NCBI RefSeq assembly: GCF_001403635.1
Contig: NZ_LN879468.1
Coordinates: 620,001-684,000, forward strand
Direction: 5' to 3'
From: Clostridium massiliamazoniense
GTDB lineage: Bacteria; Bacillota; Clostridia; Clostridiales; Clostridiaceae
Length of the DNA: 64,000 nt
Shown here one piece after another: positions 1-64,000 of this stretch (position 1 is the stretch's first letter; every line of letters starts with the position of its first letter). The position numbers and the translations under genes were made by a program. The notes beneath the pieces are model-generated. The model was not told the DNA's origin and searched no databases. It saw only the letters and a program-made list of their open reading frames with translations.

Positions 1-414
1 TGTAAAGCTTACTGCCGCTATACCACTTTTTATTCTATTATTGTGAATAAGAGTATATCTCTCCATCTTTCTCCAATAAGAATATATTTCTTCTATTACA
101 TTTAATAATTTATTTGGATCTTCCAATAGTGGTTTGAAATTCTCATTACAACTTATAACTTGAGTCGCTTTCATCATAGAAAGTAATTTAAAAGAGCTAA
201 TTAAGTACTTTCTTATAACTCTTATTTCATCTGTCCCTGAAACTGAATTTAAAAATCTAAAAGTATTAGTTCTTTTGTCTTTTGACTTCTTTAAATAGGA
301 TTCAATTACTCTTTCAAAGCCTTCACTATCCATTATTGATTCAAAACTATCACAATATTTTGCTGTAAAATTAACAGTTACCTTATCATTGCTCATTGAA
401 AATTCTTTTTTCAT
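1..414 (-). CDS. Unknown protein, N-terminal part (cut by window edge)
   Basis: This reading frame starts at ATG 412-414 behind a GGGGGG ribosome binding site (complement of 423-428) and stays open for 138 codons to the window edge, so its C-terminus is missing. The protein begins MKKEFSMSNDKVTVNF and is mostly charged and helical. It has no signal peptide or membrane segment in the visible part. An aromatic, basic patch (SYWRKMERYTLIHNN) lies near residues 115-130. I do not recognise the family. The frame, start and ribosome binding site look real; the function is unknown. Confidence 0.6.
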   Translation of the reverse strand, partial: MKKEFSMSNDKVTVNFTAKYCDSFESIMDSEGFERVIESYLKKSKDKRTNTFRFLNSVSGTDEIRVIRKYLISSFKLLSMMKATQVISCNENFKPLLEDPNKLLNVIEEIYSYWRKMERYTLIHNNRIKSGIAAVSFT

Positions 415-856
415 ATAATAAGCCCCCCATAAACTTTTTTTATATTTAACATAATTATTATCTTTATTTTACTTTTTTTATTATATCATCATTTTGCAAT
501 TTTAAAAATATTTTTTTTCATTTTTTTATTTTTTATTTTTCTACAATATATAATTTTTTAAAAAACCGATTATAAAACTAATATGTTTTATACTATTTTA
601 CATACTTCATCTCATATTTTTATAATTAAAATTTATTTACCTCATAATTATTTTATACTGTCTAGCCCCTTTTTTTGCAAGTATTTATCTTTATTTCTTT
701 CAAATATTAATTTCAAAAAAAGATTTTTTATTTTTTTTATTTTCGATGTATTTTTATCCTAAAAATTGGTTATTAAATATTATTATATATTATTTATTAA
801 TATTTTCCAATATTTTTCTTTATTACTTTATAAATCACTAAAAGGAGGTGCTAATA
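415..856. other. Intergenic region between divergent genes
   Basis: About 440 bases of very A/T-rich DNA separate the unknown leftward gene from the rightward metallo-hydrolase gene. Long T runs dominate (around 490-560 and 715-745). I see no reading frame with a ribosome binding site, no convincing terminator and no riboswitch. Promoters for both flanking genes must lie here, but none matches consensus well enough to call. Confidence 0.5.
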
Positions 857-1708
857 TTGTTTAAATCAAAAAAAATTTTCTATTTTATTTTTTCTCTACT
901 TATATTTATATTATTGATAACTACAAACAACTTTTTTTCAAAAAGAAATTATATAAAAAATTTAAAGGTCCATTATATAGATGTAGGACAAGGAGATGCA
1001 ACTTTAATAGAGTATCTTGACAAGAAAATTTTAATTGATTGTGGACCTAATTCAAATGAATCTAACTTACTTAAATACCTAAGTGGTTTAAATATAAACA
1101 AGATAGATTATATCTTTATAACTCATCCTCATGAAGATCATATAGGTAATTTAGATAAAATTATAGCTAACTATAAAGTCACTTCTATATTTATGCCTAA
1201 AGTAAATTTTGAAAGTGAAGATTTATCTAAATCATTATCTTTAATAAAAAATAAAAATATAACTTTATATAATTTAAATAAAGATTTTAAAATAAAATTT
1301 GATGAAAACTTCTATTTAGAGATTTTCTCATCTTCAAAAAAAAATTATGAAAATATAAATAACTTTTCTCCTTTGATTAAAGTTATTTTTAAAAAAGATA
1401 GCTTTTTATTCACTGGTGATAATGAAGAGCTTGGTGAATTAGAATTTATTAATAAAGATATTAATGTTGATATTTTAAAGGTAGGGCATCATGGAAGTAA
1501 TACTTCATCCACTAATATATTTTTAGAAAAAGTTTCTCCTAAAATTTCAATAATATCTTGTGGCAAAAATAATTCATTTAATCATCCTAATCCTAAAGTT
1601 TTAGAGAGATTAAATAAACTCAATAATAAAATTTACAGAACTGATGAAGATGGAACTATTATAATTAATTCCTATGGAAAATCAATAATAGAAATAGAAA
1701 AAAAGTAA
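857..1708 (+). CDS. ComEC/Rec2-type metallo-beta-lactamase-fold hydrolase, membrane-anchored or secreted
   Basis: Residues about 5-24 form one hydrophobic segment (signal anchor or signal peptide). A metallo-beta-lactamase fold follows: YIDVGQGDAT, then the metal-binding motif THPHEDHIGN near residue 93, FTGDNEE, and VGHHGSNTSS. These are hallmarks of the ComEC C-terminal hydrolase family, whose stand-alone members are thought to act on nucleic acid or phosphodiesters outside the membrane. At about 283 residues it lacks the ComEC channel domain, so it is not a full competence protein. The start is probably TTG at 857, because AAAGGAGGTG (841-850) lies at proper spacing; a GTG at 848 overlaps that ribosome binding site and is unlikely. 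A terminator follows at once. Confidence 0.8.
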   Translation: MFKSKKIFYFIFSLLIFILLITTNNFFSKRNYIKNLKVHYIDVGQGDATLIEYLDKKILIDCGPNSNESNLLKYLSGLNINKIDYIFITHPHEDHIGNLDKIIANYKVTSIFMPKVNFESEDLSKSLSLIKNKNITLYNLNKDFKIKFDENFYLEIFSSSKKNYENINNFSPLIKVIFKKDSFLFTGDNEELGELEFINKDINVDILKVGHHGSNTSSTNIFLEKVSPKISIISCGKNNSFNHPNPKVLERLNKLNNKIYRTDEDGTIIINSYGKSIIEIEKK

Positions 1709-1738
1709 GCACTAATATTATCTGTGCTTACTTTTTTT
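1699..1738. terminator. Bidirectional intrinsic terminator
   Basis: Inverted repeat AAGTAAGCAC / GTGCTTACTT with flanking A and T runs on both sides. It lies between the convergent hydrolase gene (+) and the nuclease gene (-), overlaps the ends of both, and can serve both. Confidence 0.85.
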
Positions 1739-2477
1739 ATAATGCTTTTTTTTCTTCATCATTTTTTTCTTCATCATTTTTTTCTACTTCTATTTCTATA
1801 GATTCTTCCTCTTTCAATAATTCTTTTTCTTTTTCAACAAAACTATTCCAATTAACTAATATTTTAAATAAATTTACTACATCCTGTTCATTATAAATTA
1901 GTATTTTTTCAATTTTTTCCTTAGGCATTCTTTCAAAGTATTCTCTATCCTTTAAGACTTTGTGAAAAGTTTTTGCTAAGTTTGAACCTGAAATAAGTTC
2001 ACCCTCTCTTATTATTCCAAACTTCTTTTCTAAAGCCTTTAATCCAATACCTTTTTTAAATATATTTTCATATATCTTTTGAATATCTACAGATTTAAAA
2101 TAATCATTAAAATTAAAATTAATTCCATATTTCGCAAACAAATAGTTTATTACAGTAAAATCATTATTACCTGAAAAAGTGACTATATATTTTTTCTTTT
2201 TATTTGAACATATATCTATAAAATATCTTTTAGCTAGATAAAGTATCTCCTTACCTTCATTTTTATTTTCTATCATATATTGAGTAACTTTTATATTATT
2301 TTCCTTTTCATCATAATAGCAAGCACCAAAAACCCCTATACATTTTGGCTTTTTGTATACATAATGTTCTAAGTCAAAATATACTGCATTTTTATATATT
2401 TCTTTATGATTACCAAAAGTAATAGCATCTTCTTTATTAAAACTATCTACTTCTACAATTCTTTCTCTTATAATCAC
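1737..2477 (-). CDS. Ribonuclease H-like (YprB-type) 3'-5' exonuclease domain protein
   Basis: The 246-residue protein has the pattern of a DEDD-type nuclease: FDLEH near residue 35 (acidic pair D and E), TFSGNNDFTVINYL near residue 100, a central Asp-containing helix, GLKALEKKFGI, and YNEQDVVNLFKIL near residue 195 carrying the last Asp. This matches the YprB/RNase H-like domain found alone or beside DEAD-box helicases in Firmicutes; substrate unknown. The C-terminal 20 residues are a Glu/Lys repeat (EKNDEEKNDEEKK). The GTG start at 2475-2477 has an AAGG directly next to it rather than at normal spacing, so the exact start is uncertain. No helicase neighbours it. Confidence 0.7.
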   Translation of the reverse strand: MIIRERIVEVDSFNKEDAITFGNHKEIYKNAVYFDLEHYVYKKPKCIGVFGACYYDEKENNIKVTQYMIENKNEGKEILYLAKRYFIDICSNKKKKYIVTFSGNNDFTVINYLFAKYGINFNFNDYFKSVDIQKIYENIFKKGIGLKALEKKFGIIREGELISGSNLAKTFHKVLKDREYFERMPKEKIEKILIYNEQDVVNLFKILVNWNSFVEKEKELLKEEESIEIEVEKNDEEKNDEEKKAL

Positions 2478-2645
2478 CTTATCACTCTTTTCTAAAATTA
2501 AATAGTTGTGCTATGTTATATTATAACATTATATTTACATATTAGAATAGATTATTTCTTCATTTATTAAATATTTTACGTTCATAAATTATTTCATGTT
2601 CATAAATTATTAACCATTTGTTATCGTAAAGATAATCATTTTTAA

Positions 2646-2675
2646 TTGACATTGTTGTTCAAAAAGTGATAATAT
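2646..2675 (+). promoter_or_regulatory. Probable promoter of feoAB
   Basis: TTGACA at 2646-2651 and TAATAT at 2670-2675 with an 18-base spacer. The predicted start of transcription falls just before the Fur-like box and about 35 bases before the feoA start codon. Confidence 0.6.
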
Positions 2676-2686
2676 TAACTTGCAGA

Positions 2687-2701
2687 TGATAATTATTTTC
2701 A
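2687..2701 (+). promoter_or_regulatory. Fur-like operator upstream of feoA
   Basis: TGATAATTATTTTCA matches the Firmicutes Fur 7-1-7 site TGATAAT-N-ATTATCA with one mismatch. It lies downstream of the -10 hexamer and upstream of the feoA ribosome binding site, so a bound repressor would block early transcription. A weaker GATAATCATTTTTA lies at 2631-2644. Iron regulation of feoAB by Fur is well established in related bacteria; here it is inferred from sequence. Confidence 0.6.
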
Positions 2702-2718
2702 ATAAAGGAGGAGCATAT

Positions 2719-2937
2719 ATGAGCATTTGTGATTTAAAAATAGGTGACCAAGCTATTATTAGTAATATAGAAGGAAATGAAAAATTAACAAAAAGGCTTC
2801 TTTCTCTTGGTTGCATCGAAGGAACTTCTATAAAATTAAAAAGAAAAGCTCCTTTAGGAGATCCATTAATAATAACTTTTAGAGGATTTGATATAGCTCT
2901 TAGAAAAAAAGATGCTAAAAAAATATATATACAATAA
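2719..2937 (+). CDS. feoA: FeoA ferrous iron transport accessory protein
   Basis: A 72-residue SH3-like FeoA domain: LKIGDQAIISNIEG, LTKRLLSLGCIEGTSIKL, APLGDPLIITFRGFDIALRKKDA. FeoA is a small cytosolic partner of the FeoB channel. The start is ATG 2719, set by AAAGGAGGAG at 2704-2713; an upstream in-frame start has no ribosome binding site. feoB begins 31 bases downstream on the same strand, so the two are surely co-transcribed behind the Fur-like box. Confidence 0.93.
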   Translation: MSICDLKIGDQAIISNIEGNEKLTKRLLSLGCIEGTSIKLKRKAPLGDPLIITFRGFDIALRKKDAKKIYIQ

Positions 2938-2968
2938 ACTTTTAACAAATGATAAGGGGGAATTCTAA

Positions 2969-4738
2969 GTGAACTCAGTAGCCTTAGTTGGCAATCCTAA
3001 TGTTGGGAAAACAACTTTATTTAACTTACTTACAGGTTCTAATCAAAAGGTTGGGAACTGGGCTGGCGTTACAGTGGAGAAAAAAGAAGGAATTTTTAAT
3101 AATGTAAAGGTTATAGACCTACCAGGTATCTATGCAATGGATGCCTTTTCTAATGAAGAAAAAGTTGCCAAAACTTTTTTAGAAACTTCTTCACCACAGG
3201 CCATTATAAATATAGTAGATGCATCAAACTTAGATAGAAATTTATATCTAACTATGCAATTAAAGAAATTTAACATTCCTATAGTTTTAGTTATTAACAT
3301 GATTGATGTAGCAGAAAAAAAAGGAATTTCAATAGATTTTAAAAAACTTGAAAAAGAATTCAATGTTACTGTAATTCCAATTGCTGCTGCTAAAAATATA
3401 GGCATTGATGAAATAAAAAAAATATTACAAGAAGATAAATTAAATGACTTAAAAGTAGATACTAAAGTTTATAACTTAGGCGATGAAAAATCCACTTACT
3501 CATTTATAGAAGAAAAACTTTCTAAGATATATAGAAGAGATTCTTTATCTAACTCTACAGCATTTACTGAAAAATTGGATTCAATATTTTTACATCCTAT
3601 ACTTGCCTATCCAATATTTCTTGCAATAATGTTTTTAATATTTCAATTTACATTTTCATGGGTAGGACAACCTCTTTCAGATATGTTAGGTGATTTTATA
3701 GATAATAGTTTTATGCCTTATATTGCACATCTATTAAGTGGTTCTGCCCCTTGGTTTAGCTCATTAATAGTTGATGGTATTATATCTGGTGTTGGAGGTA
3801 TTCTTTCATTTTTACCTCTTATAGTATCATTATATCTATGCATCTTCATCTTAGAAGATAGTGGTTATATGGCTCGTGTAGCCTTTTTAATGGATGGAAT
3901 AATGAGAAAAATGGGCTTATCAGGAAAAGCATTTATAACAATGACTATTGGATTTGGTTGCTCTGTTCCTGCTATAAGTTCAGCAAAAACTTTAGAAAGT
4001 GAAAAAGATAGAAAACTTGCTGCATTATTAGCACCTTTAATGTCTTGTAATGCTAGATTACCAATTTATCTTCTTTTTTCTTCAGTATTTTTCCCAAGAC
4101 ATAGTGGATTAGCTGTTGCTTCTATGTATATAATTGGTGTTCTAATAGCCTTTCTTTGTGGATTAGTATTTAAAAATACATTATTTAAAAAAGAAGAAGA
4201 ACCATTTATAATAGAACTTCCTGAGTATAAAGTTCCTGATCCAAAGAGTGTCTTAAAACAAATTTGGGAAAAATCAAAAGGGTTTATTATAAAAGCAGGT
4301 ACTATAATCTTTGCAATGAGTGTATTAATCTGGTTCCTTCAAAGTTTTAATTTCCATGGTTTAACTGATAATATAAACGAAAGTTTTTTAAGATACATAG
4401 GTGAATTTTTTGCTCCAATATTCAAACCGCTAGGTTTTGGAAATTGGCAAGCTTCAGTTTCATTATTATCAGGATTAATGGCTAAAGAAACAGTACTATC
4501 CACTATGGAAGTTATATATAATGGTAATTTATCTACACTATTAGGTTCCCATTTTAACAGTATTTCAGCTTATACCTTTATGATTTTTGTACTTCTTTAT
4601 ACTCCATGCATTAGTGTTTTAGGAATGCTAAAAAAAGAATTTGGTGCTAAGTTTATGGCTAAATCAGCACTTTTCCAATTTTCATTAGCATGGATTGTAT
4701 CTTTCTTAATATTTAACTTAGGATCTTTGCTTATTTAG
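2969..4738 (+). CDS. feoB: FeoB ferrous iron transporter
   Basis: The N-terminal G domain shows GNPNVGKTTLFN (G1, about residue 8), GNWAGVTVEKKEG (G2), DLPGIYAM (G3) and NMIDVAEKK (G4), followed by a short helical linker. The membrane domain begins near residue 205 and contains the two FeoB Gate regions, with GFGCSVPAISSAKT and LLAPLMSCNARLPIYLL carrying conserved Cys residues that line the pore. At 589 residues it is a compact FeoB without the longer C-terminal extension. The start is GTG 2969 behind AAGGGGG. It imports Fe2+ across the cell membrane under anaerobic conditions, with FeoA and probably the small protein that follows. Confidence 0.95.
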   Translation: MNSVALVGNPNVGKTTLFNLLTGSNQKVGNWAGVTVEKKEGIFNNVKVIDLPGIYAMDAFSNEEKVAKTFLETSSPQAIINIVDASNLDRNLYLTMQLKKFNIPIVLVINMIDVAEKKGISIDFKKLEKEFNVTVIPIAAAKNIGIDEIKKILQEDKLNDLKVDTKVYNLGDEKSTYSFIEEKLSKIYRRDSLSNSTAFTEKLDSIFLHPILAYPIFLAIMFLIFQFTFSWVGQPLSDMLGDFIDNSFMPYIAHLLSGSAPWFSSLIVDGIISGVGGILSFLPLIVSLYLCIFILEDSGYMARVAFLMDGIMRKMGLSGKAFITMTIGFGCSVPAISSAKTLESEKDRKLAALLAPLMSCNARLPIYLLFSSVFFPRHSGLAVASMYIIGVLIAFLCGLVFKNTLFKKEEEPFIIELPEYKVPDPKSVLKQIWEKSKGFIIKAGTIIFAMSVLIWFLQSFNFHGLTDNINESFLRYIGEFFAPIFKPLGFGNWQASVSLLSGLMAKETVLSTMEVIYNGNLSTLLGSHFNSISAYTFMIFVLLYTPCISVLGMLKKEFGAKFMAKSALFQFSLAWIVSFLIFNLGSLLI

Positions 4739-4753
4739 TAAGGAGATGAACAT

Positions 4754-4897
4754 ATGATAGAATATATAATAACAGGATTAATAATCCTATCAGTTGGATT
4801 TATAATATTTAAAAACTTAAAAAAATCTGCAAAAGGACAATGTAATTGTTCTGGATGTAGTTCTAATTGTTCTAAAAGAAAAAAAGAGGCTAAATAG
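4754..4897 (+). CDS. FeoB-associated Cys-rich membrane protein
   Basis: A 47-residue protein starts at ATG 4754 behind AAGGAGATGAAC, 15 bases after feoB. It has one hydrophobic segment (residues 4-20, TGLIILSVGFIIF) and then a basic, Cys-rich tail with CNCSGCSSNC. The layout matches the FeoB-associated Cys-rich family that closes many clostridial feo operons. The likely role is to support FeoB at the membrane, perhaps by binding iron through the four cysteines; this is inference. A terminator overlaps its last codons. Confidence 0.85.
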   Translation: MIEYIITGLIILSVGFIIFKNLKKSAKGQCNCSGCSSNCSKRKKEAK

Positions 4898-4908
4898 CCT
4901 CTTTTTTT
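4883..4908. terminator. Bidirectional terminator (feo operon / argS)
   Basis: AGAGGCTA-AA-TAGCCTCT at 4885-4902, flanked by an A run on the left and a T run on the right. It ends the feo operon on the plus strand and argS on the minus strand. Confidence 0.9.
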
Positions 4909-6598
4909 ACATTTCCTCTACTACCTCTACACCTATTAATGCTAATGAATTTTTAATAACTTGAGCTGCTGCCTCTATTAATTTTAATCTAGCAACCTTT
5001 AGTCCTTGATCCTCAACATTTAATACTGTATGTGCATTGTAGAACTTATTAAAGTTTTTAGCAACTTCAACTGCATATCTAGTAACAATTGAAGGCTCTA
5101 ATTTATCTATAGCATTTAATACTACATTATTAAAATCTTCTAATGATTTTGCTAATTCAAATTCTTCCTTTGAATTTAACTTACTATAATCTGCATTTCC
5201 TTCAACTTTCCCAGCTTTTCTTATAATACTTTTTGCTCTTGCATAAGCATATTGTACATATGGTGCTGTTTCACCATCAAAACTAAGCATTTCTTTCCAG
5301 TTAAATACAATATCTTTTTCTCTAGAATTTTTTAAATAAGTAAATATAATTGCTCCAATTCCGATTTTCTTAGCAACTTCTTCTTTATTTTCAAGATTTG
5401 GATTTTTTTCTTCTATTAATGATTTTGCATTTTCTACAGCTTCTCTTAATAAATCCTCTAATAATACAACGTCACCTTTTCTTGTTGATAACTTTTTATC
5501 TGCAAATTTAACTGTTCCAAAAGGTATATGAATGCAATCTTTAGCCCATTCTTTTCCTGCTAATTCTAAACTCTTAAATACTTGTTTAAAATGTAATATT
5601 TGGTCTTTACCAACAACATATATACATTTTTCAAAATTATAATGTTCTTTTCTATAAATTGCTGCTGTTAAATCTCTAGTTGCGTATATTGATGCTCCAT
5701 CTGATTTAACAACTATACATGGTGGCATGTTATACTCATCTAGCATTACAACCTTAGCTCCATTACTTTCTGTAAGTATGCCCTTGCTATCTAATTCATT
5801 TATAACAGCATCCATTTTATCATTGTAGAAGCTTTCTCCAGCCCATGAATCAAAATCTACACCTAATATTTCATAAATCTTATTAAACTCTTTTAAAGAT
5901 AAATCTTTAAATCTATTCCATAAAGCTGTTTCTTCTTCTTCACCATCTTCTAATCTCTTAAAGTACATTCTACCTTCTTCAACTAAAGATTCATCTTTAT
6001 CTGCTTCATCGTGGAATTTAACATATATTCTTAAAAGTTCTTTTATTGGATCTTTTTCTAAAGCTTCTTCATTTCCCCATCTCTTATAAGCTGATATTAA
6101 TTTTCCGAATTGAGTTCCCCAGTCTCCTAAGTGATTTATTCTTATTGGATTATACCCTTCAAACTTATACATTTTATATAATGCATTACCAATGGCTGTA
6201 GTAAATAAATGTCCTACATGGAATGGTTTAGCTATATTAGGTGATGAATACTCAACAACTATATTTTTATTTTCTCCTACTTGAGATGCCCCATAGGAAT
6301 CCCCTTCACTTAATACTTTGTTTATTATGGATTGGCTAAATGATGATTTATCTAAAAAGAAATTTACATATGGTCCTAAAACTTCAATTTTTTCAAAACC
6401 ATCCTTGTTTATTTTCTCTGATAATTCTTGTGAAATCATATTTGGTGCTTTTCTCATAACCTTAGCAAGTTGGAAACAAGGAAAAGCATAATCCCCCATT
6501 TCTGGTTTAGGAGGTACTTCTAAAAGTCCTTCTATTTTCTCTACTTCTAAGTCAACATATTCTTTTATTCTTTCTGCAATATTTTTTTTATAATCCAT
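4907..6598 (-). CDS. argS: Arginyl-tRNA synthetase
   Basis: Class I synthetase of 563 residues, normal for the family. Visible parts are the N-terminal tRNA-recognition domain (residues 1-100, [15 protein letters not shown]), the HIGH-type signature [16 protein letters not shown] near residue 118, the catalytic fold with [11 protein letters not shown], the KMSK-equivalent [11 protein letters not shown] near residue 365, and a DALR anticodon-binding domain at the C-terminus. It charges tRNA-Arg in the cytosol. The start ATG 6598 has AGGAGG. Expression is controlled by the T-box leader just upstream, which is followed by this gene alone. Confidence 0.97.
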
Positions 6599-6625
6599 TT
6601 TATCATCCTCCTATTTTTTACATAT

Positions 6626-6881
6626 AAAAATCCGTCTCTTATTCTTAAAATAAGAGACGGACTATTATCCGCGGTACCACTCTAATTGATATTAAAATCC
6701 ACCTTATATAAGTTAACGCTATAATGCGACTATCTTACTTTTTAAAAAAATTTCTTCAGATAGCATCTCATAGGCTCTTTTCAAATATTATTTCTTACAG
6801 AACTCACACCAACTTCTGCTCGCTTAAAGAAATTTAAAATATTTTACTTTTCCTAATCATAGATTTTTATTCTTAAATTGT
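6626..6881 (-). promoter_or_regulatory. T-box riboswitch leader of argS (predicted specifier AGA, arginine)
   Basis: The leader carries the T-box sequence AGAGTGGTACCGCGG (complement of 6669-6683), which in the antiterminator pairs with uncharged tRNA. A terminator of about 14 base pairs follows (GTCCGTCTCTTATT with its complement and a T run, 6626-6662). Stem I has the typical distal arm AGCGAGCAGAAGTTGGTG. In its lower internal loop an AGA triplet (6776-6778) sits directly before the closing strand GCCTA that pairs with TAGG; AGA is an arginine codon and fits the downstream gene. The T-box motif and terminator are seen directly; the specifier placement is inferred. Confidence 0.92.
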
Positions 6882-6887
6882 AATATG

Positions 6888-6917
6888 ATTATATCAATTT
6901 ACTTTAAAAATTGTCAA
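6888..6917 (-). promoter_or_regulatory. Promoter of the argS T-box transcript
   Basis: On the minus strand TTGACA (6912-6917), an 18-base spacer and TATAAT (6888-6893): near-perfect vegetative sigma factor hexamers. Transcription would start near 6881, just ahead of T-box stem I. Confidence 0.75.
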
Positions 6918-6960
6918 CTATATTGATAAAATATCAAAATATTAATTTAATAATTTTTTT

Positions 6961-7602
6961 CTAATTAAAAATACCAAATATAGCATAGGCTATTCTTATT
7001 ACAAAATTTTGAACTATTATATTAGGATAGCTTAATACTCTATTCGCTAATAATATTATTGCAAACAAGATAAGTATTTGATATTGACTTACAAAATTAA
7101 GAATATTATATGCCCATTTAGGTTTAACATCTTCTAATATTCTAAACATATCTAATCCTGGCATTGGGATTAAGTTAAATACAAATAAATTTATAGCTAC
7201 TACCATTGTTAGCTGAAATATTTCTGTTATTATTGCCATAATAACATTATTAAAAGTAAACCCCAAATTTATACATAACATTGTTATTATAGCTGCTACT
7301 ATGGCTACTATTAAAAATGAAAATAATCCTGCTAAACTTACTTTTAAATTATCCTTTTTTGAATTCTTAAAAGCATATTTATTAATTTCAGCATCTTTTC
7401 CCCATCCAAATCCTGCTAATACAATCATTATAAATCCTATAATATCAATATGTACAAAAGGATCTAATGATAAATTTCCTTGCATTTTCTGTGACTTATC
7501 TCCTAGTTTATAGGCAATTAAAGCCCTTATAAAACTATGAAAAGTAAACACTATAAGTATTCCTGGTATTATCAAAAACTTTTGTAATAAAAAGTTCGAC
7601 AC
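6961..7602 (-). CDS. Site-2-protease (M50) family membrane protein, catalytic motif lost
   Basis: A 213-residue protein with about five or six membrane segments and the overall plan of the small clostridial and bacillar M50 proteins (YwhC-like). In active members the first helix carries HExxH and a later helix carries NxxPxPPLDG. Here the first motif reads FHSFIRALIAYKLGD: the first His and the AYKLGD tail remain, but Glu is Ser and the second His is Arg. The later motif reads NLIPMPGLDMFRIL, with Asp kept and the following Gly changed. It should not be able to bind zinc or cleave. The start is GTG 7600-7602 with GGAGGTG. Why an intact frame is kept is unknown. Confidence 0.75.
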   Translation of the reverse strand: MSNFLLQKFLIIPGILIVFTFHSFIRALIAYKLGDKSQKMQGNLSLDPFVHIDIIGFIMIVLAGFGWGKDAEINKYAFKNSKKDNLKVSLAGLFSFLIVAIVAAIITMLCINLGFTFNNVIMAIITEIFQLTMVVAINLFVFNLIPMPGLDMFRILEDVKPKWAYNILNFVSQYQILILFAIILLANRVLSYPNIIVQNFVIRIAYAIFGIFN

Positions 7603-7694
7603 TAATTTTCACCTCCAAATTTCTTCTCTCATAGATATCTTCTGTAACATTTAATTTTTTAAAAATTAGAAATAAGTAAATGTATATCCCTAGA

Positions 7695-7765
7695 TATTTT
7701 TCACTAAAATTCAGTTAAAGCTTAACTCTCTCTGAATTAAGTTTGAGTTTATGGTATATTATATC
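7695..7765. repeat. Copy of a dispersed intergenic repeat (hairpin module)
   Basis: ATTCAGTTAAAGCTTAACTC followed by TCTCTGAATTAAG forms an imperfect hairpin and resembles the modules at 24735, 45301 and 52201. It aligns especially well with 45795-45835 (shared TTAAAGCTT, TCTCTCT and AATTAA blocks). It lies in the gap after the phoH terminator and before the M50-like gene. Confidence 0.4.
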
Positions 7766-7780
7766 ACATAAAATTTTAAA

Positions 7781-7816
7781 AAACACCTCTATAATAAAGG
7801 ATTTTATTATAGAGAT
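7781..7816 (-). terminator. Terminator after the phoH-type gene
   Basis: CTCTATAATAAA (7787-7798) pairs with TTTATTATAGAG across a 3-4 base loop; on the minus strand the stem is followed by GTGTTTTTT. Confidence 0.8.
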
Positions 7817-7834
7817 GCAATGTTTAAAGAAAAT

Positions 7835-9214
7835 TTACAACCTTTTAGATGCTTCGTATGCTAGTGGACTTCTTTCACATTCGTCATATTTTAATGTTAC
7901 TTGGTAACAAAGTTTACTGCCCTTCATCTTTTCTGAAGCATAACATAAGCCATTACTTCGTGAATCTAAAAAAGCTTGATCTATTTGTTCAGGATCACCA
8001 ATTAAAATTATTTTAGCTCCCTCTCCTGCTCTTGTTATTATAGCTTTAACTTGTTTTGGAGTTAAGTTTTGTGCTTCATCTATAATTACCCATGACCTGG
8101 CTATACTTCTTCCCCTTAAATATCCTACTGCTTCAGTAGTTATTATTTTTCTTTCAAATAATTCCTCTATTTTATCCCTAAGTTCTAATTCATTTTTATA
8201 TCTCTCATTTTCGTCAGAATCTATTAATATTTCAAGATTATCATAAATAGGCCTCATAAATGGAGCTATCTTCTCCTTTTCTGACCCTGGCAAATAACCT
8301 ATATCCTCATCCATTGTAACATTAGGTCTGCAAACTAATATCCTTCTATATTCACCTGTTTCTTCTTCTAATATTTTTTGAAGTCCAACAGCTAAAGAAA
8401 ATAAAGTTTTGGCAGTTCCTGCTGGTCCCTTTATTATTACAAGAGGAGAAATTTTAGCATTAGCACTTAAACACTCCAACATAAATTTTTGACCAACATT
8501 CCTTGGACTAATCCCCATAATATTACAACTATCCTTATATCGTAATGGTACTACCTTCTTCCCATTAAATCTTCCCAAGGCTGTTTGTTTTTCATTATCA
8601 TTACAATGAATTATTAAAAATTCATTTACCTCTAATTCTGGTGATTCATAAGAATTTTTCTTCTCATTAAAGACTTGTAATTCCTTAGCATCTAATTCTT
8701 TTTCTTTAAAAAACTTATCTAAAATATCCTTTGATGCATAAACATCAATTCTTCCACTATATTGCTCCTCAAACTTAGGAACTTCATCTTCGTAAAAATC
8801 TGAACTTTTTATATCAACAGTATCAGCCTTTATTCTTTCAAAGGTATCTTTCGTTATTAAATATACATCTTCTCCTGAATTTTGTAAGGCTTTGCAAACC
8901 TGAATTATTCTATTGTCAGCTTTTTCTATACTCCATGATTTAGGAATTTTTGTATCATAATGATTTGTCTCAACTCTTAAAGTTCCTCCATTACTTAATA
9001 CAACGCCCTCACTTAATTTACCATTTCCTCTTAAAGAATCTAGCATTCTTGCAGCTAACCTAGCATTAGCTCCTAATTCACCATTATTTTTCTTCATATT
9101 ATCTAATTCTTCTAATACAACCTCTGGTAATACTACATCATTATCCTTAAAGGAAAATATCGCCATAGGTGAATATAATAATACATTAGTATCTAGAACA
9201 TAAGTTTTTTTCAA
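7835..9214 (-). CDS. PIN domain - PhoH-like ATPase fusion
   Basis: Residues 1-130 form a PIN ribonuclease domain (YVLDTNVLLYSP with its acidic residues, then NDVVLPEVVLEELDNMK and ADNRIIQVCKAL). A PhoH ATPase domain follows: Walker A GPAGTAKTLFSL, Walker B SWVIIDEAQNLTP, and RAGEGAKIILIGDPEQID. This architecture matches Bacillus YlaK, a presumed RNA-processing ATPase-nuclease; its substrate is not firmly known. I place the start at TTG 9212-9214, since AAAGGGTGAT is well spaced for it; a GTG at 9221-9223 overlaps that ribosome binding site. It is a single-gene unit with its own terminator. Confidence 0.88.
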   Translation of the reverse strand: MKKTYVLDTNVLLYSPMAIFSFKDNDVVLPEVVLEELDNMKKNNGELGANARLAARMLDSLRGNGKLSEGVVLSNGGTLRVETNHYDTKIPKSWSIEKADNRIIQVCKALQNSGEDVYLITKDTFERIKADTVDIKSSDFYEDEVPKFEEQYSGRIDVYASKDILDKFFKEKELDAKELQVFNEKKNSYESPELEVNEFLIIHCNDNEKQTALGRFNGKKVVPLRYKDSCNIMGISPRNVGQKFMLECLSANAKISPLVIIKGPAGTAKTLFSLAVGLQKILEEETGEYRRILVCRPNVTMDEDIGYLPGSEKEKIAPFMRPIYDNLEILIDSDENERYKNELELRDKIEELFERKIITTEAVGYLRGRSIARSWVIIDEAQNLTPKQVKAIITRAGEGAKIILIGDPEQIDQAFLDSRSNGLCYASEKMKGSKLCYQVTLKYDECERSPLAYEASKRL

Positions 9215-9360
9215 ACCAATCACCCTTTCAGAAAAGCATCTTTATATAAACCCTCCCTATAACATTATATGCAAAAATTTGGAATTAATTTATTTTACCC
9301 TATTATTTTCATAAAAATTTGTTATAATAGTTTATAAAACATAGTTAATAGGAGTTTTAA

Positions 9361-10140
9361 ATGAATACTAATGAATTAAAATTAAAAATACACAATGAAA
9401 ATTACAAAAAATCTATATTATTTTTTGATGAAATTTCTTCAACCAGTGCATACTGTAAAGAGAACTATAAAATATTAAATGATAAATCTATAATAATAGC
9501 AAAAAAACAAACTTTAGGACGTGGTAAAAATAATAGAAAATGGCTTTCTCCACCTGGTGGCTTATACTTTTCTATTTTATTAAAAGATAATCTTCCATCT
9601 ATTAATTTATGCCAACTAATACCTCTAATTGTCTCTGTTGCTGTTTTTGAAGCATTAAAAAGTTTTAATGTATATTGTAAAATAAAATGGCCTAATGACC
9701 TATTGATAAATAATAAAAAAATTTGTGGGATTTTGGTTGAAAGTAAAATATCCTCTTTTGGCTTAAGTTATATAGTTATTGGTATTGGTTTAAATGTTAA
9801 CTCGTTATCCCCTGCTGACGAAAACTTAAATGAAATTTTTGCATCTTTAAAAGAAGTTTATAAAACTACTTTCTCTTTAGAAGATTTACTTGCATCTATT
9901 GTAAACAATTTAGATAATCTATTCCCTAAATTAAATTCTAATTTAGACTCTGTTTTAAATATATACAAATCAAACTGTTTATTTCTTAATGAAGAAGTTA
10001 CACTAGTAAATAATAATGAAAAAATTCAAGTTAAAATATTAGATATAGCTAAGGATGGTTCATTAAAAATATTACATAATAATAAAATTAGATTTATTAA
10101 TTCTGGTGAGTTTTCCATAGATAAAAAACACTTAAAATAA
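9361..10140 (+). CDS. birA: Biotin--[acetyl-CoA-carboxylase] ligase (no HTH domain)
   Basis: The 259-residue protein has the BirA catalytic core: FFDEISSTSAYCKEN, the biotinyl-AMP loop LGRGKNNRKWLSPPGGLYFS (GRGRxxRxW type), IKWPNDLLINNKKICGILVES, and GIGLNVN near residue 142. A small SH3-like C-terminal domain follows. It attaches biotin to carrier proteins in the cytosol. The N-terminal winged-helix DNA-binding domain of bifunctional BirA is absent, so it should not act as a biotin repressor. Start ATG 9361 follows TAGGAG. Confidence 0.92.
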   Translation: MNTNELKLKIHNENYKKSILFFDEISSTSAYCKENYKILNDKSIIIAKKQTLGRGKNNRKWLSPPGGLYFSILLKDNLPSINLCQLIPLIVSVAVFEALKSFNVYCKIKWPNDLLINNKKICGILVESKISSFGLSYIVIGIGLNVNSLSPADENLNEIFASLKEVYKTTFSLEDLLASIVNNLDNLFPKLNSNLDSVLNIYKSNCLFLNEEVTLVNNNEKIQVKILDIAKDGSLKILHNNKIRFINSGEFSIDKKHLK

Positions 10141-10165
10141 AAAGCCGATTAAAATCGGCTTTTTA
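10139..10165. terminator. Bidirectional terminator (birA / secreted protein)
   Basis: AAAAGCCGATT-AA-AATCGGCTTTTT, a perfect stem with A and T flanks between two convergent genes. Confidence 0.92.
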
Positions 10166-10828
10166 TTGTTCTTCTTGCTTATTTTCTTCTATTCTTTTAT
10201 GATCATCACAATCTTTTTTCTCTTCTTTCATCTTTATATGATCACAATCTTTTTTATGCTCATCACCTTTGTCATGATAGTCATGTTTTTTATGATGCTC
10301 CTCTTTCTTATGGCAATCCTCTTTTTTATTATCTTTAGTTTTCTTGTTTACTTTTAGTATTTTTGTATTTTCTAATGTAACCTTTTTATTGCTCAAGTCT
10401 TTTACTGTACCTTGTAATATTATTTCATCACCTTTTTTTATATCAACTAACTTCGAATTTTCTTCCTTTGATATTTTAAATTCACCTTTTTTAAGCATTC
10501 CATCTTTTGTTGATATTAAATAGCATTCATCATTTTTATCAACTTTGTGTACAATGATTTTCATACATACATTTTTATTTTTTACTTTGCTGCATCTTTC
10601 TTGATCCTTTGACATTTCCAATATTTCAGCTAAAGATATTTCTTTTACTTCTTCCTCTGAATTCATTGTTTTTTCTTCTAGCTTATTATTTTCTTTTTTC
10701 TCATCTTGAACCCAAATAGTTTTATATCCATTTGAGTTTACTTGATTAGTTTTTGCATAACAAATTGAACCCATTGGCATTAATGTTATTACTAATGTTG
10801 CACACATTATCTTTAGTTTATTACTCAT
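10163..10828 (-). CDS. Secreted OB-fold-like protein with His/Lys/Asp/Cys-rich tail
   Basis: The start is ATG 10826-10828, set by TAGGAGG. Residues 1-26 are a signal peptide ending near SICYA|KTNQ. Residues about 60-165 contain beta-rich sequence (CMKIIVHKVDKNDECYLIS, GDEIILQGTVKDLSNKKVTL) that resembles small secreted OB-fold domains. From about residue 170 the protein is low-complexity, rich in His, Lys, Asp, Glu and Cys (for example CHKKEEHHKKHDYHDKGDEH), a composition typical of metal-binding or polyanion-binding tails. No catalytic motif and no cell-wall anchor are seen. Function unknown; the metal-binding idea is inference from composition. Confidence 0.75.
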   Translation of the reverse strand: MSNKLKIMCATLVITLMPMGSICYAKTNQVNSNGYKTIWVQDEKKENNKLEEKTMNSEEEVKEISLAEILEMSKDQERCSKVKNKNVCMKIIVHKVDKNDECYLISTKDGMLKKGEFKISKEENSKLVDIKKGDEIILQGTVKDLSNKKVTLENTKILKVNKKTKDNKKEDCHKKEEHHKKHDYHDKGDEHKKDCDHIKMKEEKKDCDDHKRIEENKQEEQ

Positions 10829-10971
10829 TTTAATTCCTCCTATATTCGTAATACTAAAAATAATATTCCACAATAATTTAATATTTATTCATTGTACTTT
10901 TTTTATTTTACATAATTTTTATTTTATAATATTATATAGCTATAACACTTGTTTTATTTGGAGGACTATTA

Positions 10972-11589
10972 ATGAAATTATTATTTTTTGATACTGAAAC
11001 AACTAGTATAAAACCAGGTAGTATTTGTCAACTTAGTTATATAACAGTTGATACTGATTCTAAACCTCAAGTTACAACTGGTCATAATTTCTTTTTTACT
11101 GTTGAAGATATGGATCCAGCAGCTGAAAAAGTTCATGGTTTTTCTTTAGAAAAATTATATGATTTAAGTAATGGACAGTATTTTGAAGATTTGGTTGGAG
11201 AATTTTTAAATGATTTTATAGAAGCTGATTTTGTAATAGGACACAATGTTCAATTTGATATTAAATTTTTAAAACATGAACTATCTGCATTATATATGGA
11301 AGAAGAATATAATCCTAAAAATATTTTCTGTACAATGCAATATTATAGACCTATTTGTAAAATTCTAAGACCTAGTGGTGATTTCAAAAATCCTAAGTTA
11401 GAAGAAGTTATTAACTTTTTAAATATTACCCCTGAGGAAATTGCTGATACAGCAAATAAATTATTTATGGGTAGTGGAAACTATCATGATGCCCGTTTTG
11501 ATACTGCTGCCACTTATTTAACAGTAATTAATGGTATAAAAAAAGGGTTAATACCTAAAAACTATTTTACTAATTTATTGAACAAATAA
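10972..11589 (+). CDS. DnaQ-like 3'-5' exonuclease
   Basis: A 205-residue DEDDh exonuclease fold: LLFFDTETTSIKPGSICQLS (Exo I with D and E), FVIGHNVQFDIKFLKHEL (Exo II), and GSGNYHDARFDTAATYLTV (Exo III with the catalytic His and last Asp). All four acidic residues and the His are present. The size and lack of extra domains suggest a stand-alone proofreading-type or RNase T-like enzyme rather than a polymerase subunit. Start ATG 10972 has TTTGGAGGAC. It shares a bidirectional terminator with cls. Confidence 0.85.
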   Translation: MKLLFFDTETTSIKPGSICQLSYITVDTDSKPQVTTGHNFFFTVEDMDPAAEKVHGFSLEKLYDLSNGQYFEDLVGEFLNDFIEADFVIGHNVQFDIKFLKHELSALYMEEEYNPKNIFCTMQYYRPICKILRPSGDFKNPKLEEVINFLNITPEEIADTANKLFMGSGNYHDARFDTAATYLTVINGIKKGLIPKNYFTNLLNK

Positions 11590-11655
11590 CAAAAAAGCTA
11601 ATTTGTAAGTATAAATAATAAATTTAAAATTATTTATATCAAATTAGCTTTTTAT
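11590..11655. terminator. Bidirectional terminator (exonuclease / cls)
   Basis: AAAAAGCTAATTTG (to 11605) pairs with CAAATTAGCTTTTT (11640-11653). The intervening bases form a second stem, ATAAATAAT with ATTATTTAT. Confidence 0.85.
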
Positions 11656-11659
11656 TTTT

Positions 11660-13195
11660 TTACATGAGAGGTGCAAAAACTCTAAGTATTGCTCTTAAAA
11701 TTCTATTAGACCATTTAACATTTTTACAATCCTCTAAAGTAAATCTTTTACACTTTTCTAAATTCTTCAAAAAATCACTTTTTATTTCTTCTACTGATTT
11801 AGTATTATATAAAAATACTCCACATTCAAAATGTAAATAAAGACTTCTATAATCCATGTTTATAGATCCTACAGTTGCTATTTTATCATCAGACACAAAT
11901 GTTTTAGAATGTATAAAACCTGGAATATATTCATAAATTTTAACTCCACTTTCAATTAAATGACTATAATAAGCCCTTGTGACAATATGAGCATACCATT
12001 TATCCTCTATATGAGGAGTTACTATTCTTACATCAACTCCACTTTTTGCCGCTAATACAAGGGCCGTTACAAGTTCATTATCAATTATTAGATAAGGTGT
12101 GTTTATATAAACATAATCTATTGCCTTATTTATTATATTTAAATAAATGTTCTCACCTACAGTTTCCCCATCTAGTGGACTATCACCATAAGGTTGAACA
12201 TACCCATCACATATAAATTCTTTCTCTTTATGTATAGTAGGTTTAAACCTCTCGTAATTTTCCTTTGTATTTTTTTCAAAGTTCCAAGCTTGAAGAAACA
12301 TTACAGTTAAATTCCATACTGCTTCTCCCTCTATCATTATTGAAGCATCTTTCCAATGACCATACTTAACAATTTTATTAATATACTCATCAGCTAAATT
12401 TATACCTCCAGTAAAAGCTATATGACCATCTATTATTGTTATCTTTCTATGATCTCTATTATTCATTTTTAATGATAATAGTGGAACAAAAGGATTAAAC
12501 ACTTCACATTTTATACCCTTTTTCTCTAAAACTTCATTGTATTTATAAGGTAATGTTTGAAGACATCCCATGTCATCATAAATTACTCTTACTTCAACAC
12601 CTTCTTTAACCTTACTTTCTAGTACATTTAATATAGAATCCCACATATCCCCTTTTTCAATTATGAAATATTCCATAAATATATAATGCTTAGCTTTTTT
12701 TATTTCTTCCATTAAAACTTTAAAAAATTCTTCTCCTGGAGATAAATATTTTGTTGTAGTATTTTTATAAATAGGATATCCTGCATAATCCTTAATATAT
12801 TTTACTTGATTAAATACTAACTTATCTTGATTTTTTATCTCTTCTAAAATAGATTGATCCTGCTTCATCAAGGGCTCAAAATCTTCATATGCTGCTTGTA
12901 TTTTTTTTCTAAATTTCTTACTAGTCTTATTTCCACCAAATATTAAATAGAATAAGCCTCCAAAAACTGGTACTAAAAGAACAGGAATAGTCCATGCTAA
13001 TTTATAGGATGGATTATCATTCCTACTTACTATATACACTACTACCATTATACTTATTGCAATGAAAAGTGCGTATAAATAAATAAATGATTCACTTAAA
13101 TCCCATATAGCATAAAAAAGTATTGCTAATTGCAATAATATAAGTATTCCTACTATAGCCATCCTACTAAATAGAAATTTTAATATTTTTTTCAT
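11660..13195 (-). CDS. cls: Cardiolipin synthase (phospholipase D family)
   Basis: A 511-residue enzyme with two N-terminal membrane helices (about 10-58) and a PLDc_N segment (SYKLAWTIPVLLVPVFGGLFY). The two HKD motifs are NRDHRKITIIDGHIAFTGG near residue 245 and IHSKTFVSDDKIATVGSIN near residue 425; both are intact. It joins phosphatidylglycerol molecules into cardiolipin at the cell membrane. Length and layout are standard for Firmicutes Cls. Start ATG 13195 has AAAGGAG. It is a single gene between the folate operon and the exonuclease gene. Confidence 0.93.
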   Translation of the reverse strand: MKKILKFLFSRMAIVGILILLQLAILFYAIWDLSESFIYLYALFIAISIMVVVYIVSRNDNPSYKLAWTIPVLLVPVFGGLFYLIFGGNKTSKKFRKKIQAAYEDFEPLMKQDQSILEEIKNQDKLVFNQVKYIKDYAGYPIYKNTTTKYLSPGEEFFKVLMEEIKKAKHYIFMEYFIIEKGDMWDSILNVLESKVKEGVEVRVIYDDMGCLQTLPYKYNEVLEKKGIKCEVFNPFVPLLSLKMNNRDHRKITIIDGHIAFTGGINLADEYINKIVKYGHWKDASIMIEGEAVWNLTVMFLQAWNFEKNTKENYERFKPTIHKEKEFICDGYVQPYGDSPLDGETVGENIYLNIINKAIDYVYINTPYLIIDNELVTALVLAAKSGVDVRIVTPHIEDKWYAHIVTRAYYSHLIESGVKIYEYIPGFIHSKTFVSDDKIATVGSINMDYRSLYLHFECGVFLYNTKSVEEIKSDFLKNLEKCKRFTLEDCKNVKWSNRILRAILRVFAPLM

Positions 13196-13275
13196 TTTAT
13201 CTCCTTTATAACTTAGCTAATTTATTTTTTCTACTTAAATTTATGTATATTAAAACAATGGCTGAATTATAAATT

Positions 13276-14094
13276 TTATATTTCCTTTAAATTTTTTAAA
13301 AGTTCGAAAGTTCTCATTTTTCTTATTGGGTGTAATTTATTTGGTGCAATTTCATTTAAAGGAGCTAAAACAAATTCTCTTTCTTCCATCCTAGGATGAG
13401 GAAGTATTATTTCATCATCTTCTGAAATTAAGTCATCATAATAAATTACATCTAAATCTAAAGTTCTAGGACCCCATTTTATTAAACGCTCTCTTTTTAA
13501 TTCTTTTTCAATATCAAGTAAAAATACCATTAATTCCTTAGGTGCCATTAATGTTTTTACTTCACAAACACCATTTAAAAAATTATCCTGATTTTCATAT
13601 CCCCACGGTTCTGTTTCTATTATAGAGGATACTTTTAATACTTTATTATATTTAGACTTATCTATTAATTCTAATGCATCCTTTATATTTTTATGTTTGT
13701 CTCCTAAATTTGAACCAAAAGATAAATAAGCATAATGCCATCCTCTTTCAATTTCTATATAAACAGTATCTAAAGTTCTATGAATAGGTGCCCATGGTTT
13801 TTTTACTCTTACTTTAACAAAAGAAACCATAGGATATTCTAATAACGTAAATTCTGCTATTTTCTCTGCAACAGTTTCTATTAAATCATAATTATCTTCT
13901 TTCATTAATTTTTCTATTTTATGAGCAAGTTCCCCATAATGAACTGATTTTTTTAAATCTCCAGTTATAGCAGCTTCTCTAGTTGATAAACTCAATTCTA
14001 TATCTATAACAAACTTTTGTCCTAAAGCTTTTTCTTCTTCAAATACTCCGTGATTTGCAAAAACCTCAAAATCCTTTATTACTACTTTATCCAT
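13276..14094 (-). CDS. folK: FolB-FolK fusion: dihydroneopterin aldolase / HPPK
   Basis: Residues 1-118 are a dihydroneopterin aldolase (DKVVIKDFEVFANHGVFEEE, LIETVAEKIAEF). Residues about 120-272 are the pyrophosphokinase HPPK (YLSFGSNLGDKHKNI, ETEPWGYENQDNFLN, RWGPRTLDLD-type motif KWGPRTLDLDVIYYDD, LPHPRMEEREFVLAPL). The enzyme performs two consecutive steps of folate synthesis, cleaving dihydroneopterin and activating the pterin product. The fused protein feeds FolP, encoded 7 bases upstream in the same operon. Start ATG 14094; its AGGAGG overlaps the end of folP. Confidence 0.95.
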   Translation of the reverse strand: MDKVVIKDFEVFANHGVFEEEKALGQKFVIDIELSLSTREAAITGDLKKSVHYGELAHKIEKLMKEDNYDLIETVAEKIAEFTLLEYPMVSFVKVRVKKPWAPIHRTLDTVYIEIERGWHYAYLSFGSNLGDKHKNIKDALELIDKSKYNKVLKVSSIIETEPWGYENQDNFLNGVCEVKTLMAPKELMVFLLDIEKELKRERLIKWGPRTLDLDVIYYDDLISEDDEIILPHPRMEEREFVLAPLNEIAPNKLHPIRKMRTFELLKNLKEI

Positions 14095-14101
14095 TATTAA
14101 A

Positions 14102-14914
14102 TTATTTCCTCCTTACTATAGCATCTGTCATTTTAGCTACTCTTAAGTTTTCTTTTACATCATGTACTCTTATAAAATCACAACCCTTTAAAATACCAAT
14201 TGCAGTAGTTGCTACAGTTCCTTCAACTCTTTGATCCACAGGTAAATCTAAAGCTGTTCCTATCATAGACTTTCTTGAAGTTCCAAGTAACATAGGATAT
14301 CCTAAATCCATCAATTCCTCTAGTCTATCCATTGTTTCTAAGTTTTCTTTATAAGTCTTTACAAATCCTATGCCTGGATCTAACATTATATTTTCTTTTT
14401 TTACGCCTGCTGAAAGAGCTAATTCTATACTTTCTTTTAAGTCACTTTTTATTTCCTCTATAAGATCTTTAGAATACTCACTATTAAATCTATTATGCAT
14501 AAGGCAACAAGGAACATCATATTTTGCTGCTACTTCTTTCATATAAGGATCTTTCTTAAATCCCCATACATCATTTATTAAATCAGCTCCTGCTTCAATT
14601 GCAAGCTCTGCCACTTTTCCTTTATAAGTGTCTATAGAAATTGGTATATCAAAATTTTCTTTAATTAATTTTATAATAGGAACAACTCTTCTTGCTTCTT
14701 CCTCTTCTGAAACCGGTACATGATTAGGTCTAGTTGATTCTCCTCCGATATCTATAATATCAGCACCATCCTCAATTAATCTTTTAACCTGCTTTAAAGC
14801 TTCATCCTTTGAATTAAATTTTCCACCATCTGAAAAAGAATCTGGAGTTATATTTAAAATTCCCATTATATATGTTCTTTCTCCTAATTTAAACTCTTTA
14901 TTTCCTATTATCAT
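14102..14914 (-). CDS. folP: Dihydropteroate synthase
   Basis: TIM-barrel enzyme of 270 residues with the family signatures MGILNITPDSFSDGG near residue 17, DIIDIGGESTRPNH near residue 55, ISIDTYKGKVAE, LINDVWGF, LMHNR, LDPGIGF and LGTSRKSMIG. It condenses p-aminobenzoate with the activated pterin to make dihydropteroate, and is the target of sulfonamides. Its position between the HD-domain gene and folBK, with the pab genes upstream, puts both branches of the pathway in one transcript. Confidence 0.97.
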   Translation of the reverse strand: MIIGNKEFKLGERTYIMGILNITPDSFSDGGKFNSKDEALKQVKRLIEDGADIIDIGGESTRPNHVPVSEEEEARRVVPIIKLIKENFDIPISIDTYKGKVAELAIEAGADLINDVWGFKKDPYMKEVAAKYDVPCCLMHNRFNSEYSKDLIEEIKSDLKESIELALSAGVKKENIMLDPGIGFVKTYKENLETMDRLEELMDLGYPMLLGTSRKSMIGTALDLPVDQRVEGTVATTAIGILKGCDFIRVHDVKENLRVAKMTDAIVRRK

Positions 14915-14935
14915 ATTATCTCGTCCTTCCTTAAG

Positions 14936-15409
14936 TTAATACTTTATATAAAGATTCTTTTTTTCTTCATTCCAATAACATTCTTTTTTTGCTTTGCACT
15001 GTATACAATCTCTAGAAAGTTTATCAGCTGAATAAAATATGTTCTTTATTCCTGAAGAATGACTATCCCTGTGTGCCCCTATAGCATCTAATATAAAAAT
15101 TCTTTCTTCCTCATTGAAATCACAATCCTTTAATATATCTTTACTTATATCTACTGAAGCTTTATGATGATCTATACCTTCTTTATATTCTAAACATCTA
15201 CCTATATCATGTAATAAGCCTACTGCATATATAACTTCTTTATTGATTTTTATTTTTTGTTCTAACACCATTATATAAGCTAATCTACTCATTGTAAGGA
15301 AATGATTCAAATCATGTTTACAAAAAACTCTTCTTTTCTCAAATTCCTCTATTTCTAATAAGCATTTTTTAAAAATATTATTATTTAATATTTTGTTTAC
15401 TCTTCTCAT
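14936..15409 (-). CDS. HD-domain phosphohydrolase-like protein in the folate operon
   Basis: The 157-residue protein has an HD domain: H in CKHDLNHFLTMSR, then GLLHDIGRCLEY (the HD pair), HHKAS, and AIGAHRDSHSS, then SADKLSRDC. A short Cys cluster (CIQCKAKKEC) lies near the C-terminus, as in related clostridial HD proteins. Metal-dependent phosphohydrolase activity is likely because His and Asp ligands are present, but the substrate is unknown. It lies between pabC and folP, co-directional and 21 bases from folP. One possibility is removal of phosphate from a pterin intermediate; this is inference only. Confidence 0.75.
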   Translation of the reverse strand: MRRVNKILNNNIFKKCLLEIEEFEKRRVFCKHDLNHFLTMSRLAYIMVLEQKIKINKEVIYAVGLLHDIGRCLEYKEGIDHHKASVDISKDILKDCDFNEEERIFILDAIGAHRDSHSSGIKNIFYSADKLSRDCIQCKAKKECYWNEEKKNLYIKY

Positions 15410-15477
15410 ATTTAACTTGAAACTCCTTAATTTTCTTATTTTCGAGTATTCTTATTAATTTAATTCTATACCAATCA

Positions 15478-16227
15478 TTAAAATTCCTTTAAAAAATCTG
15501 AATACTTACTAATTATTTCACTTAAAAATATATTTTCATTAAATTTTTTCTCTTCAAATTTAGATACTTTAATTATTCCAACTAAAGAATTAGTAAGAAA
15601 AATACATTCACTTTCTTTAAAATCCTCTAAAGTAAATTTTCCTTCTTCAACTTCAAAGTTTTTTATTAGCCACTTTCTTATTGTTCCATCTAATAGCCCC
15701 AACTTTACAGCTGCTGTTTTTATTTTATTATTTTTAATAAAATAAACATTACTTATGGCTCCTTCTGTTATAAAGTTATTTTCATTTAAAAATAACACTT
15801 CATCAAATCCACTTTCTATAGCTTTATTTCTTTCTATTATATTTTCTATATAATTAATAGATTTCACATAAGGCATAATTGATGTGCTATTTCTCCTAAC
15901 ACTACTAAGCTTAAGTTTAAAACCTCTTTCGTAGCTATTCTTTGTATAAATAATATCTTTTGTAATAGCAACTATATTTTTATCTGTTAAGATAATTTTT
16001 AAAGAACAATTTTTTATTTTCTCCTTTTCAATAAAACTTTCAACTTCTTTTACACTGATAGTATTATTTATTTTAAGTAAAGAAGCACCTTCTTGCAATC
16101 TATTTATATGTTCTTCTAAGAACACAGCTTTATTCCTTATTAAGATTGTCTCAAATACACCTTTTCCAAAGCATAATCCATCATCTAATATAATATCATT
16201 TTTTATTTCCCAATTTACATAAATCAT
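15478..16227 (-). CDS. pabC: Aminodeoxychorismate lyase (class IV PLP enzyme)
   Basis: The 249-residue protein belongs to the class IV aminotransferase fold: DGLCFGKGVFETILI at the N-terminus, KSINYIENIIERNKA with the probable PLP lysine, FDEVLFLNENNFITEGAISN with the conserved Glu, and LGLLDGTIRKWLI. In a pabA-pabB operon this identifies aminodeoxychorismate lyase, which releases p-aminobenzoate and pyruvate. Its ATG overlaps the pabB stop by four bases, suggesting translational coupling. Confidence 0.9.
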   Translation of the reverse strand: MIYVNWEIKNDIILDDGLCFGKGVFETILIRNKAVFLEEHINRLQEGASLLKINNTISVKEVESFIEKEKIKNCSLKIILTDKNIVAITKDIIYTKNSYERGFKLKLSSVRRNSTSIMPYVKSINYIENIIERNKAIESGFDEVLFLNENNFITEGAISNVYFIKNNKIKTAAVKLGLLDGTIRKWLIKNFEVEEGKFTLEDFKESECIFLTNSLVGIIKVSKFEEKKFNENIFLSEIISKYSDFLKEF

Positions 16228-17591
16228 CTTAATACCTCTATTAAAGCTTTTGCTTTATCTAAAGTTTCATAATACTCCATTTCAGATAAAGATTCGATAG
16301 TTATTCCACCACCAACACCAAAAGAAGCTTTATTATCTTTTTTTACTATAGTTCTTATTACTATATTAAAGTCACAATTCCCTCTTAAATCAAAATATCC
16401 TATTGATCCTGTATAAATTCCTCTTCTCACACCTTCAAGTTCTTCTATTATTTCCATAGCTCTAATTTTAGGTGTTCCTGTTATAGAACCGCCTGGAAAA
16501 CATGCTTTTATACAACTTACTGAACTTTCACTTTCTTCTAATTCTCCGACTACAGTTGAAACTAAATGAAAAACAGTATCATATTGTTCTAACTTAAAGA
16601 GCTCTGTTACCTTTATAGAATTTGCTTTGCACACTTTACTTAAATCATTTCTTTCTAAATCTACTATCATTAAAAGTTCTGACTTATCTTTTTCACTCTT
16701 AAGTAATTCTTTTTTATTTAATTCATCCTCTTCTTTATTTCTGCCTCTTGGTCTTGTACCTTTTATAGGTCTTGTTTCTACTTTATTATCTAATACCTTT
16801 AAAAATCTTTCTGGTGAAGAACTTATTATCTCAATATCTTCTAAATTTAAGTAAGCTGAGAATGGAGCCTTATTTATTTTTCTTAATTTTTTATATATTT
16901 CATATCCATCTTCTTCGCAGTCACATAGAAATCTCTGAGTCATATTAGCTATGTAAATATGTCCCTCTACAATATAATCTTTCATTTTATCTACTGCTTT
17001 TATGTATTCATCTTTTGAGAAATTAGATTTTAAATTATTTTCTTTAACTTCTCTATGTTTTTCATTATTTTCTTTAAATTTATAATTTATTATTTTATCT
17101 TCTATATCATCTAAACTATTTTTAGATAATATCTTATCTTCATATAAAGAAGTAATATATATCTTATCACTAAGCAAGTCAAATATAATTAGGTTATGAA
17201 AAAATAAAAAATAACTATCGTAAACTTCATAATCTTTTATAGAACTTTCTTCTATATGTTCTAAGGACCTCCCCATATCATAAGAGAAATATCCTATAGC
17301 ACCTGATATAAAAGGGATTTCTTTTCTTAAATTTTCATCTATCTTAAATGATTCTATAGTTTCATTTAGTAGTTCAAAAACATCTTTATTTACTAATTTT
17401 TCATTTAAGTACACTAAATTTTCCTTAGACTTAATTTTTATAAAAGGATTTATTCCTATAAATGAAAACTTAGAATATTCACTTTCTTCTTTTGAACTAT
17501 CTAACATTATAGTATCTTTTTTATCCTTCCATATTTCATAAACTTCATTTACTTTTAAATTACTTTTTATTTCTCGTATTAATAATTCCAT
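16224..17591 (-). CDS. pabB: Aminodeoxychorismate synthase component I
   Basis: A 455-residue chorismate-utilising enzyme: N-terminal segment with FSFIGINPFIKIKS, then the chorismate-binding domain with SSSPERFLKV, ETRPIKGTRPRG near residue 270, MIVDLERNDLSKV, and FPGGSITGTPKIRAMEIIEELEG type motifs (PGGSITGTPK). The PIKGT sequence, with Lys instead of the Ala of anthranilate synthases, indicates aminodeoxychorismate rather than anthranilate formation. It works with the PabA glutaminase, whose stop codon is directly adjacent. Confidence 0.93.
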   Translation of the reverse strand: MELLIREIKSNLKVNEVYEIWKDKKDTIMLDSSKEESEYSKFSFIGINPFIKIKSKENLVYLNEKLVNKDVFELLNETIESFKIDENLRKEIPFISGAIGYFSYDMGRSLEHIEESSIKDYEVYDSYFLFFHNLIIFDLLSDKIYITSLYEDKILSKNSLDDIEDKIINYKFKENNEKHREVKENNLKSNFSKDEYIKAVDKMKDYIVEGHIYIANMTQRFLCDCEEDGYEIYKKLRKINKAPFSAYLNLEDIEIISSSPERFLKVLDNKVETRPIKGTRPRGRNKEEDELNKKELLKSEKDKSELLMIVDLERNDLSKVCKANSIKVTELFKLEQYDTVFHLVSTVVGELEESESSVSCIKACFPGGSITGTPKIRAMEIIEELEGVRRGIYTGSIGYFDLRGNCDFNIVIRTIVKKDNKASFGVGGGITIESLSEMEYYETLDKAKALIEVLR

Positions 17592-18170
17592 CTATATTTC
17601 ACCTCTACACATTCTAACAAAATTTTTTAATATTAAATGTCCATATTCGGTTAACTCTGCTTCTGGATGAAATTGTACGGATTCTATTTTATATTCTTTA
17701 TGCCTAAGCCCCATAATTACATTGTCTTCACTTCTTGCTGTTATAATTAATGGCTCCTTAACTGTATTTTCATCTACAATTAAAGAATGATATCTAGTTA
17801 CATTAAATTCTTTTTCTATAGAAAAAAATAATCCCTTTCCATCATGTTTAATCTTTGATATTTTCCCATGTATAGGTTTTTCACCTTTTATTACTTTAGC
17901 ACCAAAATAACTTCCAATACATTGGTGTCCCAAACATACTCCTAAAATCGGTATTTCACTTTTAAAGGTATGAATTATCTCTAAACATTCTGTAGATTCT
18001 TTAGGTGATTTAGGTCCTGGTGATATTACAATTCCCTCTGGATTAATATGTCTTATCTCCTCTATTGTTATTTTATCTTTTCTTACAATTTTTATTTCTT
18101 CTCCAATTTCCTTAAAATATCTAACTAAATTGTAAACAAAAGAATCATAATTATCTATCATTAAAAACAA
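17592..18170 (-). CDS. pabA: Aminodeoxychorismate synthase glutaminase component
   Basis: Class I glutamine amidotransferase of 192 residues: MIDNYDSFVYNLV, VISPGPKSP, the nucleophile elbow GVCLGHQCIG with Cys near residue 79, and FHPEAELTEYG carrying the catalytic His and Glu. It supplies ammonia to PabB. The start is TTG 18168-18170, about ten bases after GGAGG; this gives the usual PabA N-terminus, and the next ATG is too far from that site. It is the first gene of the pab-fol operon. PabA proteins can also serve tryptophan synthesis, but no trp genes are nearby. Confidence 0.93.
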   Translation of the reverse strand: MFLMIDNYDSFVYNLVRYFKEIGEEIKIVRKDKITIEEIRHINPEGIVISPGPKSPKESTECLEIIHTFKSEIPILGVCLGHQCIGSYFGAKVIKGEKPIHGKISKIKHDGKGLFFSIEKEFNVTRYHSLIVDENTVKEPLIITARSEDNVIMGLRHKEYKIESVQFHPEAELTEYGHLILKNFVRMCRGEI

Positions 18171-18267
18171 TTATATCTGTCCTCCTTCAAATATGTTAAA
18201 ATAATTATATCAAAAAAGTAAAAATAAAACTAAATTAAAATAAATTTAATTTACAGGAGGTCACTCT

Positions 18268-19110
18268 ATGAATATAAATGCAGAATTTCATTGTCATTCA
18301 ACAGCTTCTGATGGCACTTTATCTCCCTCTGAAATAATAAAATTAGCAAAGGAAAAAAACTTATCTATAATTTCCTTAACAGATCACGACACAACTGAAG
18401 GGATATCTGAAGCCACAGAAATGGCAAAAAAACTTTCTGTTAATTTTATTCCTGGTATAGAACTTAGTTGTGAACATAAAGGTTCAACTGTACATATACT
18501 AGGCTTTTTTAAAGGAAATTATTTTAAAGATGAAGAATTTCAAAAATTTTTACATAATTTGAAGAATAGTAGAATTAATAGAGCTAAGGAAATCGTAAAT
18601 AGGTTAGATAAATTTTTTAATATAAAAATAAATTATGAAGATGTTTTAAAAAAAGGAAAAGGAGTTGTTGCAAGACCTCATATTGCACAATGCATTTTAG
18701 AAGCAGGTTATGATTATGACCAAGACTATATATTTGATAACTTCATAGGAAATAATAGCCCTGCTTATGTTCCTAATAAAAAACTTACTGTTGAAGATGG
18801 AATTGCCTTGCTAAAAAAATATAATGCTTTAGTTTTTTTAGCTCATCCTAAATTATTAAAAAATATTACATTAGATGAAATTTGTCAATTTAATTTTGAT
18901 GGTGTTGAAGCAATCTACTTCCAAAACACTCCAGATGAAAATAATTTTTACTATTCTTATTGTAGAAAAAATAACTTATTAATTAGCTGTGGATCTGATT
19001 CTCATGGTAATTTACCTGGTGATACTCGTCATGGTTCTATTGGAATTATGAGTTTAGATAGCTATGATTTCAATAACTTTTTAAAAAAATATAATTTATT
19101 AAAACCTTAG
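18268..19110 (+). CDS. PHP-domain phosphoesterase (TrpH/YciV, RNase AM-like)
   Basis: A 280-residue PHP-fold enzyme with its metal-binding motifs: FHCHSTASDGTLSPSE at the N-terminus, LTDHDTTEGI, PGIELSCEHKGSTVHILG, VVARPHIAQ, FLAHPKLL and SCGSDSHGNLPGD. Homologues (E. coli YciV/RNase AM and relatives) cleave 5' nucleotides from short RNA or 3',5'-bisphosphonucleosides; here the exact substrate is inferred. It is divergent from pabA, with AGGAGG before ATG 18268. Its stop codon forms part of the terminator. Confidence 0.85.
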   Translation: MNINAEFHCHSTASDGTLSPSEIIKLAKEKNLSIISLTDHDTTEGISEATEMAKKLSVNFIPGIELSCEHKGSTVHILGFFKGNYFKDEEFQKFLHNLKNSRINRAKEIVNRLDKFFNIKINYEDVLKKGKGVVARPHIAQCILEAGYDYDQDYIFDNFIGNNSPAYVPNKKLTVEDGIALLKKYNALVFLAHPKLLKNITLDEICQFNFDGVEAIYFQNTPDENNFYYSYCRKNNLLISCGSDSHGNLPGDTRHGSIGIMSLDSYDFNNFLKKYNLLKP

Positions 19111-19129
19111 AAATTCTAAGGTTTTTTTT
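19101..19129 (+). terminator. Terminator after the PHP gene
   Basis: AAAACCTTAG-AAATT-CTAAGGTTTTTTT; the left arm includes the TAG stop codon. Confidence 0.88.
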
Positions 19130-19298
19130 ATTATTTAAAAATTAATACCCTATATTTTTTTAATTCTTATTATTCAGTGCACTTTACTTAGAAATAATTT
19201 ATAGTATAATAAAATTGTAATTTATTGATAGTCATTGTTATTTAATTAACTAAATTAAAAAATAATCTTTAGTAATTATCCAAGGATGGTGGAATTTA

Positions 19299-21941
19299 AT
19301 GAAACATTTAGAAGTAAAAAATAACATATATTGGGTTGGAGCTTTAGATCCTAATTTAAGGGTTTTTGATATAATTATGTATACTCCATATGGTACAACA
19401 TATAACTCATATGTTGTAAAAGGAAGCAATAAAACAGCAGTTTTTGAAACTGTTAAAGCACAATTTTTTGATGAATACCTAGAAAGATTAAACAGTTTAG
19501 GTGTTAATCCATCTGAAATTGATTATATTGTAGTAGACCATACTGAACCTGACCACGCTGGCTCAGTGTCAAAATTACTTAAATTAGCACCTAATGCAAA
19601 AGTAGTTGGTTCAAAAATAGCTATTGATTTCTTAAAGGATATTGTTAATGAAGATTTTGACCATATTGTAGTTAATCATGGTGATGCTTTAAGCTTAGGA
19701 AATAAAACTTTAGAATTTATTTCAGCACCATTTTTACATTGGCCTGATTCAATGTACACTTATATTCCTGAAGATAAAGCATTAATTACTTGTGATTCTT
19801 TTGGTAGTCACTATTCATGCGAAGAAGTATTTAATGATTTAGTTCCAAAAGAAGAAGATTATATGGATGCTCTTAGATATTATTATGATTGTATTTTTGG
19901 ACCATATAAACCTTATGTTTTAAAAGGTATAGAAAAAATCAAAGATCTTGATATAGATTTAATTTGTCCAGGTCATGGTCCTGTTTTAAGAGATAATCCT
20001 CATAAAGTTGTTGAATTATACAAAGAATGGAGTACTCCTAAAGCTAAAAATACTGAAAATAAAAAAGTTACACTTTGTTATGTTTCAGCTTATGGCTATA
20101 CTAAGGAATTAGCTGAAAATATAGCTGAAGGAATAAAATCTAATCATAAAGTAGAAGTTAAACTTTTTGATATGGTACACGCTAAACTAGAAGATGTATT
20201 GACAGAAATTGCAAACTCAGATGGTATTTTATTAGGATCACCTACTTTAGTTGGGGACTTACTACCTCCAATTAGAGATATATTAACTAATCTTAATCCT
20301 ATAGTTCACGGTGGAAAATATGCTGCTGCCTTCGGTTCTTATGGTTGGAGTGGAGAAGCTGTTCCTAATATAGAAAATAGATTAGAAGAATTAAAAATGA
20401 AAATTTTTGGTCCTGGTATGACAATAAAATTCAAACCTTCTGATAACGAAATTGAAAAAGCTAAGAAATTCGGAGATGATTTTGCTAGTTTCATGTTTGG
20501 TGAGAAAAACCTTAAATATTCTCCACATAAAAAATCAATGGTTGCAGAAATAGAAGCACCTACAGATGGATCTATGAAATATTGGAAATGTTTAGTTTGT
20601 GGTGAAATTTTTGAATCTCCAGTTTGTCCTGAAGTTTGTGAAACTTGTGGAGCTGGAAGTGATCAATTTGTAGAAGTTGAAAATGAAGTCTTTGAAAAAG
20701 TTAATACTAATGAACGCTTTGTTATAATAGGTAATGGAGCTGCAGGATTCTATGCTGCTAAAACTCTTAGAGAAATCAATGAAACTTGTACAATTCAACT
20801 TATATCAAGCGAAAAAGTTTCAACTTATTCAAGACCTCAATTATCTGACTTAATCAGTGATGACAACTTAACTACAACAATCTATCTTGAAGACCAAAGT
20901 TGGTATAAAGAAAATAATATAGAACAATTGTTAAATAAAACTGTTCTTAAAATAGATAATATTAATAAGAATATAGTACTTACAGATGGTTCTAATGTAT
21001 CTTATGATAAATTAATATTAGCTAATGGAAGCCATAATTTTGTACCTCCTGTTACTGTAAAATCTTTAGATAACAGTACAACAATAGATAAAATAAATAC
21101 AAATAATTATAGAAATATTAATGGAATCTATAGTATAAAGGATATAGAGGATGTTATGGCTGTTAAAGAAGCTGCTAAAACTATAAAGAATATAGTTGTT
21201 ATTGGTGGTGGTGCTTTAGGCTTAGAAGCAGCTTGGGAACTTAAATCTTTAGGATTAAATGTTAAAGTCCTTGAATTTATGCCTTCTCTTATGAATAATC
21301 AACTTGATTTAGAAGCTGCTGAATTCTTTAATAAATTAGCTATGAAATCAGGTTTAGACTTCCAAACTTCTGAATCAGTTAAAGAAATTATCGTTAAAGA
21401 TAACAAGGTTCTTTCACTTAATTTAAATGGTGGAAATTCAATTGATTGTGATATGCTTATCTTCTCAACTGGTATAAGAAGTAATATATCAATTACTGAA
21501 GGTTCTGACATAATTACAAACAGAGGTATTGTAGTAGATAGTAAAATGGCTACAAATATAAAAGATATCTATGCTTGTGGTGATGTTGCTGAATTTAATG
21601 GTTTAGTTTATGGAAACTGGCCTGCTGCTATAGAAATGGGTAAAATAGCTGCAATTAATGCTGCTGGCCTAGAAAGAGAATTTAGAAACTTTACTCCTTC
21701 AATAATCCTAAGTGCTTTAGATACTGAAATGGTATCTATAGGATTAATAAACTTTAAAGATGAATCTCTTGAAAGCTTAACTCTTAAAGATAAAACAAAT
21801 GAAAACTTAACTAAATTATTCTTCAAAGATAATACAATAGTTGGTGCTATTGTAATTGGAGATTTAGAAAATTCAGGTAAGCTAATTATGGCTATTGATA
21901 ACAATTCAAGTAAATCTGAGGCAATACTTAATTTAGTATAA
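19299..21941 (+). CDS. Multidomain flavodiiron protein: diiron/flavodoxin core + rubredoxin + NADH:rubredoxin oxidoreductase
   Basis: The 880-residue fusion has four domains. Residues 1-250 are the metallo-beta-lactamase diiron core with ligands in DHTEPDHAGS, FLHWPDSM, TCDSFGSH and CPGHGPVL. Residues 255-400 are a flavodoxin (YVSAYGYTKELAENIA, GSYGWSGEAVPN). Residues about 428-455 are a compact rubredoxin with its two Cys pairs close together (CLVCGEIFESPVCPEVCETC). Residues about 470-880 are an FAD/NADH oxidoreductase (VIIGNGAAGFYAA, VVIGGGALGLEAAWEL, DIYACGDVAEF). Such class F flavodiiron proteins, studied in Clostridioides difficile, use NADH to reduce O2 to water. The role here is oxygen (perhaps NO) detoxification in the cytosol; single-gene unit. 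Confidence 0.93.
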   Translation: MKHLEVKNNIYWVGALDPNLRVFDIIMYTPYGTTYNSYVVKGSNKTAVFETVKAQFFDEYLERLNSLGVNPSEIDYIVVDHTEPDHAGSVSKLLKLAPNAKVVGSKIAIDFLKDIVNEDFDHIVVNHGDALSLGNKTLEFISAPFLHWPDSMYTYIPEDKALITCDSFGSHYSCEEVFNDLVPKEEDYMDALRYYYDCIFGPYKPYVLKGIEKIKDLDIDLICPGHGPVLRDNPHKVVELYKEWSTPKAKNTENKKVTLCYVSAYGYTKELAENIAEGIKSNHKVEVKLFDMVHAKLEDVLTEIANSDGILLGSPTLVGDLLPPIRDILTNLNPIVHGGKYAAAFGSYGWSGEAVPNIENRLEELKMKIFGPGMTIKFKPSDNEIEKAKKFGDDFASFMFGEKNLKYSPHKKSMVAEIEAPTDGSMKYWKCLVCGEIFESPVCPEVCETCGAGSDQFVEVENEVFEKVNTNERFVIIGNGAAGFYAAKTLREINETCTIQLISSEKVSTYSRPQLSDLISDDNLTTTIYLEDQSWYKENNIEQLLNKTVLKIDNINKNIVLTDGSNVSYDKLILANGSHNFVPPVTVKSLDNSTTIDKINTNNYRNINGIYSIKDIEDVMAVKEAAKTIKNIVVIGGGALGLEAAWELKSLGLNVKVLEFMPSLMNNQLDLEAAEFFNKLAMKSGLDFQTSESVKEIIVKDNKVLSLNLNGGNSIDCDMLIFSTGIRSNISITEGSDIITNRGIVVDSKMATNIKDIYACGDVAEFNGLVYGNWPAAIEMGKIAAINAAGLEREFRNFTPSIILSALDTEMVSIGLINFKDESLESLTLKDKTNENLTKLFFKDNTIVGAIVIGDLENSGKLIMAIDNNSSKSEAILNLV

Positions 21942-21970
21942 AAAATAGGGCTTATAGCCCTATTTTTTTT
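21939..21970. terminator. Bidirectional terminator (flavodiiron gene / telA-like gene)
   Basis: AAAAATAGGGCT-TAT-AGCCCTATTTTTTTT between convergent genes. Confidence 0.92.
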
Positions 21971-22986
21971 GCTTTAGCAAGTATTTTTGATAAATCACTT
22001 TTTCTTTTATTATAATTGTTTTTTTCTCCTATAAGTTTACTTTCATCTATGGCCACTCTTATTTCATTAACTGATCTTTCTAATTCATCTTTTCTCAAGT
22101 CTTTAAGATTACTTTTTCCCTCTAAAGCTTTTACCTGACTAACTTTTTTATTAATAGCTTCAATTGATTTATTTCTTAATTCTTCTTTTTTTAACATTAT
22201 TATTTGAGCTAAATTATTTTTAAAAATAGGTAAAGCTATTAAAAATGAATTTTGTATTTTTTCTAATATTTCTATATTACCTTTTTCAATTTCATTTATC
22301 ATTATAATTGTTTCCATAGCGATTATTTGGGATATATTAAAATCTTCTATCCTTTTTTCTATTGCTTCTAAACTCAAGTCATATTTGATTTTTTCAATTT
22401 CTATTAAATTTGTATTATTTCTTTTATTTAATATATCTGTTTTCAAATTTTCAGCCGCATATAAATATTGTTCTAACTCTTCATAAAACCTCATATTATG
22501 AAGAAACATCGCCTCTAGCCTCTTGTTTGAATCTAAAATTGCACTCTCTTCATATTTTAGCTCTCTATAAAAATTTTCTAGATTTAAAGCTAGATTACTA
22601 TACTTTTTTTTTAGAAATTCTATATTTTTTTCTTTCTTAAATAATTTATCTATAAAACTTTTTTTATTCTCTGTAAAATCATCAATATCAAAAGAATCCA
22701 TTAATTTAGTTAAGCTTTTCAAAGCTTCATTTATACCATCTCTATTATTAATTCTTAGATATTTAAGTACTTCTTCTGATATAGATGCCACTCCCTCATA
22801 GATAGCTTTCCCAAATTCTAATATATCATTAACATTTCCCAATTCAATAGAATTAATCAAATTACTATATTGATTATTTACATAAGCATATTCTCTTATA
22901 TCTGCTTTATATTTTTCGATATTTAAATTATTAAAATCTTTTTTTATTTCTCTAAATAAACTTTGTTCTTCTTTTGAAAATCCCAT
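21952..22986 (-). CDS. TelA/YceH-like toxic anion resistance family protein
   Basis: The 344-residue protein is almost all helical. It shows the TelA family sequence plan: LNEALKSL-type segment INEALKSLTKLMDSFDID, KSFIDKLFKKEKNIE, MFLHNMRFYEELEQYLYAAENLK, IIAMETIIMINE and ILEKIQNSFLIALPIFKNNLAQIIM. TelA/KlaA homologues are linked to tellurite and toxic-anion resistance; the biochemical role is unknown. It lies 12 bases after the YceG-like gene, which matches the yceG-yceH pair at the end of the Bacillus stress operon. No TerD or TerC genes are nearby. Confidence 0.82.
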   Translation of the reverse strand: MGFSKEEQSLFREIKKDFNNLNIEKYKADIREYAYVNNQYSNLINSIELGNVNDILEFGKAIYEGVASISEEVLKYLRINNRDGINEALKSLTKLMDSFDIDDFTENKKSFIDKLFKKEKNIEFLKKKYSNLALNLENFYRELKYEESAILDSNKRLEAMFLHNMRFYEELEQYLYAAENLKTDILNKRNNTNLIEIEKIKYDLSLEAIEKRIEDFNISQIIAMETIIMINEIEKGNIEILEKIQNSFLIALPIFKNNLAQIIMLKKEELRNKSIEAINKKVSQVKALEGKSNLKDLRKDELERSVNEIRVAIDESKLIGEKNNYNKRKSDLSKILAKAKKIGL

Positions 22987-22998
22987 ATTGCTTAACCT

Positions 22999-24546
22999 CT
23001 ATTTTTTAAATAATCTTGATAAGAATCCCTTTTTTCTATATACCTTTAATGCCTCTTCCAAATTAAAATTATATTCTATATTTTCTAATCTATGATAGGT
23101 TATAAAATTTTTATTTGTCCATTTTTCTATTCCATAGGTTCCAAAACTACTATATAAAATAATATCAACACCTATAGAATTTAAAAACATTAAAACATAT
23201 AACTCTCTTATTTCTAATTGTTGATTATTATCCCTATATATTGTTATTTTAGGAACCTTATCTGTAAAATCAAAAGAATCTATAAGTTGATAAAACTCTT
23301 CTGGCATTGTCATTATAGTAGCTAGATACTCGATTTTACTACTTTCATTAAATTTTGCATTTATAATATATCCATTTTCAAATATGTCATTTAACTTATT
23401 CACAAATAAATTTTTAAGGCTCTCTCTATATTTTCTAAATCTATTTCCTGCAACATGAAAGTCTATTTTTTCTTTAGATACTCTTCCTGTTTCATCAAAA
23501 CATTCTTTATATGATAAAGCCTCTTCATAACCTATTGGATAATTATATAAAGCTAAATTATTTAATACTAAAGTACTTTCCTTATTAAAAATTAATCTTA
23601 AAAACTCCCCAAACTTTTCTTTATCATCTAAAATACCTGTTACAACTGTTAAAAAACTAGGAACACTAACTACTTCATTAGATATCTTAAATCCTGGTCT
23701 CACTTTTGCATCTTCATTATAGTAAATCATTATTTCATCAAAAGTTGAATTTAAAAGTAAAGAATTTACATTATAATCTATAAATTGCCAAGGCTTGTAA
23801 AAACCAGTATTATCATTAAATATTTCTCTTTCTAATTCTGTCTCTGCTTCTTTTCCTATAGTTTTAAATTCTGAAATTACCTTTCCATTATCTAATCGTT
23901 CTCTTAAAGGTATAAACTCCAAATTAATTTTTTCTTTAATATAAAATGAATACTCTTCTATATTATAAATATATTTATCTATATCATTTCCTTCCGGAGA
24001 TAAATATAAAATATCCATTCCTAATAGCTTAAGAAAGAGCATTAAATATGCTTCCTTTTTACTTGAACTCCCATAAAAAATAACTTTATTAGTATTATTA
24101 TCATCCCAAGTTCGCCCTTTTACAAAATCAAAGGAACTACTTGCAATGAATTTTAATAAGCTTAAAATTTCATCCTCCTCCATAAAATTTTTCTTCAAAT
24201 ACTCATTTATAAAATCTAAAGCTTTGTAAATTTTAAAATTTAAAGAATTATCCTCACTTACACTTGTATATTTATAAAATTCTACACCATGTACTTTAGC
24301 TTTCTCTTCTACAGTACTATTATTTTCTATACTTAAGGGTAATTCTTGAAAATTAACGTATTCTTTTTCTTCTTTATTTATTCTTGCTAAATTATTGTTA
24401 TATTCACTAACGTTATCAATTCCTAAGTATCTACAAAAATAAGAATTATACTCCCCTAAAATTACCCCTCTATCTATTTGTGATTTACAAATATCCTTAA
24501 AAATATTATTTGACTTTATATTATTAAAAGATAAATTTATAAACAT
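22999..24546 (-). CDS. YceG-like protein (TelA-associated biosynthetic-module component)
   Basis: The 515-residue protein appears to hold two related Rossmann-like halves: KVIFYGSSSKKEAYLMLFLKLLGMDILYLSPEGND near residue 150 and KITIYRDNNQQLEIRELYVLMFLNSIGVDIILYSS near residue 440. Between them are DEIMIYYNEDAKVRPGFK and VPSFLTVVTG. This combination resembles Bacillus YceG, which accompanies TelA in stress operons and has been proposed to belong to an uncharacterised biosynthetic module. The family call is from memory of those motifs, supported by the TelA-like gene next to it. Start ATG 24546 with AGGAGG. Confidence 0.7.
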   Translation of the reverse strand: MFINLSFNNIKSNNIFKDICKSQIDRGVILGEYNSYFCRYLGIDNVSEYNNNLARINKEEKEYVNFQELPLSIENNSTVEEKAKVHGVEFYKYTSVSEDNSLNFKIYKALDFINEYLKKNFMEEDEILSLLKFIASSSFDFVKGRTWDDNNTNKVIFYGSSSKKEAYLMLFLKLLGMDILYLSPEGNDIDKYIYNIEEYSFYIKEKINLEFIPLRERLDNGKVISEFKTIGKEAETELEREIFNDNTGFYKPWQFIDYNVNSLLLNSTFDEIMIYYNEDAKVRPGFKISNEVVSVPSFLTVVTGILDDKEKFGEFLRLIFNKESTLVLNNLALYNYPIGYEEALSYKECFDETGRVSKEKIDFHVAGNRFRKYRESLKNLFVNKLNDIFENGYIINAKFNESSKIEYLATIMTMPEEFYQLIDSFDFTDKVPKITIYRDNNQQLEIRELYVLMFLNSIGVDIILYSSFGTYGIEKWTNKNFITYHRLENIEYNFNLEEALKVYRKKGFLSRLFKK

Positions 24547-24627
24547 TTTTCCTCCTACGATATATATGTATTACTTTATATTATATATCTTTTCCTTTTA
24601 AAAGAATATATTAGATGGAAATAAAAT

Positions 24628-24656
24628 AAGGATGTACACATCTTATACATCCCTAT
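24628..24656 (-). terminator. Possible terminator after the TSCPD gene
   Basis: AGGGATGTA (minus strand) pairs with TACATCCTT across about nine bases and is followed by ATTTTATTT. It sits about 180 bases beyond the end of the TSCPD gene, with a repeat copy between. Confidence 0.5.
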
Positions 24657-24719
24657 TGTTAATATAACAAATTATCCTTATGCTCTTTTAAAAAGAATGT
24701 AATATACCTGCCATATCTA

Positions 24720-24835
24720 TAAGCCTAAAATTAATTCAGATAGAGTTTTAACTCCATCTGAATACTTAGCAATCTTTAAGACTATTTATTTCTTACTTAT
24801 AGAATATAGGAGTATATTAATCAAATAAGTTACTT
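24720..24835. repeat. Copy of the dispersed intergenic repeat
   Basis: Hairpin ATTCAGATAGAGTT-TTA-ACTCCATCTGAAT (24733-24762) is followed by CTATTTATTTCTTACTTATAGAA, matching the second block of the copies at 45290 and 52195. Confidence 0.6.
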
Positions 24836-25075
24836 ACTCATTTTATACTCTTCTAATGCTCTTGCTAATTGATCAGGACAAGATGTACCTCTTCCCTTGC
24901 AATCTATTCCTTTAAGCTTTTCTATTACATCATCTATATTCATATTTTCTACTAGGTTGCAAATACCTTTTAAGTTACCATCACACCCATTAGTGAAATT
25001 AATTGATTTAAGACTTCCATTTTCTACGTCAAATGATATTTCCTTTGAGCATACCCCTGTAGTTTTATAAATCAT
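24830..25075 (-). CDS. TSCPD domain protein
   Basis: An 81-residue protein of the short TSCPD family: YKTTGVCSKEISFDVE, INFTNGCDGNLKGIC, LVENMNIDDVIEKLKGI, and the name-giving GRGTSCPDQLARAL. Four or five Cys residues are conserved. The related domain closes some ribonucleotide reductases, but the function of stand-alone members is unknown. Start ATG 25075 with AAAGGAGAGGAG. It follows ridA by 19 bases and is probably co-transcribed with it. Confidence 0.88.
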   Translation of the reverse strand: MIYKTTGVCSKEISFDVENGSLKSINFTNGCDGNLKGICNLVENMNIDDVIEKLKGIDCKGRGTSCPDQLARALEEYKMSK

Positions 25076-25094
25076 TTTCTCCTCTCCTTTAACT

Positions 25095-25475
25095 TTATAT
25101 AATTGCTATAGCTTCAATTTCCACTTTAACATCTTTAGGTAACCTAGATACTTCAACTGCTGCTCTAGCTGGTTTTATTTCTCCATCAAAGTACATTGCA
25201 TATACTTCATTCATCTTTACAAAATCATTTAAATCTGTTAAAAAAACAGTAGTTTTTACAACTGAACTTAAATCAATTCCAGCTTCTTTTAATATAGCTT
25301 TTACATTTTCTAAAGATTGCTTAGTTTGTTCTTCTATTGTTTTTGGAATTTCATTGTTAGTTGGGTCTACTGGTATTTGTCCTGATACAAATAACATGTT
25401 CCCAACTTTAACTCCTTGAGAATAAGGACCAATTGCTGAAGGCGCCTTGCTAGTATTAATAATTTCTTTATTCAT
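25095..25475 (-). CDS. ridA: RidA family enamine/imine deaminase
   Basis: The 126-residue protein shows [15 protein letters not shown]-type N-terminus ([18 protein letters not shown]), [41 protein letters not shown], and [22 protein letters not shown] with the conserved substrate-binding Arg and Glu. RidA hydrolyses reactive enamine or imine intermediates formed by PLP enzymes such as threonine dehydratase. The start is ATG 25475 behind AAAGGAGAT; a frame extension seven codons upstream has no ribosome binding site. Confidence 0.93.
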
Positions 25476-25554
25476 ATGAATCTCCTTTATTGTCAATTTA
25501 TTACTTATATTAAGATTTTAATATACTAACATATTTTTTTCAATAAATTTTCTA

Positions 25555-25821
25555 TTAATTATTGTCTTCAACTTTTTCCTTAACATCATTTAACTTTTTC
25601 TTACTTTCAGTACTATCATCTAAAAATCCCTTACATTCAGTAGTTGGATTATTTAAAATTCCAGCCATAACTAATATTGATAGAATAGCTGTTACTATTT
25701 GATCGTAATTCTCTGGCAATATATTTATATTGAATCCTTTTAAAACCATTGGAATTAAAGCTGCAATTGATATCCATAATCCATAATTTTTTAATCTATC
25801 TCTTATACTAAGTTTATTCAT
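25555..25821 (-). CDS. Solitary phage-type holin
   Basis: An 88-residue protein from ATG 25819-25821 (AAAGGAGATATATG upstream). It has the phi-LC3-type holin plan: basic N-terminus (MNKLSIRDRLKNYGLW), a first membrane helix (ISIAALIPMVLKG), a second hydrophobic helix (IVTAILSILVMAGI), then NNPTTECKGFLDDS and a charged tail. Holins make lesions in the cell membrane that let endolysins or other proteins out. No endolysin, terminase or other phage gene is nearby, so it is a chromosomal orphan. The family call is good; its role in this location is unknown. Confidence 0.85.
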   Translation of the reverse strand: MNKLSIRDRLKNYGLWISIAALIPMVLKGFNINILPENYDQIVTAILSILVMAGILNNPTTECKGFLDDSTESKKKLNDVKEKVEDNN

Positions 25822-25929
25822 TTCATATATCTCCTTTACCAAAAGATCTTCATATAATATTCTATTCTCTCTAAGAAACACATGTTCTTAATAGAACTTT
25901 ATTTAAAATCCAATCCTAGATAAAGAAAG

Positions 25930-26032
25930 ATTTATTCATCGAAACTTCAGTAAATTATCTAAGGAATACCTTCCACTTATCTCTAACTTATAAAACATTA
26001 TCATTATATGTATTAGTCATCATATAAATAAA
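25930..26032. repeat. Divergent copy of the dispersed intergenic repeat
   Basis: ACTTATCTCTAACTTATAAA ACATTATCATT resembles the second block (CTGTTTATCTC-TAACTTATAGAA-TATTACA) of the other copies. It lies between the holin gene and the M18 terminator. Confidence 0.35.
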
Positions 26033-26070
26033 TGGGATCTTTATAGAAATAATATCTATAAAAATCCCAA
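26033..26070 (-). terminator. Terminator after the M18 aminopeptidase gene
   Basis: TGGGATTTTTATAGAT pairs with the complement of TGGGATCTTTATAGA across a short loop; the minus strand continues TTTATTTATAT. Confidence 0.75.
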
Positions 26071-26093
26071 AATCAAATTATCCTCTTTGATTC

Positions 26094-27494
26094 TTAAGCT
26101 TGTTCAAAGAATACCTTATAACATTTTTTAGTTTCATATATATCTATTTTAGATGCAACTTCCCATGGTGCATGCATATTTTGAAGTGCGACTCCACAAT
26201 CTATAACTTCCATGTTATACTGAGCTAAAATATATGCAATTGTTCCACCGCCTCCTTGGTCTACTTTTCCAAGTTCAGATGTTTGCCAATGAACACCATT
26301 AGTATCCATTAAGTTTCTTAAATATGCAACATATTCCGCATTAGCATCATTACAACCTGATTTTCCTCTTGCTCCTGTATATTTGCTGAATACAACACCT
26401 TGTCCAAAGTAAGCACAGTTATTCTTTTCTACTACTGATGGATAATTAGGATCATAAGCAACAGTTACATCAGCTGATAACATTTTAGAATTTTGTAATG
26501 CTCTTCTAACTTTTAATTCTGAATACTCTCCCATTCTATCCATTATTTCACCAATAGCATTTTCGAAAAACCTTGAATGCATACCAGTTGCACCAACACT
26601 GCCTATTTCTTCTTTATCCACAAATAATCCAGCTATTGTTTTTATTGGATTTTCTACTTCTAATGCTGCCTCAAAAGAAGTATATGCACAAATTCTATCA
26701 TCATGTCCATAACCCATAATCATACTTCTATCAAGTCCTAAGTCTCTTGCTTCCCCAGCTGGAACAATCTCTAATTCTGCTGATACAAAATCCTCTTCTG
26801 ATATACCATATTTTTCATTTAATATTGTTAATATATTTAACTTCACTTTTTCTTTTTCTTCTGATTCTTCTAAAGTTGGAAAACTTCCTGCTAAAACATT
26901 TAAGTCTTCACCTTCTATAACTTTAGCTGCTGTCTTAGTTAATTGGTCAGCAGATAAGTGAATTAAAAGATCTGAAATTCCTAATACTGGATCATTTTTA
27001 TCTTCACCTATAGCAACTTCTACTTTTGTTCCATCTTTCTTTACAATTACTCCATGTAAAGCTAATGGTATAGTAACCCATTGATATTTTTTTACTCCAC
27101 CATAGTAATGAGTATCAAATAAAACTAATCCATTATCCTCATATATTGGATTTTGTTTTAAATCTATTCTTGGAGCATCAACGTGTGAACCTATTATTCT
27201 TAAACCATCTTCTAAGTCATCTGTTCCTATATTAAATATAGCCAAACTCTTTCCTTTGTTATTAACATAGACTTTATCTCCAGCTTTTAATGTTTCCTTA
27301 TTTTTTATAACTTGTTCTAAATTTTTATAACCTTTAGCTTCTGCTTCTTTAATAAAAACATTTATACTTTCTCTTTCTGTTTTAGCCACTGATAAGAATT
27401 TTCTATATCTTTCTCCTAAATCAAAAACATCTGTTCTTTCACTATCAGAATAATTTTTCCAAATATCCTTTTTTTCTCTAGTTAAACTTTTCAC
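26094..27494 (-). CDS. M18 family zinc aminopeptidase
   Basis: A 466-residue dinuclear zinc aminopeptidase of the aspartyl-aminopeptidase family: IIGSHVDAPRIDLKQNP (first His-x-Asp metal pair), LFVDKEEIGSVGATGMHS with the catalytic Glu pair, GYGHDDRICAYTSFEA, SADVTVAYDPNYP, and LQNMHAPWEVASKIDIY with the last metal His. It trims N-terminal residues of peptides in the cytosol. The start is GTG 27492-27494 behind GGAGGAGAG. It follows hprK by about 50 bases. Confidence 0.9.
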   Translation of the reverse strand: MKSLTREKKDIWKNYSDSERTDVFDLGERYRKFLSVAKTERESINVFIKEAEAKGYKNLEQVIKNKETLKAGDKVYVNNKGKSLAIFNIGTDDLEDGLRIIGSHVDAPRIDLKQNPIYEDNGLVLFDTHYYGGVKKYQWVTIPLALHGVIVKKDGTKVEVAIGEDKNDPVLGISDLLIHLSADQLTKTAAKVIEGEDLNVLAGSFPTLEESEEKEKVKLNILTILNEKYGISEEDFVSAELEIVPAGEARDLGLDRSMIMGYGHDDRICAYTSFEAALEVENPIKTIAGLFVDKEEIGSVGATGMHSRFFENAIGEIMDRMGEYSELKVRRALQNSKMLSADVTVAYDPNYPSVVEKNNCAYFGQGVVFSKYTGARGKSGCNDANAEYVAYLRNLMDTNGVHWQTSELGKVDQGGGGTIAYILAQYNMEVIDCGVALQNMHAPWEVASKIDIYETKKCYKVFFEQA

Positions 27495-27543
27495 TTCAAT
27501 CTCTCCTCCATATTAATTAACCAAATATATATTAACACATTCT

Positions 27544-28461
27544 TTAATTAAATTCTTCTCTTGATTCAATCATCCTTTTTTCTATTATATCTACAGGATT
27601 TGTATTTGACATTAAATTATATCTATAGTTAGCTGCTGCTGCTTCTATTATTACAGCTATATTTCTTCCTGGTCTTATTGGGACTCTAAGTTTCTTTAAT
27701 TTCACACCAAGTATTTCCTCATAATTATCAATAATTCCTAGTCTGTCGTAATCACCATCATCCTTCCAATGTTCAAAATGAATCATTATTTTTATATCTT
27801 TTGATGGCAATATAGAACTTAATCCGTATAACGCAGAAACATCTATTATTCCCATCCCTCTTACCTCAAGCATTCCAAAAGTAACATAAGGTGATGTTCC
27901 TATAAGTTCTCCATCTATTTCTTTTATATCTACAGCATCATCTGTTACTAATCTATGTCCTCTTTTTATAAGCTCTAGAGCTGTTTCACTTTTTCCAATT
28001 CCGCTTTCTCCAGTTATAAGCATTCCTATACCATAAACATCTACTAACACTCCATGTAATCTTGTTTCTGGTGCCATTTTATCTGATAAATAAAGTGTTA
28101 ACTTACTTATAAATTTAGTAGTTATTATTTCAGTTCTAAGTATCCATGTATTATTTTTTCTAGCTACTTCTAACATATCTTCATGAACTTCTAAACCTCT
28201 AGTTATTATCAAGCAAGAAATATCAAAAGAAAAAAACTTATTTATTCTTTTTCTTCTTAAATCTGGAGCCATATCATTAATAAAGCTCCATTCAGCCTTA
28301 CCTATTACTTGAATTCTCTCTGGAGTAAAATAATTATAAAATCCAGCTAATTGAAGCCCCGGTCTATTTATATCCTGAACATTTATAGGAATATTTGAAT
28401 CCCCTTGTTGGATTATTTCTAAGTTAAAGTCTTTTATAAGCCTTTCTACTGTTACTCCCAC
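27544..28461 (-). CDS. hprK: HPr kinase/phosphorylase
   Basis: The 305-residue protein has the HprK N-terminal domain and a C-terminal kinase domain with the P-loop ITGESGIGKSETALELIKRGH near residue 155, LVTDDAVDI, the HPrK signature GMLEVRGMGIIDVSALYG near residue 205, and VPIRPGRNIAVIIEAAA. It phosphorylates and dephosphorylates Ser-46 of HPr and so links sugar uptake to carbon catabolite control. Start GTG 28459-28461. It is preceded closely by a DUF896-type gene. Confidence 0.96.
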   Translation of the reverse strand: MGVTVERLIKDFNLEIIQQGDSNIPINVQDINRPGLQLAGFYNYFTPERIQVIGKAEWSFINDMAPDLRRKRINKFFSFDISCLIITRGLEVHEDMLEVARKNNTWILRTEIITTKFISKLTLYLSDKMAPETRLHGVLVDVYGIGMLITGESGIGKSETALELIKRGHRLVTDDAVDIKEIDGELIGTSPYVTFGMLEVRGMGIIDVSALYGLSSILPSKDIKIMIHFEHWKDDGDYDRLGIIDNYEEILGVKLKKLRVPIRPGRNIAVIIEAAAANYRYNLMSNTNPVDIIEKRMIESREEFN

Positions 28462-28480
28462 TCTACATCACCCTTTAATA

Positions 28481-28654
28481 CTATTTTTTTGTTGGTCTTA
28501 TCCCCTCTAACTGACTTCTTAAATTATTTTTAAATCTATTTATATATTCTTTTCTTAAAACTTGTTGTTCTTCTTTTTCTTCTTCTGTCAATCCACAATC
28601 CTTACTTTTTCTAGATAATTGATTTATTCTTTCTATTAATTTATTTTCATCCAT
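28481..28654 (-). CDS. DUF896 (YnzC-like) small protein
   Basis: A 57-residue protein, MDENKLIERINQLSRKSKD..., with the DUF896 pattern: KLIERINQLSRKSK, GLTEEEKEEQQVLRKEYIN, NNLRSQLEGI. The family is helical hairpin-like, widespread in Firmicutes and of unknown function (Bacillus YnzC is LexA-regulated). Start ATG 28652-28654 behind AAAAGGAG. It ends 19 bases before hprK. Confidence 0.88.
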   Translation of the reverse strand: MDENKLIERINQLSRKSKDCGLTEEEKEEQQVLRKEYINRFKNNLRSQLEGIRPTKK

Positions 28655-28695
28655 TATTTTTCTCCTTTTGTTTACAATTAATATTTATATATTCT

Positions 28696-28725
28696 ATTTT
28701 ACATTACTTTATAGTTTTTTATCAA
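28696..28725 (-). promoter_or_regulatory. Possible promoter for the DUF896-hprK-aminopeptidase genes
   Basis: Minus strand TTGATA (28720-28725), 18-base spacer, TAAAAT (28696-28701), about 40 bases before the DUF896 start codon. Confidence 0.45.
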
Positions 28726-28878
28726 CAAAAAAACGTTTGATAATATTCTACATAATATTCTATGCAATTGCTAATTTTGTTATAATTAATATACTTATAT
28801 CTATACCAATGCTACATCCTTATTATATTTATTGTCTTTATTTGTTTTATATTGGCTAATTTTTGATGTTTTTTATAT

Positions 28879-28907
28879 TTTACATTTTCTACCTTTTGTT
28901 ATATAAT
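28879..28907 (+). promoter_or_regulatory. Probable promoter of the Spo0E-like gene
   Basis: TTTACA at 28879-28884 and TATAAT at 28902-28907 with a 17-base spacer, 65 bases before the start codon. Confidence 0.5.
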
Positions 28908-28972
28908 ATTACCATATTCGATAGATAATTTTAATAGTATTTGTCTAATTAATGTTATTTTGGAGGTAAAAA

Positions 28973-29185
28973 ATGACAATAAAAAGTTTAAGAAAAAAAA
29001 TAGCTAGACGTCAAAAGTTATTATATATTCTTTTAATTTTTTTAAAAAGAACAAACCCATTAGTTGTAAGCTTAAGTCAAAATTTAGATAAATTTATTGT
29101 AAAAGAACAAAAATACTTAAGCAGAAAAAGAAATTTAAAACAATCCCAAAACCCACAAGTTACTAAACTTAAAAAGGTCTCTTAA
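28973..29185 (+). CDS. Spo0E-like aspartyl-phosphate phosphatase
   Basis: A 70-residue protein with the Spo0E pattern: an N-terminal helix (IKSLRKKIARRQKLLYILL), then VVSLSQNLDKFIVKEQKYL, which contains the SxxxD signature (SQNLD) needed to attack phosphorylated Spo0A in characterised members. The family delays entry into sporulation by removing phosphate from Spo0A. The first helix is more hydrophobic and basic than usual and the C-terminus is highly basic. Start ATG 28973 with TTGGAGGT. Confidence 0.82.
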   Translation: MTIKSLRKKIARRQKLLYILLIFLKRTNPLVVSLSQNLDKFIVKEQKYLSRKRNLKQSQNPQVTKLKKVS

Positions 29186-29274
29186 TACTTCCTCTTTCTT
29201 TTAAAAAGCTATTATATGTTCAATCCACATAAAAAACTCTAACCTTTCTTCTACAACATTTACTAAAATTTACA

Positions 29275-29310
29275 TCCCCTTTGTCCAAATTTATAATTGG
29301 ACAAAGGGGA
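29275..29310. terminator. Perfect 14-bp hairpin between Spo0E-like gene and lgt
   Basis: TCCCCTTTGTCCAA-ATTTATAA-TTGGACAAAGGGGA. It lies between convergent genes, where a terminator is expected, but neither side has a real T run, so its function is less sure than its structure. Confidence 0.6.
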
Positions 29311-29354
29311 ATTACTTAACATATTTAATACTAAGCTTTCTTTAGATATTAAAC

Positions 29355-30143
29355 TTAATTATTTATATATTTACCTTTCCTATTTTTTTTCTTTACTATA
29401 CAGATTAATAAAATTATAGACATTAATATTATTAATAAACTTATTAATTGAGCCATTCTCATCCCTAAGAAATATAAGCTATCTGTTCTAAGTCCCTCAA
29501 TAAAAAACCTCCCTAGAGAATATAATATTCCATAAGCAGCTAATACAATTCCATTATACTCCTTACTAAATTTATATAATATAAATAATAAGACTATTCC
29601 TATAGCAAAATCCCAAATACTCTCATATAAAAATGTAGGATGATAATAAACTCCATTTATATTCATACCACTTTCTATAAACTTAGGAAATTTACTTATA
29701 AAATCTACACTTACAATTCCTCCATGAGCTTCTTGATTGAAGAAATTTCCCCATCTTCCTATTCCTTGAGCTATTATTAAAGAAGGCATTGCTAAATCAG
29801 CATACTTAAGAAAATTTATATTTTTTTTCTTACAATATATAATAGATGCACAAATTCCTCCTATTAAAGCTCCATGTATTGCTATTCCACCATTTCTAAT
29901 ATTTAATATACTTACTAAATTCCCCTTATAATTATCAAATTCAAAGATTACATAGTATAACCTAGCTCCTATTATAGCAAAAGGAAATGCTATTAAAAAT
30001 ATATTTAAAATACTATCAAAATCTAATTTTAATTTTTTAGAATTAACATATGCTATGGTCAAAGCTACCCATATTCCTATGGCAATTATTATACCATACC
30101 ATCTTATATCCAAGCCTAAAAAGTTAAATGCAATTGGATCCAT
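29355..30143 (-). CDS. lgt: Prolipoprotein diacylglyceryl transferase
   Basis: A 262-residue membrane enzyme with about seven helices. The Lgt motifs are IRWYGIIIAIG, ARLYYVIFEFD, GGIAIHGALIGG with the essential His, and GRWGNFFNQEAHGG, the family signature, near residue 135; LGRFFIEGLRTDSL closes the protein. It transfers diacylglyceryl from phosphatidylglycerol to the lipobox Cys of prelipoproteins. The start is ATG 30141-30143 (AAAGGGGG); a 17-codon upstream extension lacks a ribosome binding site. Confidence 0.96.
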   Translation of the reverse strand: MDPIAFNFLGLDIRWYGIIIAIGIWVALTIAYVNSKKLKLDFDSILNIFLIAFPFAIIGARLYYVIFEFDNYKGNLVSILNIRNGGIAIHGALIGGICASIIYCKKKNINFLKYADLAMPSLIIAQGIGRWGNFFNQEAHGGIVSVDFISKFPKFIESGMNINGVYYHPTFLYESIWDFAIGIVLLFILYKFSKEYNGIVLAAYGILYSLGRFFIEGLRTDSLYFLGMRMAQLISLLIILMSIILLICIVKKKNRKGKYINN

Positions 30144-30301
30144 ATAATTCCCCCTTTTATATTTTATTTGTACAAATACTTTTCTCTTTACCACTAATTA
30201 ATTTTTTTCTCTATATCTAAATATACAACTATTATTAAAAGATACTAAAGATAAAAATACAGAGTGTTTTATTAAAATTATAACAGTTCATAAATGAAAT
30301 A

Positions 30302-30333
30302 ATTTTAAAATTAAGTAAACTTAATTTTAAAAT
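30302..30333. repeat. Perfect inverted repeat, 15-bp arms
   Basis: ATTTTAAAATTAAGT-AA-ACTTAATTTTAAAAT. It lies between lgt and the Asn/Met-rich gene. The stem is all A/T except one G-C pair per arm. Confidence 0.7.
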
Positions 30334-30355
30334 ACTAAAAAGCTTCAATATAATA

Positions 30356-30392
30356 AGAAGGAACCACTTTTATAGTAGTTCCTTGTATTTTT
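30356..30392 (-). terminator. Terminator after the Asn/Met-rich gene
   Basis: AAGGAACTAC pairs with GTGGTTCCTT on the minus strand and is followed by CTTATTATATT; on the plus strand the stem is followed by GTATTTTTT. Confidence 0.65.
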
Positions 30393-30394
30393 TC

Positions 30395-31015
30395 TTAATA
30401 TTTTATTTCTCCAGCTTTGTACATTTCTATAACCTTATCAATAAACTTAACTTTTTCATCATCAACTAATCTTCTTACTGATAATAACATTTCTATATTT
30501 TCATCAGAACTTCCTTTAATATCTTCATGTTTTTTCTGTTCTTTATTTGTATTTGTATTATTCATACTATTTATATTATTCATATTATTATGCATATTAT
30601 TATTCATATTGCTATGCATATTATTCATGTTATTCATATTATTATTGTGTGTTTGTCTATTATTCATATTGCTTAACATAGACATCATAGCTGCTATATT
30701 TCCCGGCATACCTCCTGCCATATTTCCTGCTAGATTTGCCATCGGATTGCCCATAGGATTAGCCATAGGATTATTCATTCCATTTCTATTAGCAGCTGGA
30801 TTATTCTGCATTCCTCCAAGCAATTGCCCTAACATATTTATATCAAACCCATCTCTATTCATTGATGTCATAAGCGTAGATAATTTATTCATATCCATAT
30901 TATTTAAGCCTAACATTTCTAGCATTTGTGGATTAATACCCCCAAAGGAGTTATTTCTATTATTCATTGGTTGCATATAGTCATCATCTCTAGTTCTATG
31001 TCTTCTTTTTGACAT
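30395..31015 (-). CDS. Asn/Met-rich low-complexity protein
   Basis: The 206-residue protein starts MSKRRHRTRDDDYMQPMNN. Residues about 20-75 hold LEMLGLNNMDMNKLSTLM and INMLGQLLGGMQNN; residues 80-155 are repeats rich in Asn, Met, Gly and Pro (NPMANPMGNPMAN, then NNMNNMHSN). The last 45 residues form a normal charged helix (NIEMLLSVRRLVDDEKVKFIDKVIEMYKAGEIKY). Its ATG has AGGGAGG. I do not know the function. The composition resembles clostridial spore-surface or coat-associated proteins, and the next gene upstream is a Gly/Cys-rich protein, but that is only a hint. The reverse-strand open frame is a shadow of the repeats. Confidence 0.65.
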   Translation of the reverse strand: MSKRRHRTRDDDYMQPMNNRNNSFGGINPQMLEMLGLNNMDMNKLSTLMTSMNRDGFDINMLGQLLGGMQNNPAANRNGMNNPMANPMGNPMANLAGNMAGGMPGNIAAMMSMLSNMNNRQTHNNNMNNMNNMHSNMNNNMHNNMNNINSMNNTNTNKEQKKHEDIKGSSDENIEMLLSVRRLVDDEKVKFIDKVIEMYKAGEIKY

Positions 31016-31053
31016 TCTAAAACCTCCCTTCTTTATTTTTTATGTATTTTATT

Positions 31054-31082
31054 ATATTTTTTTGGAGGGCAAAGCCCTCCAT
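31054..31082 (-). terminator. Terminator after the Gly/Cys-rich gene
   Basis: GGAGGGC-TTT-GCCCTCC on the minus strand followed by AAAAAAATATAAT; on the plus strand the stem is preceded by a long T run. It separates the two low-complexity genes. Confidence 0.65.
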
Positions 31083-31174
31083 CTTAACTACATTACAATA
31101 AATAATTTATATTTATACAAGATACAATAATGTGGTTATAAATAGTTATTCATAAAAAAACCTAATCTTATTTA

Positions 31175-31570
31175 TTAAAAGAATCCTCTATTTCCAAAAC
31201 CGCCATTTCCACAGCCGCCACATAGTAAGATTATTATAATTAACCACCAGCAATTTCCGCCACCCCAGTTGTCATTTCCTCCGCCACAGCAGCAATTACA
31301 GCAACAAGGACAACAATCGCAACAACATCTATCATGTTTTCTGCCTCTTCCTCTGCAACAACAACAGCATCTGCCGCCGCCCCAGTTTCCGCCGCCGCCC
31401 CAGTTTCCACCGAAGCCGTTACCACAGCCACCACAACATAATAATATTATTATTATTAGCCACCAGCATCCACCGTTTCCACCACAGTTATTTCCACAAC
31501 AACAGTTTTGTGGGAAGCATGCATTTGAACATCCACAGTTTTCATTATTTAATATTTCATTTAGTTCCAT
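31175..31570 (-). CDS. Gly/Cys-rich protein with two hydrophobic repeats
   Basis: A 131-residue protein with about 30% Gly and more than 25% Cys. It contains a block that occurs twice, GGCWWLIIIILLCCGGCGNG near residue 34 and GNCWWLIIIILLCGGCGNGG near residue 107. Between them are CCCCCRGRGRKHDRCCCD and CCPCCCNCCCGGG. A GGGGG ribosome binding site precedes ATG 31568-31570. The local DNA is much richer in G+C than its surroundings because of Gly and Cys codons. High-Cys, Gly-rich proteins of clostridia are usually annotated as chorion-like or spore-coat-like; the actual role is unknown. Short hydrophobic WWLIIIILL segments may insert in membrane or pack into an oxidised, disulfide-bonded layer. 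Confidence 0.65.
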   Translation of the reverse strand: MELNEILNNENCGCSNACFPQNCCCGNNCGGNGGCWWLIIIILLCCGGCGNGFGGNWGGGGNWGGGRCCCCCRGRGRKHDRCCCDCCPCCCNCCCGGGNDNWGGGNCWWLIIIILLCGGCGNGGFGNRGFF

Positions 31571-31940
31571 AACGAAACCCCCTGTTATTTAATTTTTATT
31601 TGTTTTATAGTATATATTATTCTAAAATTATACATTTGACACTATTTTTGGAATATTATATATTTTTTTTAATATAAATTACTAAGGGCCTATTAACAAA
31701 AATAGGCTAATCATTTTATAAATAATGATTGTATGGAACTAACCTATAAAAATAAATTTTACTTAGAAATAAAGACCTTTTAATTACTAATTTATCATAA
31801 ATCTTTTATCATATATTACTAATTAAAAATTAAAAATATTACAAAAGGGACTAAACCAAAGTTAGTCCCTTTTACTTATAATATACAATTAAAAATTTCA
31901 TCTAATACTTTTACAAAGTAAAATCTTTAACATTTATTAA
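31571..31940. other. Intergenic region upstream of the Gly/Cys-rich gene
   Basis: The 370-base gap contains the ysxC terminator (31843-31873) and a small hairpin CCTATT-AACAAAA-AATAGG (about 31687-31706). I see no gene. Confidence 0.5.
31841..31875 (-). terminator. Terminator of the tig-clpPX-lon-ysxC region
   Basis: AAAAGGGACTAA (31843-31854) pairs with TTAGTCCCTTTT (31862-31873); it follows ysxC on the minus strand. Confidence 0.8.
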
Positions 31941-32534
31941 TTATTCAAGTTCATTTATGTCCCCAAATAATTCATCTATAATCTGATCTTTTCCATTCTT
32001 ATTAAGAGATGAGAAAAATAATAATTTTTCTTCCTTAGGCATTCCTAATGTAGCCCTTATTAATTTTTCACTTTTTGCAACTTCATTATTTGAAATCTTA
32101 TCTCTCTTAGTTGCAACTACCTTACAATCATATCCGAAATGATTTATCCAGTTATACATTAGTACATCATCTGCTGTTGGCTTATGTCTACAATCAACTA
32201 ATAGAACTACTCTTTTTAAAGGTTCTCTTTCTGTTAGATAAGTTTCTATTACTTTTCCCCAACTTTCTTTCTCCTTTTTAGATACCTTAGCATATCCATA
32301 CCCTGGTAAATCAACTAAGAAAAATTCATTATTTAATAAAAAGAAATTTATTAATCTTGTTTTTCCTGGAGTTTGACTTACTCTAGCTAATTTTCTTCTA
32401 TTTGTTAATGCATTTATTATTGAAGACTTTCCTACATTTGATCTTCCAACAAATGCAACTTCTGCTGCTCCACCTTCTGGATACTGCGATTTTTTAACTG
32501 CTGATATAATAAATTCAGATGTATTTATTTTCAT
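31941..32534 (-). CDS. ysxC: Ribosome biogenesis GTPase YsxC/EngB
   Basis: A 197-residue TRAFAC GTPase with [19 protein letters not shown] (G1, near residue 28), [11 protein letters not shown] (G2), [13 protein letters not shown] (G3), [10 protein letters not shown] (G4) and FSSLNKNG (G5). It helps assemble the large ribosomal subunit. It lies 20 bases after lon, an arrangement found across Firmicutes, and its own terminator closes the group. Confidence 0.95.
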
Positions 32535-32554
32535 ATATATTTCTCTCCTATTAT

Positions 32555-34867
32555 TTAAACTAAGACGTTACTCAAAACCTCTTCTACATTTTCTACTGCT
32601 ATAACTTTAATACTTTCAAGTATTTTTTTGGGTATATCTTTTAAATCTTTTTCATTTTTCTTTGGTATTATAACTGTATCTATTCCAACTCTAGATGCTG
32701 CTAATATCTTTTCTTTTAATCCACCTATAGGAAGAACATTACCTCTCAATGTCACTTCTCCTGTCATTGCTACATTTTGCTTTACAGCTTTATTGCTTAA
32801 CAATGATACTAAAGCTGTTACCATTGTTATTCCTGCTGATGGTCCATCTTTAGGCACAGCCCCTTCTGGAACATGTATATGAATATCCTTATTTTTATAA
32901 AATTCTTTTTCTTTGATTTTATATTTTTCTGAATTTGCCCTTACATGTGAATAGGCAGCCTTTGCAGATTCTTTCATTACATCTCCTAAGTTTCCAGTTA
33001 AGTCTAATTTACCTGTTCCATCCATAAGTAATGCTTCTATGGTTAAAGTATCTCCACCATAGGCAGTCCATGCCATTCCATTGACTAAACCAACCTTTTC
33101 ACCATTACTTATATCATCAAAAGTATATAATCTATCACCTAAAAACATTTCTATAGATTTTTTGGTTATTTGTATATGTTTTTTATTTTTTTCTACCATA
33201 TCTTTTATTGATTTTCTTATAACTTTTATTATAACTCTATTTAACTGTCTAACTCCAGATTCTCTAGTGTAATAATTTATTATTTCATCTAAAGCATTAT
33301 CTGATATTTTTATACTTTCTTTTATAGCACCATAGTCATTTAAAGCCTTAGGAACTAAATGCTCCTTAGCTATATACTTCTTCTCTTCATAAGTATATCC
33401 AGATAATTGTAAAATACTCATTCTATCTAGCAAAGGTCTAGGAATATTTTCTAAACTATTTGCTGTAGTTATAATTAAAGCATCTGATAAATCTAATGGT
33501 ATCTCTAAATAATGGTCTCTAAAATTTTCATTTTGTTCTTTATCTAGTACTTCTAATAAAGCTGAATAGTGATCTCCTTGATACTTCATTCCTATTTTAT
33601 CTATTTCATCTAATAAAAGAACAGGATTCATTGTTTTTGCTTTTTTAATAGCTGTAACTATTCTTCCTGGCATAGCACCTACATAGGTTTTTCTATGTCC
33701 TCTTATCTCAGCTTCATCACTTATTCCCCCTAAGGATATTCTTTCAAAGTTTCTTCCTAAACTTTCAGCTATACTTTTTGCTATTGAAGTTTTTCCTACT
33801 CCTGGAGGACCAACTAAACATAAGACTGGAAGTTTTAATTGCTCATTAAAACTTTTTACTGAAAGATACTCTAAAACCTCTTCTTTTATTTTATTTAACC
33901 CGTAATGAGCCTTATCTAATATTTCTCTACTATTTTTTATATCTAAATTGTCTTTACTATATTGGCCCCAAGGAATTTCTAAAACTTCCTCTATGTAATT
34001 CTGAATCACAGATTTTTCTTGAGGTCCTAAATTATCATTATCTATTTTTTCTATTTCTGAATAAAGTTTTTCTTTTATATCCTTATTTACCTTTAATTTT
34101 TTAACCTTATTTCTTAAGTCTTTAACTAATTTATCATCAGTATCACCTAATTCTTTTTTTATAATATTTAGTTGTTCTCTTAAGTAATACTGCTTTTGAT
34201 TTTTTTCAACACTTTTACTTAACTTATTTTTTAAGTTTTTTTCTATGCTTATTATATCAATTTCTTTATTTATTAACTTTATTAATAATTCTATTCTCTC
34301 TTTTAAATCAATTAATTCTAATATGTTTTTTTTATCATTATTATCTAGAACTACATAGGCACATATTACATCAACTAATTCATGACCACTCTCTATATCC
34401 TCAACTTTATTATTTATTGATTTATCTTCAATCTTAGCTTTTATAATAAACTCATTAAATTTATCTAATAATTCTTCCTTTAATACTTTTACTTCTAAAT
34501 CTATTTTTTTATCATCTTTTAAGGTTACTGCACTTCCACTTATTAATTCTTCTGTTATTTCTATGCTCTCTAATCTTCCCCTAGATATTCCCTCAACTAA
34601 AACTCTCATAGTTCCATTATTAAAATTAACTATTTGTTTTATATTACATAATGTACCTACTTTTAATAAATCCTCTTTTGAACATACTTCAGAAAGCTTG
34701 TCCTCTTTTTGTGGCACAATAAATATATCTAAATTATTATCTATTGCATACTTAACAGCATTCACTGATTTTTTTCTTCCAACATCAAAATATGTAACCA
34801 TATTTGGAAATATTGTTGTTCCTCTAAGGGCTATTATCGGAAGCACCCTTTTTTCCACTTCTTTCAT
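32555..34867 (-). CDS. lon: ATP-dependent protease La
   Basis: The 770-residue protein has the Lon N-terminal substrate domain ([18 protein letters not shown]), a helical linker, AAA+ domain with Walker [19 protein letters not shown] near residue 345 and Walker [12 protein letters not shown], and the serine protease domain with the catalytic Ser in [15 protein letters not shown] near residue 670 and Lys in [12 protein letters not shown]. It degrades misfolded and regulatory proteins in the cytosol. Start ATG 34867. Confidence 0.97.
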
Positions 34868-35183
34868 AAAATTCCCTCCACACTATTTTTTAGTCTTCTA
34901 AAGTATACACATATTACACTAAATTTTCAACTTCAGCTTTAATTAATACTATTACTATAGATATATAAAAATACAAGAATCAGCATTAAAATCTAAGCAA
35001 TAACTAAAATTTATCCTTAAAATAAATCTTCAGTTTAATTCACTCAAACTTCTAGCTGATTCTTATAATAAATATTCAACTATTTCTTTACTTAATTTAA
35101 GTAAAGAATTTTTTATAAATATTAAAAATTACATTGATTCTAGATTAATTCAATTAAAATTATCATTGAATCACCATACTTCA
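34868..35183. other. Intergenic region between clpX and lon
   Basis: About 316 bases with no gene. AAGAATCAGC (34976-34985) is the exact reverse complement of GCTGATTCTT (35054-35063). On the minus strand the distal arm is followed by GTATTTTTATA, so this long hairpin may terminate clpX transcripts. The enclosed 68 bases hold a smaller AGTTT/AAACT hairpin. Confidence 0.55.
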
Positions 35184-36452
35184 TTATGCAGTTTCTATTG
35201 TTCCATCTTCTTTTTCTACCGAACCATTAACTAATTCTAATTCTGGAGCTTTTTTATTTTTTATTGTTTCTTCAGTTATTTTAACTTTAACAATATCATC
35301 TCTTGAAGGAATATCAAACATTATATCAGTCATAACTTCTTCAATAATAGCTCTTAATCCTCTAGCACCAGTATTTCTTTTTATAGCTTCATCTCCAATA
35401 GCCTTTAATGCTTCGTCAGTAAATTCTAATTTTACATTATCCATTTCGAATAACTTAGCATATTGTTTTACTAAAGCATTTTTAGGTTCTTTTAAGATTT
35501 TTATAAGCGCTTCATTATCTAAAGATTCTAATGTTACTATTATTGGTAATCTACCAACAAATTCAGGTATTAAACCAAACTTAAGTAAGTCTCCTGGCAT
35601 TAGATTCTTTAATAATTGTCCTATATTTTTTTCTTTCTTTGATTGTATTTCTGCTCCAAATCCCATAGAACTTTTTCTAGTTCTACTTTCTATTATTTTA
35701 TCTATACCATCAAAAGCTCCTCCACAAATAAATAACACATTTGATGTATTTATTTGTATTAATTCTTGATGTGGATGCTTTCTTCCACCTTGAGGAGGTA
35801 CTGAAGCAACTGTTCCTTCAAGTATTTTTAATAATGCTTGTTGAACACCTTCTCCTGAAACATCTCTTGTTATAGATGGATTCTCTGATTTTCTAGCTAC
35901 TTTATCTATTTCATCTATATAGATTATTCCTTTTTCAGCTCTTTCAACATCATAGTCTGCGTTTTGTATTAATTTTAAAAGTATATTTTCAACGTCTTCT
36001 CCAACATATCCAGCTTCAGTTAAAGTAGTAGCATCTGCTATAGCAAATGGTACATTTAAAAGTTTAGCTAATGTTTGAGCTAATAATGTTTTCCCTGATC
36101 CAGTTGGACCTAATAATAAAATATTACTCTTTTGAAGCTCAACATCATCTGATGCTATATTAGCATTTATTCTTTTATAATGATTATATACTGCTACAGC
36201 TAAAGATTTTTTAGCACTTTCTTGACCAACAACATATTGATCTAAGTGTTTTTTTATTTCCGCTGGTTTAGGCAAATCAGTGTTTTCTACTTGTACTTTT
36301 CCCTCAAATTCATCCTCGATTATTTCTGAGCATAATTCTATACATTCATCACAAATATAAACACCAGGTCCTGCTATAAGTCTTTTAACTTGTTCTTGAT
36401 TTTTACCACAAAAAGAACATTTTAGTTGCTTCTTTTCTTCGAATTTTGCCAT
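35184..36452 (-). CDS. clpX: ClpX, ATPase subunit of ClpXP
   Basis: The 422-residue AAA+ unfoldase has an N-terminal zinc domain with CSFCGK and CDECIELC, then [25 protein letters not shown], Walker [18 protein letters not shown] near residue 115, Walker [14 protein letters not shown], the GFGAEIQ pore-loop area and the [10 protein letters not shown] arm with the ClpP-contacting loop nearby. It delivers unfolded substrates to ClpP. It lies 29 bases after clpP, the usual pair. Start ATG 36452 with GAGGTGG. Confidence 0.97.
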
Positions 36453-36481
36453 TTTTCCACCTCAACCTTCAAGTTATATAA

Positions 36482-37078
36482 TTATTCTGTTACTTCATTT
36501 TTCTTAATTACTTTATCAACTAACCCATACTCTGCAGCTTCTGCAGCTTCCATGAAGTAATCTCTCTCAACATCAACTTTTATTTTTTCTAAACTTTGCC
36601 CTGTATTATCACTTAAAATTTTATTTAAGTTATCTTTAATTTTTAATATTCTCTTTGCGTGAATATCTATATCAGTAGCTTGCCCTTGGAATCCTCCTAG
36701 TGGTTGGTGTATCATAATTTCACTATTTGGTAGTGCATATCTTTTCCCTTTTGCTCCTGAAGATAATAAAAATGCTCCCATTGAAGCTGCCATACCTATA
36801 CATATTGTTGATACATCTGGTTTAATATATTGCATTGTATCATAAATCGCCATACCTGAAGTTATTGAACCTCCTGGTGAATTTATGTAAAGATATATAT
36901 CTTTATCAGGATCCTCACTTTCTAAATATAACAATTGTGAAACTATTAGATTTGAAGTAACATCATTTACTTCACCACTTAACATTATTATTCTATCTTT
37001 TAATAGCCTTGAAAAAATATCATAACTTCTTTCGCCTCTACTAGTTTGTTCTACAACCATTGGGACTAAATTACTCAT
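36482..37078 (-). CDS. clpP: ClpP protease subunit
   Basis: A 198-residue serine protease with the catalytic triad in [19 protein letters not shown] (Ser), [19 protein letters not shown] (His), and an Asp in [12 protein letters not shown]. It forms the tetradecameric chamber used with ClpX here. [25 protein letters not shown] is the standard N-terminus. Start ATG 37078 with AAAGGAGG. Confidence 0.98.
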
Positions 37079-37202
37079 AATTTTTCCTCCTTTTAGATTT
37101 ATAATTTAACTTATAACTATAATATTGCCATCTATTCAATAATATAATACTTTCTACAATTTAATTATATAAAACTTTTTATCATTTGTTAATCAAATTA
37201 TT

Positions 37203-37240
37203 AAAATAATTGCCAGAAAAAATATTCTGGCAATTATTTT
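37203..37240 (-). terminator. Terminator after tig
   Basis: AATTGCCAGAA pairs with TTCTGGCAATT across about eight bases; on the minus strand ATTTTAATAATTTG follows. Confidence 0.75.
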
Positions 37241-37266
37241 GGAAAATTATATAATATTTAAGTAAA

Positions 37267-38556
37267 TTATTTTTCTATTTTAGCTTCTTTAACTAACATA
37301 TCAACAGTTTTATTTCTGATAATATCAGCTTTTAATGCTCTTTCTTGTGTAGCTATTAACATTTCAGCTATTTTTTCTGATTCTGCTCCGTACATTTTAG
37401 CTACTTCATTAGCTCTTTCTTTAACTTCTTCTTCAGTAGCATCTATTTTTTCTACATTTGTGATTTCTGATAATACTAAGTCAGTTTTAACTTTTCTTTC
37501 AGCATTTTCTTTCATGTATGATCTCATTTGCTCTTCAGTTTGACCTGTTAATTGGAAGTATTGAGCTAATCCAATTCCTTGGTATGATAATCTTTGTTCT
37601 AAATCTTTAACCATGTTAGTAGTTTCGTTTTCTATCATAACTTCTGGTATTTCTATTGTTGCATTATCAACAACAACATTTACTACAGCTTCTTTTAATT
37701 CTGCTTCAGCTCTTTCTTTGCTTACTTCTTCAGCTTTTTTAGTTAAATCAGCTTTTAATTCTGCTATAGTATCAAATTCTGAAACTTCTGTTGCAAATTC
37801 ATCATCTAATTCTGGTAATTCTTTTACTTTTATGTCTTTAACAGTTACTTCGAATTTAGCTTCTTTACCGTTTAATTCTTCTTTTCCGTATTGCTCTGGG
37901 AATGTTACTATAACATCTTTCTTTTCTCCAGCAGCTAATCCTATTAATTGATCTTCAAAGTTGCCTATGAAAGTACCTGATCCGATTTCTAATTGATAAT
38001 CTGTTCCTTCTCCACCTTCAAAAGCTACATCGTCAATAAATCCTTTAAAATCTATTACAGCGATATCTCCTTTTTCAACTTTTCCATCAACTTTACTTTC
38101 GATTCTTGCATTTTTTTCTTGCATATCTTTTAATTGTTTTTCTATTTCTTCTTCTTTTACTTCAGCACTTACTTCTTTAACTGAAACGCCTTTGTAATCA
38201 CCTAATTTAACTTCTGGCATTACTGTTATTTTAGCTTTGTATATTAAGTCTTTTCCTTCACCAACTTCAACTATGTCAACCTCTGGTAAAGAAACTGGAT
38301 TAACATCTTTTTCATCTAAAGCTTTTTCATAAGTTTCTCTTATACAAATGTCTATAGCATCGTTATATAAAACTTCAGCTCCATATTGCTTTTTAACTAT
38401 AGCCATTGGAACTTTACCTTTTCTAAATCCTGGCACATTAAATCTATGTGCATTTTTTTTGAATGCTTTATCTAAAGCTTCTTTGAATTGTTTAGCCTCA
38501 ACTTTTACTTCTAATTCTACTACGTTTGTTTCTATTTGTTGAACTTTAACTTCCAT
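37267..38556 (-). CDS. tig: Trigger factor
   Basis: The 429-residue chaperone has the ribosome-binding domain with FRKGKVP signature ([21 protein letters not shown]) near residue 42, an FKBP-type prolyl isomerase domain ([22 protein letters not shown], about residues 160-245), and a helical C-terminal chaperone domain. It binds nascent chains at the ribosome exit tunnel. It lies upstream of clpP and clpX but with its own terminator between. Confidence 0.97.
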
Positions 38557-38993
38557 TATTATATTCCTCCTAAATTAAAAGCTCTATTATTTTCATCTTT
38601 TATTAAAATCATTTAATAACTTAGATATTATAACATATTATGTCTTTTTTTTTCAAATATTTATTTATAAAATCCTTACATTTAATAAATATATTTTACT
38701 TAATTAATAGCTTTATAAATATTATGATATTATTCCTTCTAATTATTTAATCTTTCCTAATTAAAGCTTAAATAATTATTTGATTATATAGAAATACTAT
38801 GTTATGATTAACTTTGTGTAAAAAATAAAATTTATTATAAGATTCGAATTTTAATTGAAGTTATCTATAAGCAAAAATTATTTCCATATTGTAAAGAAAT
38901 TTTTTTAATATTTTTAGCTAAAAGATAAATTTAAATGAAATATAAAACTAATCTAATTATAAAACTAATCTATTAAAAGAAAGAGGATAAAGA
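38557..38993. other. Intergenic region between divergent tig and DEAD-box helicase genes
   Basis: 437 bases, about 80% A/T or more, without a gene. It contains the tig promoter and, directly before the helicase ribosome binding site, a 15-base direct repeat TATAAAACTAATCTA at 38941-38955 and 38958-38972. The helicase transcript may have a long leader, as is common for cold-inducible helicases; that is inference. Confidence 0.5.
38627..38656 (-). promoter_or_regulatory. Probable promoter of tig
   Basis: Minus strand TTGAAA (38651-38656), 18-base spacer, TATAAT (38627-38632), about 70 bases before the start codon. Confidence 0.5.
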
Positions 38994-40625
38994 ATGAAAA
39001 ATATTAAATTTGAAGATTTAGGCTTAAAAGAAAGCCTACTTAGGTCTATAAAGGATATAGGATTTGAAGAAGCATCTCAAATCCAAGCAGAAAGCTTACC
39101 TATTACTATTCAAGGCTATGACATCATTGGTCAGGCCCAAACTGGAACTGGAAAAACTGCTGCCTTTGGTTGTGCAATAATTAATAATATGGATACAACA
39201 AAAAGAAGTAAATTTCCTAAAGCTCTTATATTAGCCCCAACTAGAGAATTAGCTATTCAAGTAAATGATGAACTTGTTAAATTATCTAAATATGATAAAC
39301 TTAATATCTTACCAATCTATGGAGGTCAGCCAATAGATAGACAAATAAGATCACTTAAACAAGGTGTTGATATTGTTGTTGGTACTCCTGGAAGAATCCT
39401 TGATCATATCAGAAGAAAAAGTTTAGTATTAAGCGGAATAGACTTTTTAATTCTTGATGAAGCTGACGAAATGCTTAATATGGGATTCATAGATGATCTT
39501 GAAGAAATAGTTAAATCATTAAAACCAGAAAGACAAACTCTTCTATTCTCAGCAACTATGCCTGCTCAAATAAAAAAACTAGCTAAAAATTATATGAAAC
39601 CTGATACTCAACATATAGTTATAAAGAAGAATTCTTTAACAGTTTCTAAAATTGCTCAATTTTATTTTGAAATAAAACATAGAGATAGATTTGAAACACT
39701 TTGTAGAGTAATAGATTTAGATGAGCCTAATGCTGCTATTATATTCTGTAAAACTAAAAAAGGTGTTGATGAAGTTGTTGAATCAATGCAAGCTAGAGGT
39801 TATGTTGTAGAAGGAATGCACGGAGACATGACTCAAAAGCATAGATCATTAACATTAAAGAAATTTAAAGAAGGTAATCTTGACTTCTTAGTTGCTACTG
39901 ATGTTGCTGCTAGAGGTATTGATGTTGAAGGTGTTACTCATGTTATCAACTATGATTTACCACAAGATATTGAAAGTTATGTTCATAGAATAGGTAGAAC
40001 TGGTAGAGCTAATAGAGAAGGAATTGCTTATTCCCTTGTTACACCTAAAGAATATATATTCTTAAAACAAATCCAAAAGCATACAAAAAGTGTTATACAT
40101 AGAAAAAACATTCCTACTGCTGATGAAATATTTGAAACTAAATTTAAAAACATAGTAACAGATGTTAGAAAAACTATTAATGAAGAAGATTTTTCAAAAT
40201 TCATTCCTGTTGCAACAGAGCTTGATGAAGAATTCAGCTTAGTAGATGTTGCTGCAGCACTTATGAAAATGTTATTTGATAAGAACTCAACTTTCGATTA
40301 TACTACAAATGAAATAGAAAGCCCTAAATTTGATAAATCTGAAAGAAGTTCTAGAAAATCAGGAAGATTTGAAACATCATCATCTGAAACTAGATTATTT
40401 ATATCTGTTGGTAAAAGAGATGGTTTAGGTCCTAAAACCTTAATAGACTTCCTTAGAACAAAGGCTAATGTAAGTCCTTCAAAAATAGGAAACATAGATT
40501 TAATGGAAAACTTCTGTTTTGTAAATGTAGATAATAAATCAGTAGATGCTATTCTTAAAAATTGTATCGGAAGTAAACTTAACAAAAGAAAAGTTAATAT
40601 AGAAATAGCTAAAAAAAGAAAATAA
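38994..40625 (+). CDS. DEAD-box RNA helicase with DbpA-type RNA-binding domain
   Basis: The 543-residue protein carries the Q motif (GFEEASQIQAESLP), motif I AQTGTGKTAAFG, PTRELAIQV, GTPGRILDHI, II DEADEML, III SATMP, IV-VI with ATDVAARGIDVEGVTHVINYDLP and HRIGRTGRA. The C-terminal 75 residues (TRLFISVGKRDGLGPKTLIDFL, GNIDLMENFCFVNVD) match the DbpA RNA-binding domain, which in E. coli DbpA and B. subtilis YxiN recognises 23S rRNA. The role is likely ribosome assembly or RNA decay at low temperature. Start ATG 38994 with AGAGGAT. Confidence 0.92.
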   Translation: MKNIKFEDLGLKESLLRSIKDIGFEEASQIQAESLPITIQGYDIIGQAQTGTGKTAAFGCAIINNMDTTKRSKFPKALILAPTRELAIQVNDELVKLSKYDKLNILPIYGGQPIDRQIRSLKQGVDIVVGTPGRILDHIRRKSLVLSGIDFLILDEADEMLNMGFIDDLEEIVKSLKPERQTLLFSATMPAQIKKLAKNYMKPDTQHIVIKKNSLTVSKIAQFYFEIKHRDRFETLCRVIDLDEPNAAIIFCKTKKGVDEVVESMQARGYVVEGMHGDMTQKHRSLTLKKFKEGNLDFLVATDVAARGIDVEGVTHVINYDLPQDIESYVHRIGRTGRANREGIAYSLVTPKEYIFLKQIQKHTKSVIHRKNIPTADEIFETKFKNIVTDVRKTINEEDFSKFIPVATELDEEFSLVDVAAALMKMLFDKNSTFDYTTNEIESPKFDKSERSSRKSGRFETSSSETRLFISVGKRDGLGPKTLIDFLRTKANVSPSKIGNIDLMENFCFVNVDNKSVDAILKNCIGSKLNKRKVNIEIAKKRK

Positions 40626-40668
40626 AATAGAAACTAGAGGGTAGCCTCTAGTTTCTATTTTTTTATTT
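40624..40668. terminator. Bidirectional terminator (helicase / small Cys-tail protein)
   Basis: AATAGAAACTAGAGG-GTAG-CCTCTAGTTTCTATT with A and T flanks; the right arm overlaps the end of the small leftward gene. Confidence 0.92.
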
Positions 40669-40840
40669 CAATTGTAGATTTTTTAGAACATTTTCCTGAA
40701 CTTTTACAGCAGCTCCCACCTACACTTTTATATTTTTCCATTAAATTCAAATCTATTAAATCTTCTTCTGATAGAACAACTACATTAACATCATAATCTT
40801 CATAGTCATAACTATCTTTTAATAAAGTTTTTTCTCTCAT
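40655..40840 (-). CDS. Small unknown protein with Cys/Lys/Ser tail
   Basis: A 61-residue protein with ATG 40838-40840 behind TAGGAGAG. The first 40 residues are acidic (YDYEDYDVNVVVLSEEDLIDLNLMEKY); the tail reads GGSCCKSSGKCSKKSTIEIKK with three Cys. There is no membrane segment. The proper ribosome binding site and its own share of a terminator support a real gene. I do not recognise the family. The CCKSSGKC cluster could bind metal, but this is only a suggestion. Confidence 0.6.
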   Translation of the reverse strand: MREKTLLKDSYDYEDYDVNVVVLSEEDLIDLNLMEKYKSVGGSCCKSSGKCSKKSTIEIKK

Positions 40841-41000
40841 ATATTTACTCTCCTATTTAAATACAATAATTTAAAACTAGAATAATTAACAAAATACTAG
40901 TTTAATTAAATCTTATAAGATATTATAATAATAACATAATAATATTTTTTAATCACTAAAAATCTTATTTATATTTACACTTAATTAAGGAGGACTTAAT

Positions 41001-41708
41001 ATGAGCATTCATATCGAAGCAAAACAAGGACAAATCGCTGACACTGTTATACTACCTGGAGATCCATTAAGAGCTAAATTTATAGCTGATACATTTCTAG
41101 AAGATGTAATTTGCTATAATAACGTAAGAGGAATGCTTGGATTCACCGGAACCTACAAAGGAAAAAGAATATCTGTTCAAGGTACAGGAATGGGTATACC
41201 TTCAATTTCTATATATGTTAATGAACTTATAACTGAATATGGAGTAAAAAACCTTATGAGAGTTGGTACAGCAGGTGGAGTTCAAGAAAAAGTAAAAGTA
41301 AGGGATATCGTTTTAGCTATGTCAGCTCATACTGATTCTGCTATAAATAAAATAAGATTCAATGGACAAGATTTTGCTCCAACTGCATCCTTTGATTTAC
41401 TAAAAATTGCTTATGATACTTCAATAAATAAAGGAATAACTCCTCATGTTGGTACTGTATTGACTTCTGATACTTTTTATAATGATGATCCTAATTCCTT
41501 TAAAAAATGGGCTAATTTTGGTGCTTTAGCTATTGAAATGGAAACTGCTGCATTATATACATTAGCAGCTAAATATTCCGTTAATGCTCTTACTCTATTA
41601 ACAATTAGTGACCATTTAATAAGCGGAGAGCTAACAAGCTCCGAAGAAAGACAAACAACTTTCACAGCAATGATGGAAATTGCTTTAGAAACAGCATTAA
41701 AACTTTAA
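41001..41708 (+). CDS. deoD: Purine nucleoside phosphorylase, DeoD type
   Basis: The 235-residue enzyme shows [18 protein letters not shown] (phosphate-binding Arg), [29 protein letters not shown], and MEIAL with [16 protein letters not shown] (catalytic Glu) and [10 protein letters not shown]. It splits purine (deoxy)nucleosides with phosphate to base and (deoxy)ribose-1-phosphate. The DeoD (hexameric) type is indicated by length and MGIPS. Start ATG 41001 with AAGGAGGAC. Single gene with a strong terminator. Confidence 0.95.
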
Positions 41709-41724
41709 GCTTAAGTTAAAACAA

Positions 41725-41772
41725 AAATGAGTATCTTTAAAGTGGAACCCCATTTTAAAGATACTCTCTTTC
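41725..41772. terminator. Bidirectional terminator (deoD / M23 peptidase)
   Basis: GAGTATCTTTAAA (41729-41741) pairs with TTTAAAGATACTC (41754-41766), loop GTGGAACCCCA-like; A and T flanks on the two sides. Confidence 0.88.
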
Positions 41773-41774
41773 TT

Positions 41775-43115
41775 TTATACATATTTTGTTGGATTTTGAT
41801 GTTGACCATTAATTCTAATTTCGAAATGTAAATGTGGTCCTGTACTATATCCTGTAGAACCTACTTGAGCTATTACTTGCCCTTGACTAACTTTTTGTCC
41901 TACGCTAACATTTAATTGGCTTGAATGAGCATATAATGTGCTTTGACCATTTCCATGATCAATTATTACCATCTTTCCATAGGCTGTATGCCATCCTGCA
42001 GTTGTTACAGTTCCTGATTTTGACGCCTTTATTGCCGATCCATAAGAAGCACCATAGTCAACCCCTGTATGGAAGCTTTGTTTTCCAGTTACCGGATGGA
42101 CTCTAGGCCCATATGGTGATGTTATTCCTCCACTTGCTGGTTTTATAAATCCTTGTGATGATGGAGCTGTTGCTCCTCCCTCATTTGAACTTGATCCACT
42201 TCCACTACCACTTGAACTACTTCCAGCATTATTAGAATTATTTTCAGTAGTATTTGATTTGCTTAAATTATTAAAATATGCTCTTAAATCTGCATTATCT
42301 TGATTATATTGTGCTATTTCTGTTTGTATAGCCTTTTCTTCGCTAGAAAGCTTATCATACTCGCTTTGTCTTTCTGATTCTATACTTGCTAATTTAGCTG
42401 CTTCTGTAGCATACACAGATTCTAATTCTTGAACTTTAGACTTAGCATTTTCTACTTCTGATTTTTTACTTTCTATTCCTTCTATATTCTTATTTAATTC
42501 GTTTTCTTTAGCTTTTAAGGAATTTTCCTTAGCTATTAAATCTTGTTTTGATTCTTCTACTTCCTTAATGAGTTTTTTATCAGTTTTAAGTATAGTTCCT
42601 ATATTACTTATGTTGCTTATTAAGTCTCCTAATCCTTTTGAGTCAATAAGCATATAAATCATTTTATCTCCTACATTATTCATGTAGCTATATCTAAGCC
42701 TTTCATCAAGAATATCTTGTTTCTTATCAATTTCTTCTTGCTTTTTACTTATTTCTAATTTGTTATCGTTTATTTTTACTTTAATTTCATCAACCTTTTT
42801 ATTTAATCCGTCTATTTCACCTTGTAAGCTGTTTATTTCATTTTCAAAACCTTTTATTTCTGTTCTTGTTTCAGTTAAAAGCTTATTTTGCTTATTTACT
42901 TGTTCTTGGATATCTTCTAACTTATTCTTTGCAGTAGATTTTTCTTCATTTACCTTATTTTTCTCTTTTTCAAGCTCTTCTATCTTTTTATTATTTTCTT
43001 CTATTTCACTATTTATTTCTTGCTGGGTTTTTGCAACAGCTAAAACACCATTTCCTACCATAGTTCCTGCTAAAGAGCAACACATAATAAGGGTTAGAAT
43101 TTTACCTTTTTTCAT
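41775..43115 (-). CDS. Secreted coiled-coil M23 peptidase (EnvC-like murein hydrolase)
   Basis: A signal peptide ends near residue 28 (AVAKTQ). Residues about 30-265 are coiled coil with strong Glu/Lys heptads (NKKIEELEKEKNKVNEEKS). A Ser/Gly/Asn linker follows (about 285-315), then the LytM/M23 domain: GPRVHPVTGKQSFHTGVDYGASYGS, KMVIIDHGNGQSTLYAHSS and GSTGYSTGPHLHFEIR, with the zinc-binding His and Asp residues and HLH all present, so the enzyme is probably active. It should cut peptidoglycan cross-bridges or activate other hydrolases during division or sporulation. Two adjacent ATG codons occur; the second (43113-43115) has better spacing from AAAGGGGG. Confidence 0.88.
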   Translation of the reverse strand: MKKGKILTLIMCCSLAGTMVGNGVLAVAKTQQEINSEIEENNKKIEELEKEKNKVNEEKSTAKNKLEDIQEQVNKQNKLLTETRTEIKGFENEINSLQGEIDGLNKKVDEIKVKINDNKLEISKKQEEIDKKQDILDERLRYSYMNNVGDKMIYMLIDSKGLGDLISNISNIGTILKTDKKLIKEVEESKQDLIAKENSLKAKENELNKNIEGIESKKSEVENAKSKVQELESVYATEAAKLASIESERQSEYDKLSSEEKAIQTEIAQYNQDNADLRAYFNNLSKSNTTENNSNNAGSSSSGSGSGSSSNEGGATAPSSQGFIKPASGGITSPYGPRVHPVTGKQSFHTGVDYGASYGSAIKASKSGTVTTAGWHTAYGKMVIIDHGNGQSTLYAHSSQLNVSVGQKVSQGQVIAQVGSTGYSTGPHLHFEIRINGQHQNPTKYV

Positions 43116-43309
43116 CATTATCCCCCTTTGAATGATTTATTCTCATATAATTATACTAAATCTTTATATTCTGCTGTATATTCTTTTTTCATTATTTCCC
43201 TTTTTTTAACTTCTAATTAATATTATTCATTATTTGTTCTTACTAATTAAGTATTTATTAGAAATTATATCATATTTTAGAAATTTTATTCAACGGATAA
43301 TTAAAACTT

Positions 43310-43425
43310 AATAAGAATGCTTAAATTTAAAATATCAATCCTGTTTATCTCTAGACTCATAGAAAATTGAAACATTACACTCAGATAAAACAGATATTGT
43401 ATAGATTAGTTATCAGATAAAAATT
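43310..43425. repeat. Copy of the dispersed intergenic repeat
   Basis: CCTGTTTATCTCTAGACTCA TAGAA, AACATTACA, and AGTTATCAGATAAAAATTT align with 52254-52312 and 45358-45420. The upstream hairpin module is decayed here. Confidence 0.6.
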
Positions 43426-43430
43426 TATAA

Positions 43431-43466
43431 AAAATCAGAGGTATTAATTTTCATGCCTCTGACTTA
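43431..43466 (-). terminator. Terminator after the TcaA-like gene
   Basis: GTCAGAGG pairs with CCTCTGAT on the minus strand, loop about 14 bases, followed by TTTTTTATAAATTTTT. Confidence 0.75.
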
Positions 43467-43494
43467 AAATTCTATTTTATGAATTTGTTTATAC

Positions 43495-44802
43495 CTATTT
43501 TTCTAAATAGAAATTTTCTATATTAGTTATTACCCAGCTTCCATTTTTATAACTTATATCTACAAAGAAATTTTGATTTACTGACCTACTTTGGAGAGGT
43601 ATTCCAAATATATCTTTCTTTATTAAGTAGTTAACAGAAGTTACAATTTTCCCATTATACTCTCCATTTTCAAATTTAATAGTACTTTTTTCTAAGTCAA
43701 TATCTAAATTATCTAATTTATATATATTTTTTAATATAAAATATTTCTCATTCAATATTTCATATATTTTATTTTTCACTTCTTCTGTTGTACCCTTTAT
43801 TTCTTCTTTATTTTCTTTATTTAAAGCTGAAAAAATACTATTGTAAAATACTTCCATAGACGTTTTTAACTGAGCTTTTAAATTTTCATTTTTTAGTTCT
43901 AAGTTAATATTTATAACTGGATTTTCTTTTATCTCTATTGGAGTACTTGTTATTTCTCCCCAAGGAGAATTATACTTCATTGATATTTTATAAGTTCCAT
44001 CTGTAGGGAAAGGCCCTTTATCTATAAAATCTTTCGCTTTAACAGCTGTATCTTTATCGTTTATATATATCTTTCCATCTGGATAATCTGTCTTAACAGA
44101 TATTTTTATTCCATTCAAAGGTATATTTGTACTTTCATTATCTGTTAATATTACTTTTTTCTCACTTTGTAAAACTGCATTCTTTCCCTTATATTCAAGC
44201 TTTATATCATAAATTCCTGGTGCTATTAAGTTAAGCTTTTTCTCCTTTCCAGAAATCACACCTTCACTTACACCATTTACATATAAATTTGCTCCATCTA
44301 AATCAGTTTTTATGTTTAACTCTCTATATTTTGTAGTAACATAATATTTTTTCCCTAACAAATAATCTTTTTCTTTAATATTCATTGAATAAATAGACTT
44401 TCCTGAATTCAAAGAATTTGTCAATTCAGAAATTCTATTCTTATTACTACTATAAAATTCAGTAACAGGCTTTAAATCTTCAGCATTTAAATTTTTATTC
44501 ATATTGTCAACAACTATAATCTTAGATAAAGCTCTGTTATTTCCCTTGTCCAAAACGGTAGTTAATTTTTTTATAACGTAACTTTTGCTATTTTTTTGAA
44601 CTGTAAAAAAACAACCTATAAATAGAACAAAAAAGAAACTTATAGAAATTATTAAAATTAATTTTCTATCAAACTTAATATTTAAAAATTTTTTACTTTT
44701 AATTGATTGGATTTTAACTTTAAGTCCTTCAAATTTTTCATTATTACACACTTTTTCTTTTATACTATTTAAACACTTTTTAATTTTCTCCTTTAAGGTC
44801 AC
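43495..44802 (-). CDS. TcaA-like membrane-anchored protein with PEGA-type repeats
   Basis: The 435-residue protein has a basic cytoplasmic N-terminus (1-46), one membrane helix (about 48-68, LILIISISFFFVLFIGCFFT), and a long external part. Extracellular repeats resemble PEGA/YvbJ domains: LNIKTDLDGANLYVNGVSEG near residue 155 and ISVKTDYPDGKIYINDKDT near residue 232. The C-terminal 130 residues resemble the NTF2-like end of TcaA/YvbJ proteins. TcaA of Staphylococcus is linked to glycopeptide response and cell-wall synthesis. The usual N-terminal zinc ribbon is missing. The start is GTG 44800-44802 with GGAAGGGG eight bases away. Confidence 0.72.
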   Translation of the reverse strand: MTLKEKIKKCLNSIKEKVCNNEKFEGLKVKIQSIKSKKFLNIKFDRKLILIISISFFFVLFIGCFFTVQKNSKSYVIKKLTTVLDKGNNRALSKIIVVDNMNKNLNAEDLKPVTEFYSSNKNRISELTNSLNSGKSIYSMNIKEKDYLLGKKYYVTTKYRELNIKTDLDGANLYVNGVSEGVISGKEKKLNLIAPGIYDIKLEYKGKNAVLQSEKKVILTDNESTNIPLNGIKISVKTDYPDGKIYINDKDTAVKAKDFIDKGPFPTDGTYKISMKYNSPWGEITSTPIEIKENPVININLELKNENLKAQLKTSMEVFYNSIFSALNKENKEEIKGTTEEVKNKIYEILNEKYFILKNIYKLDNLDIDLEKSTIKFENGEYNGKIVTSVNYLIKKDIFGIPLQSRSVNQNFFVDISYKNGSWVITNIENFYLEK

Positions 44803-44860
44803 CTCTTTTACCCCTTCCTAAATTACTCTTAAGGCTTTTTTAACTATACACTAAAATATA

Positions 44861-45214
44861 TTATTCTTCTAATATGTTAATTATCCACTTATTACATCCC
44901 TTACATTTATATATTTGTATTCCAAATGGATATAAATTCATATTAGAAAATTTTTCAATACTTTCTTCTGATGCTCTAATTTCAGCTATTGAGAAGAATT
45001 CATCCTCTTCTGTTAAAGCTCCCATAAGTTCACTTATGTAATTATATTTTGTTCCATTACAACAATCATTTTTTTCAGCACATTCTATTTCTGAAATTTC
45101 AAGTTCATCTGAAAAGTCTTGTATAAGTTCTATAATATCTCTAAATTCCTCTATATTATCTTGAAATTCCTCCTCATAAAAATCTATGTTTCCTATTGTA
45201 AATAATTTTTTCAT
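44861..45214 (-). CDS. Unknown acidic protein with C-terminal CxxC
   Basis: A 117-residue acidic protein (MKKLFTIGNIDFYEEEFQDN...). It has an internal pair CAEKNDCCNG near residue 46 and ends with IQIYKCKGCNKWIINILEE, a CxxC that suggests half of a zinc ribbon. The start ATG 45214 has TAGGAGG. No family recognised. It is upstream of the TcaA-like gene, 58 bases apart, and they may be co-transcribed. Confidence 0.6.
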   Translation of the reverse strand: MKKLFTIGNIDFYEEEFQDNIEEFRDIIELIQDFSDELEISEIECAEKNDCCNGTKYNYISELMGALTEEDEFFSIAEIRASEESIEKFSNMNLYPFGIQIYKCKGCNKWIINILEE

Positions 45215-45284
45215 AATATCCTCCTAAATACTTTAAATTTTATCTTTTAGCGATTTTATGTAATCTTTCTTTTAAGTTATAAAT

Positions 45285-45425
45285 AAACCTATACTTAGTC
45301 CAGGTGGAATTATAACTCCATCTGAATGCTTAGCTAAAGTTGTCTATAAGTGTGAGGCTGTTTATCTCCTACTTAATGGAAGATAAAAGTATTACATCCT
45401 CTAGCTATGAGATAAAAATATCTAT
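45285..45425. repeat. Copy of the dispersed intergenic repeat (best preserved)
   Basis: GGTGGAATTATAACTCCATC TGAATGCTTAGC, then GGCTGTTTATCTCCTACTTA, AAAGTATTACA, CTAGCTATGAGATAAAAATA. Shared blocks are found at 24720, 43310 and 52195. Confidence 0.6.
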
Positions 45426-45784
45426 GTTCTAAATAGATTTCACTAAAAATTCAACTAGAATTCTAATTTTATTAAGTAAGATTAAGTAAATTCATACTTA
45501 ATCCTAAAAAATCTTCCTTATTCTAAGTCTCATTTTATAATCTAATTTTACCTAGTTTATTAAACAATGTAAATTAAATTTATTATTAATCCAAAATGAA
45601 CCTTAATTTATAATATTTTAACTTTCTATAAAATATCTCTGTAATGACTAACTTCTATAATACCCTATTTTCCTACAAATTAAACATATACATATCTAGT
45701 AACTAAGTTTATTACCAGAAAATATACGGACTTGTAACTATAAATTGAATATATATCTAGCGCCCCTAAATAACTCCCCCCCTA

Positions 45785-45840
45785 AAATTTATATAAAGCT
45801 TTAATTCTCTCTAAATTAAATTTTACTTTATATGCTATAC
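45785..45840. repeat. Second hairpin module of the dispersed repeat
   Basis: TATAAAGCTTTAATTCTCTC TAAATTAAATTTT aligns with 7708-7750. Confidence 0.4.
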
Positions 45841-45883
45841 TTAAATTAAAGATTAGTTTTATAAATTTTCAGGAGGATATTTT

Positions 45884-46648
45884 ATGATTTTTGATAGCCA
45901 TATGCATAGTAAATTTTCCTTTGATTCTAAAATGGATTTTTCTCATATATTAGAAAAGAAAAAAGATTTAAATATAGGAATTATCTTAACAGACCATGTA
46001 GATTTAAATTTATCTTTTGTTCCTAAAATAAATATGACAAAATTAATTGAAGAAACAAAAACTTTTAAAAATGATAGTTTTTTAATCGGTTTAGAAATTG
46101 GATTATTTTTAGAAAATCCAAATATAATATTAGATTTTGTAAATGAAGAAACTAAAAATTTAGATTTTATATTAGGTTCAACTCATACTATAAATGGAGC
46201 AGATTTATATTATTCTTTAAAAGAAGATAATCGTTCAAAACATACAATTTATGAAGAGTATTTAAATACAATTCTTGAAAACATAAAAACCTTTGACTTC
46301 TTTGATTCTCTTTCACATATAGATTATATATGTAGATATGCTAATTTCCATGATAATGAACTTTATCTAGATGAATTTAAAGAGTTATTCACTAAAATCT
46401 TTCAAATACTCATTGAGAAAAACAAAGTTATAGAATTGAATACTAATAGACTAGAAAATAAAAAAAGTTTTGATGCCCTAGTTGATATCTATTCTTATTA
46501 TAAAGAATTAGGTGGTAAATATATTACTGTAGGTTCTGATGCACATGTTAAAAGCAAAATTGGAAGAAATTTTGACCTTTTAAATGATTTTATTACTAGG
46601 ACAGGCCTTAAAATAGTTTATTTCAAAAATCGAACTATGATTATTTAA
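45884..46648 (+). CDS. PHP-domain phosphatase (histidinol-phosphatase family)
   Basis: The 254-residue PHP enzyme shows FDSHMHSKFSFDSKMD, ILTDHVDLN, FLIGLEIGLF, FILGSTHTINGADLYY, FDSLSHIDYICRYA, and VGSDAHVKSKIGRNF: all metal-binding His, Asp and Glu positions are present. The closest known group is HisK-type histidinol phosphatase, which finishes histidine synthesis, but no his genes lie near, and members of this group include general phosphatases. Start ATG 45884 with CAGGAGGAT. Confidence 0.82.
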   Translation: MIFDSHMHSKFSFDSKMDFSHILEKKKDLNIGIILTDHVDLNLSFVPKINMTKLIEETKTFKNDSFLIGLEIGLFLENPNIILDFVNEETKNLDFILGSTHTINGADLYYSLKEDNRSKHTIYEEYLNTILENIKTFDFFDSLSHIDYICRYANFHDNELYLDEFKELFTKIFQILIEKNKVIELNTNRLENKKSFDALVDIYSYYKELGGKYITVGSDAHVKSKIGRNFDLLNDFITRTGLKIVYFKNRTMII

Positions 46649-46713
46649 TAATGAAATATAATTAGAGTATAAATAAAATATATTTTAATTATATCTTTAT
46701 TCTCTATAGAATT

Positions 46714-46768
46714 AAAAGAACTCCTTCACTTTGCTAAATCATAGCATTGTGAAAGAAGTTCTTTTTTA
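46714..46768. terminator. Bidirectional terminator (PHP gene / M16C peptidase)
   Basis: AAAGAACTCCTTCAC with GTGAAAGAAGTTCTTT, inner stem GCT/AGC; T run on the plus side and TTTTAATT on the minus side. Confidence 0.82.
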
Positions 46769-46771
46769 AAT

Positions 46772-49693
46772 TTATTTAATTACTTTTTCAATATTTTCAA
46801 ATAACTCTTTATTTTCCTTTAACTTTTCTTCATTACCTAAAGCACATATACAATCTTGGCTTAAAATATTTCTTAACATAGGCTCAAATGATTTTATAGT
46901 TTCTTTTGTAGCCTTTATTATATCTCCTCTTTCTTTTACCCTATCTTCATAAGTCACTCCACTTAAATAAAGTGATGTAGCTAATTCTCCTTTAACACTA
47001 TTGCTTATAGGACTGTCTAACTTTCTAATTGTTCCAATTATATATTTTTGCATCTCTCTATCTGAAACATCAAAATCTTTTAAATAATCACTTATTCCAT
47101 CAAATACATCAAAAGTCTCTTTTACTTTAGGGTCCCTATAAGATACAAATACTGTTCCACCATCTCTTCTAAAGTTTGACATAACACCATAGGCCCCGCC
47201 TTTTACCCTAACATTGTTCCAAAGATAATCAAAACCTAATATAGTTTCTAATAAATTAAGAGCTCCATTATATTTATAGCCACTATTAGTATAATCTCCA
47301 CCTTTAGCTACATATTGAACATTTCCTTGAACTAATAAAGCTTCTTTTTTATTTTCATACTTAAGGTTATATTCATTGTATTTTACTTCTGAATTTTCTA
47401 AAGCTTCTATAAAACTCTTAATTGAAGATTCTAAATACTCATAATCTTTTTTAGTTCCTGAAAAACTTACTATTAAGTTATTTTTATTAAATAATTTTTT
47501 AGAAACACTTATAAGTTGCTCTTTAATTTTATCTAAATCAAAGTTTTCATCTAAATCTCTTATAAAGTAATAATAATCAAGACCTGTAAGTAGTTCATCA
47601 TAAACTCCCTTTTCTGAAATATAAGCTAAGATTCTTTTAGTTGCTATTCTATGACCATTGTCAAAAATTGAACTTTCTATTCTAGATCTTTTTTCTGATA
47701 ATATTTGTTTTATTCTCTTTTCATCATCTAAATTTGTATTTAAAAGAATATCCTTTAATAAATCAAATACAATAGCTAATTTATCATTTAAACATTTTAA
47801 TGATACTTCAAAATAACTATTATAAGCTTTTTCTTTTCTTAAATTTGAAATACTATATGGGAAGTAAGATATTCCTCCAGTATTTATATTAACCTTATTA
47901 GCTAGCTTTTCATAGCTATAAGTCCCTGCTCCAACTTTACCTAAAATATCACTTAATAATGATAATACAGGAATTTCTTCCTTTGTTACTACCTTTGAAT
48001 TAAAATATAAATTTAAATATGAAATTTCATTAGTATGGAATTCATGATGTAACACCTTTACTCCATCTATTTCTTTTTCTTCTAAAGGAAGTTTTTCTGG
48101 TTCCTTATCTATATCATCTAAGGAAAGTACTGGGATTGCTTCTAGAGCCTCTTTTGAATCTTCTTTTCCTTGTCTTTCCTTTAGTGCTTTACAACTGTCT
48201 ATAGTTTTTATTAATTCATCTTTACTTAAACTATCTTTATATATTTTTAACTTTTCTTCTAATAATTTAGTTTTTTCTTGATTTAATCCTTTTTTAGGAT
48301 GTAAAGCTACTAATGAACTATGACTATTATTTAATATATACTTCTCTATTAATTGTTCAAAATAATTTGTTGTTAAAGCTGTTTTAATTTTCTTAAGATC
48401 TTTATCATAAGTTAAATTAATTAAAGGATTTTCATCATATAACCAAGTATCCATAATTTTTAAATAATATATTAATCCCTTTGGATATGAACCATAATCT
48501 TCTTCTCTCAATTCAAACTCTACTCTGTTTATTGAAGCTTCTATTAATTCTTTGTCTATACCTTCTTTTACTAAGTTCTCTAAAGTCTTCATAACTAAAG
48601 ATTTGAATTCTTCCTTTTTATCCTTAGAAGCATTCTTAACAATTATACTCATATATGGTTCTTTAATTCCATTATCAAAGTCCCCACTAACTGATTTACC
48701 TATTCCAGCATCTATTAATGCTTTCTTTAAAGGTGCAGCAGTACTTCTTAAAAGTAAATGAGTTAAAACCTCAAAAGCTAAATATAATTCACTATCTCCA
48801 GCTTTTCCAATGGCAAAGTTAAGACTATAAAAACTTTTATCTTCTAAATCTTCTTCATCTCCAACACCATAAAATAATTCTTCTTCTTTTAGCTTATCAA
48901 ATGGAACTTGTGGATTTATTGTTGAATCAATATCTTCTTTTTCAAAATTTTTAAGATAATTTTCATTTATAAAAGCTAATTCTTCTTCTATGTTTCCATC
49001 TCCATATAAGAATATATATGAATTTGAAGGATGATAATATTTTTTATGGAAATTTATAAAGTTTTCATAAGTTAAATCTGGTATTCTATCTGGATCTCCA
49101 CCTGATGATTCAGCATAAGTAGTATCTGGGTATAAGCTTCCAGCTATTTTTCTATATAATAATGAGTCAGGAGAAGAATATGCCCCTTTCATTTCATTAT
49201 AAACAACACCATTATAAGTTATATCAGCATTTTCTTCTTCTAAATTATAATGCCATCCTTCTTGCATAAATATTTCTTTATATTTATATATATTTGGATA
49301 TAAAACTGCATCTAAATAAACATCCATTAGATTAAAGAAATCCTTTTTATTTCTTGAAGCTACTGGATAAACTGTTTTATCTGGATAGGTCATAGCATTT
49401 AAAAATGTATTTAAAGATCCCTTTAAAAGTTCTACAAAAGGCTCCTTCATATCAAATTTTCTTGACCCACAAAGAACTGAATGCTCTAAAATATGTGCTA
49501 CTCCAGTACTATCATTTGGTGGTGTTCTAAAGCCTATGGAAAATACCTTATTATCATCAGCACTTACGATTTTTATTAGTCTTGCTGCTGTTTTCTTATG
49601 TGAAAAAATTAAAGCTTCTGAATCTATTTCTTTTATATAATGTTTTTCTAGAAGTTCAAATCCTTCATAAACATTTCCTATATTTAAATTCAT
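46772..49693 (-). CDS. M16C family zinc peptidase (presequence-protease type)
   Basis: The 973-residue protein is a double-barrel insulinase-type peptidase. The inverted zinc motif HxxEH appears as VAHILEHSVLCGS near residue 62, with the distant Glu region YNEMKGAYSSP near residue 135. An M16C-associated hinge and a second, inactive half follow (VLHHEFHTNEISYLNLYF, VRVKGGAYGVMSNFRRDG near residue 825 with the R/Y substrate-binding pair). Bacterial homologues degrade peptides in the cytosol. Length fits PreP-type enzymes. Start ATG 49693 with AAGGAGATGA. Confidence 0.92.
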   Translation of the reverse strand: MNLNIGNVYEGFELLEKHYIKEIDSEALIFSHKKTAARLIKIVSADDNKVFSIGFRTPPNDSTGVAHILEHSVLCGSRKFDMKEPFVELLKGSLNTFLNAMTYPDKTVYPVASRNKKDFFNLMDVYLDAVLYPNIYKYKEIFMQEGWHYNLEEENADITYNGVVYNEMKGAYSSPDSLLYRKIAGSLYPDTTYAESSGGDPDRIPDLTYENFINFHKKYYHPSNSYIFLYGDGNIEEELAFINENYLKNFEKEDIDSTINPQVPFDKLKEEELFYGVGDEEDLEDKSFYSLNFAIGKAGDSELYLAFEVLTHLLLRSTAAPLKKALIDAGIGKSVSGDFDNGIKEPYMSIIVKNASKDKKEEFKSLVMKTLENLVKEGIDKELIEASINRVEFELREEDYGSYPKGLIYYLKIMDTWLYDENPLINLTYDKDLKKIKTALTTNYFEQLIEKYILNNSHSSLVALHPKKGLNQEKTKLLEEKLKIYKDSLSKDELIKTIDSCKALKERQGKEDSKEALEAIPVLSLDDIDKEPEKLPLEEKEIDGVKVLHHEFHTNEISYLNLYFNSKVVTKEEIPVLSLLSDILGKVGAGTYSYEKLANKVNINTGGISYFPYSISNLRKEKAYNSYFEVSLKCLNDKLAIVFDLLKDILLNTNLDDEKRIKQILSEKRSRIESSIFDNGHRIATKRILAYISEKGVYDELLTGLDYYYFIRDLDENFDLDKIKEQLISVSKKLFNKNNLIVSFSGTKKDYEYLESSIKSFIEALENSEVKYNEYNLKYENKKEALLVQGNVQYVAKGGDYTNSGYKYNGALNLLETILGFDYLWNNVRVKGGAYGVMSNFRRDGGTVFVSYRDPKVKETFDVFDGISDYLKDFDVSDREMQKYIIGTIRKLDSPISNSVKGELATSLYLSGVTYEDRVKERGDIIKATKETIKSFEPMLRNILSQDCICALGNEEKLKENKELFENIEKVIK

Positions 49694-49962
49694 TTAATCA
49701 TCTCCTTATATTATAATTATTTATCCAATAAAATTATATTATCATTTTTTGCTTTATTTATAATTTTATCATATAAAAATCTATTATACTTAATAAATAT
49801 ATCTAATTTTAATATATTTATCCATAAAAAAATAGAATTGTACCAATTAATCTTCTTTTCTTACTTATCTGAAATTGATACAACCCTATATTAAATTTCA
49901 ATATAAATTAAAAAATTAAAGCTTAATATCTCTTCAAAGGATTAAGAGCATTGCCTAATTCT

Positions 49963-50232
49963 TTAGGAAAAAAACCTTATTATTGTATATAAAGAAAAAG
50001 CTATAATTGCTATTATAGTTATCTTAACATTACTCTTATTCTTTGCAATTTTATATTCAAAATATGCTCTTATAGATAAAAGAACTATTAATATTATACC
50101 TATTGTTTGATTTACTTCAGACCAATTACTTCCTGACATTACATAACTATAAAAATATCCGAAAACTAACGGGAATATTATACAAGCCAAAATACTTCTA
50201 ATAAAACTTACCTTACCCTTAACTAACTTCAC
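49963..50232 (-). CDS. Small unknown membrane protein
   Basis: An 89-residue protein with three hydrophobic segments (about 11-31, 40-58 and 69-87) separated by short polar or basic loops (FEYKIAKNKSN). The start is GTG 50230-50232 behind AAGGGGGCG. I do not recognise the family. The proper start signal and hydrophobic pattern support a real gene; nothing nearby suggests its role. Confidence 0.6.
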   Translation of the reverse strand: MKLVKGKVSFIRSILACIIFPLVFGYFYSYVMSGSNWSEVNQTIGIILIVLLSIRAYFEYKIAKNKSNVKITIIAIIAFSLYTIIRFFS

Positions 50233-50488
50233 TATAACGCCCCCTTCTTTAATTTAATTTTACCAAATTTCTATTAATAAATCAAAAATTCACATAAAAG
50301 TTTTAATTTTATTAAAATTATTGTGTTTTTTGTAATATATAGTTTTTGTATTATAATAAAATAATAAAACTTAACTAAAATTAAATTCTTATTATAGTTA
50401 AAATGAATTTTTAATGATAATATATATACTAGTAAATAATTATCTATTAATATTTACTATTTATCATTTATTTTATAAAGGAGAAATT

Positions 50489-51226
50489 ATGTTTAAGTCA
50501 TTTATATTTTATTCAAAATTTTTATTAGATATGGTTATACAAAAGCCAAAAACTAATGAAGCTAGAAAAAAAATAGCTGAATTTGAAGCTAAAGGACAAA
50601 TAAAAGAAAAATATCAATATTTACATGAAATTAGCCGTAATTGGACTCAAGGTTATGTAGACTTATCTGGTGCTAATATACATGTAGAAGGTCTTGAAAA
50701 TGTTCCTAAAGATGAACCCGTTTTATTTGTTAGTAATCACCAAGGGAACTTCGATATATTACTTTTATTAACATGTATAGATAAACCAAAAGGATTTATT
50801 GCAAAAAAAGAACTATCTAAAATACCTACTATAGGAGAATGGGGAAATTTCATAGGATGTGTCTTTATGGATAGAGATAATCTTAGAAAATCTGCTGAAG
50901 CTATAATTGAAGGAATAAAAATCTTAAGACAAGGTCAATCAATGGTTATATTTCCTGAGGGTACTAGAAGTAAAGGTGGTCCTATGAAGGAATTTAAGGC
51001 AGGAAGCTTTAAACTAGCAACTAAAACTAAAGTTCCAATTGTCCCAATAACTATTAATGGAAGCTATAAAGTAATGGATGAGAAAAAATTTATCATTCAA
51101 AAAGCAGATATTGATGTTTATATCCACGAACCTATTATTACTAAATCACTAACAAAAGAAGAAGAAGCTGAATTACCTAAACGAGTTGAAAATATAGTTA
51201 AAAGTAAATTAAAAACTAAGATATAG
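50489..51226 (+). CDS. plsC: 1-acyl-sn-glycerol-3-phosphate acyltransferase
   Basis: The 245-residue PlsC family protein shows NHQGNFDILLLL (H-x4-D catalytic motif) near residue 92, GFIAKKELSKIPTIGEW, FMDRDNLRKSAEA, VIFPEGTRSKGGPMKEFKAGS near residue 155, and VPIVPITINGS. It adds the second acyl chain to make phosphatidic acid at the membrane. The start is ATG 50489, set by AAAGGAGA; an upstream extension of 25 codons has no ribosome binding site. Confidence 0.93.
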   Translation: MFKSFIFYSKFLLDMVIQKPKTNEARKKIAEFEAKGQIKEKYQYLHEISRNWTQGYVDLSGANIHVEGLENVPKDEPVLFVSNHQGNFDILLLLTCIDKPKGFIAKKELSKIPTIGEWGNFIGCVFMDRDNLRKSAEAIIEGIKILRQGQSMVIFPEGTRSKGGPMKEFKAGSFKLATKTKVPIVPITINGSYKVMDEKKFIIQKADIDVYIHEPIITKSLTKEEEAELPKRVENIVKSKLKTKI

Positions 51227-51248
51227 CACTAAGCTATATCTTTTTTAT
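51217..51248 (+). terminator. Terminator after plsC
   Basis: AGATATAGC-ACTAA-GCTATATCT followed by TTTTTATTT; the left arm includes the stop codon region. Confidence 0.88.
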
Positions 51249-51431
51249 TTATTAATACTTCAGTTCTAAAATTCATAAAACCTCTTTATTTTCCTGATTG
51301 CTTTTACACAAAAAAAACTGTAAAATATTAAATGGTCAACATTAAAAGTTAAGTTGAACCATTATACAATAATATATATTTCATTTTAAAACCGAATTAT
51401 ATCCTTAAGGAATAAAAACGGGAGGACATTA

Positions 51432-52187
51432 ATGAATAGGACTATTAACAAACAAAGAGAGAAAACCAGGAAGCTCGTAATTATTGGAATGCTTTCTGGT
51501 ATATGTGTTTTTCTTGGATTAACAGGTTTAGGATTTATAGACATTCCACCTGTTAAGGCAACTATACTTCATGTACCTGTAATCATAGGTGCTCTTATAG
51601 AAGGCCCTGTAGTAGGTGCTCTTGTAGGATTCGTTTTTGGTGTATTTTCTATTTACCAAGCTTTTGCTGTTCCTGTTCCAACAAGCTTTATGTTTTGGAA
51701 CCCCATAATAGCAGTTATTCCAAGAATACTTATAGGTATCTTTAGTTATTATGCTTATAAATGGGCATTAAAAGCAGCTGATAAAAGCATTTTTCTAACA
51801 AGTATTTTTTCTAGTGCTTTTGCTGGTCTCTTATTATTTCTTTTATTAGTATCCTTTATTGGTATTGATACAAGTTCTATTATTGGAATAATAATTTTTA
51901 TAGTATTATTAACTTTCCTTATTAAATACAAAAATAAAAGAAAAAAAGAAATGCTATCAATAGGTCTTGCTGCTGCTGTTGGAACATTAACAAATACTAT
52001 AGGTGTTCTAGGCCTTACTTATATAATTTATCTTGATAAATTTGCACAAGCTCTACATATACCTACTAAATTAGCTACAGCTTCTATAATAGGTATAGGA
52101 ATTAGTAATGGTATTCCAGAAATTATCGCATCAATATTAATATCAATTCCAGTTGTTATGGCTGTACAAAGAATAAGAAGAAGATAA
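51432..52187 (+). CDS. ECF transporter S component (substrate unknown)
   Basis: A 251-residue integral membrane protein with about six helices. The ECF S-component signature lies at residues 35-80: IDIPPVKATILHVPVIIGALIEGPVVGALVGFVFGVFSIY. A second family-like segment is LSIGLAAAVGTLTNTIGVLG near residue 178. It would capture a vitamin or cofactor precursor and use a shared ECF energising module encoded elsewhere. No riboswitch recognisable to me (FMN, TPP, cobalamin or preQ1) precedes it, so the substrate cannot be named. Start ATG 51432 with GGGAGGAC. Confidence 0.85.
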   Translation: MNRTINKQREKTRKLVIIGMLSGICVFLGLTGLGFIDIPPVKATILHVPVIIGALIEGPVVGALVGFVFGVFSIYQAFAVPVPTSFMFWNPIIAVIPRILIGIFSYYAYKWALKAADKSIFLTSIFSSAFAGLLLFLLLVSFIGIDTSSIIGIIIFIVLLTFLIKYKNKRKKEMLSIGLAAAVGTLTNTIGVLGLTYIIYLDKFAQALHIPTKLATASIIGIGISNGIPEIIASILISIPVVMAVQRIRRR

Positions 52188-52194
52188 TAAATTA

Positions 52195-52318
52195 AAACTT
52201 AATTTAGATAGAGTTAAAACTTCATCTAAATTTTAATTCTATGCCTGTTTATCTTAGACTTATAGAAGTTTAAAATATTACAGACACTAGTTATTAAATA
52301 AATTTAAGGGTTATACTT
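52195..52318. repeat. Copy of the dispersed intergenic repeat
   Basis: Hairpin AATTTAGATAGAGTTAAAAC TTCATCTAAATT (52201-52232), then GCCTGTTTATCTTAGACTTA TAGAAG, ATATTACAGACACTAGTTAT TAAATAAATTTA. This is one of the clearest copies. Confidence 0.6.
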
Positions 52319-52345
52319 AATATTGAAATATATATTCTAAATAAA

Positions 52346-52386
52346 GAAGACTTCCAATGCAGGTATTTTCCTAGATTGGAAGTCTA
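52346..52386. terminator. Hairpin after the ECF S-component gene
   Basis: AGACTTCCAAT (52348-52358) pairs exactly with ATTGGAAGTCT (52375-52385). No strong T run follows on the plus strand, so termination is likely but unproven. Confidence 0.55.
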
Positions 52387-52422
52387 ATTAATTTAAAATA
52401 TTTTTATAGCTAATCAAAGAAA

Positions 52423-52463
52423 AACTGTTTCAAGATGAAAGTTAATTCTTTCTTGAAACAGCC
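52423..52463 (-). terminator. Terminator after the LTA-synthase-like gene
   Basis: CTGTTTCAAGA (minus-strand arms 52425-52435 and 52451-52461) forms a stem with its exact complement, followed by TTTTTCTTTG on the minus strand. Confidence 0.85.
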
Positions 52464-52471
52464 TTATTACA

Positions 52472-54430
52472 CTATTTTTTTAAAGTATACTCATCAGTTG
52501 TACTTAATATTTTTTTATTTCTCCCAATTTGTCCTACTTTAAAAGAATTTATATTAGTATCATAAACAATTAATTTATTAGGACTTTCATATTGTGTAGA
52601 AACTATTTTATCATTTACAACTACTGCACTTGCCTTTGTAAAGTTTTCTCCATCAATTACTAACATTCCATTATAAATATAGGCATTGGTGATCTTTATA
52701 TCATCTAAACCTAATTTCATGTTTTTAGTTTTTTCACACTTATCTGCCCCTAAATAATTATCACCATTAAGTTGGTCATATTGTATATTCTTAAAATCTT
52801 CACCATAGTTCTCACTTCCTGCAATAGCCTTATGGAATGTAGGCATTATTCCACCTTCTAATCCAGCTAAATTAAGAATGTAAGTTGATAATTGATAAGA
52901 CATTATATCTTGCTCCTTAGGTTTTATACCTGTATTACTCCAAATAAAGTAATTAGACTTATACTTCTCATCTCCATTAAAGTTCTCAGGCTTATCTATA
53001 ACCTTTAAAGCTGGAAGGTGGTCACTATAAAAACCTATTACTGTTGGTTTCCCTGAATTTTTAACATGATTTACAAGTTCCCCAACATATTTATCTACTT
53101 CCTTTAATTTATCAACATAATCTTGAAGTTGATTCTTTTCACCCTCTGTTAAATTGTCACATTGGAAATCATATTGTCCATTTTTAGGTTCATAATCCTC
53201 TAAGTATGGTCCATGACTTTCTACAGCTACGTTAAATATAAATTGAGGATTCTTTCCATTGTTTAATATTTCCTCTATAGGTTTCATATTATTCATATCA
53301 GATGGATAGTCAGTTTCCCCATTGTAAGTAATATCCTCTATATATTCCATACTTACAAACTTATCAAATCCAAAACTTGAATAAGTAGTATCTCTATCAT
53401 AAAAATTCCCTTCAAAATCATGGATAGCTGTTACATCATATCCTTTATCTTTAAGTATAGTTGCCATACTTTCAACAGCTTGTTTCTTTAATATAGTGTT
53501 ATTTGGTATTTCCCCTGCACCTAAATTACTAGCTGAATATCCAGTTAAAACTTCAAATTCTGTTCTTACAGTTCCTCCTCCAAAAGTAGGTACTCCCATT
53601 ATTCCATGTGGTCCCTCTTGCTCTAACTTCCTTATATTAGGAATAGGATCTTCTGTAAAATTAATACCTTTAAATCTATATGGGTCAATAAAAGACTCTA
53701 GTTGGACAACTATTACATTTGGTTTTTCTACCTTCCCATTAACTTTTACAGTTTCTTCTTCTAAAGATTCCTTAATTTTATCTATAGATGTTTTATTATA
53801 GGTAGTTGGTTTTTTAGGTTTTAACTCTCTTATGGATTTATAATACGAAACTAAAAATCCATTTGCTTTGTAACTAGCTGCTAAATCCCAATTATAAGTC
53901 TTTATCATTCCTATTTTACTATCGAATTTATATAATCCTGTTGATAGAATTATAGTTGATAAAAACATAAATATAGCTCTTTTATAACTAATATCAGTTA
54001 CCTTCTTTTCTTTAATAAAAGAAAATACAAGTAAAGCTAATGCAATTACAACAGTAATTATTATTATAATAATTAAATTATTTCCTAAGTATTTCTTTGC
54101 TATAGATAACCCATCATTAATGGAATACATATCTCCAGCAGTAAGTGGTGTTCCCCTAAATTTCATAATAATAGCACTAGCTATTGATAGACACATTACT
54201 ATGCCAGAAATTAAGAAATATAAAGTCTTTGGTTTCTTAAAAAAGAATACAATTGATGTTATAGCTAAAAACATTAAGTAATTTAATATAAACAATCTAA
54301 ATAGAGACCCTTGAAGTATATCTATTATAATTGTAAAAATTAAACTAACCACAAGCCATCCTAGTTCCCTTTTCTTAAGCAAATTACTTTTTAATAATTT
54401 ATCTTTAATTTTTTTAAGCTTTTCTAACAT
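52472..54430 (-). CDS. LTA synthase family sulfatase-fold phosphoglycerol transferase
   Basis: The 652-residue protein has five N-terminal membrane helices (about 25-175) and an extracellular sulfatase-fold domain: NVIVVQLESFIDPYRF near residue 240 (metal Glu), GVPTFGGGTVRTEFEVLTG with the catalytic Thr near residue 285, FNVAVESHGPYLE, and IGFYSDHLPAL with the metal Asp and His. LTA synthases polymerise glycerol phosphate on the outer face of the membrane. Clostridia often have several paralogues; whether this is the main synthase or a primase or modifier cannot be told from sequence. Confidence 0.88.
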   Translation of the reverse strand: MLEKLKKIKDKLLKSNLLKKRELGWLVVSLIFTIIIDILQGSLFRLFILNYLMFLAITSIVFFFKKPKTLYFLISGIVMCLSIASAIIMKFRGTPLTAGDMYSINDGLSIAKKYLGNNLIIIIIITVVIALALLVFSFIKEKKVTDISYKRAIFMFLSTIILSTGLYKFDSKIGMIKTYNWDLAASYKANGFLVSYYKSIRELKPKKPTTYNKTSIDKIKESLEEETVKVNGKVEKPNVIVVQLESFIDPYRFKGINFTEDPIPNIRKLEQEGPHGIMGVPTFGGGTVRTEFEVLTGYSASNLGAGEIPNNTILKKQAVESMATILKDKGYDVTAIHDFEGNFYDRDTTYSSFGFDKFVSMEYIEDITYNGETDYPSDMNNMKPIEEILNNGKNPQFIFNVAVESHGPYLEDYEPKNGQYDFQCDNLTEGEKNQLQDYVDKLKEVDKYVGELVNHVKNSGKPTVIGFYSDHLPALKVIDKPENFNGDEKYKSNYFIWSNTGIKPKEQDIMSYQLSTYILNLAGLEGGIMPTFHKAIAGSENYGEDFKNIQYDQLNGDNYLGADKCEKTKNMKLGLDDIKITNAYIYNGMLVIDGENFTKASAVVVNDKIVSTQYESPNKLIVYDTNINSFKVGQIGRNKKILSTTDEYTLKK

Positions 54431-54579
54431 TTTTTACCCCTTTTCAAAAGAACTACTAAAATATTATATGACTATTATACAACTACTTTATATAATAGTC
54501 ATTACTATATATCCAAAGTTTTACTATTTGTACAAAAATATATGATAAACTTTAAAATTTATTAATAATTTATGTAAAA

Positions 54580-54618
54580 AAAATACACGACTGCATATTT
54601 TTCCGCAGTCGTGTACTA
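54580..54618 (-). terminator. Terminator after clpB
   Basis: TACACGACTGC pairs with GCAGTCGTGTA (54584-54594 and 54605-54615), loop of ten bases, followed on the minus strand by TTTTTTTT. Confidence 0.93.
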
Positions 54619-54631
54619 TTAAATATTTAGA

Positions 54632-57232
54632 TTATTTTTCTACTTTTATTTCTAGGTTATTATCTTTTGAATCTATAACTATTGTTTCACCATTATTAAC
54701 TTCTCCAGCAATAATTAATTTCGCTATTCTAGTTTCTATATTATTTCCAATATATCTTTTAAGAGGTCTTGCTCCATAAATTGGGCTATATCCCTCTTCT
54801 GCTATTAAAATCTTAGCTGAATCAGTTATTTTTAAGTCTATATTTCTATCTAAAAGTCTTCCTCTTACACTAGATAAGAATATATCTACGATTTTCTTTA
54901 ATCCTTCACTTGATAAAGGTTTAAACATTATTATTTCATCTACTCTATTTAAGAATTCTGGCTTAAATCTTAGCTTCATTTCTTCCATAACATTCTCTTT
55001 TATAGATTCTTCTACTTCTTCACCTTTATTTTCTAATAAATATTGACTTCCAATATTTGATGTCATTATTATTATAGTATTTTTAAAGTCAACAGTTTTT
55101 CCTTTATTATCAGTAAGTCTTCCATCATCTAGTATTTGAAGGAAAACATTAAATACATCTGGATGTGCCTTTTCTATTTCATCAAATAAAACAACTGAAT
55201 AAGGATTTCTTCTAACAGCTTCTGTTAATTGTCCACCTTCTTCATATCCTACATATCCTGGAGGTGGTCCTACAAGTCTTGAAACTGCTTGTTTTTCCAT
55301 ATATTCTGACATATCCATTCTTATGATATTATCTTCACTATCAAATAAGTTTCTAGCTAAAGTTTTTGCAAGTTCTGTTTTACCAACACCTGTTGGTCCT
55401 AAGAATATAAATGAACCTATAGGTTTATTTTCATCTTTAAGCCCTGCTCTAGCTCTAATTACAGCATTAGCTACTGATGTAGTTGCTTCATCTTGACCTA
55501 TAACTCTTTCTCTAAGTTCATGTTCTAATCTTAAAAGCTTCTCTCTTTCAGTTTCTGCTAATTTAGTTACTGGAATTCCAGTCCATTTTGAAACAATTTC
55601 TGATATTTCACTTTCTGTAACTTCTTCTTTTAAAAGTGCTTTATCATTGTCTCTATCTATAGCTTCTTCTTTTTCTTTTATTTCTGCCTCTAACTTAGGT
55701 ATTATTCCATACTTAATTTCGGCAACTTTATTTAAGTCATATTCTCTTTCTGCTTTTTCTAAGTTTCCTTTTGCTTCATCTAATTGAGTTTTTAAATTTC
55801 TAACAGCTAAAATATGACCTTTTTCTTTTTCATATTTTGCAGTCATTTCATCATTTTTAGATTTAAGTTCTGCAAGTTCTTTTTCTAATATTTCAAGTCT
55901 TTTCTTTGAAGCTTCATCTTCTTCTTTTGAAAGTGCTTCTTTTTCAGTTTCAAGCATTAAAAGTTTTCTTCTTGTTATATCAAGTTCAGTTGGAAGAGAA
56001 TCTATTTCACTTCTTATCATAGAACCTGCTTCATCTATTAAATCTATAGCCTTGTCTGGTAAATATCTATCTTGAATATATCTATGTGATAATTTAGCAG
56101 CAGCTACAATAGCTGAATCATGAATTCTAACGCCATGATGTATTTCGAATTTTTCTTTAAGTCCTCTTAAAATTGAAATAGTATCTTCTACAGTAGGTTC
56201 ACTAACTATTACAGGTTGGAATCTTCTTTCTAAAGCCTTATCTTTTTCTATATATTGTCTATATTCATCAAAAGTTGTAGCTCCTATACAATGAAGCTCT
56301 CCTCTTGCAAGTAAAGGCTTAATTAAGTTCCCTGCATCCATAGCTCCATCTGTTTTTCCAGCACCAACTATAGTATGAATTTCATCTATAAATAAGATTA
56401 TTTCACCATTAGCACTTTGAACCTCTTTAAGAACAGCTTTTAATCTTTCTTCAAATTCACCTCTATACTTAGCTCCTGCTATTAAGGCTCCCATATCTAA
56501 AGAAAATATCTTTTTATCTTTTAAAGTTTCAGGAATATCTCCTCTAACTATTCTTTCTGCTAACCCCTCTACTATAGCAGTTTTCCCTACTCCAGGTTCT
56601 CCTATTAATATTGGATTATTTTTTGTTCTTCTTGATAAAATCCTAACTGTTCTTCTTATTTCTTCGTCTCTACCTATTATTGGATCTAATTTATTTTTCT
56701 TTGCTAAATCTACTAAATTAGTCCCATATTTAGCTAAAGCATCATAGGTTCCTTCTGGATCTTGAGTATCAACTCTTTGGTTACCTCTAACAGCTTGTAA
56801 AACTTCTAAAAACTTAATATCAGTTATAGAATTTTTACTTAAAATCCTTCCAACTGCTCCATTTTTATCTATTTCCATAAGAGCAATCATTACATGCTCT
56901 ACACTTATATATGAATCTCCAAACTCTTTAGAGATCTCTTCCGCTTTCACTAATACTTCATTTATTCTTCTTGTAGCAGTAACTCCTGAACTACTTGCTG
57001 CTGCACCTAAAACTTTAGGAAGTTTCTCAAGTTCAACATGAATATCATTTTTAACAATTCCAGTATTTACTCCCATTTTTTCAATTACATTAGATATTAA
57101 TCCATCTTCTTGATTTACAAGAGCTGAAAATAAATGAAGAACATCTAATTGTTGATGATTATATCTAACTGCTATACTATAGGCATCATTTAAAGCCTGT
57201 TGGACTCTTAATGTCATTTTATCTGCATTCAT
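54632..57232 (-). CDS. clpB: ClpB disaggregase
   Basis: About 866 residues. Domains are the N-terminal Clp repeat (1-145), AAA-1 with Walker A LIGEPGVGKTAIVEGLA near residue 200 and Walker B ILFIDEIHTIVGAG, a coiled-coil middle domain (about 410-525) and AAA-2 with FLGPTGVGKTELAKTLA near residue 600 and VVLFDEIEKAHPDVF. It frees proteins from aggregates with DnaK. The middle domain length marks ClpB rather than ClpC, and the ClpP-binding tripeptide loop is absent. The start is probably ATG 57230-57232; a GTG nine bases upstream overlaps the ribosome binding site AAAGAGGTGG. No CIRCE or CtsR site is evident upstream. Confidence 0.95.
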   Translation of the reverse strand: MNADKMTLRVQQALNDAYSIAVRYNHQQLDVLHLFSALVNQEDGLISNVIEKMGVNTGIVKNDIHVELEKLPKVLGAAASSSGVTATRRINEVLVKAEEISKEFGDSYISVEHVMIALMEIDKNGAVGRILSKNSITDIKFLEVLQAVRGNQRVDTQDPEGTYDALAKYGTNLVDLAKKNKLDPIIGRDEEIRRTVRILSRRTKNNPILIGEPGVGKTAIVEGLAERIVRGDIPETLKDKKIFSLDMGALIAGAKYRGEFEERLKAVLKEVQSANGEIILFIDEIHTIVGAGKTDGAMDAGNLIKPLLARGELHCIGATTFDEYRQYIEKDKALERRFQPVIVSEPTVEDTISILRGLKEKFEIHHGVRIHDSAIVAAAKLSHRYIQDRYLPDKAIDLIDEAGSMIRSEIDSLPTELDITRRKLLMLETEKEALSKEEDEASKKRLEILEKELAELKSKNDEMTAKYEKEKGHILAVRNLKTQLDEAKGNLEKAEREYDLNKVAEIKYGIIPKLEAEIKEKEEAIDRDNDKALLKEEVTESEISEIVSKWTGIPVTKLAETEREKLLRLEHELRERVIGQDEATTSVANAVIRARAGLKDENKPIGSFIFLGPTGVGKTELAKTLARNLFDSEDNIIRMDMSEYMEKQAVSRLVGPPPGYVGYEEGGQLTEAVRRNPYSVVLFDEIEKAHPDVFNVFLQILDDGRLTDNKGKTVDFKNTIIIMTSNIGSQYLLENKGEEVEESIKENVMEEMKLRFKPEFLNRVDEIIMFKPLSSEGLKKIVDIFLSSVRGRLLDRNIDLKITDSAKILIAEEGYSPIYGARPLKRYIGNNIETRIAKLIIAGEVNNGETIVIDSKDNNLEIKVEK

Positions 57233-57310
57233 CTTATCCACCTCTTTAACTTTGTGATAAATTTATTAATTTTTTTTTAAATTTTTGATGATACATTCAT
57301 CTTAATATAT

Positions 57311-57339
57311 ATATTAATACTAAAAAAAAGCAATGTCAA
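57311..57339 (-). promoter_or_regulatory. Promoter of clpB
   Basis: Minus strand TTGACA (57334-57339), 17-base spacer, TAATAT (57311-57316), about 80 bases before the start codon. Confidence 0.6.
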
Positions 57340-57417
57340 AACATTAAAAATATTGTTAATCTTAATATTAACTGATATCATAATATATATACAATTTTCT
57401 AGAAAGGTGGGGTACCT

Positions 57418-58950
57418 TTGCAATTAACAGTTTTCGACTTTACTAGCGAAAGCATTCAGCTACTTAATGAGTTAAAAAAAGACTTAAATGAATGTGCAGC
57501 CATTCTTGATGAATTCTTTTTTAACCTATTGGAAAATAACTGTGATGGTTTTTTTAATATATCAACTAGGGTAAAATCATCATTAAGCTTAAAAGAAAAA
57601 ATAATAAGAAATAATTACTACCTTTCTTATAATACTTCTCAGGAGCTTTTTAATAACTTATCAGATTTAATAGGAGTAAGAATAGAATGCAGATTTATAG
57701 AAGATGAAGAAGCTATTTTAAGATTTATAAAATCTAAGTTCATTCATTTAAATAGAAATAATTTTAATTACTGCACAAAAAATACCAATATTTGTTTAGA
57801 TTTAAAAGTAGAACAACCCTCAAAACAGAAAAATGGATTTGAACTCTATAGAATAGATGGGTACATAGAAAATAATGGCTTCAAATTTAACTTTGAATTA
57901 CAAATAAAATCTATGGTTAATCTTTTTTGGAGTGAAATTGAACATAAAATAATTTATAAAAACTATAATATGGTTCTTGGTGATAAATTTTATAAAAACA
58001 TATTAAACTCAATAAAAAACAATCTATCAATGATAGATAATCAACTTCTTACTATTTATGAACATATGAATAAAATTAATACAGAAGAGCAATTTATAAA
58101 AAGAGAACAACTAGAAGCTCTATTATCTAAAATGATATTTGATCTTTATGCTGCTAAAGTAAAAGAAGATTTAGGAGTATCTATAGATTTTAGAAATGCA
58201 TGTGACATAATAGTTGATTATATATTTTTAAAAAGTACTTGTGATGGTCCTCAATCCTATTACGATACCTTTATTAAAACTTCTATAAGGTTAAATGAAA
58301 TTTTTAAAAATGATATCTCATTTAGGACACCTATAAGTATAGATAAAAAACTAGAATTAAATTCTGATTTTTCTTATACTGTTGGAAATAGATTGCTTGA
58401 ATTAATGAATAACGACTTTCACTGGAATTTATTTTTCAAAATTTTATTTGAAATAGAACCTGGAGATCACTTTGAAGATTTTCAAAATTTTATAAAATAT
58501 TTAGAAAATATATTTTCTAATAGAAAAAGTTATTTTAATTTATACTTGAGATTTGATAGGGATAAAGTTGAACTTATTAAAGGTCATTTTTTAGCCTCTA
58601 TTTGCAATGCTTTTCTTTCTGTAAATTCCATAGAATTTATATATAGAGATAAACTTTTAGAAATATATGAAGTTTTAGATGATCATTGTAAATTCGTATT
58701 TGATGAAATCCCTACCTTTGAACATTATGAACTTTACGGTGAAATTTATTCACAATTTTTATATCTAAAGATTCTTTCAGTTTTCAATACCGCTATTAAT
58801 GTTCCTATAGCCTTTGACTTTGTTGAAAATCTTAAGGCCTCAAAAAGTAAACTTAAAATAACATCTCGTGGTGTTAACTATGTAACATCTCTAGATAAAG
58901 AAAAAGCAGTTGTAAGTACAAAACTTTTAAAATATATTTATGTACGATAA
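57418..58950 (+). CDS. RelA/SpoT-domain protein with long C-terminal extension
   Basis: Residues about 40-215 match the RelA/SpoT (p)ppGpp synthetase fold: ISTRVKSSLSLKEKI, LSDLIGVRIECRFIEDEE (the D-x-x-G-x-R motif), and FNFELQIKSMVNLFWSEIEHKIIYK (E-x-Q ... W-x-E-I-E-H). The G-loop that normally reads NGYxSxH is NGFELYR here, with the stacking Tyr replaced by Phe and the Ser and His lost, and the Arg of ExQIR is Lys. The remaining 295 residues are helical and match no family I know. The start is TTG 57418 with AAAGGTGGGG. It is probably a regulator or an altered synthetase; synthesis of (p)ppGpp is uncertain. Confidence 0.75.
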   Translation: MQLTVFDFTSESIQLLNELKKDLNECAAILDEFFFNLLENNCDGFFNISTRVKSSLSLKEKIIRNNYYLSYNTSQELFNNLSDLIGVRIECRFIEDEEAILRFIKSKFIHLNRNNFNYCTKNTNICLDLKVEQPSKQKNGFELYRIDGYIENNGFKFNFELQIKSMVNLFWSEIEHKIIYKNYNMVLGDKFYKNILNSIKNNLSMIDNQLLTIYEHMNKINTEEQFIKREQLEALLSKMIFDLYAAKVKEDLGVSIDFRNACDIIVDYIFLKSTCDGPQSYYDTFIKTSIRLNEIFKNDISFRTPISIDKKLELNSDFSYTVGNRLLELMNNDFHWNLFFKILFEIEPGDHFEDFQNFIKYLENIFSNRKSYFNLYLRFDRDKVELIKGHFLASICNAFLSVNSIEFIYRDKLLEIYEVLDDHCKFVFDEIPTFEHYELYGEIYSQFLYLKILSVFNTAINVPIAFDFVENLKASKSKLKITSRGVNYVTSLDKEKAVVSTKLLKYIYVR

Positions 58951-58964
58951 TAAGTAATAAAAAT

Positions 58965-59267
58965 GGTTCTGTATCAAATCAACAACTTAATTTATATTAC
59001 TTTTATAAATATATTTTTTTATCTGCCGAGATAGCTATATAGGTACAAAATGCTGTGACCATTGAACTAGTATTGGAAGCTCTTTATTTTTGAACAATAG
59101 TTTCGTTAAAAAATTTCCATTGTTTGAACAAAGTGAGTTTGGAAATTTTAGAAACTGTTGTAGAAAAAATATTAGAGCTTCTTTGCGTAGGTGAGTGGTC
59201 ACAAATGGTGAACCTATATAGCTAAATAAAAGGCAGAGAGGATGTATCTGTAATTTGATACACCCCC
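58965..59267. repeat. 300-bp nested inverted-repeat element (MITE-like)
   Basis: Ends GGTTCTGTATCAAAT (58965-58979) and the complement of ATTTGATACACCCCC (59253-59267) match at 12 of 15 positions. Inside, 59023-59236 folds into one long hairpin of successive arms: CTGCC/GGCAG, TAGCTATATAGGT/ACCTATATAGCTA (13 bp exact), GTGACCA/TGGTCAC, GAAGCTCT/AGAGCTTC, ACAATAGTTTC/GAAACTGTTGT, AAATTTCCA/TGGAAATTT, with the palindrome TTGTTTGAACAA at the tip. It encodes no protein. It could be a miniature transposable element or a structured RNA. Confidence 0.75.
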
Positions 59268-59274
59268 TTTTTTT
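59240..59274 (+). terminator. Terminator at the right end of the inverted-repeat element
   Basis: GGATGTATC pairs with GATACACCC (one mismatch), loop TGTAATTT-like, followed by a seven-T run. It could end the RelA/SpoT-domain transcript. Confidence 0.7.
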
Positions 59275-60754
59275 ATTTCATTTTACTTAAATCTACTTTG
59301 TTATATTGTTTTAAAAAGTTTCTTAAATCTTCAAGGGCTTCTTTATGTCCATTCTCATTATTTGACTCTATATTTATAGCAAATAGAGGTTCATGTAATG
59401 ATAATCTAATTAAAAACCACCCATTAGGAAAGTAAACCTTAATACCTTCAAAATTATTTTCTGCTAAAGACCAATCTTCCTTTACTCCTACTAATTTTTC
59501 TAAATCCTTTAAAATTTCTTCTCCATATCCCTTAAAATCTGATGAATTTATTGGAAGTCTAAAATCTTTACTTTCCTTAGGATATTCTAAACTTTCTATA
59601 AGACTTATAAAATCTTTTCCTTCCTTATTCATATTAGCCATTTTTATTAATAACTTTGCTATTAAGTAAGCTCCATCATCTAAAAAGTAATTTTCTTTTA
59701 TGGCAGCATGTCCTGAAGTTTCAATTGCTAAATGACTTTCTTCACCTAGACTATTTAATCTTATAGCCTCATTTATGACGTTTTTATATCCTCTTTTAAA
59801 TCTATGATGTTTTCCACCTAAATCCTCAATAAACTTTTTTAACCCATCTGATGTTACAGAATCTGTCACTATAGTTGAGCCTGGATATTCCTCTAAAACT
59901 ATAGCTGATATCATAGCTATTAAAGCATTTTTATTTATTTGAGAACCATCTTTACTTACTATAGCTGCTCTATCTACATCTGTATCAAAAATTATTCCCA
60001 AATCTGCCTTACTATTTAAAACAGCTTTACTTATGGATTCCATTGCCTTAGGATCTTCTGGATTAGGAATATGATTAGGGAAATTTCCATCAGGTTCTAA
60101 AAATTGACTTCCCTCTGTATCTGCACCAAGTTTATTCAAAACTTTGTCTACAAAAAAACCACCTGCTCCATTTCCAGCATCAACTATTATTCTTAACCCT
60201 TCTAGAGGCTTTTCCTTCTTAATTTTACTTGTACCTTCTTTTATTTTTTCAACTAATAAATTGCTATAATCATCTATTAAATTTATCTTCTCAAGCTTTC
60301 CATTTTTATTTAGTTCCTCAGTAATATCTGCTAATTCTATTATTCTTGCAATATCTTCTTTCTCACATCCACCATTTTTAGTGAAAAATTTCATACCATT
60401 ATAATAATATGGTAAATGGCTTGCTGTAATCATTACAGCTCCAGTACATTTATACTTCTCCATAATAGTTGTCATAAACATAGCTGGAGTAGTAGCCAAT
60501 CCACAATCATAAATTGTAATATTATACTTACTAAGTTCTTCTATACAGCTATTTTTTAAACTTTCTCCTGATAATCTAGAATCACAACCTATAGCTATAG
60601 ATATATCTCCATCATTTTCTTCTTTAAGCCATAAGAAAAAACCTTTTATTAATCTTCTTACCTCTTTGTCACTAAGACTAGGATCCATTCCATCATATTT
60701 TATAGCTGTCCCTCTTATATCTGTACCACTTTGTAACTTTTTTAAATTACTCAT
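59273..60754 (-). CDS. Phosphoglucomutase/phosphomannomutase family protein
   Basis: The 493-residue alpha-D-phosphohexomutase shows GTDIRGTAI at the N-terminus, the phosphoserine loop AVMITASHLPYYYNGMKFF near residue 115, the metal loop IIFDTDVDRAAIVSKDG near residue 255, the sugar loop EESHLAIETSGHAA near residue 340, and a C-terminal phosphate-binding domain. It interconverts hexose 1- and 6-phosphates. Preference for glucose or mannose cannot be read off. Start ATG 60754 with AAGGAGA. The inverted-repeat element sits directly after its stop codon. Confidence 0.88.
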   Translation of the reverse strand: MSNLKKLQSGTDIRGTAIKYDGMDPSLSDKEVRRLIKGFFLWLKEENDGDISIAIGCDSRLSGESLKNSCIEELSKYNITIYDCGLATTPAMFMTTIMEKYKCTGAVMITASHLPYYYNGMKFFTKNGGCEKEDIARIIELADITEELNKNGKLEKINLIDDYSNLLVEKIKEGTSKIKKEKPLEGLRIIVDAGNGAGGFFVDKVLNKLGADTEGSQFLEPDGNFPNHIPNPEDPKAMESISKAVLNSKADLGIIFDTDVDRAAIVSKDGSQINKNALIAMISAIVLEEYPGSTIVTDSVTSDGLKKFIEDLGGKHHRFKRGYKNVINEAIRLNSLGEESHLAIETSGHAAIKENYFLDDGAYLIAKLLIKMANMNKEGKDFISLIESLEYPKESKDFRLPINSSDFKGYGEEILKDLEKLVGVKEDWSLAENNFEGIKVYFPNGWFLIRLSLHEPLFAINIESNNENGHKEALEDLRNFLKQYNKVDLSKMK

Positions 60755-60884
60755 TTAAAATTTCTCCTTGGTTTATAAAATAAGCCTCATTTTTTGATAA
60801 GGTTTTTATTTTTTAGACTGTAAATCTAATCTTATTATTATATAATAAGAATTTATTAGCCTTTATGTCAATGAAAATTTAAGG

Positions 60885-60930
60885 AAAAAAAGAGATTGCA
60901 TCTCTTTATATCAGTTGCAATCTCTTTTAT
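60885..60930 (-). terminator. Terminator after the HMA-like gene
   Basis: AAAGAGATTGCA (minus strand 60914-60928 region) pairs with TGCAATCTCTTT, followed by TTTTCCTT. Confidence 0.82.
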
Positions 60931-61307
60931 AATTCATTTATTTTTTGTTTTAATTTCTTTTCCATTAAATCTATTACTTCATCCAAATTTGATTCATAGT
61001 TTTCTTCAATATAATCAAAATCATCTATTATTGCTTTTTTTGATATTTCTAGTATTTTTAATATCTTTTCTTCATTTATTTTTTTATTGTCATAAGTAAT
61101 AGTTCCTATTAAATTATTATAATCTAAAGATACAGAATTAATTCCAGGTACAATATTAGGTATTCTATCTAATAAATAATTATAACTTGAAATCTCCTCT
61201 TTTCCTTTAAATACTGATTCTATTTTTATAACTAATTTATTTTCAACACTTTCTAATACTTTAAATTTTATTGTCTTTTTGGCAATAATATTTTTTATTG
61301 TATTCAC
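60927..61307 (-). CDS. Small HMA-domain-like protein without the metal CxxC
   Basis: A 126-residue protein. Residues about 45-90 (YLLDRIPNIVPGINSVSLDY, LIGTITYDNKKINEEKILKIL) follow the beta-alpha-beta pattern of the HMA-like domain at the start of some P-type ATPases, but no metal-binding CxxC is present. The remainder is a charged helix. The start is GTG 61305-61307 with GGAGGAACAC. No P-type ATPase gene is adjacent. Domain match is from pattern only; function unknown. Confidence 0.6.
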   Translation of the reverse strand: MNTIKNIIAKKTIKFKVLESVENKLVIKIESVFKGKEEISSYNYLLDRIPNIVPGINSVSLDYNNLIGTITYDNKKINEEKILKILEISKKAIIDDFDYIEENYESNLDEVIDLMEKKLKQKINEL

Positions 61308-61383
61308 CGTGTTCCTCCTTATATATTATTCTTTATTATGATATGTTTGTAATTAATAATATATAAGTATTTATTTTTTATTT

Positions 61384-61814
61384 TTATTTTTTTTCTTCTA
61401 TTTTTTCTTCTATTACTTCTCCTGAATCAGTTTTTAATAAATCTCTAATCTCAGTTAATAATTGAATATCTTGTGGAATTGGTTTTGCCTTTTCTTCTTT
61501 TTTATAAAATTGTCCAGCTATTTTTATACACATGAATATTGAAACTGCAATTATCAAGAAGTTAACAACACTTTGAATAAAAGTACCTATATTTAATGTT
61601 ATTGCTGGATGTTTTCCAACAGCGTGCTTTAATACTATATTCCAAGAACTATAATTTATTCCACCTGTAACTAACCCAAAAATAGGCATTATGATATCTT
61701 TTACTAATGCATTAACTATTTGGCTAAATGCCCCCCTACAACTACACCTATTGCTAAATCAATAACATTACCTTTTATAGCAAAGGCCTTAAAGTCCTCT
61801 AACCACTTTTTCAT
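61384..61814 (-). pseudogene. mscL: mscL, large-conductance mechanosensitive channel, frameshifted
   Basis: Reading from ATG 61812-61814 gives MKKWLEDFKAFAIKGNVIDL AIGVVVGG, a standard MscL start, but the frame then stops 5 codons later. One extra base in the run of six C (61731-61736; six G in the coding sense) would restore AFSQIVNALVKDIIMPIFG and continue through the second helix FIQSVVNFLIIAVSIFMCIKIAG to the stop at 61384; the corrected length would be 143 residues, exactly as expected. It opens under membrane tension to release solutes. Either a real one-base deletion, a slippage-prone switch, or a sequencing error in the homopolymer. A 101-codon frame from internal ATG 61687-61689 lacks the first helix. 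Confidence 0.88.
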
Positions 61815-61875
61815 ACTATCTCTCCTTAATTAAACTTAATTTTTTCTTTAGCATATGATTCTTTTAAAATCACAA

Positions 61876-61914
61876 AATAATGCATTGTAAATAATATTTA
61901 CAATGCATTAGATT
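61876..61914 (-). terminator. Terminator after speB
   Basis: TAATGCATTGTAAAT (61878-61892) is the exact complement of ATTTACAATGCATTA (61896-61910); on the minus strand TTTTGTG follows. Confidence 0.8.
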
Positions 61915-61937
61915 TTTATTTTAAATCAAAATAAAAA

Positions 61938-62786
61938 TTATTTTGATGCTATAAGCAACATTTCTCTTAGAACTTTGCAAGCTACTGCTGTTGAAGCTCC
62001 ACTTACATCATATTGTGGTGAAAGCTCATTTATATCAAATCCAACTATATTTAAGTCTTTTAAACTTAATATTGCATTTAATAATTCTTTAAATTGAACT
62101 CCACCTGGTTCTGGAGTACCTGTTCCTGGAAATACTGATGGATCTAGTACATCTAAATCTATAGTTACATAAACAGGTTTTTCTTTTAACTTATCCACAA
62201 TTACATCTAATGTTTCTAAATTAAATTTATTTGTATATACATGATCTTTACCCCAAGCAAATTCTTCCTTATCTCCTGAACGTATACCAAATTGGAATAT
62301 TTTATTATCTCCAACTAAATCCCATACTCTATGAAGTACAGTAGCATGTGATAATTTTTGACCTAAATACTCTTCTCTTAAATCTGCATGTGCATCAAAA
62401 TGAATAATATGAAGATCTGGATATTTATTCACAACACTTCTTACTGAACCTAAAGTTACAAGATGTTCTCCACCAATCATAGCTGGTATTTTACCATCTT
62501 CAACAACTTGCTTTGAAAAATCTTCTATATCTTTTAGTGCTCTTTCTGAACTACCAAATGGTAATTCTAAATCTCCACCATCAAATATTTTGTAATCATA
62601 TAAATCTTTATCTTGATATGGACTATAGCTTTCAAGACCAAAAGAATCATTTCTCATAGTTTGACTTGCAAATCTTGTTCCTGGTCTAAATGAAGTAGTT
62701 GAGTCAAATGGAGCTCCAAATACAACTATACTTGCTTCATCATATTCAGCTTCACATCCAATAAAAGTACTTACATTTCTATTCAT
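61938..62786 (-). CDS. speB: Agmatinase
   Basis: The 282-residue ureohydrolase shows MIGGEHLVTLG (first manganese His), IIHFDAHADLREEY (DAHxD), SHATVLHRV, and YVTIDLDVLDPSVFPGTGTPEPGG (DxDxxDPxxxPGTGTPEPGG), all metal ligands present. It hydrolyses agmatine to putrescine and urea. The start is most likely ATG 62784-62786, nine bases from GAGG; an ATG at 62795 lies right against that site. It overlaps the end of speE, so the genes are translationally coupled. Together with SpeA and SpeE it makes spermidine from arginine. Confidence 0.95.
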   Translation of the reverse strand: MNRNVSTFIGCEAEYDEASIVVFGAPFDSTTSFRPGTRFASQTMRNDSFGLESYSPYQDKDLYDYKIFDGGDLELPFGSSERALKDIEDFSKQVVEDGKIPAMIGGEHLVTLGSVRSVVNKYPDLHIIHFDAHADLREEYLGQKLSHATVLHRVWDLVGDNKIFQFGIRSGDKEEFAWGKDHVYTNKFNLETLDVIVDKLKEKPVYVTIDLDVLDPSVFPGTGTPEPGGVQFKELLNAILSLKDLNIVGFDINELSPQYDVSGASTAVACKVLREMLLIASK

Positions 62787-63636
62787 TTGCTGCATCCTCT
62801 AACATTTTCTTAACGTAGTTTGGTAAAGCAAATGCTCCTTTATGAAGATCTGTGTTATAATATTTAGTTTCTATTCCTAAATCATTCCACTTTTCTATCC
62901 CTTCATTATTGATTGGATCATGTTTTTTAGAAGCAAATCCAAATAACCAATGTCCTGATGGGTATGTTGGTATATGTGCTTGGTAAACTCTACAAACAGG
63001 GAATAATTCTCTTATTCTCTTATGAGCTCTTCCCATAGACTTAGCATATGATTCATAATATGGACTTTCATGTTGGTTAACAAGTATTCCTTCTTCAGTT
63101 AAAGCTTTAAAGCAGTTTCCATAGAATTCTTTAGTGAATAGTCCTTCTCCTGGTCCAAATGGGTCAGTTGAATCAACGATTATTAAGTCATATTTATTTT
63201 CTATTGATCTAACAAATTTTAGACCATCTTCAAAGTATAAAGTTACTCTTTCATCATCTAATTGACTTGCTGTTTGTGGTAAATATTCTCTACAAACATC
63301 TACAACTAACTTATCTATTTCAACCATATCTATTTTTTCTATAGATTTGTATCTAGTAAGTTCTCTTACTGTACCACCATCTCCAGCACCAATAACTAAA
63401 ACATTTTTAATATTTGGATTTGTAGCCATAGGAACGTGTACTATCATATCATGATAGATAAACTCATCCTTCTCTGTTACCATCATTAATCCATCTAAAG
63501 TAAAGAATGTACCAAATTCTTTTGATTTAAATACATCTATTGCTTGGAAATCACTTTTTCCGCTATATATTTGTTCATCAACCTTAATTGAGAAACGAAC
63601 ATTATCAGTATGTTCTTCTGTGTACCATAATTCCAT
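62779..63636 (-). CDS. speE: Spermidine synthase
   Basis: The 285-residue aminopropyltransferase shows YQAIDVFKSKEFGTFFTLDG-type N-terminal fold, VLVIGAGDGGTVRELTRY near residue 80 (decarboxylated AdoMet site), KIDMVEIDKLVVDVCREYLP, YDLIIVDSTDPFGPGEGLF near residue 150 (catalytic Asp) and FYGNCFKAL. It moves an aminopropyl group from decarboxylated S-adenosylmethionine to putrescine. The speD gene needed for that donor is not in the window. The start is ATG 63634-63636; a TTG four codons upstream lies directly against AAGGAG. Confidence 0.95.
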   Translation of the reverse strand: MELWYTEEHTDNVRFSIKVDEQIYSGKSDFQAIDVFKSKEFGTFFTLDGLMMVTEKDEFIYHDMIVHVPMATNPNIKNVLVIGAGDGGTVRELTRYKSIEKIDMVEIDKLVVDVCREYLPQTASQLDDERVTLYFEDGLKFVRSIENKYDLIIVDSTDPFGPGEGLFTKEFYGNCFKALTEEGILVNQHESPYYESYAKSMGRAHKRIRELFPVCRVYQAHIPTYPSGHWLFGFASKKHDPINNEGIEKWNDLGIETKYYNTDLHKGAFALPNYVKKMLEDAANE

Positions 63637-63655
63637 TTTAAACTTCAACTCCTTA

Positions 63656-64000
63656 TTAAATTAAAACTTTTATATAATTTATATCCATGTCCTCTGGACC
63701 TGTAACTGAACTACCCTTTTGCTTTGAGTATTCAATAAACTCTATAGCTTCTGCAGTTATAAGCTCTCCTGGAGCTAATATTGGTATACCTGGAGGATAG
63801 CACATTACTGATTCTCCTGATATTCTTCCCTCTGCATCTTTTAATAATATGCTTTCCTTTTCAGCATAAAATGCTTCTTTTGGAGAAACTTTAACTATAG
63901 GACTTATATATTCATGGTCTATTAAATCCTTTTTATCTCCTGAATGTAATCTTTTGATTTCATTTAATGCAGCAACAAGTCTTTCAATATTAGTGATTCT
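63656..64000 (-). CDS. speA: Arginine (Orn/Lys/Arg-type) decarboxylase, C-terminal part
   Basis: The frame enters from the window edge and runs 114 codons to TAA 63656-63658. It ends with the C-terminal domain of fold-III PLP decarboxylases: SPKEAFYAEKESILLKDAEG, SVMCYPPGIPILAPGELITA and SSVTGPEDMDINYIKVLI. In this operon, followed by spermidine synthase and agmatinase, it should be arginine decarboxylase, which makes agmatine from arginine. The AAGGAG of speE follows the stop within 10 bases. The N-terminal wing and PLP lysine lie outside the window. Confidence 0.92.
   Translation of the reverse strand, partial: RITNIERLVAALNEIKRLHSGDKKDLIDHEYISPIVKVSPKEAFYAEKESILLKDAEGRISGESVMCYPPGIPILAPGELITAEAIEFIEYSKQKGSSVTGPEDMDINYIKVLI

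Follow-up and report, generated by a model that had tools for sequence, protein, structure and literature searches.

MITEs, such as Correia/NEMIS and bcr1, are non-coding, palindromic, multicopy sequences that carry terminal inverted repeats. The subterminal hairpins of IS200/IS605 are short, lie within a transposase-bearing element, and present conserved unpaired bases as a possible protein handle. REP and BIME sequences are described as high-copy intergenic palindromes that form inverted pairs and mosaics and lie mostly downstream of genes, some of them near stop codons (PMC3733652, PMC12306157). According to work cited in the second of these reports, E. coli REPs at most 15 nt from a stop codon can lower translation (PMC12306157). 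The stem-loop families tabulated in a further report include Clop-1 of C. perfringens (93 nt) and Clot-1 of C. tetani (74 nt) (PMC2267715).

The hairpin studied here, one copy of which lies in a 64,000-nt stretch of the Clostridium massiliamazoniense genome (the window), resembles REP/BIME in being high-copy, extragenic, and palindromic, in forming inverted pairs and mosaics, and in lying 3' of genes. However, REPs are 20–40 bp long and tagged at the foot with GTAG or CGTC, whereas the Clostridia hairpin measures 108–340 nt and is conserved at its tip, which bears a GTTAA bulge; its ends carry TAGAA or TAAAAGG and then ATATTACGAC in Clostridium pascui (genome G007) and its sister G099. Unlike REP/BIME with RAYT, it showed no general RAYT dependence. 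Like MITEs, the hairpin is non-coding, palindromic, and multicopy and has terminal inverted repeats, but conservation does not lie in its ends, a parent IS was not seen, and it tends to abut stop codons. It shares with the IS200/IS605 hairpins conserved unpaired bases that are a possible protein handle, but a transposase-flanking unit was not established for it at 15 Y1 loci of five genomes or in genome G238. It is, like Clop-1 and Clot-1, an intergenic stem-loop family in Clostridium; by listed size, those two are smaller.

The window copy (58965–59267, 303 nt) had the sequence and position given in the first-pass annotation and occupied the gap between two convergent genes (Table 1). Pfam agreed with the annotated neighbors, a RelA/SpoT-domain gene and a phosphohexomutase gene, and no ORF of at least 60 aa lay between them, in line with the claimed lack of coding capacity. 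The outer ends, GGTTCTGTATCAAAT (58965–58979) against the complement of ATTTGATACACCCCC (59253–59267), were read directly and agreed at 12 of 15 positions, and the symmetry extended further, to 21 nt. The right "terminal repeat" has a second possible partner, because 59237–59268 folds into a terminator-like hairpin of its own on the minus strand. The annotated long hairpin, 13-bp exact arm (also scored as a 16-nt version at 94% by the inverted-repeat search), and palindromic tip (TTGTTTGAACAA, 59120–59131) were all present. The folding energy was −101.8 kcal/mol on the plus strand (z −9.31) and −90.6 kcal/mol on the minus strand (z −10.90), and none of 100 dinucleotide shuffles was as good on either strand. 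The hexomutase stop codon adjoins the element as annotated: it touches the outer arm, and the inner hairpin as measured ends 48 nt from it. The window copy may limit read-through into the antisense strand of each gene.

Table 1. Positions of the hairpin copy, its parts, and the adjoining stop codons, counted from the first nucleotide of the window.
Feature	Position	Strand	Basis
TAA stop codon of the RelA/SpoT-domain gene (57418–58950, +)	58948–58950	+	ORF list; Pfam PF04607; 8 nt before left outer arm
Left outer arm, 21 nt, 81% complementary to 59253–59273	58959–58979		Inverted-repeat search
13-bp exact arm, left side, TAGCTATATAGGT	59032–59044		Sequence, fold, inverted-repeat search
Conserved core of the hairpin family	59089–59177	+	Covariance-model match of 92.8 bits (window is 1 of 20 seeds); blastn about 59060–59190
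Unpaired GTTAA, nearly invariant, facing a single A (59150)	59105–59109	+	Core alignment
10-bp inner stem, 5' side, AAAATTTCCA, variable among genomes with compensatory changes	59110–59119	+	Covariation count
Conserved apex, TTGTTTGA-AC-AAA-GT-GAGTT	59120–59139	+	Core alignment
10-bp inner stem, 3' side, TGGAAATTTT	59140–59149	+	Covariation count
13-bp exact arm, right side, ACCTATATAGCTA	59212–59224		Sequence, fold, inverted-repeat search
Terminator-like hairpin, 12 pairs (5 G-C), hexomutase side	59237–59268	−	T tract after it on the plus strand
Right outer arm, pairs with 58959–58979	59253–59273		Inverted-repeat search
TAA stop codon of the phosphohexomutase gene (59273–60754, −)	59273–59275	−	Sequence, ORF list, Pfam; directly at right-arm end

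The conserved core was examined in an alignment of 20 cores out of 23, taken from diverse genomes and subfamilies; L097 and L103 were dropped because the wrong tip had been picked, and L089 was left out. The core consists of an outer stem, an unpaired GTTAA opposite a single A, a variable 10-bp stem, TTGTTTGA, a mini-stem with its loop, and GAGTT. The apex follows the pattern TTGTTTGA-RC-loop-GY-GAGTT, with a mini-stem of two pairs (G-C or A-T, then C-G) and a short loop. Pairing was kept in 88.2% of the 434 core cells and fell to 33–55% in slid controls. The compensatory changes that the first-pass annotation proposed to look for were found: both sides had changed in 18 of 22 core pairs, and double-change cells numbered 82, against 24.7 in shuffles, with none of 500 shuffles as high. 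The annotation had named single-copy occurrence without compensation as the outcome that would speak against it; the element proved to be multicopy and compensated.

Relatives of the window copy were searched for in three sets of genomes. In seven genomes, blastn with the window element gave 29 matches in C. pascui, nearly all in the inner 130 nt (about 59060–59190); core matches also occurred in G004, G005, and G006 (Haloimpatiens lingqiaonensis), and G003 matched only the AT-rich left-arm sequence. Against 206 genomes of the C. pascui family, with three candidates per genome scored, the best match had an E value of 1.7e-20. Here, 58 genomes reached an E value of 0.001, many of the matches covering the AT-rich left arm only, and about 17 genomes matched in the core by reading. 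The covariance model built from the 20 cores found the core in 83 of the same 206 genomes, with at most 21 candidates per genome scored. In a sample of 391 genomes from across the class it found the core in 22, of which 7 also belonged to the set of 206. The other 369 genomes of the class sample gave nothing, and the model is therefore selective. The score of the window copy under this model is not independent evidence, because the window is a seed; the blastn matches are independent. Named carriers were C. pascui, C. folliculivorans, C. brassicae, C. thailandense, and H. lingqiaonensis. Plasmid and phage records gave no match to the window element, plasmid records gave none to the L270 hairpin or the composite form of C. 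pascui described below, and viral contigs gave 0 matches to one exact tip pattern. The many copies that the annotation proposed to look for were found by both blastn and the covariance model, which supports its reading in so far as the element is dispersed, non-coding, and palindromic.

Of 21 loci matched by blastn, 20 folded into a long hairpin around the same tip, and L103 was weak. The hairpins were 108–340 nt long, most of them 190–340 nt. Among the 21 folded loci, the arms outside the tip differed between hairpin subfamilies. The terminal repeats were alike within one genome or between sister species and different between genomes. Conserved ends, which the first-pass annotation proposed to look for, were thus limited to one genome or sister species; across genomes the tip is kept and the ends differ, which is the reverse of a classical MITE. 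The hairpin family is defined by its tip and not by its ends. Two copies had unusual arms. L257 (G141, 1371–1709, minus strand) is a near-perfect 339-nt palindrome with a score far above the other measured copies. At L114 (G165, about 1423–1615), about 16 nt spanning the end of the neighboring predicted ORF, stop codon included, are mirrored in the far arm. Arms reaching into coding sequence were also considered at L278, L270, and L253 and did not hold up; only L114 was convincing.

The element lies mostly at gene 3' ends, and the stop codon of the gene frequently forms the first bases of the element end. On the 780-kb contig C2 of C. pascui, 24 of 26 places had no overlap with predicted ORFs. 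Ten of these 26 places fall within 55 kb (329000–384000), and the first 320 kb of the contig has only two short ones. In C. pascui and G099, the first triplet of the outer end is often the stop codon of the neighboring gene. This was counted by hand for ORFs of at least 100 codons whose end fell between −68 and +17 relative to the repeat core. At the outer ends on C2, the stop codon was the first triplet (−5 or −7) in 10 of 15 cases, lay within 8 nt in 13, and was further away in 2. At the remaining loci of the two genomes, partly the same sites, the corresponding counts were 19/39 and 25/39. A profile scan was made of 10 of 11 abutted proteins chosen. Six were full-length (395/396, 376/376, 203/204, 204/208, 297/303, and EAL 236/236), and their genes are not truncated, because the match runs to the last position of the family profile or close to it; the other four (two without a family, two with partial matches only) were uninformative on length.

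The orientation of the neighboring genes was analyzed at 53 unique loci, 18 of them from H. lingqiaonensis, with the duplicates L255 = L280 and L082 = L281 counted once. The gene 3' of the GTTTGA strand faced the hairpin in 39 of 52 cases (p 0.00041) and the gene on the opposite side in 29 of 44 (p 0.049); both sides thus show a preference for gene 3' ends. Proximity, by contrast, was one-sided: 3' of the GTTTGA strand, a stop codon lay within 30 nt in 27 of 39 cases, versus 5 of 29 on the other side (p 2.4e-5). Without H. lingqiaonensis, the facing count was 27/35, and stop codons within 30 nt numbered 15/27 versus 5/23 (p 0.021); the orientation effect outside this genome is real but moderate. 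In the window, it is the hexomutase gene that lies 3' of the GTTTGA strand and faces the hairpin. The exact position at the first triplet in C. pascui and G099 favors targeting over selection as a possible origin of the stop-codon placement.

C. pascui and G099 are about 94–95% identical over long stretches, and some of their copies are arranged as inverted pairs, about 750 nt long in all, in which hairpins A and B enclose a spacer that measures about 300 nt and contains small hairpins. This paired form was read at 9 of the 26 places on C2; it and the stop-codon placement go beyond the first-pass annotation. A composite query gave 106 matches in C. pascui, 122 in G098, and 116 in G099, whole and partial matches and cross-hits between the two hairpins included. 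Further genomes gave 40 (H. lingqiaonensis), 37 (G148), 9 (G117), 7 (G118), and 0 (G022) matches, pieces and cross-hits counted. The spacer sequence GGGCTGATAAGCCCGCAGACCGATAGGTC was found again in H. lingqiaonensis, which belongs to another genus. One core structure is common to many genomes, where it is dispersed in multiple copies, partly as inverted pairs around a conserved spacer. One composite copy (C2:344142–344746 in L193, and L234 at about 2400–2960) is interrupted by sequence that contains a 116-aa ORF.

The 18 copies in H. lingqiaonensis were 95.3–100% identical (mean 97.6%). None of 136 testable copy pairs shared 3' flanks (153 pairs in total; the contig of L282 ends at the hairpin). 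These near-identical copies with unrelated 3' flanks therefore indicate recent dispersal. Many of them shared a mosaic over hundreds of nt on the 5' side, so the mobile unit in this genome is larger than the hairpin. In the regions compared between G099 and C. pascui, 26 of 39 places were alignable, and by count the C. pascui gap was at least 200 nt, with room for some form of the element, in 22 of these and shorter in 4. Because most of the alignable G099 places were matched by such a gap, movement there is slow. One site held a composite in G099 and a solo hairpin in C. pascui. The empty sites proposed in the first-pass annotation did not appear in clean form in this comparison, where the differences came with altered flanks, and a target-site duplication was not established at the outer ends or in the site comparison of the two genomes. 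By reading, TA stood at most outer ends and was missing at some. For the window copy, no relative was close enough for an empty-site comparison, the best hexomutase identity being 64%.

These results suggested that the hairpin family is probably a non-autonomous mobile palindromic element, similar to REP/BIME in behavior and several times larger. A transposase or recombinase acting in trans would bind the conserved tip, that is, the GTTAA bulge and the apex, as a handle, probably on a single-stranded hairpin. Such a handle would account for the constraint on the tip and for the drift of arms that stay paired. The placement at stop codons would arise by targeting, and selection against copies that land in promoters and genes may reinforce it.

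The first alternative is a structured RNA at mRNA 3' ends, a transcribed 3' untranslated region that would act on the stability, termination, or translation of the abutted gene. The location at gene 3' ends and the compensatory changes in the core fit this explanation, and the effect of E. coli REPs on translation, cited above, offers a precedent (PMC12306157). Strand asymmetry was used to examine it. In the core, mismatch pairs on the window plus strand were 25 G-U versus 7 A-C, or 14 versus 7 without one pair, an excess that leans towards RNA. However, the G-U-leaning strand is antisense to the most closely abutted gene, and the outer arms had no strand bias: isolated mismatches were 24 G-T versus 20 A-C (p 0.65) in a strand-neutral alignment in which 30 of 42 loci were scored and 12, the window included, fell under the score limit. 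Another count over mixed, partly related copies, which includes the badly aligned L087 and omits L101, gave 102 G-U and 142 A-C. The lack of strand bias makes the outer arms look like DNA palindromes, and the core may be read as either single-stranded DNA or RNA. The structured-RNA option of the first-pass annotation therefore found support in the core (covariation and G-U lean) but not in the outer arms. Recent near-identical copies beside unrelated genes also indicate dispersal and not a gene-specific regulator, and the hairpin had no bacterial Rfam match at the gathering score. The loose-threshold Rfam matches (miRNA, snoRNA/scaRNA, lncRNA region, and sRNA AfaR) were weak and of chance type, all below gathering scores, and the only gathering-score matches were T-boxes elsewhere. 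In the window, the sole match of this kind was a T-box leader at 6650–6869 (minus strand, 123 bits). An RNA function is, on balance, unlikely as the explanation of the family.

A classical MITE, moved by a DDE transposase acting on the terminal inverted repeats, is less likely still. The family is non-coding and multicopy, it has terminal inverted repeats, and most outer ends in C. pascui and G099 carry TA; to this extent the MITE idea of the first-pass annotation stood, together with the dispersal and the palindromic form. The idea was not supported by the ends, which vary between genomes while the tip is conserved and lack TA in some cases, or by an autonomous partner. No autonomous IS with shared ends was seen in the sequence examined, in a search that covered Y1 transposases and the neighbor genes. 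The neighbor genes compared contained no recurrent protein family beside the copies, save one three-genome cluster.

Y1 transposases were considered as mobilizers. Y1_Tnp occurred in 161 of the 206 genomes and was absent from some carriers (G022, G025, G049, G410, and G406). Only 1 of 15 Y1 loci in five genomes was near a copy, namely L240 of C. pascui, where about 1 kb separates the copy from a Y1 ORF that carries an in-frame stop. RAYT/Y1 was rejected as a general mobilizer, being not recurrent beside copies and absent from some carriers. Among the Y1 transposases and neighbor genes covered, no mobilizer could be tied to the family. In G238, L308 (5560–7360) is a mosaic of GTAG-tagged palindromes in which a 160-aa Y1-transposase ORF (6097–6579, minus strand), with a Pfam match at the same place, lies between two cores; this ORF is more likely explained by the surrounding GTAG-tagged palindromes. 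Integron attC sites, suggested by the stop codons in the ends, were also rejected, since the inverted motifs stand in the opposite order to those of attC.

A more specific form of the mobile palindromic element can be imagined, in which a selfish palindrome inherits only its tip. An enzyme would read the GTTAA-bulged apex on single-stranded DNA, template switching would rebuild the arms from adjacent DNA, and integration would be aimed at stop codons. Template switching would explain the unrelated well-paired arms, the 339-nt copy of G141, and the arm of G165 that mirrors a gene end; this scheme is speculative and rather improbable as a whole. Finally, the window element includes a terminator-like hairpin and lies between convergent genes, but that it is merely an ordinary bidirectional terminator or a chance AT-rich palindrome is very improbable: z scores of −9 to −11 speak against it, and for the core it is refuted by relatives at an E value of 1.7e-20 and by covariation.

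A description of the family was absent from the literature searched, which included few subscription papers and preprints. The hairpins, probably mobile palindromic elements, would add to the Clostridia a widespread repeat family, undescribed in that literature, that is defined by a conserved apex instead of its ends. The tip is a concrete target in the search for a protein that binds or moves the hairpin, and the copies are a natural test of how structures beside stop codons affect genes.
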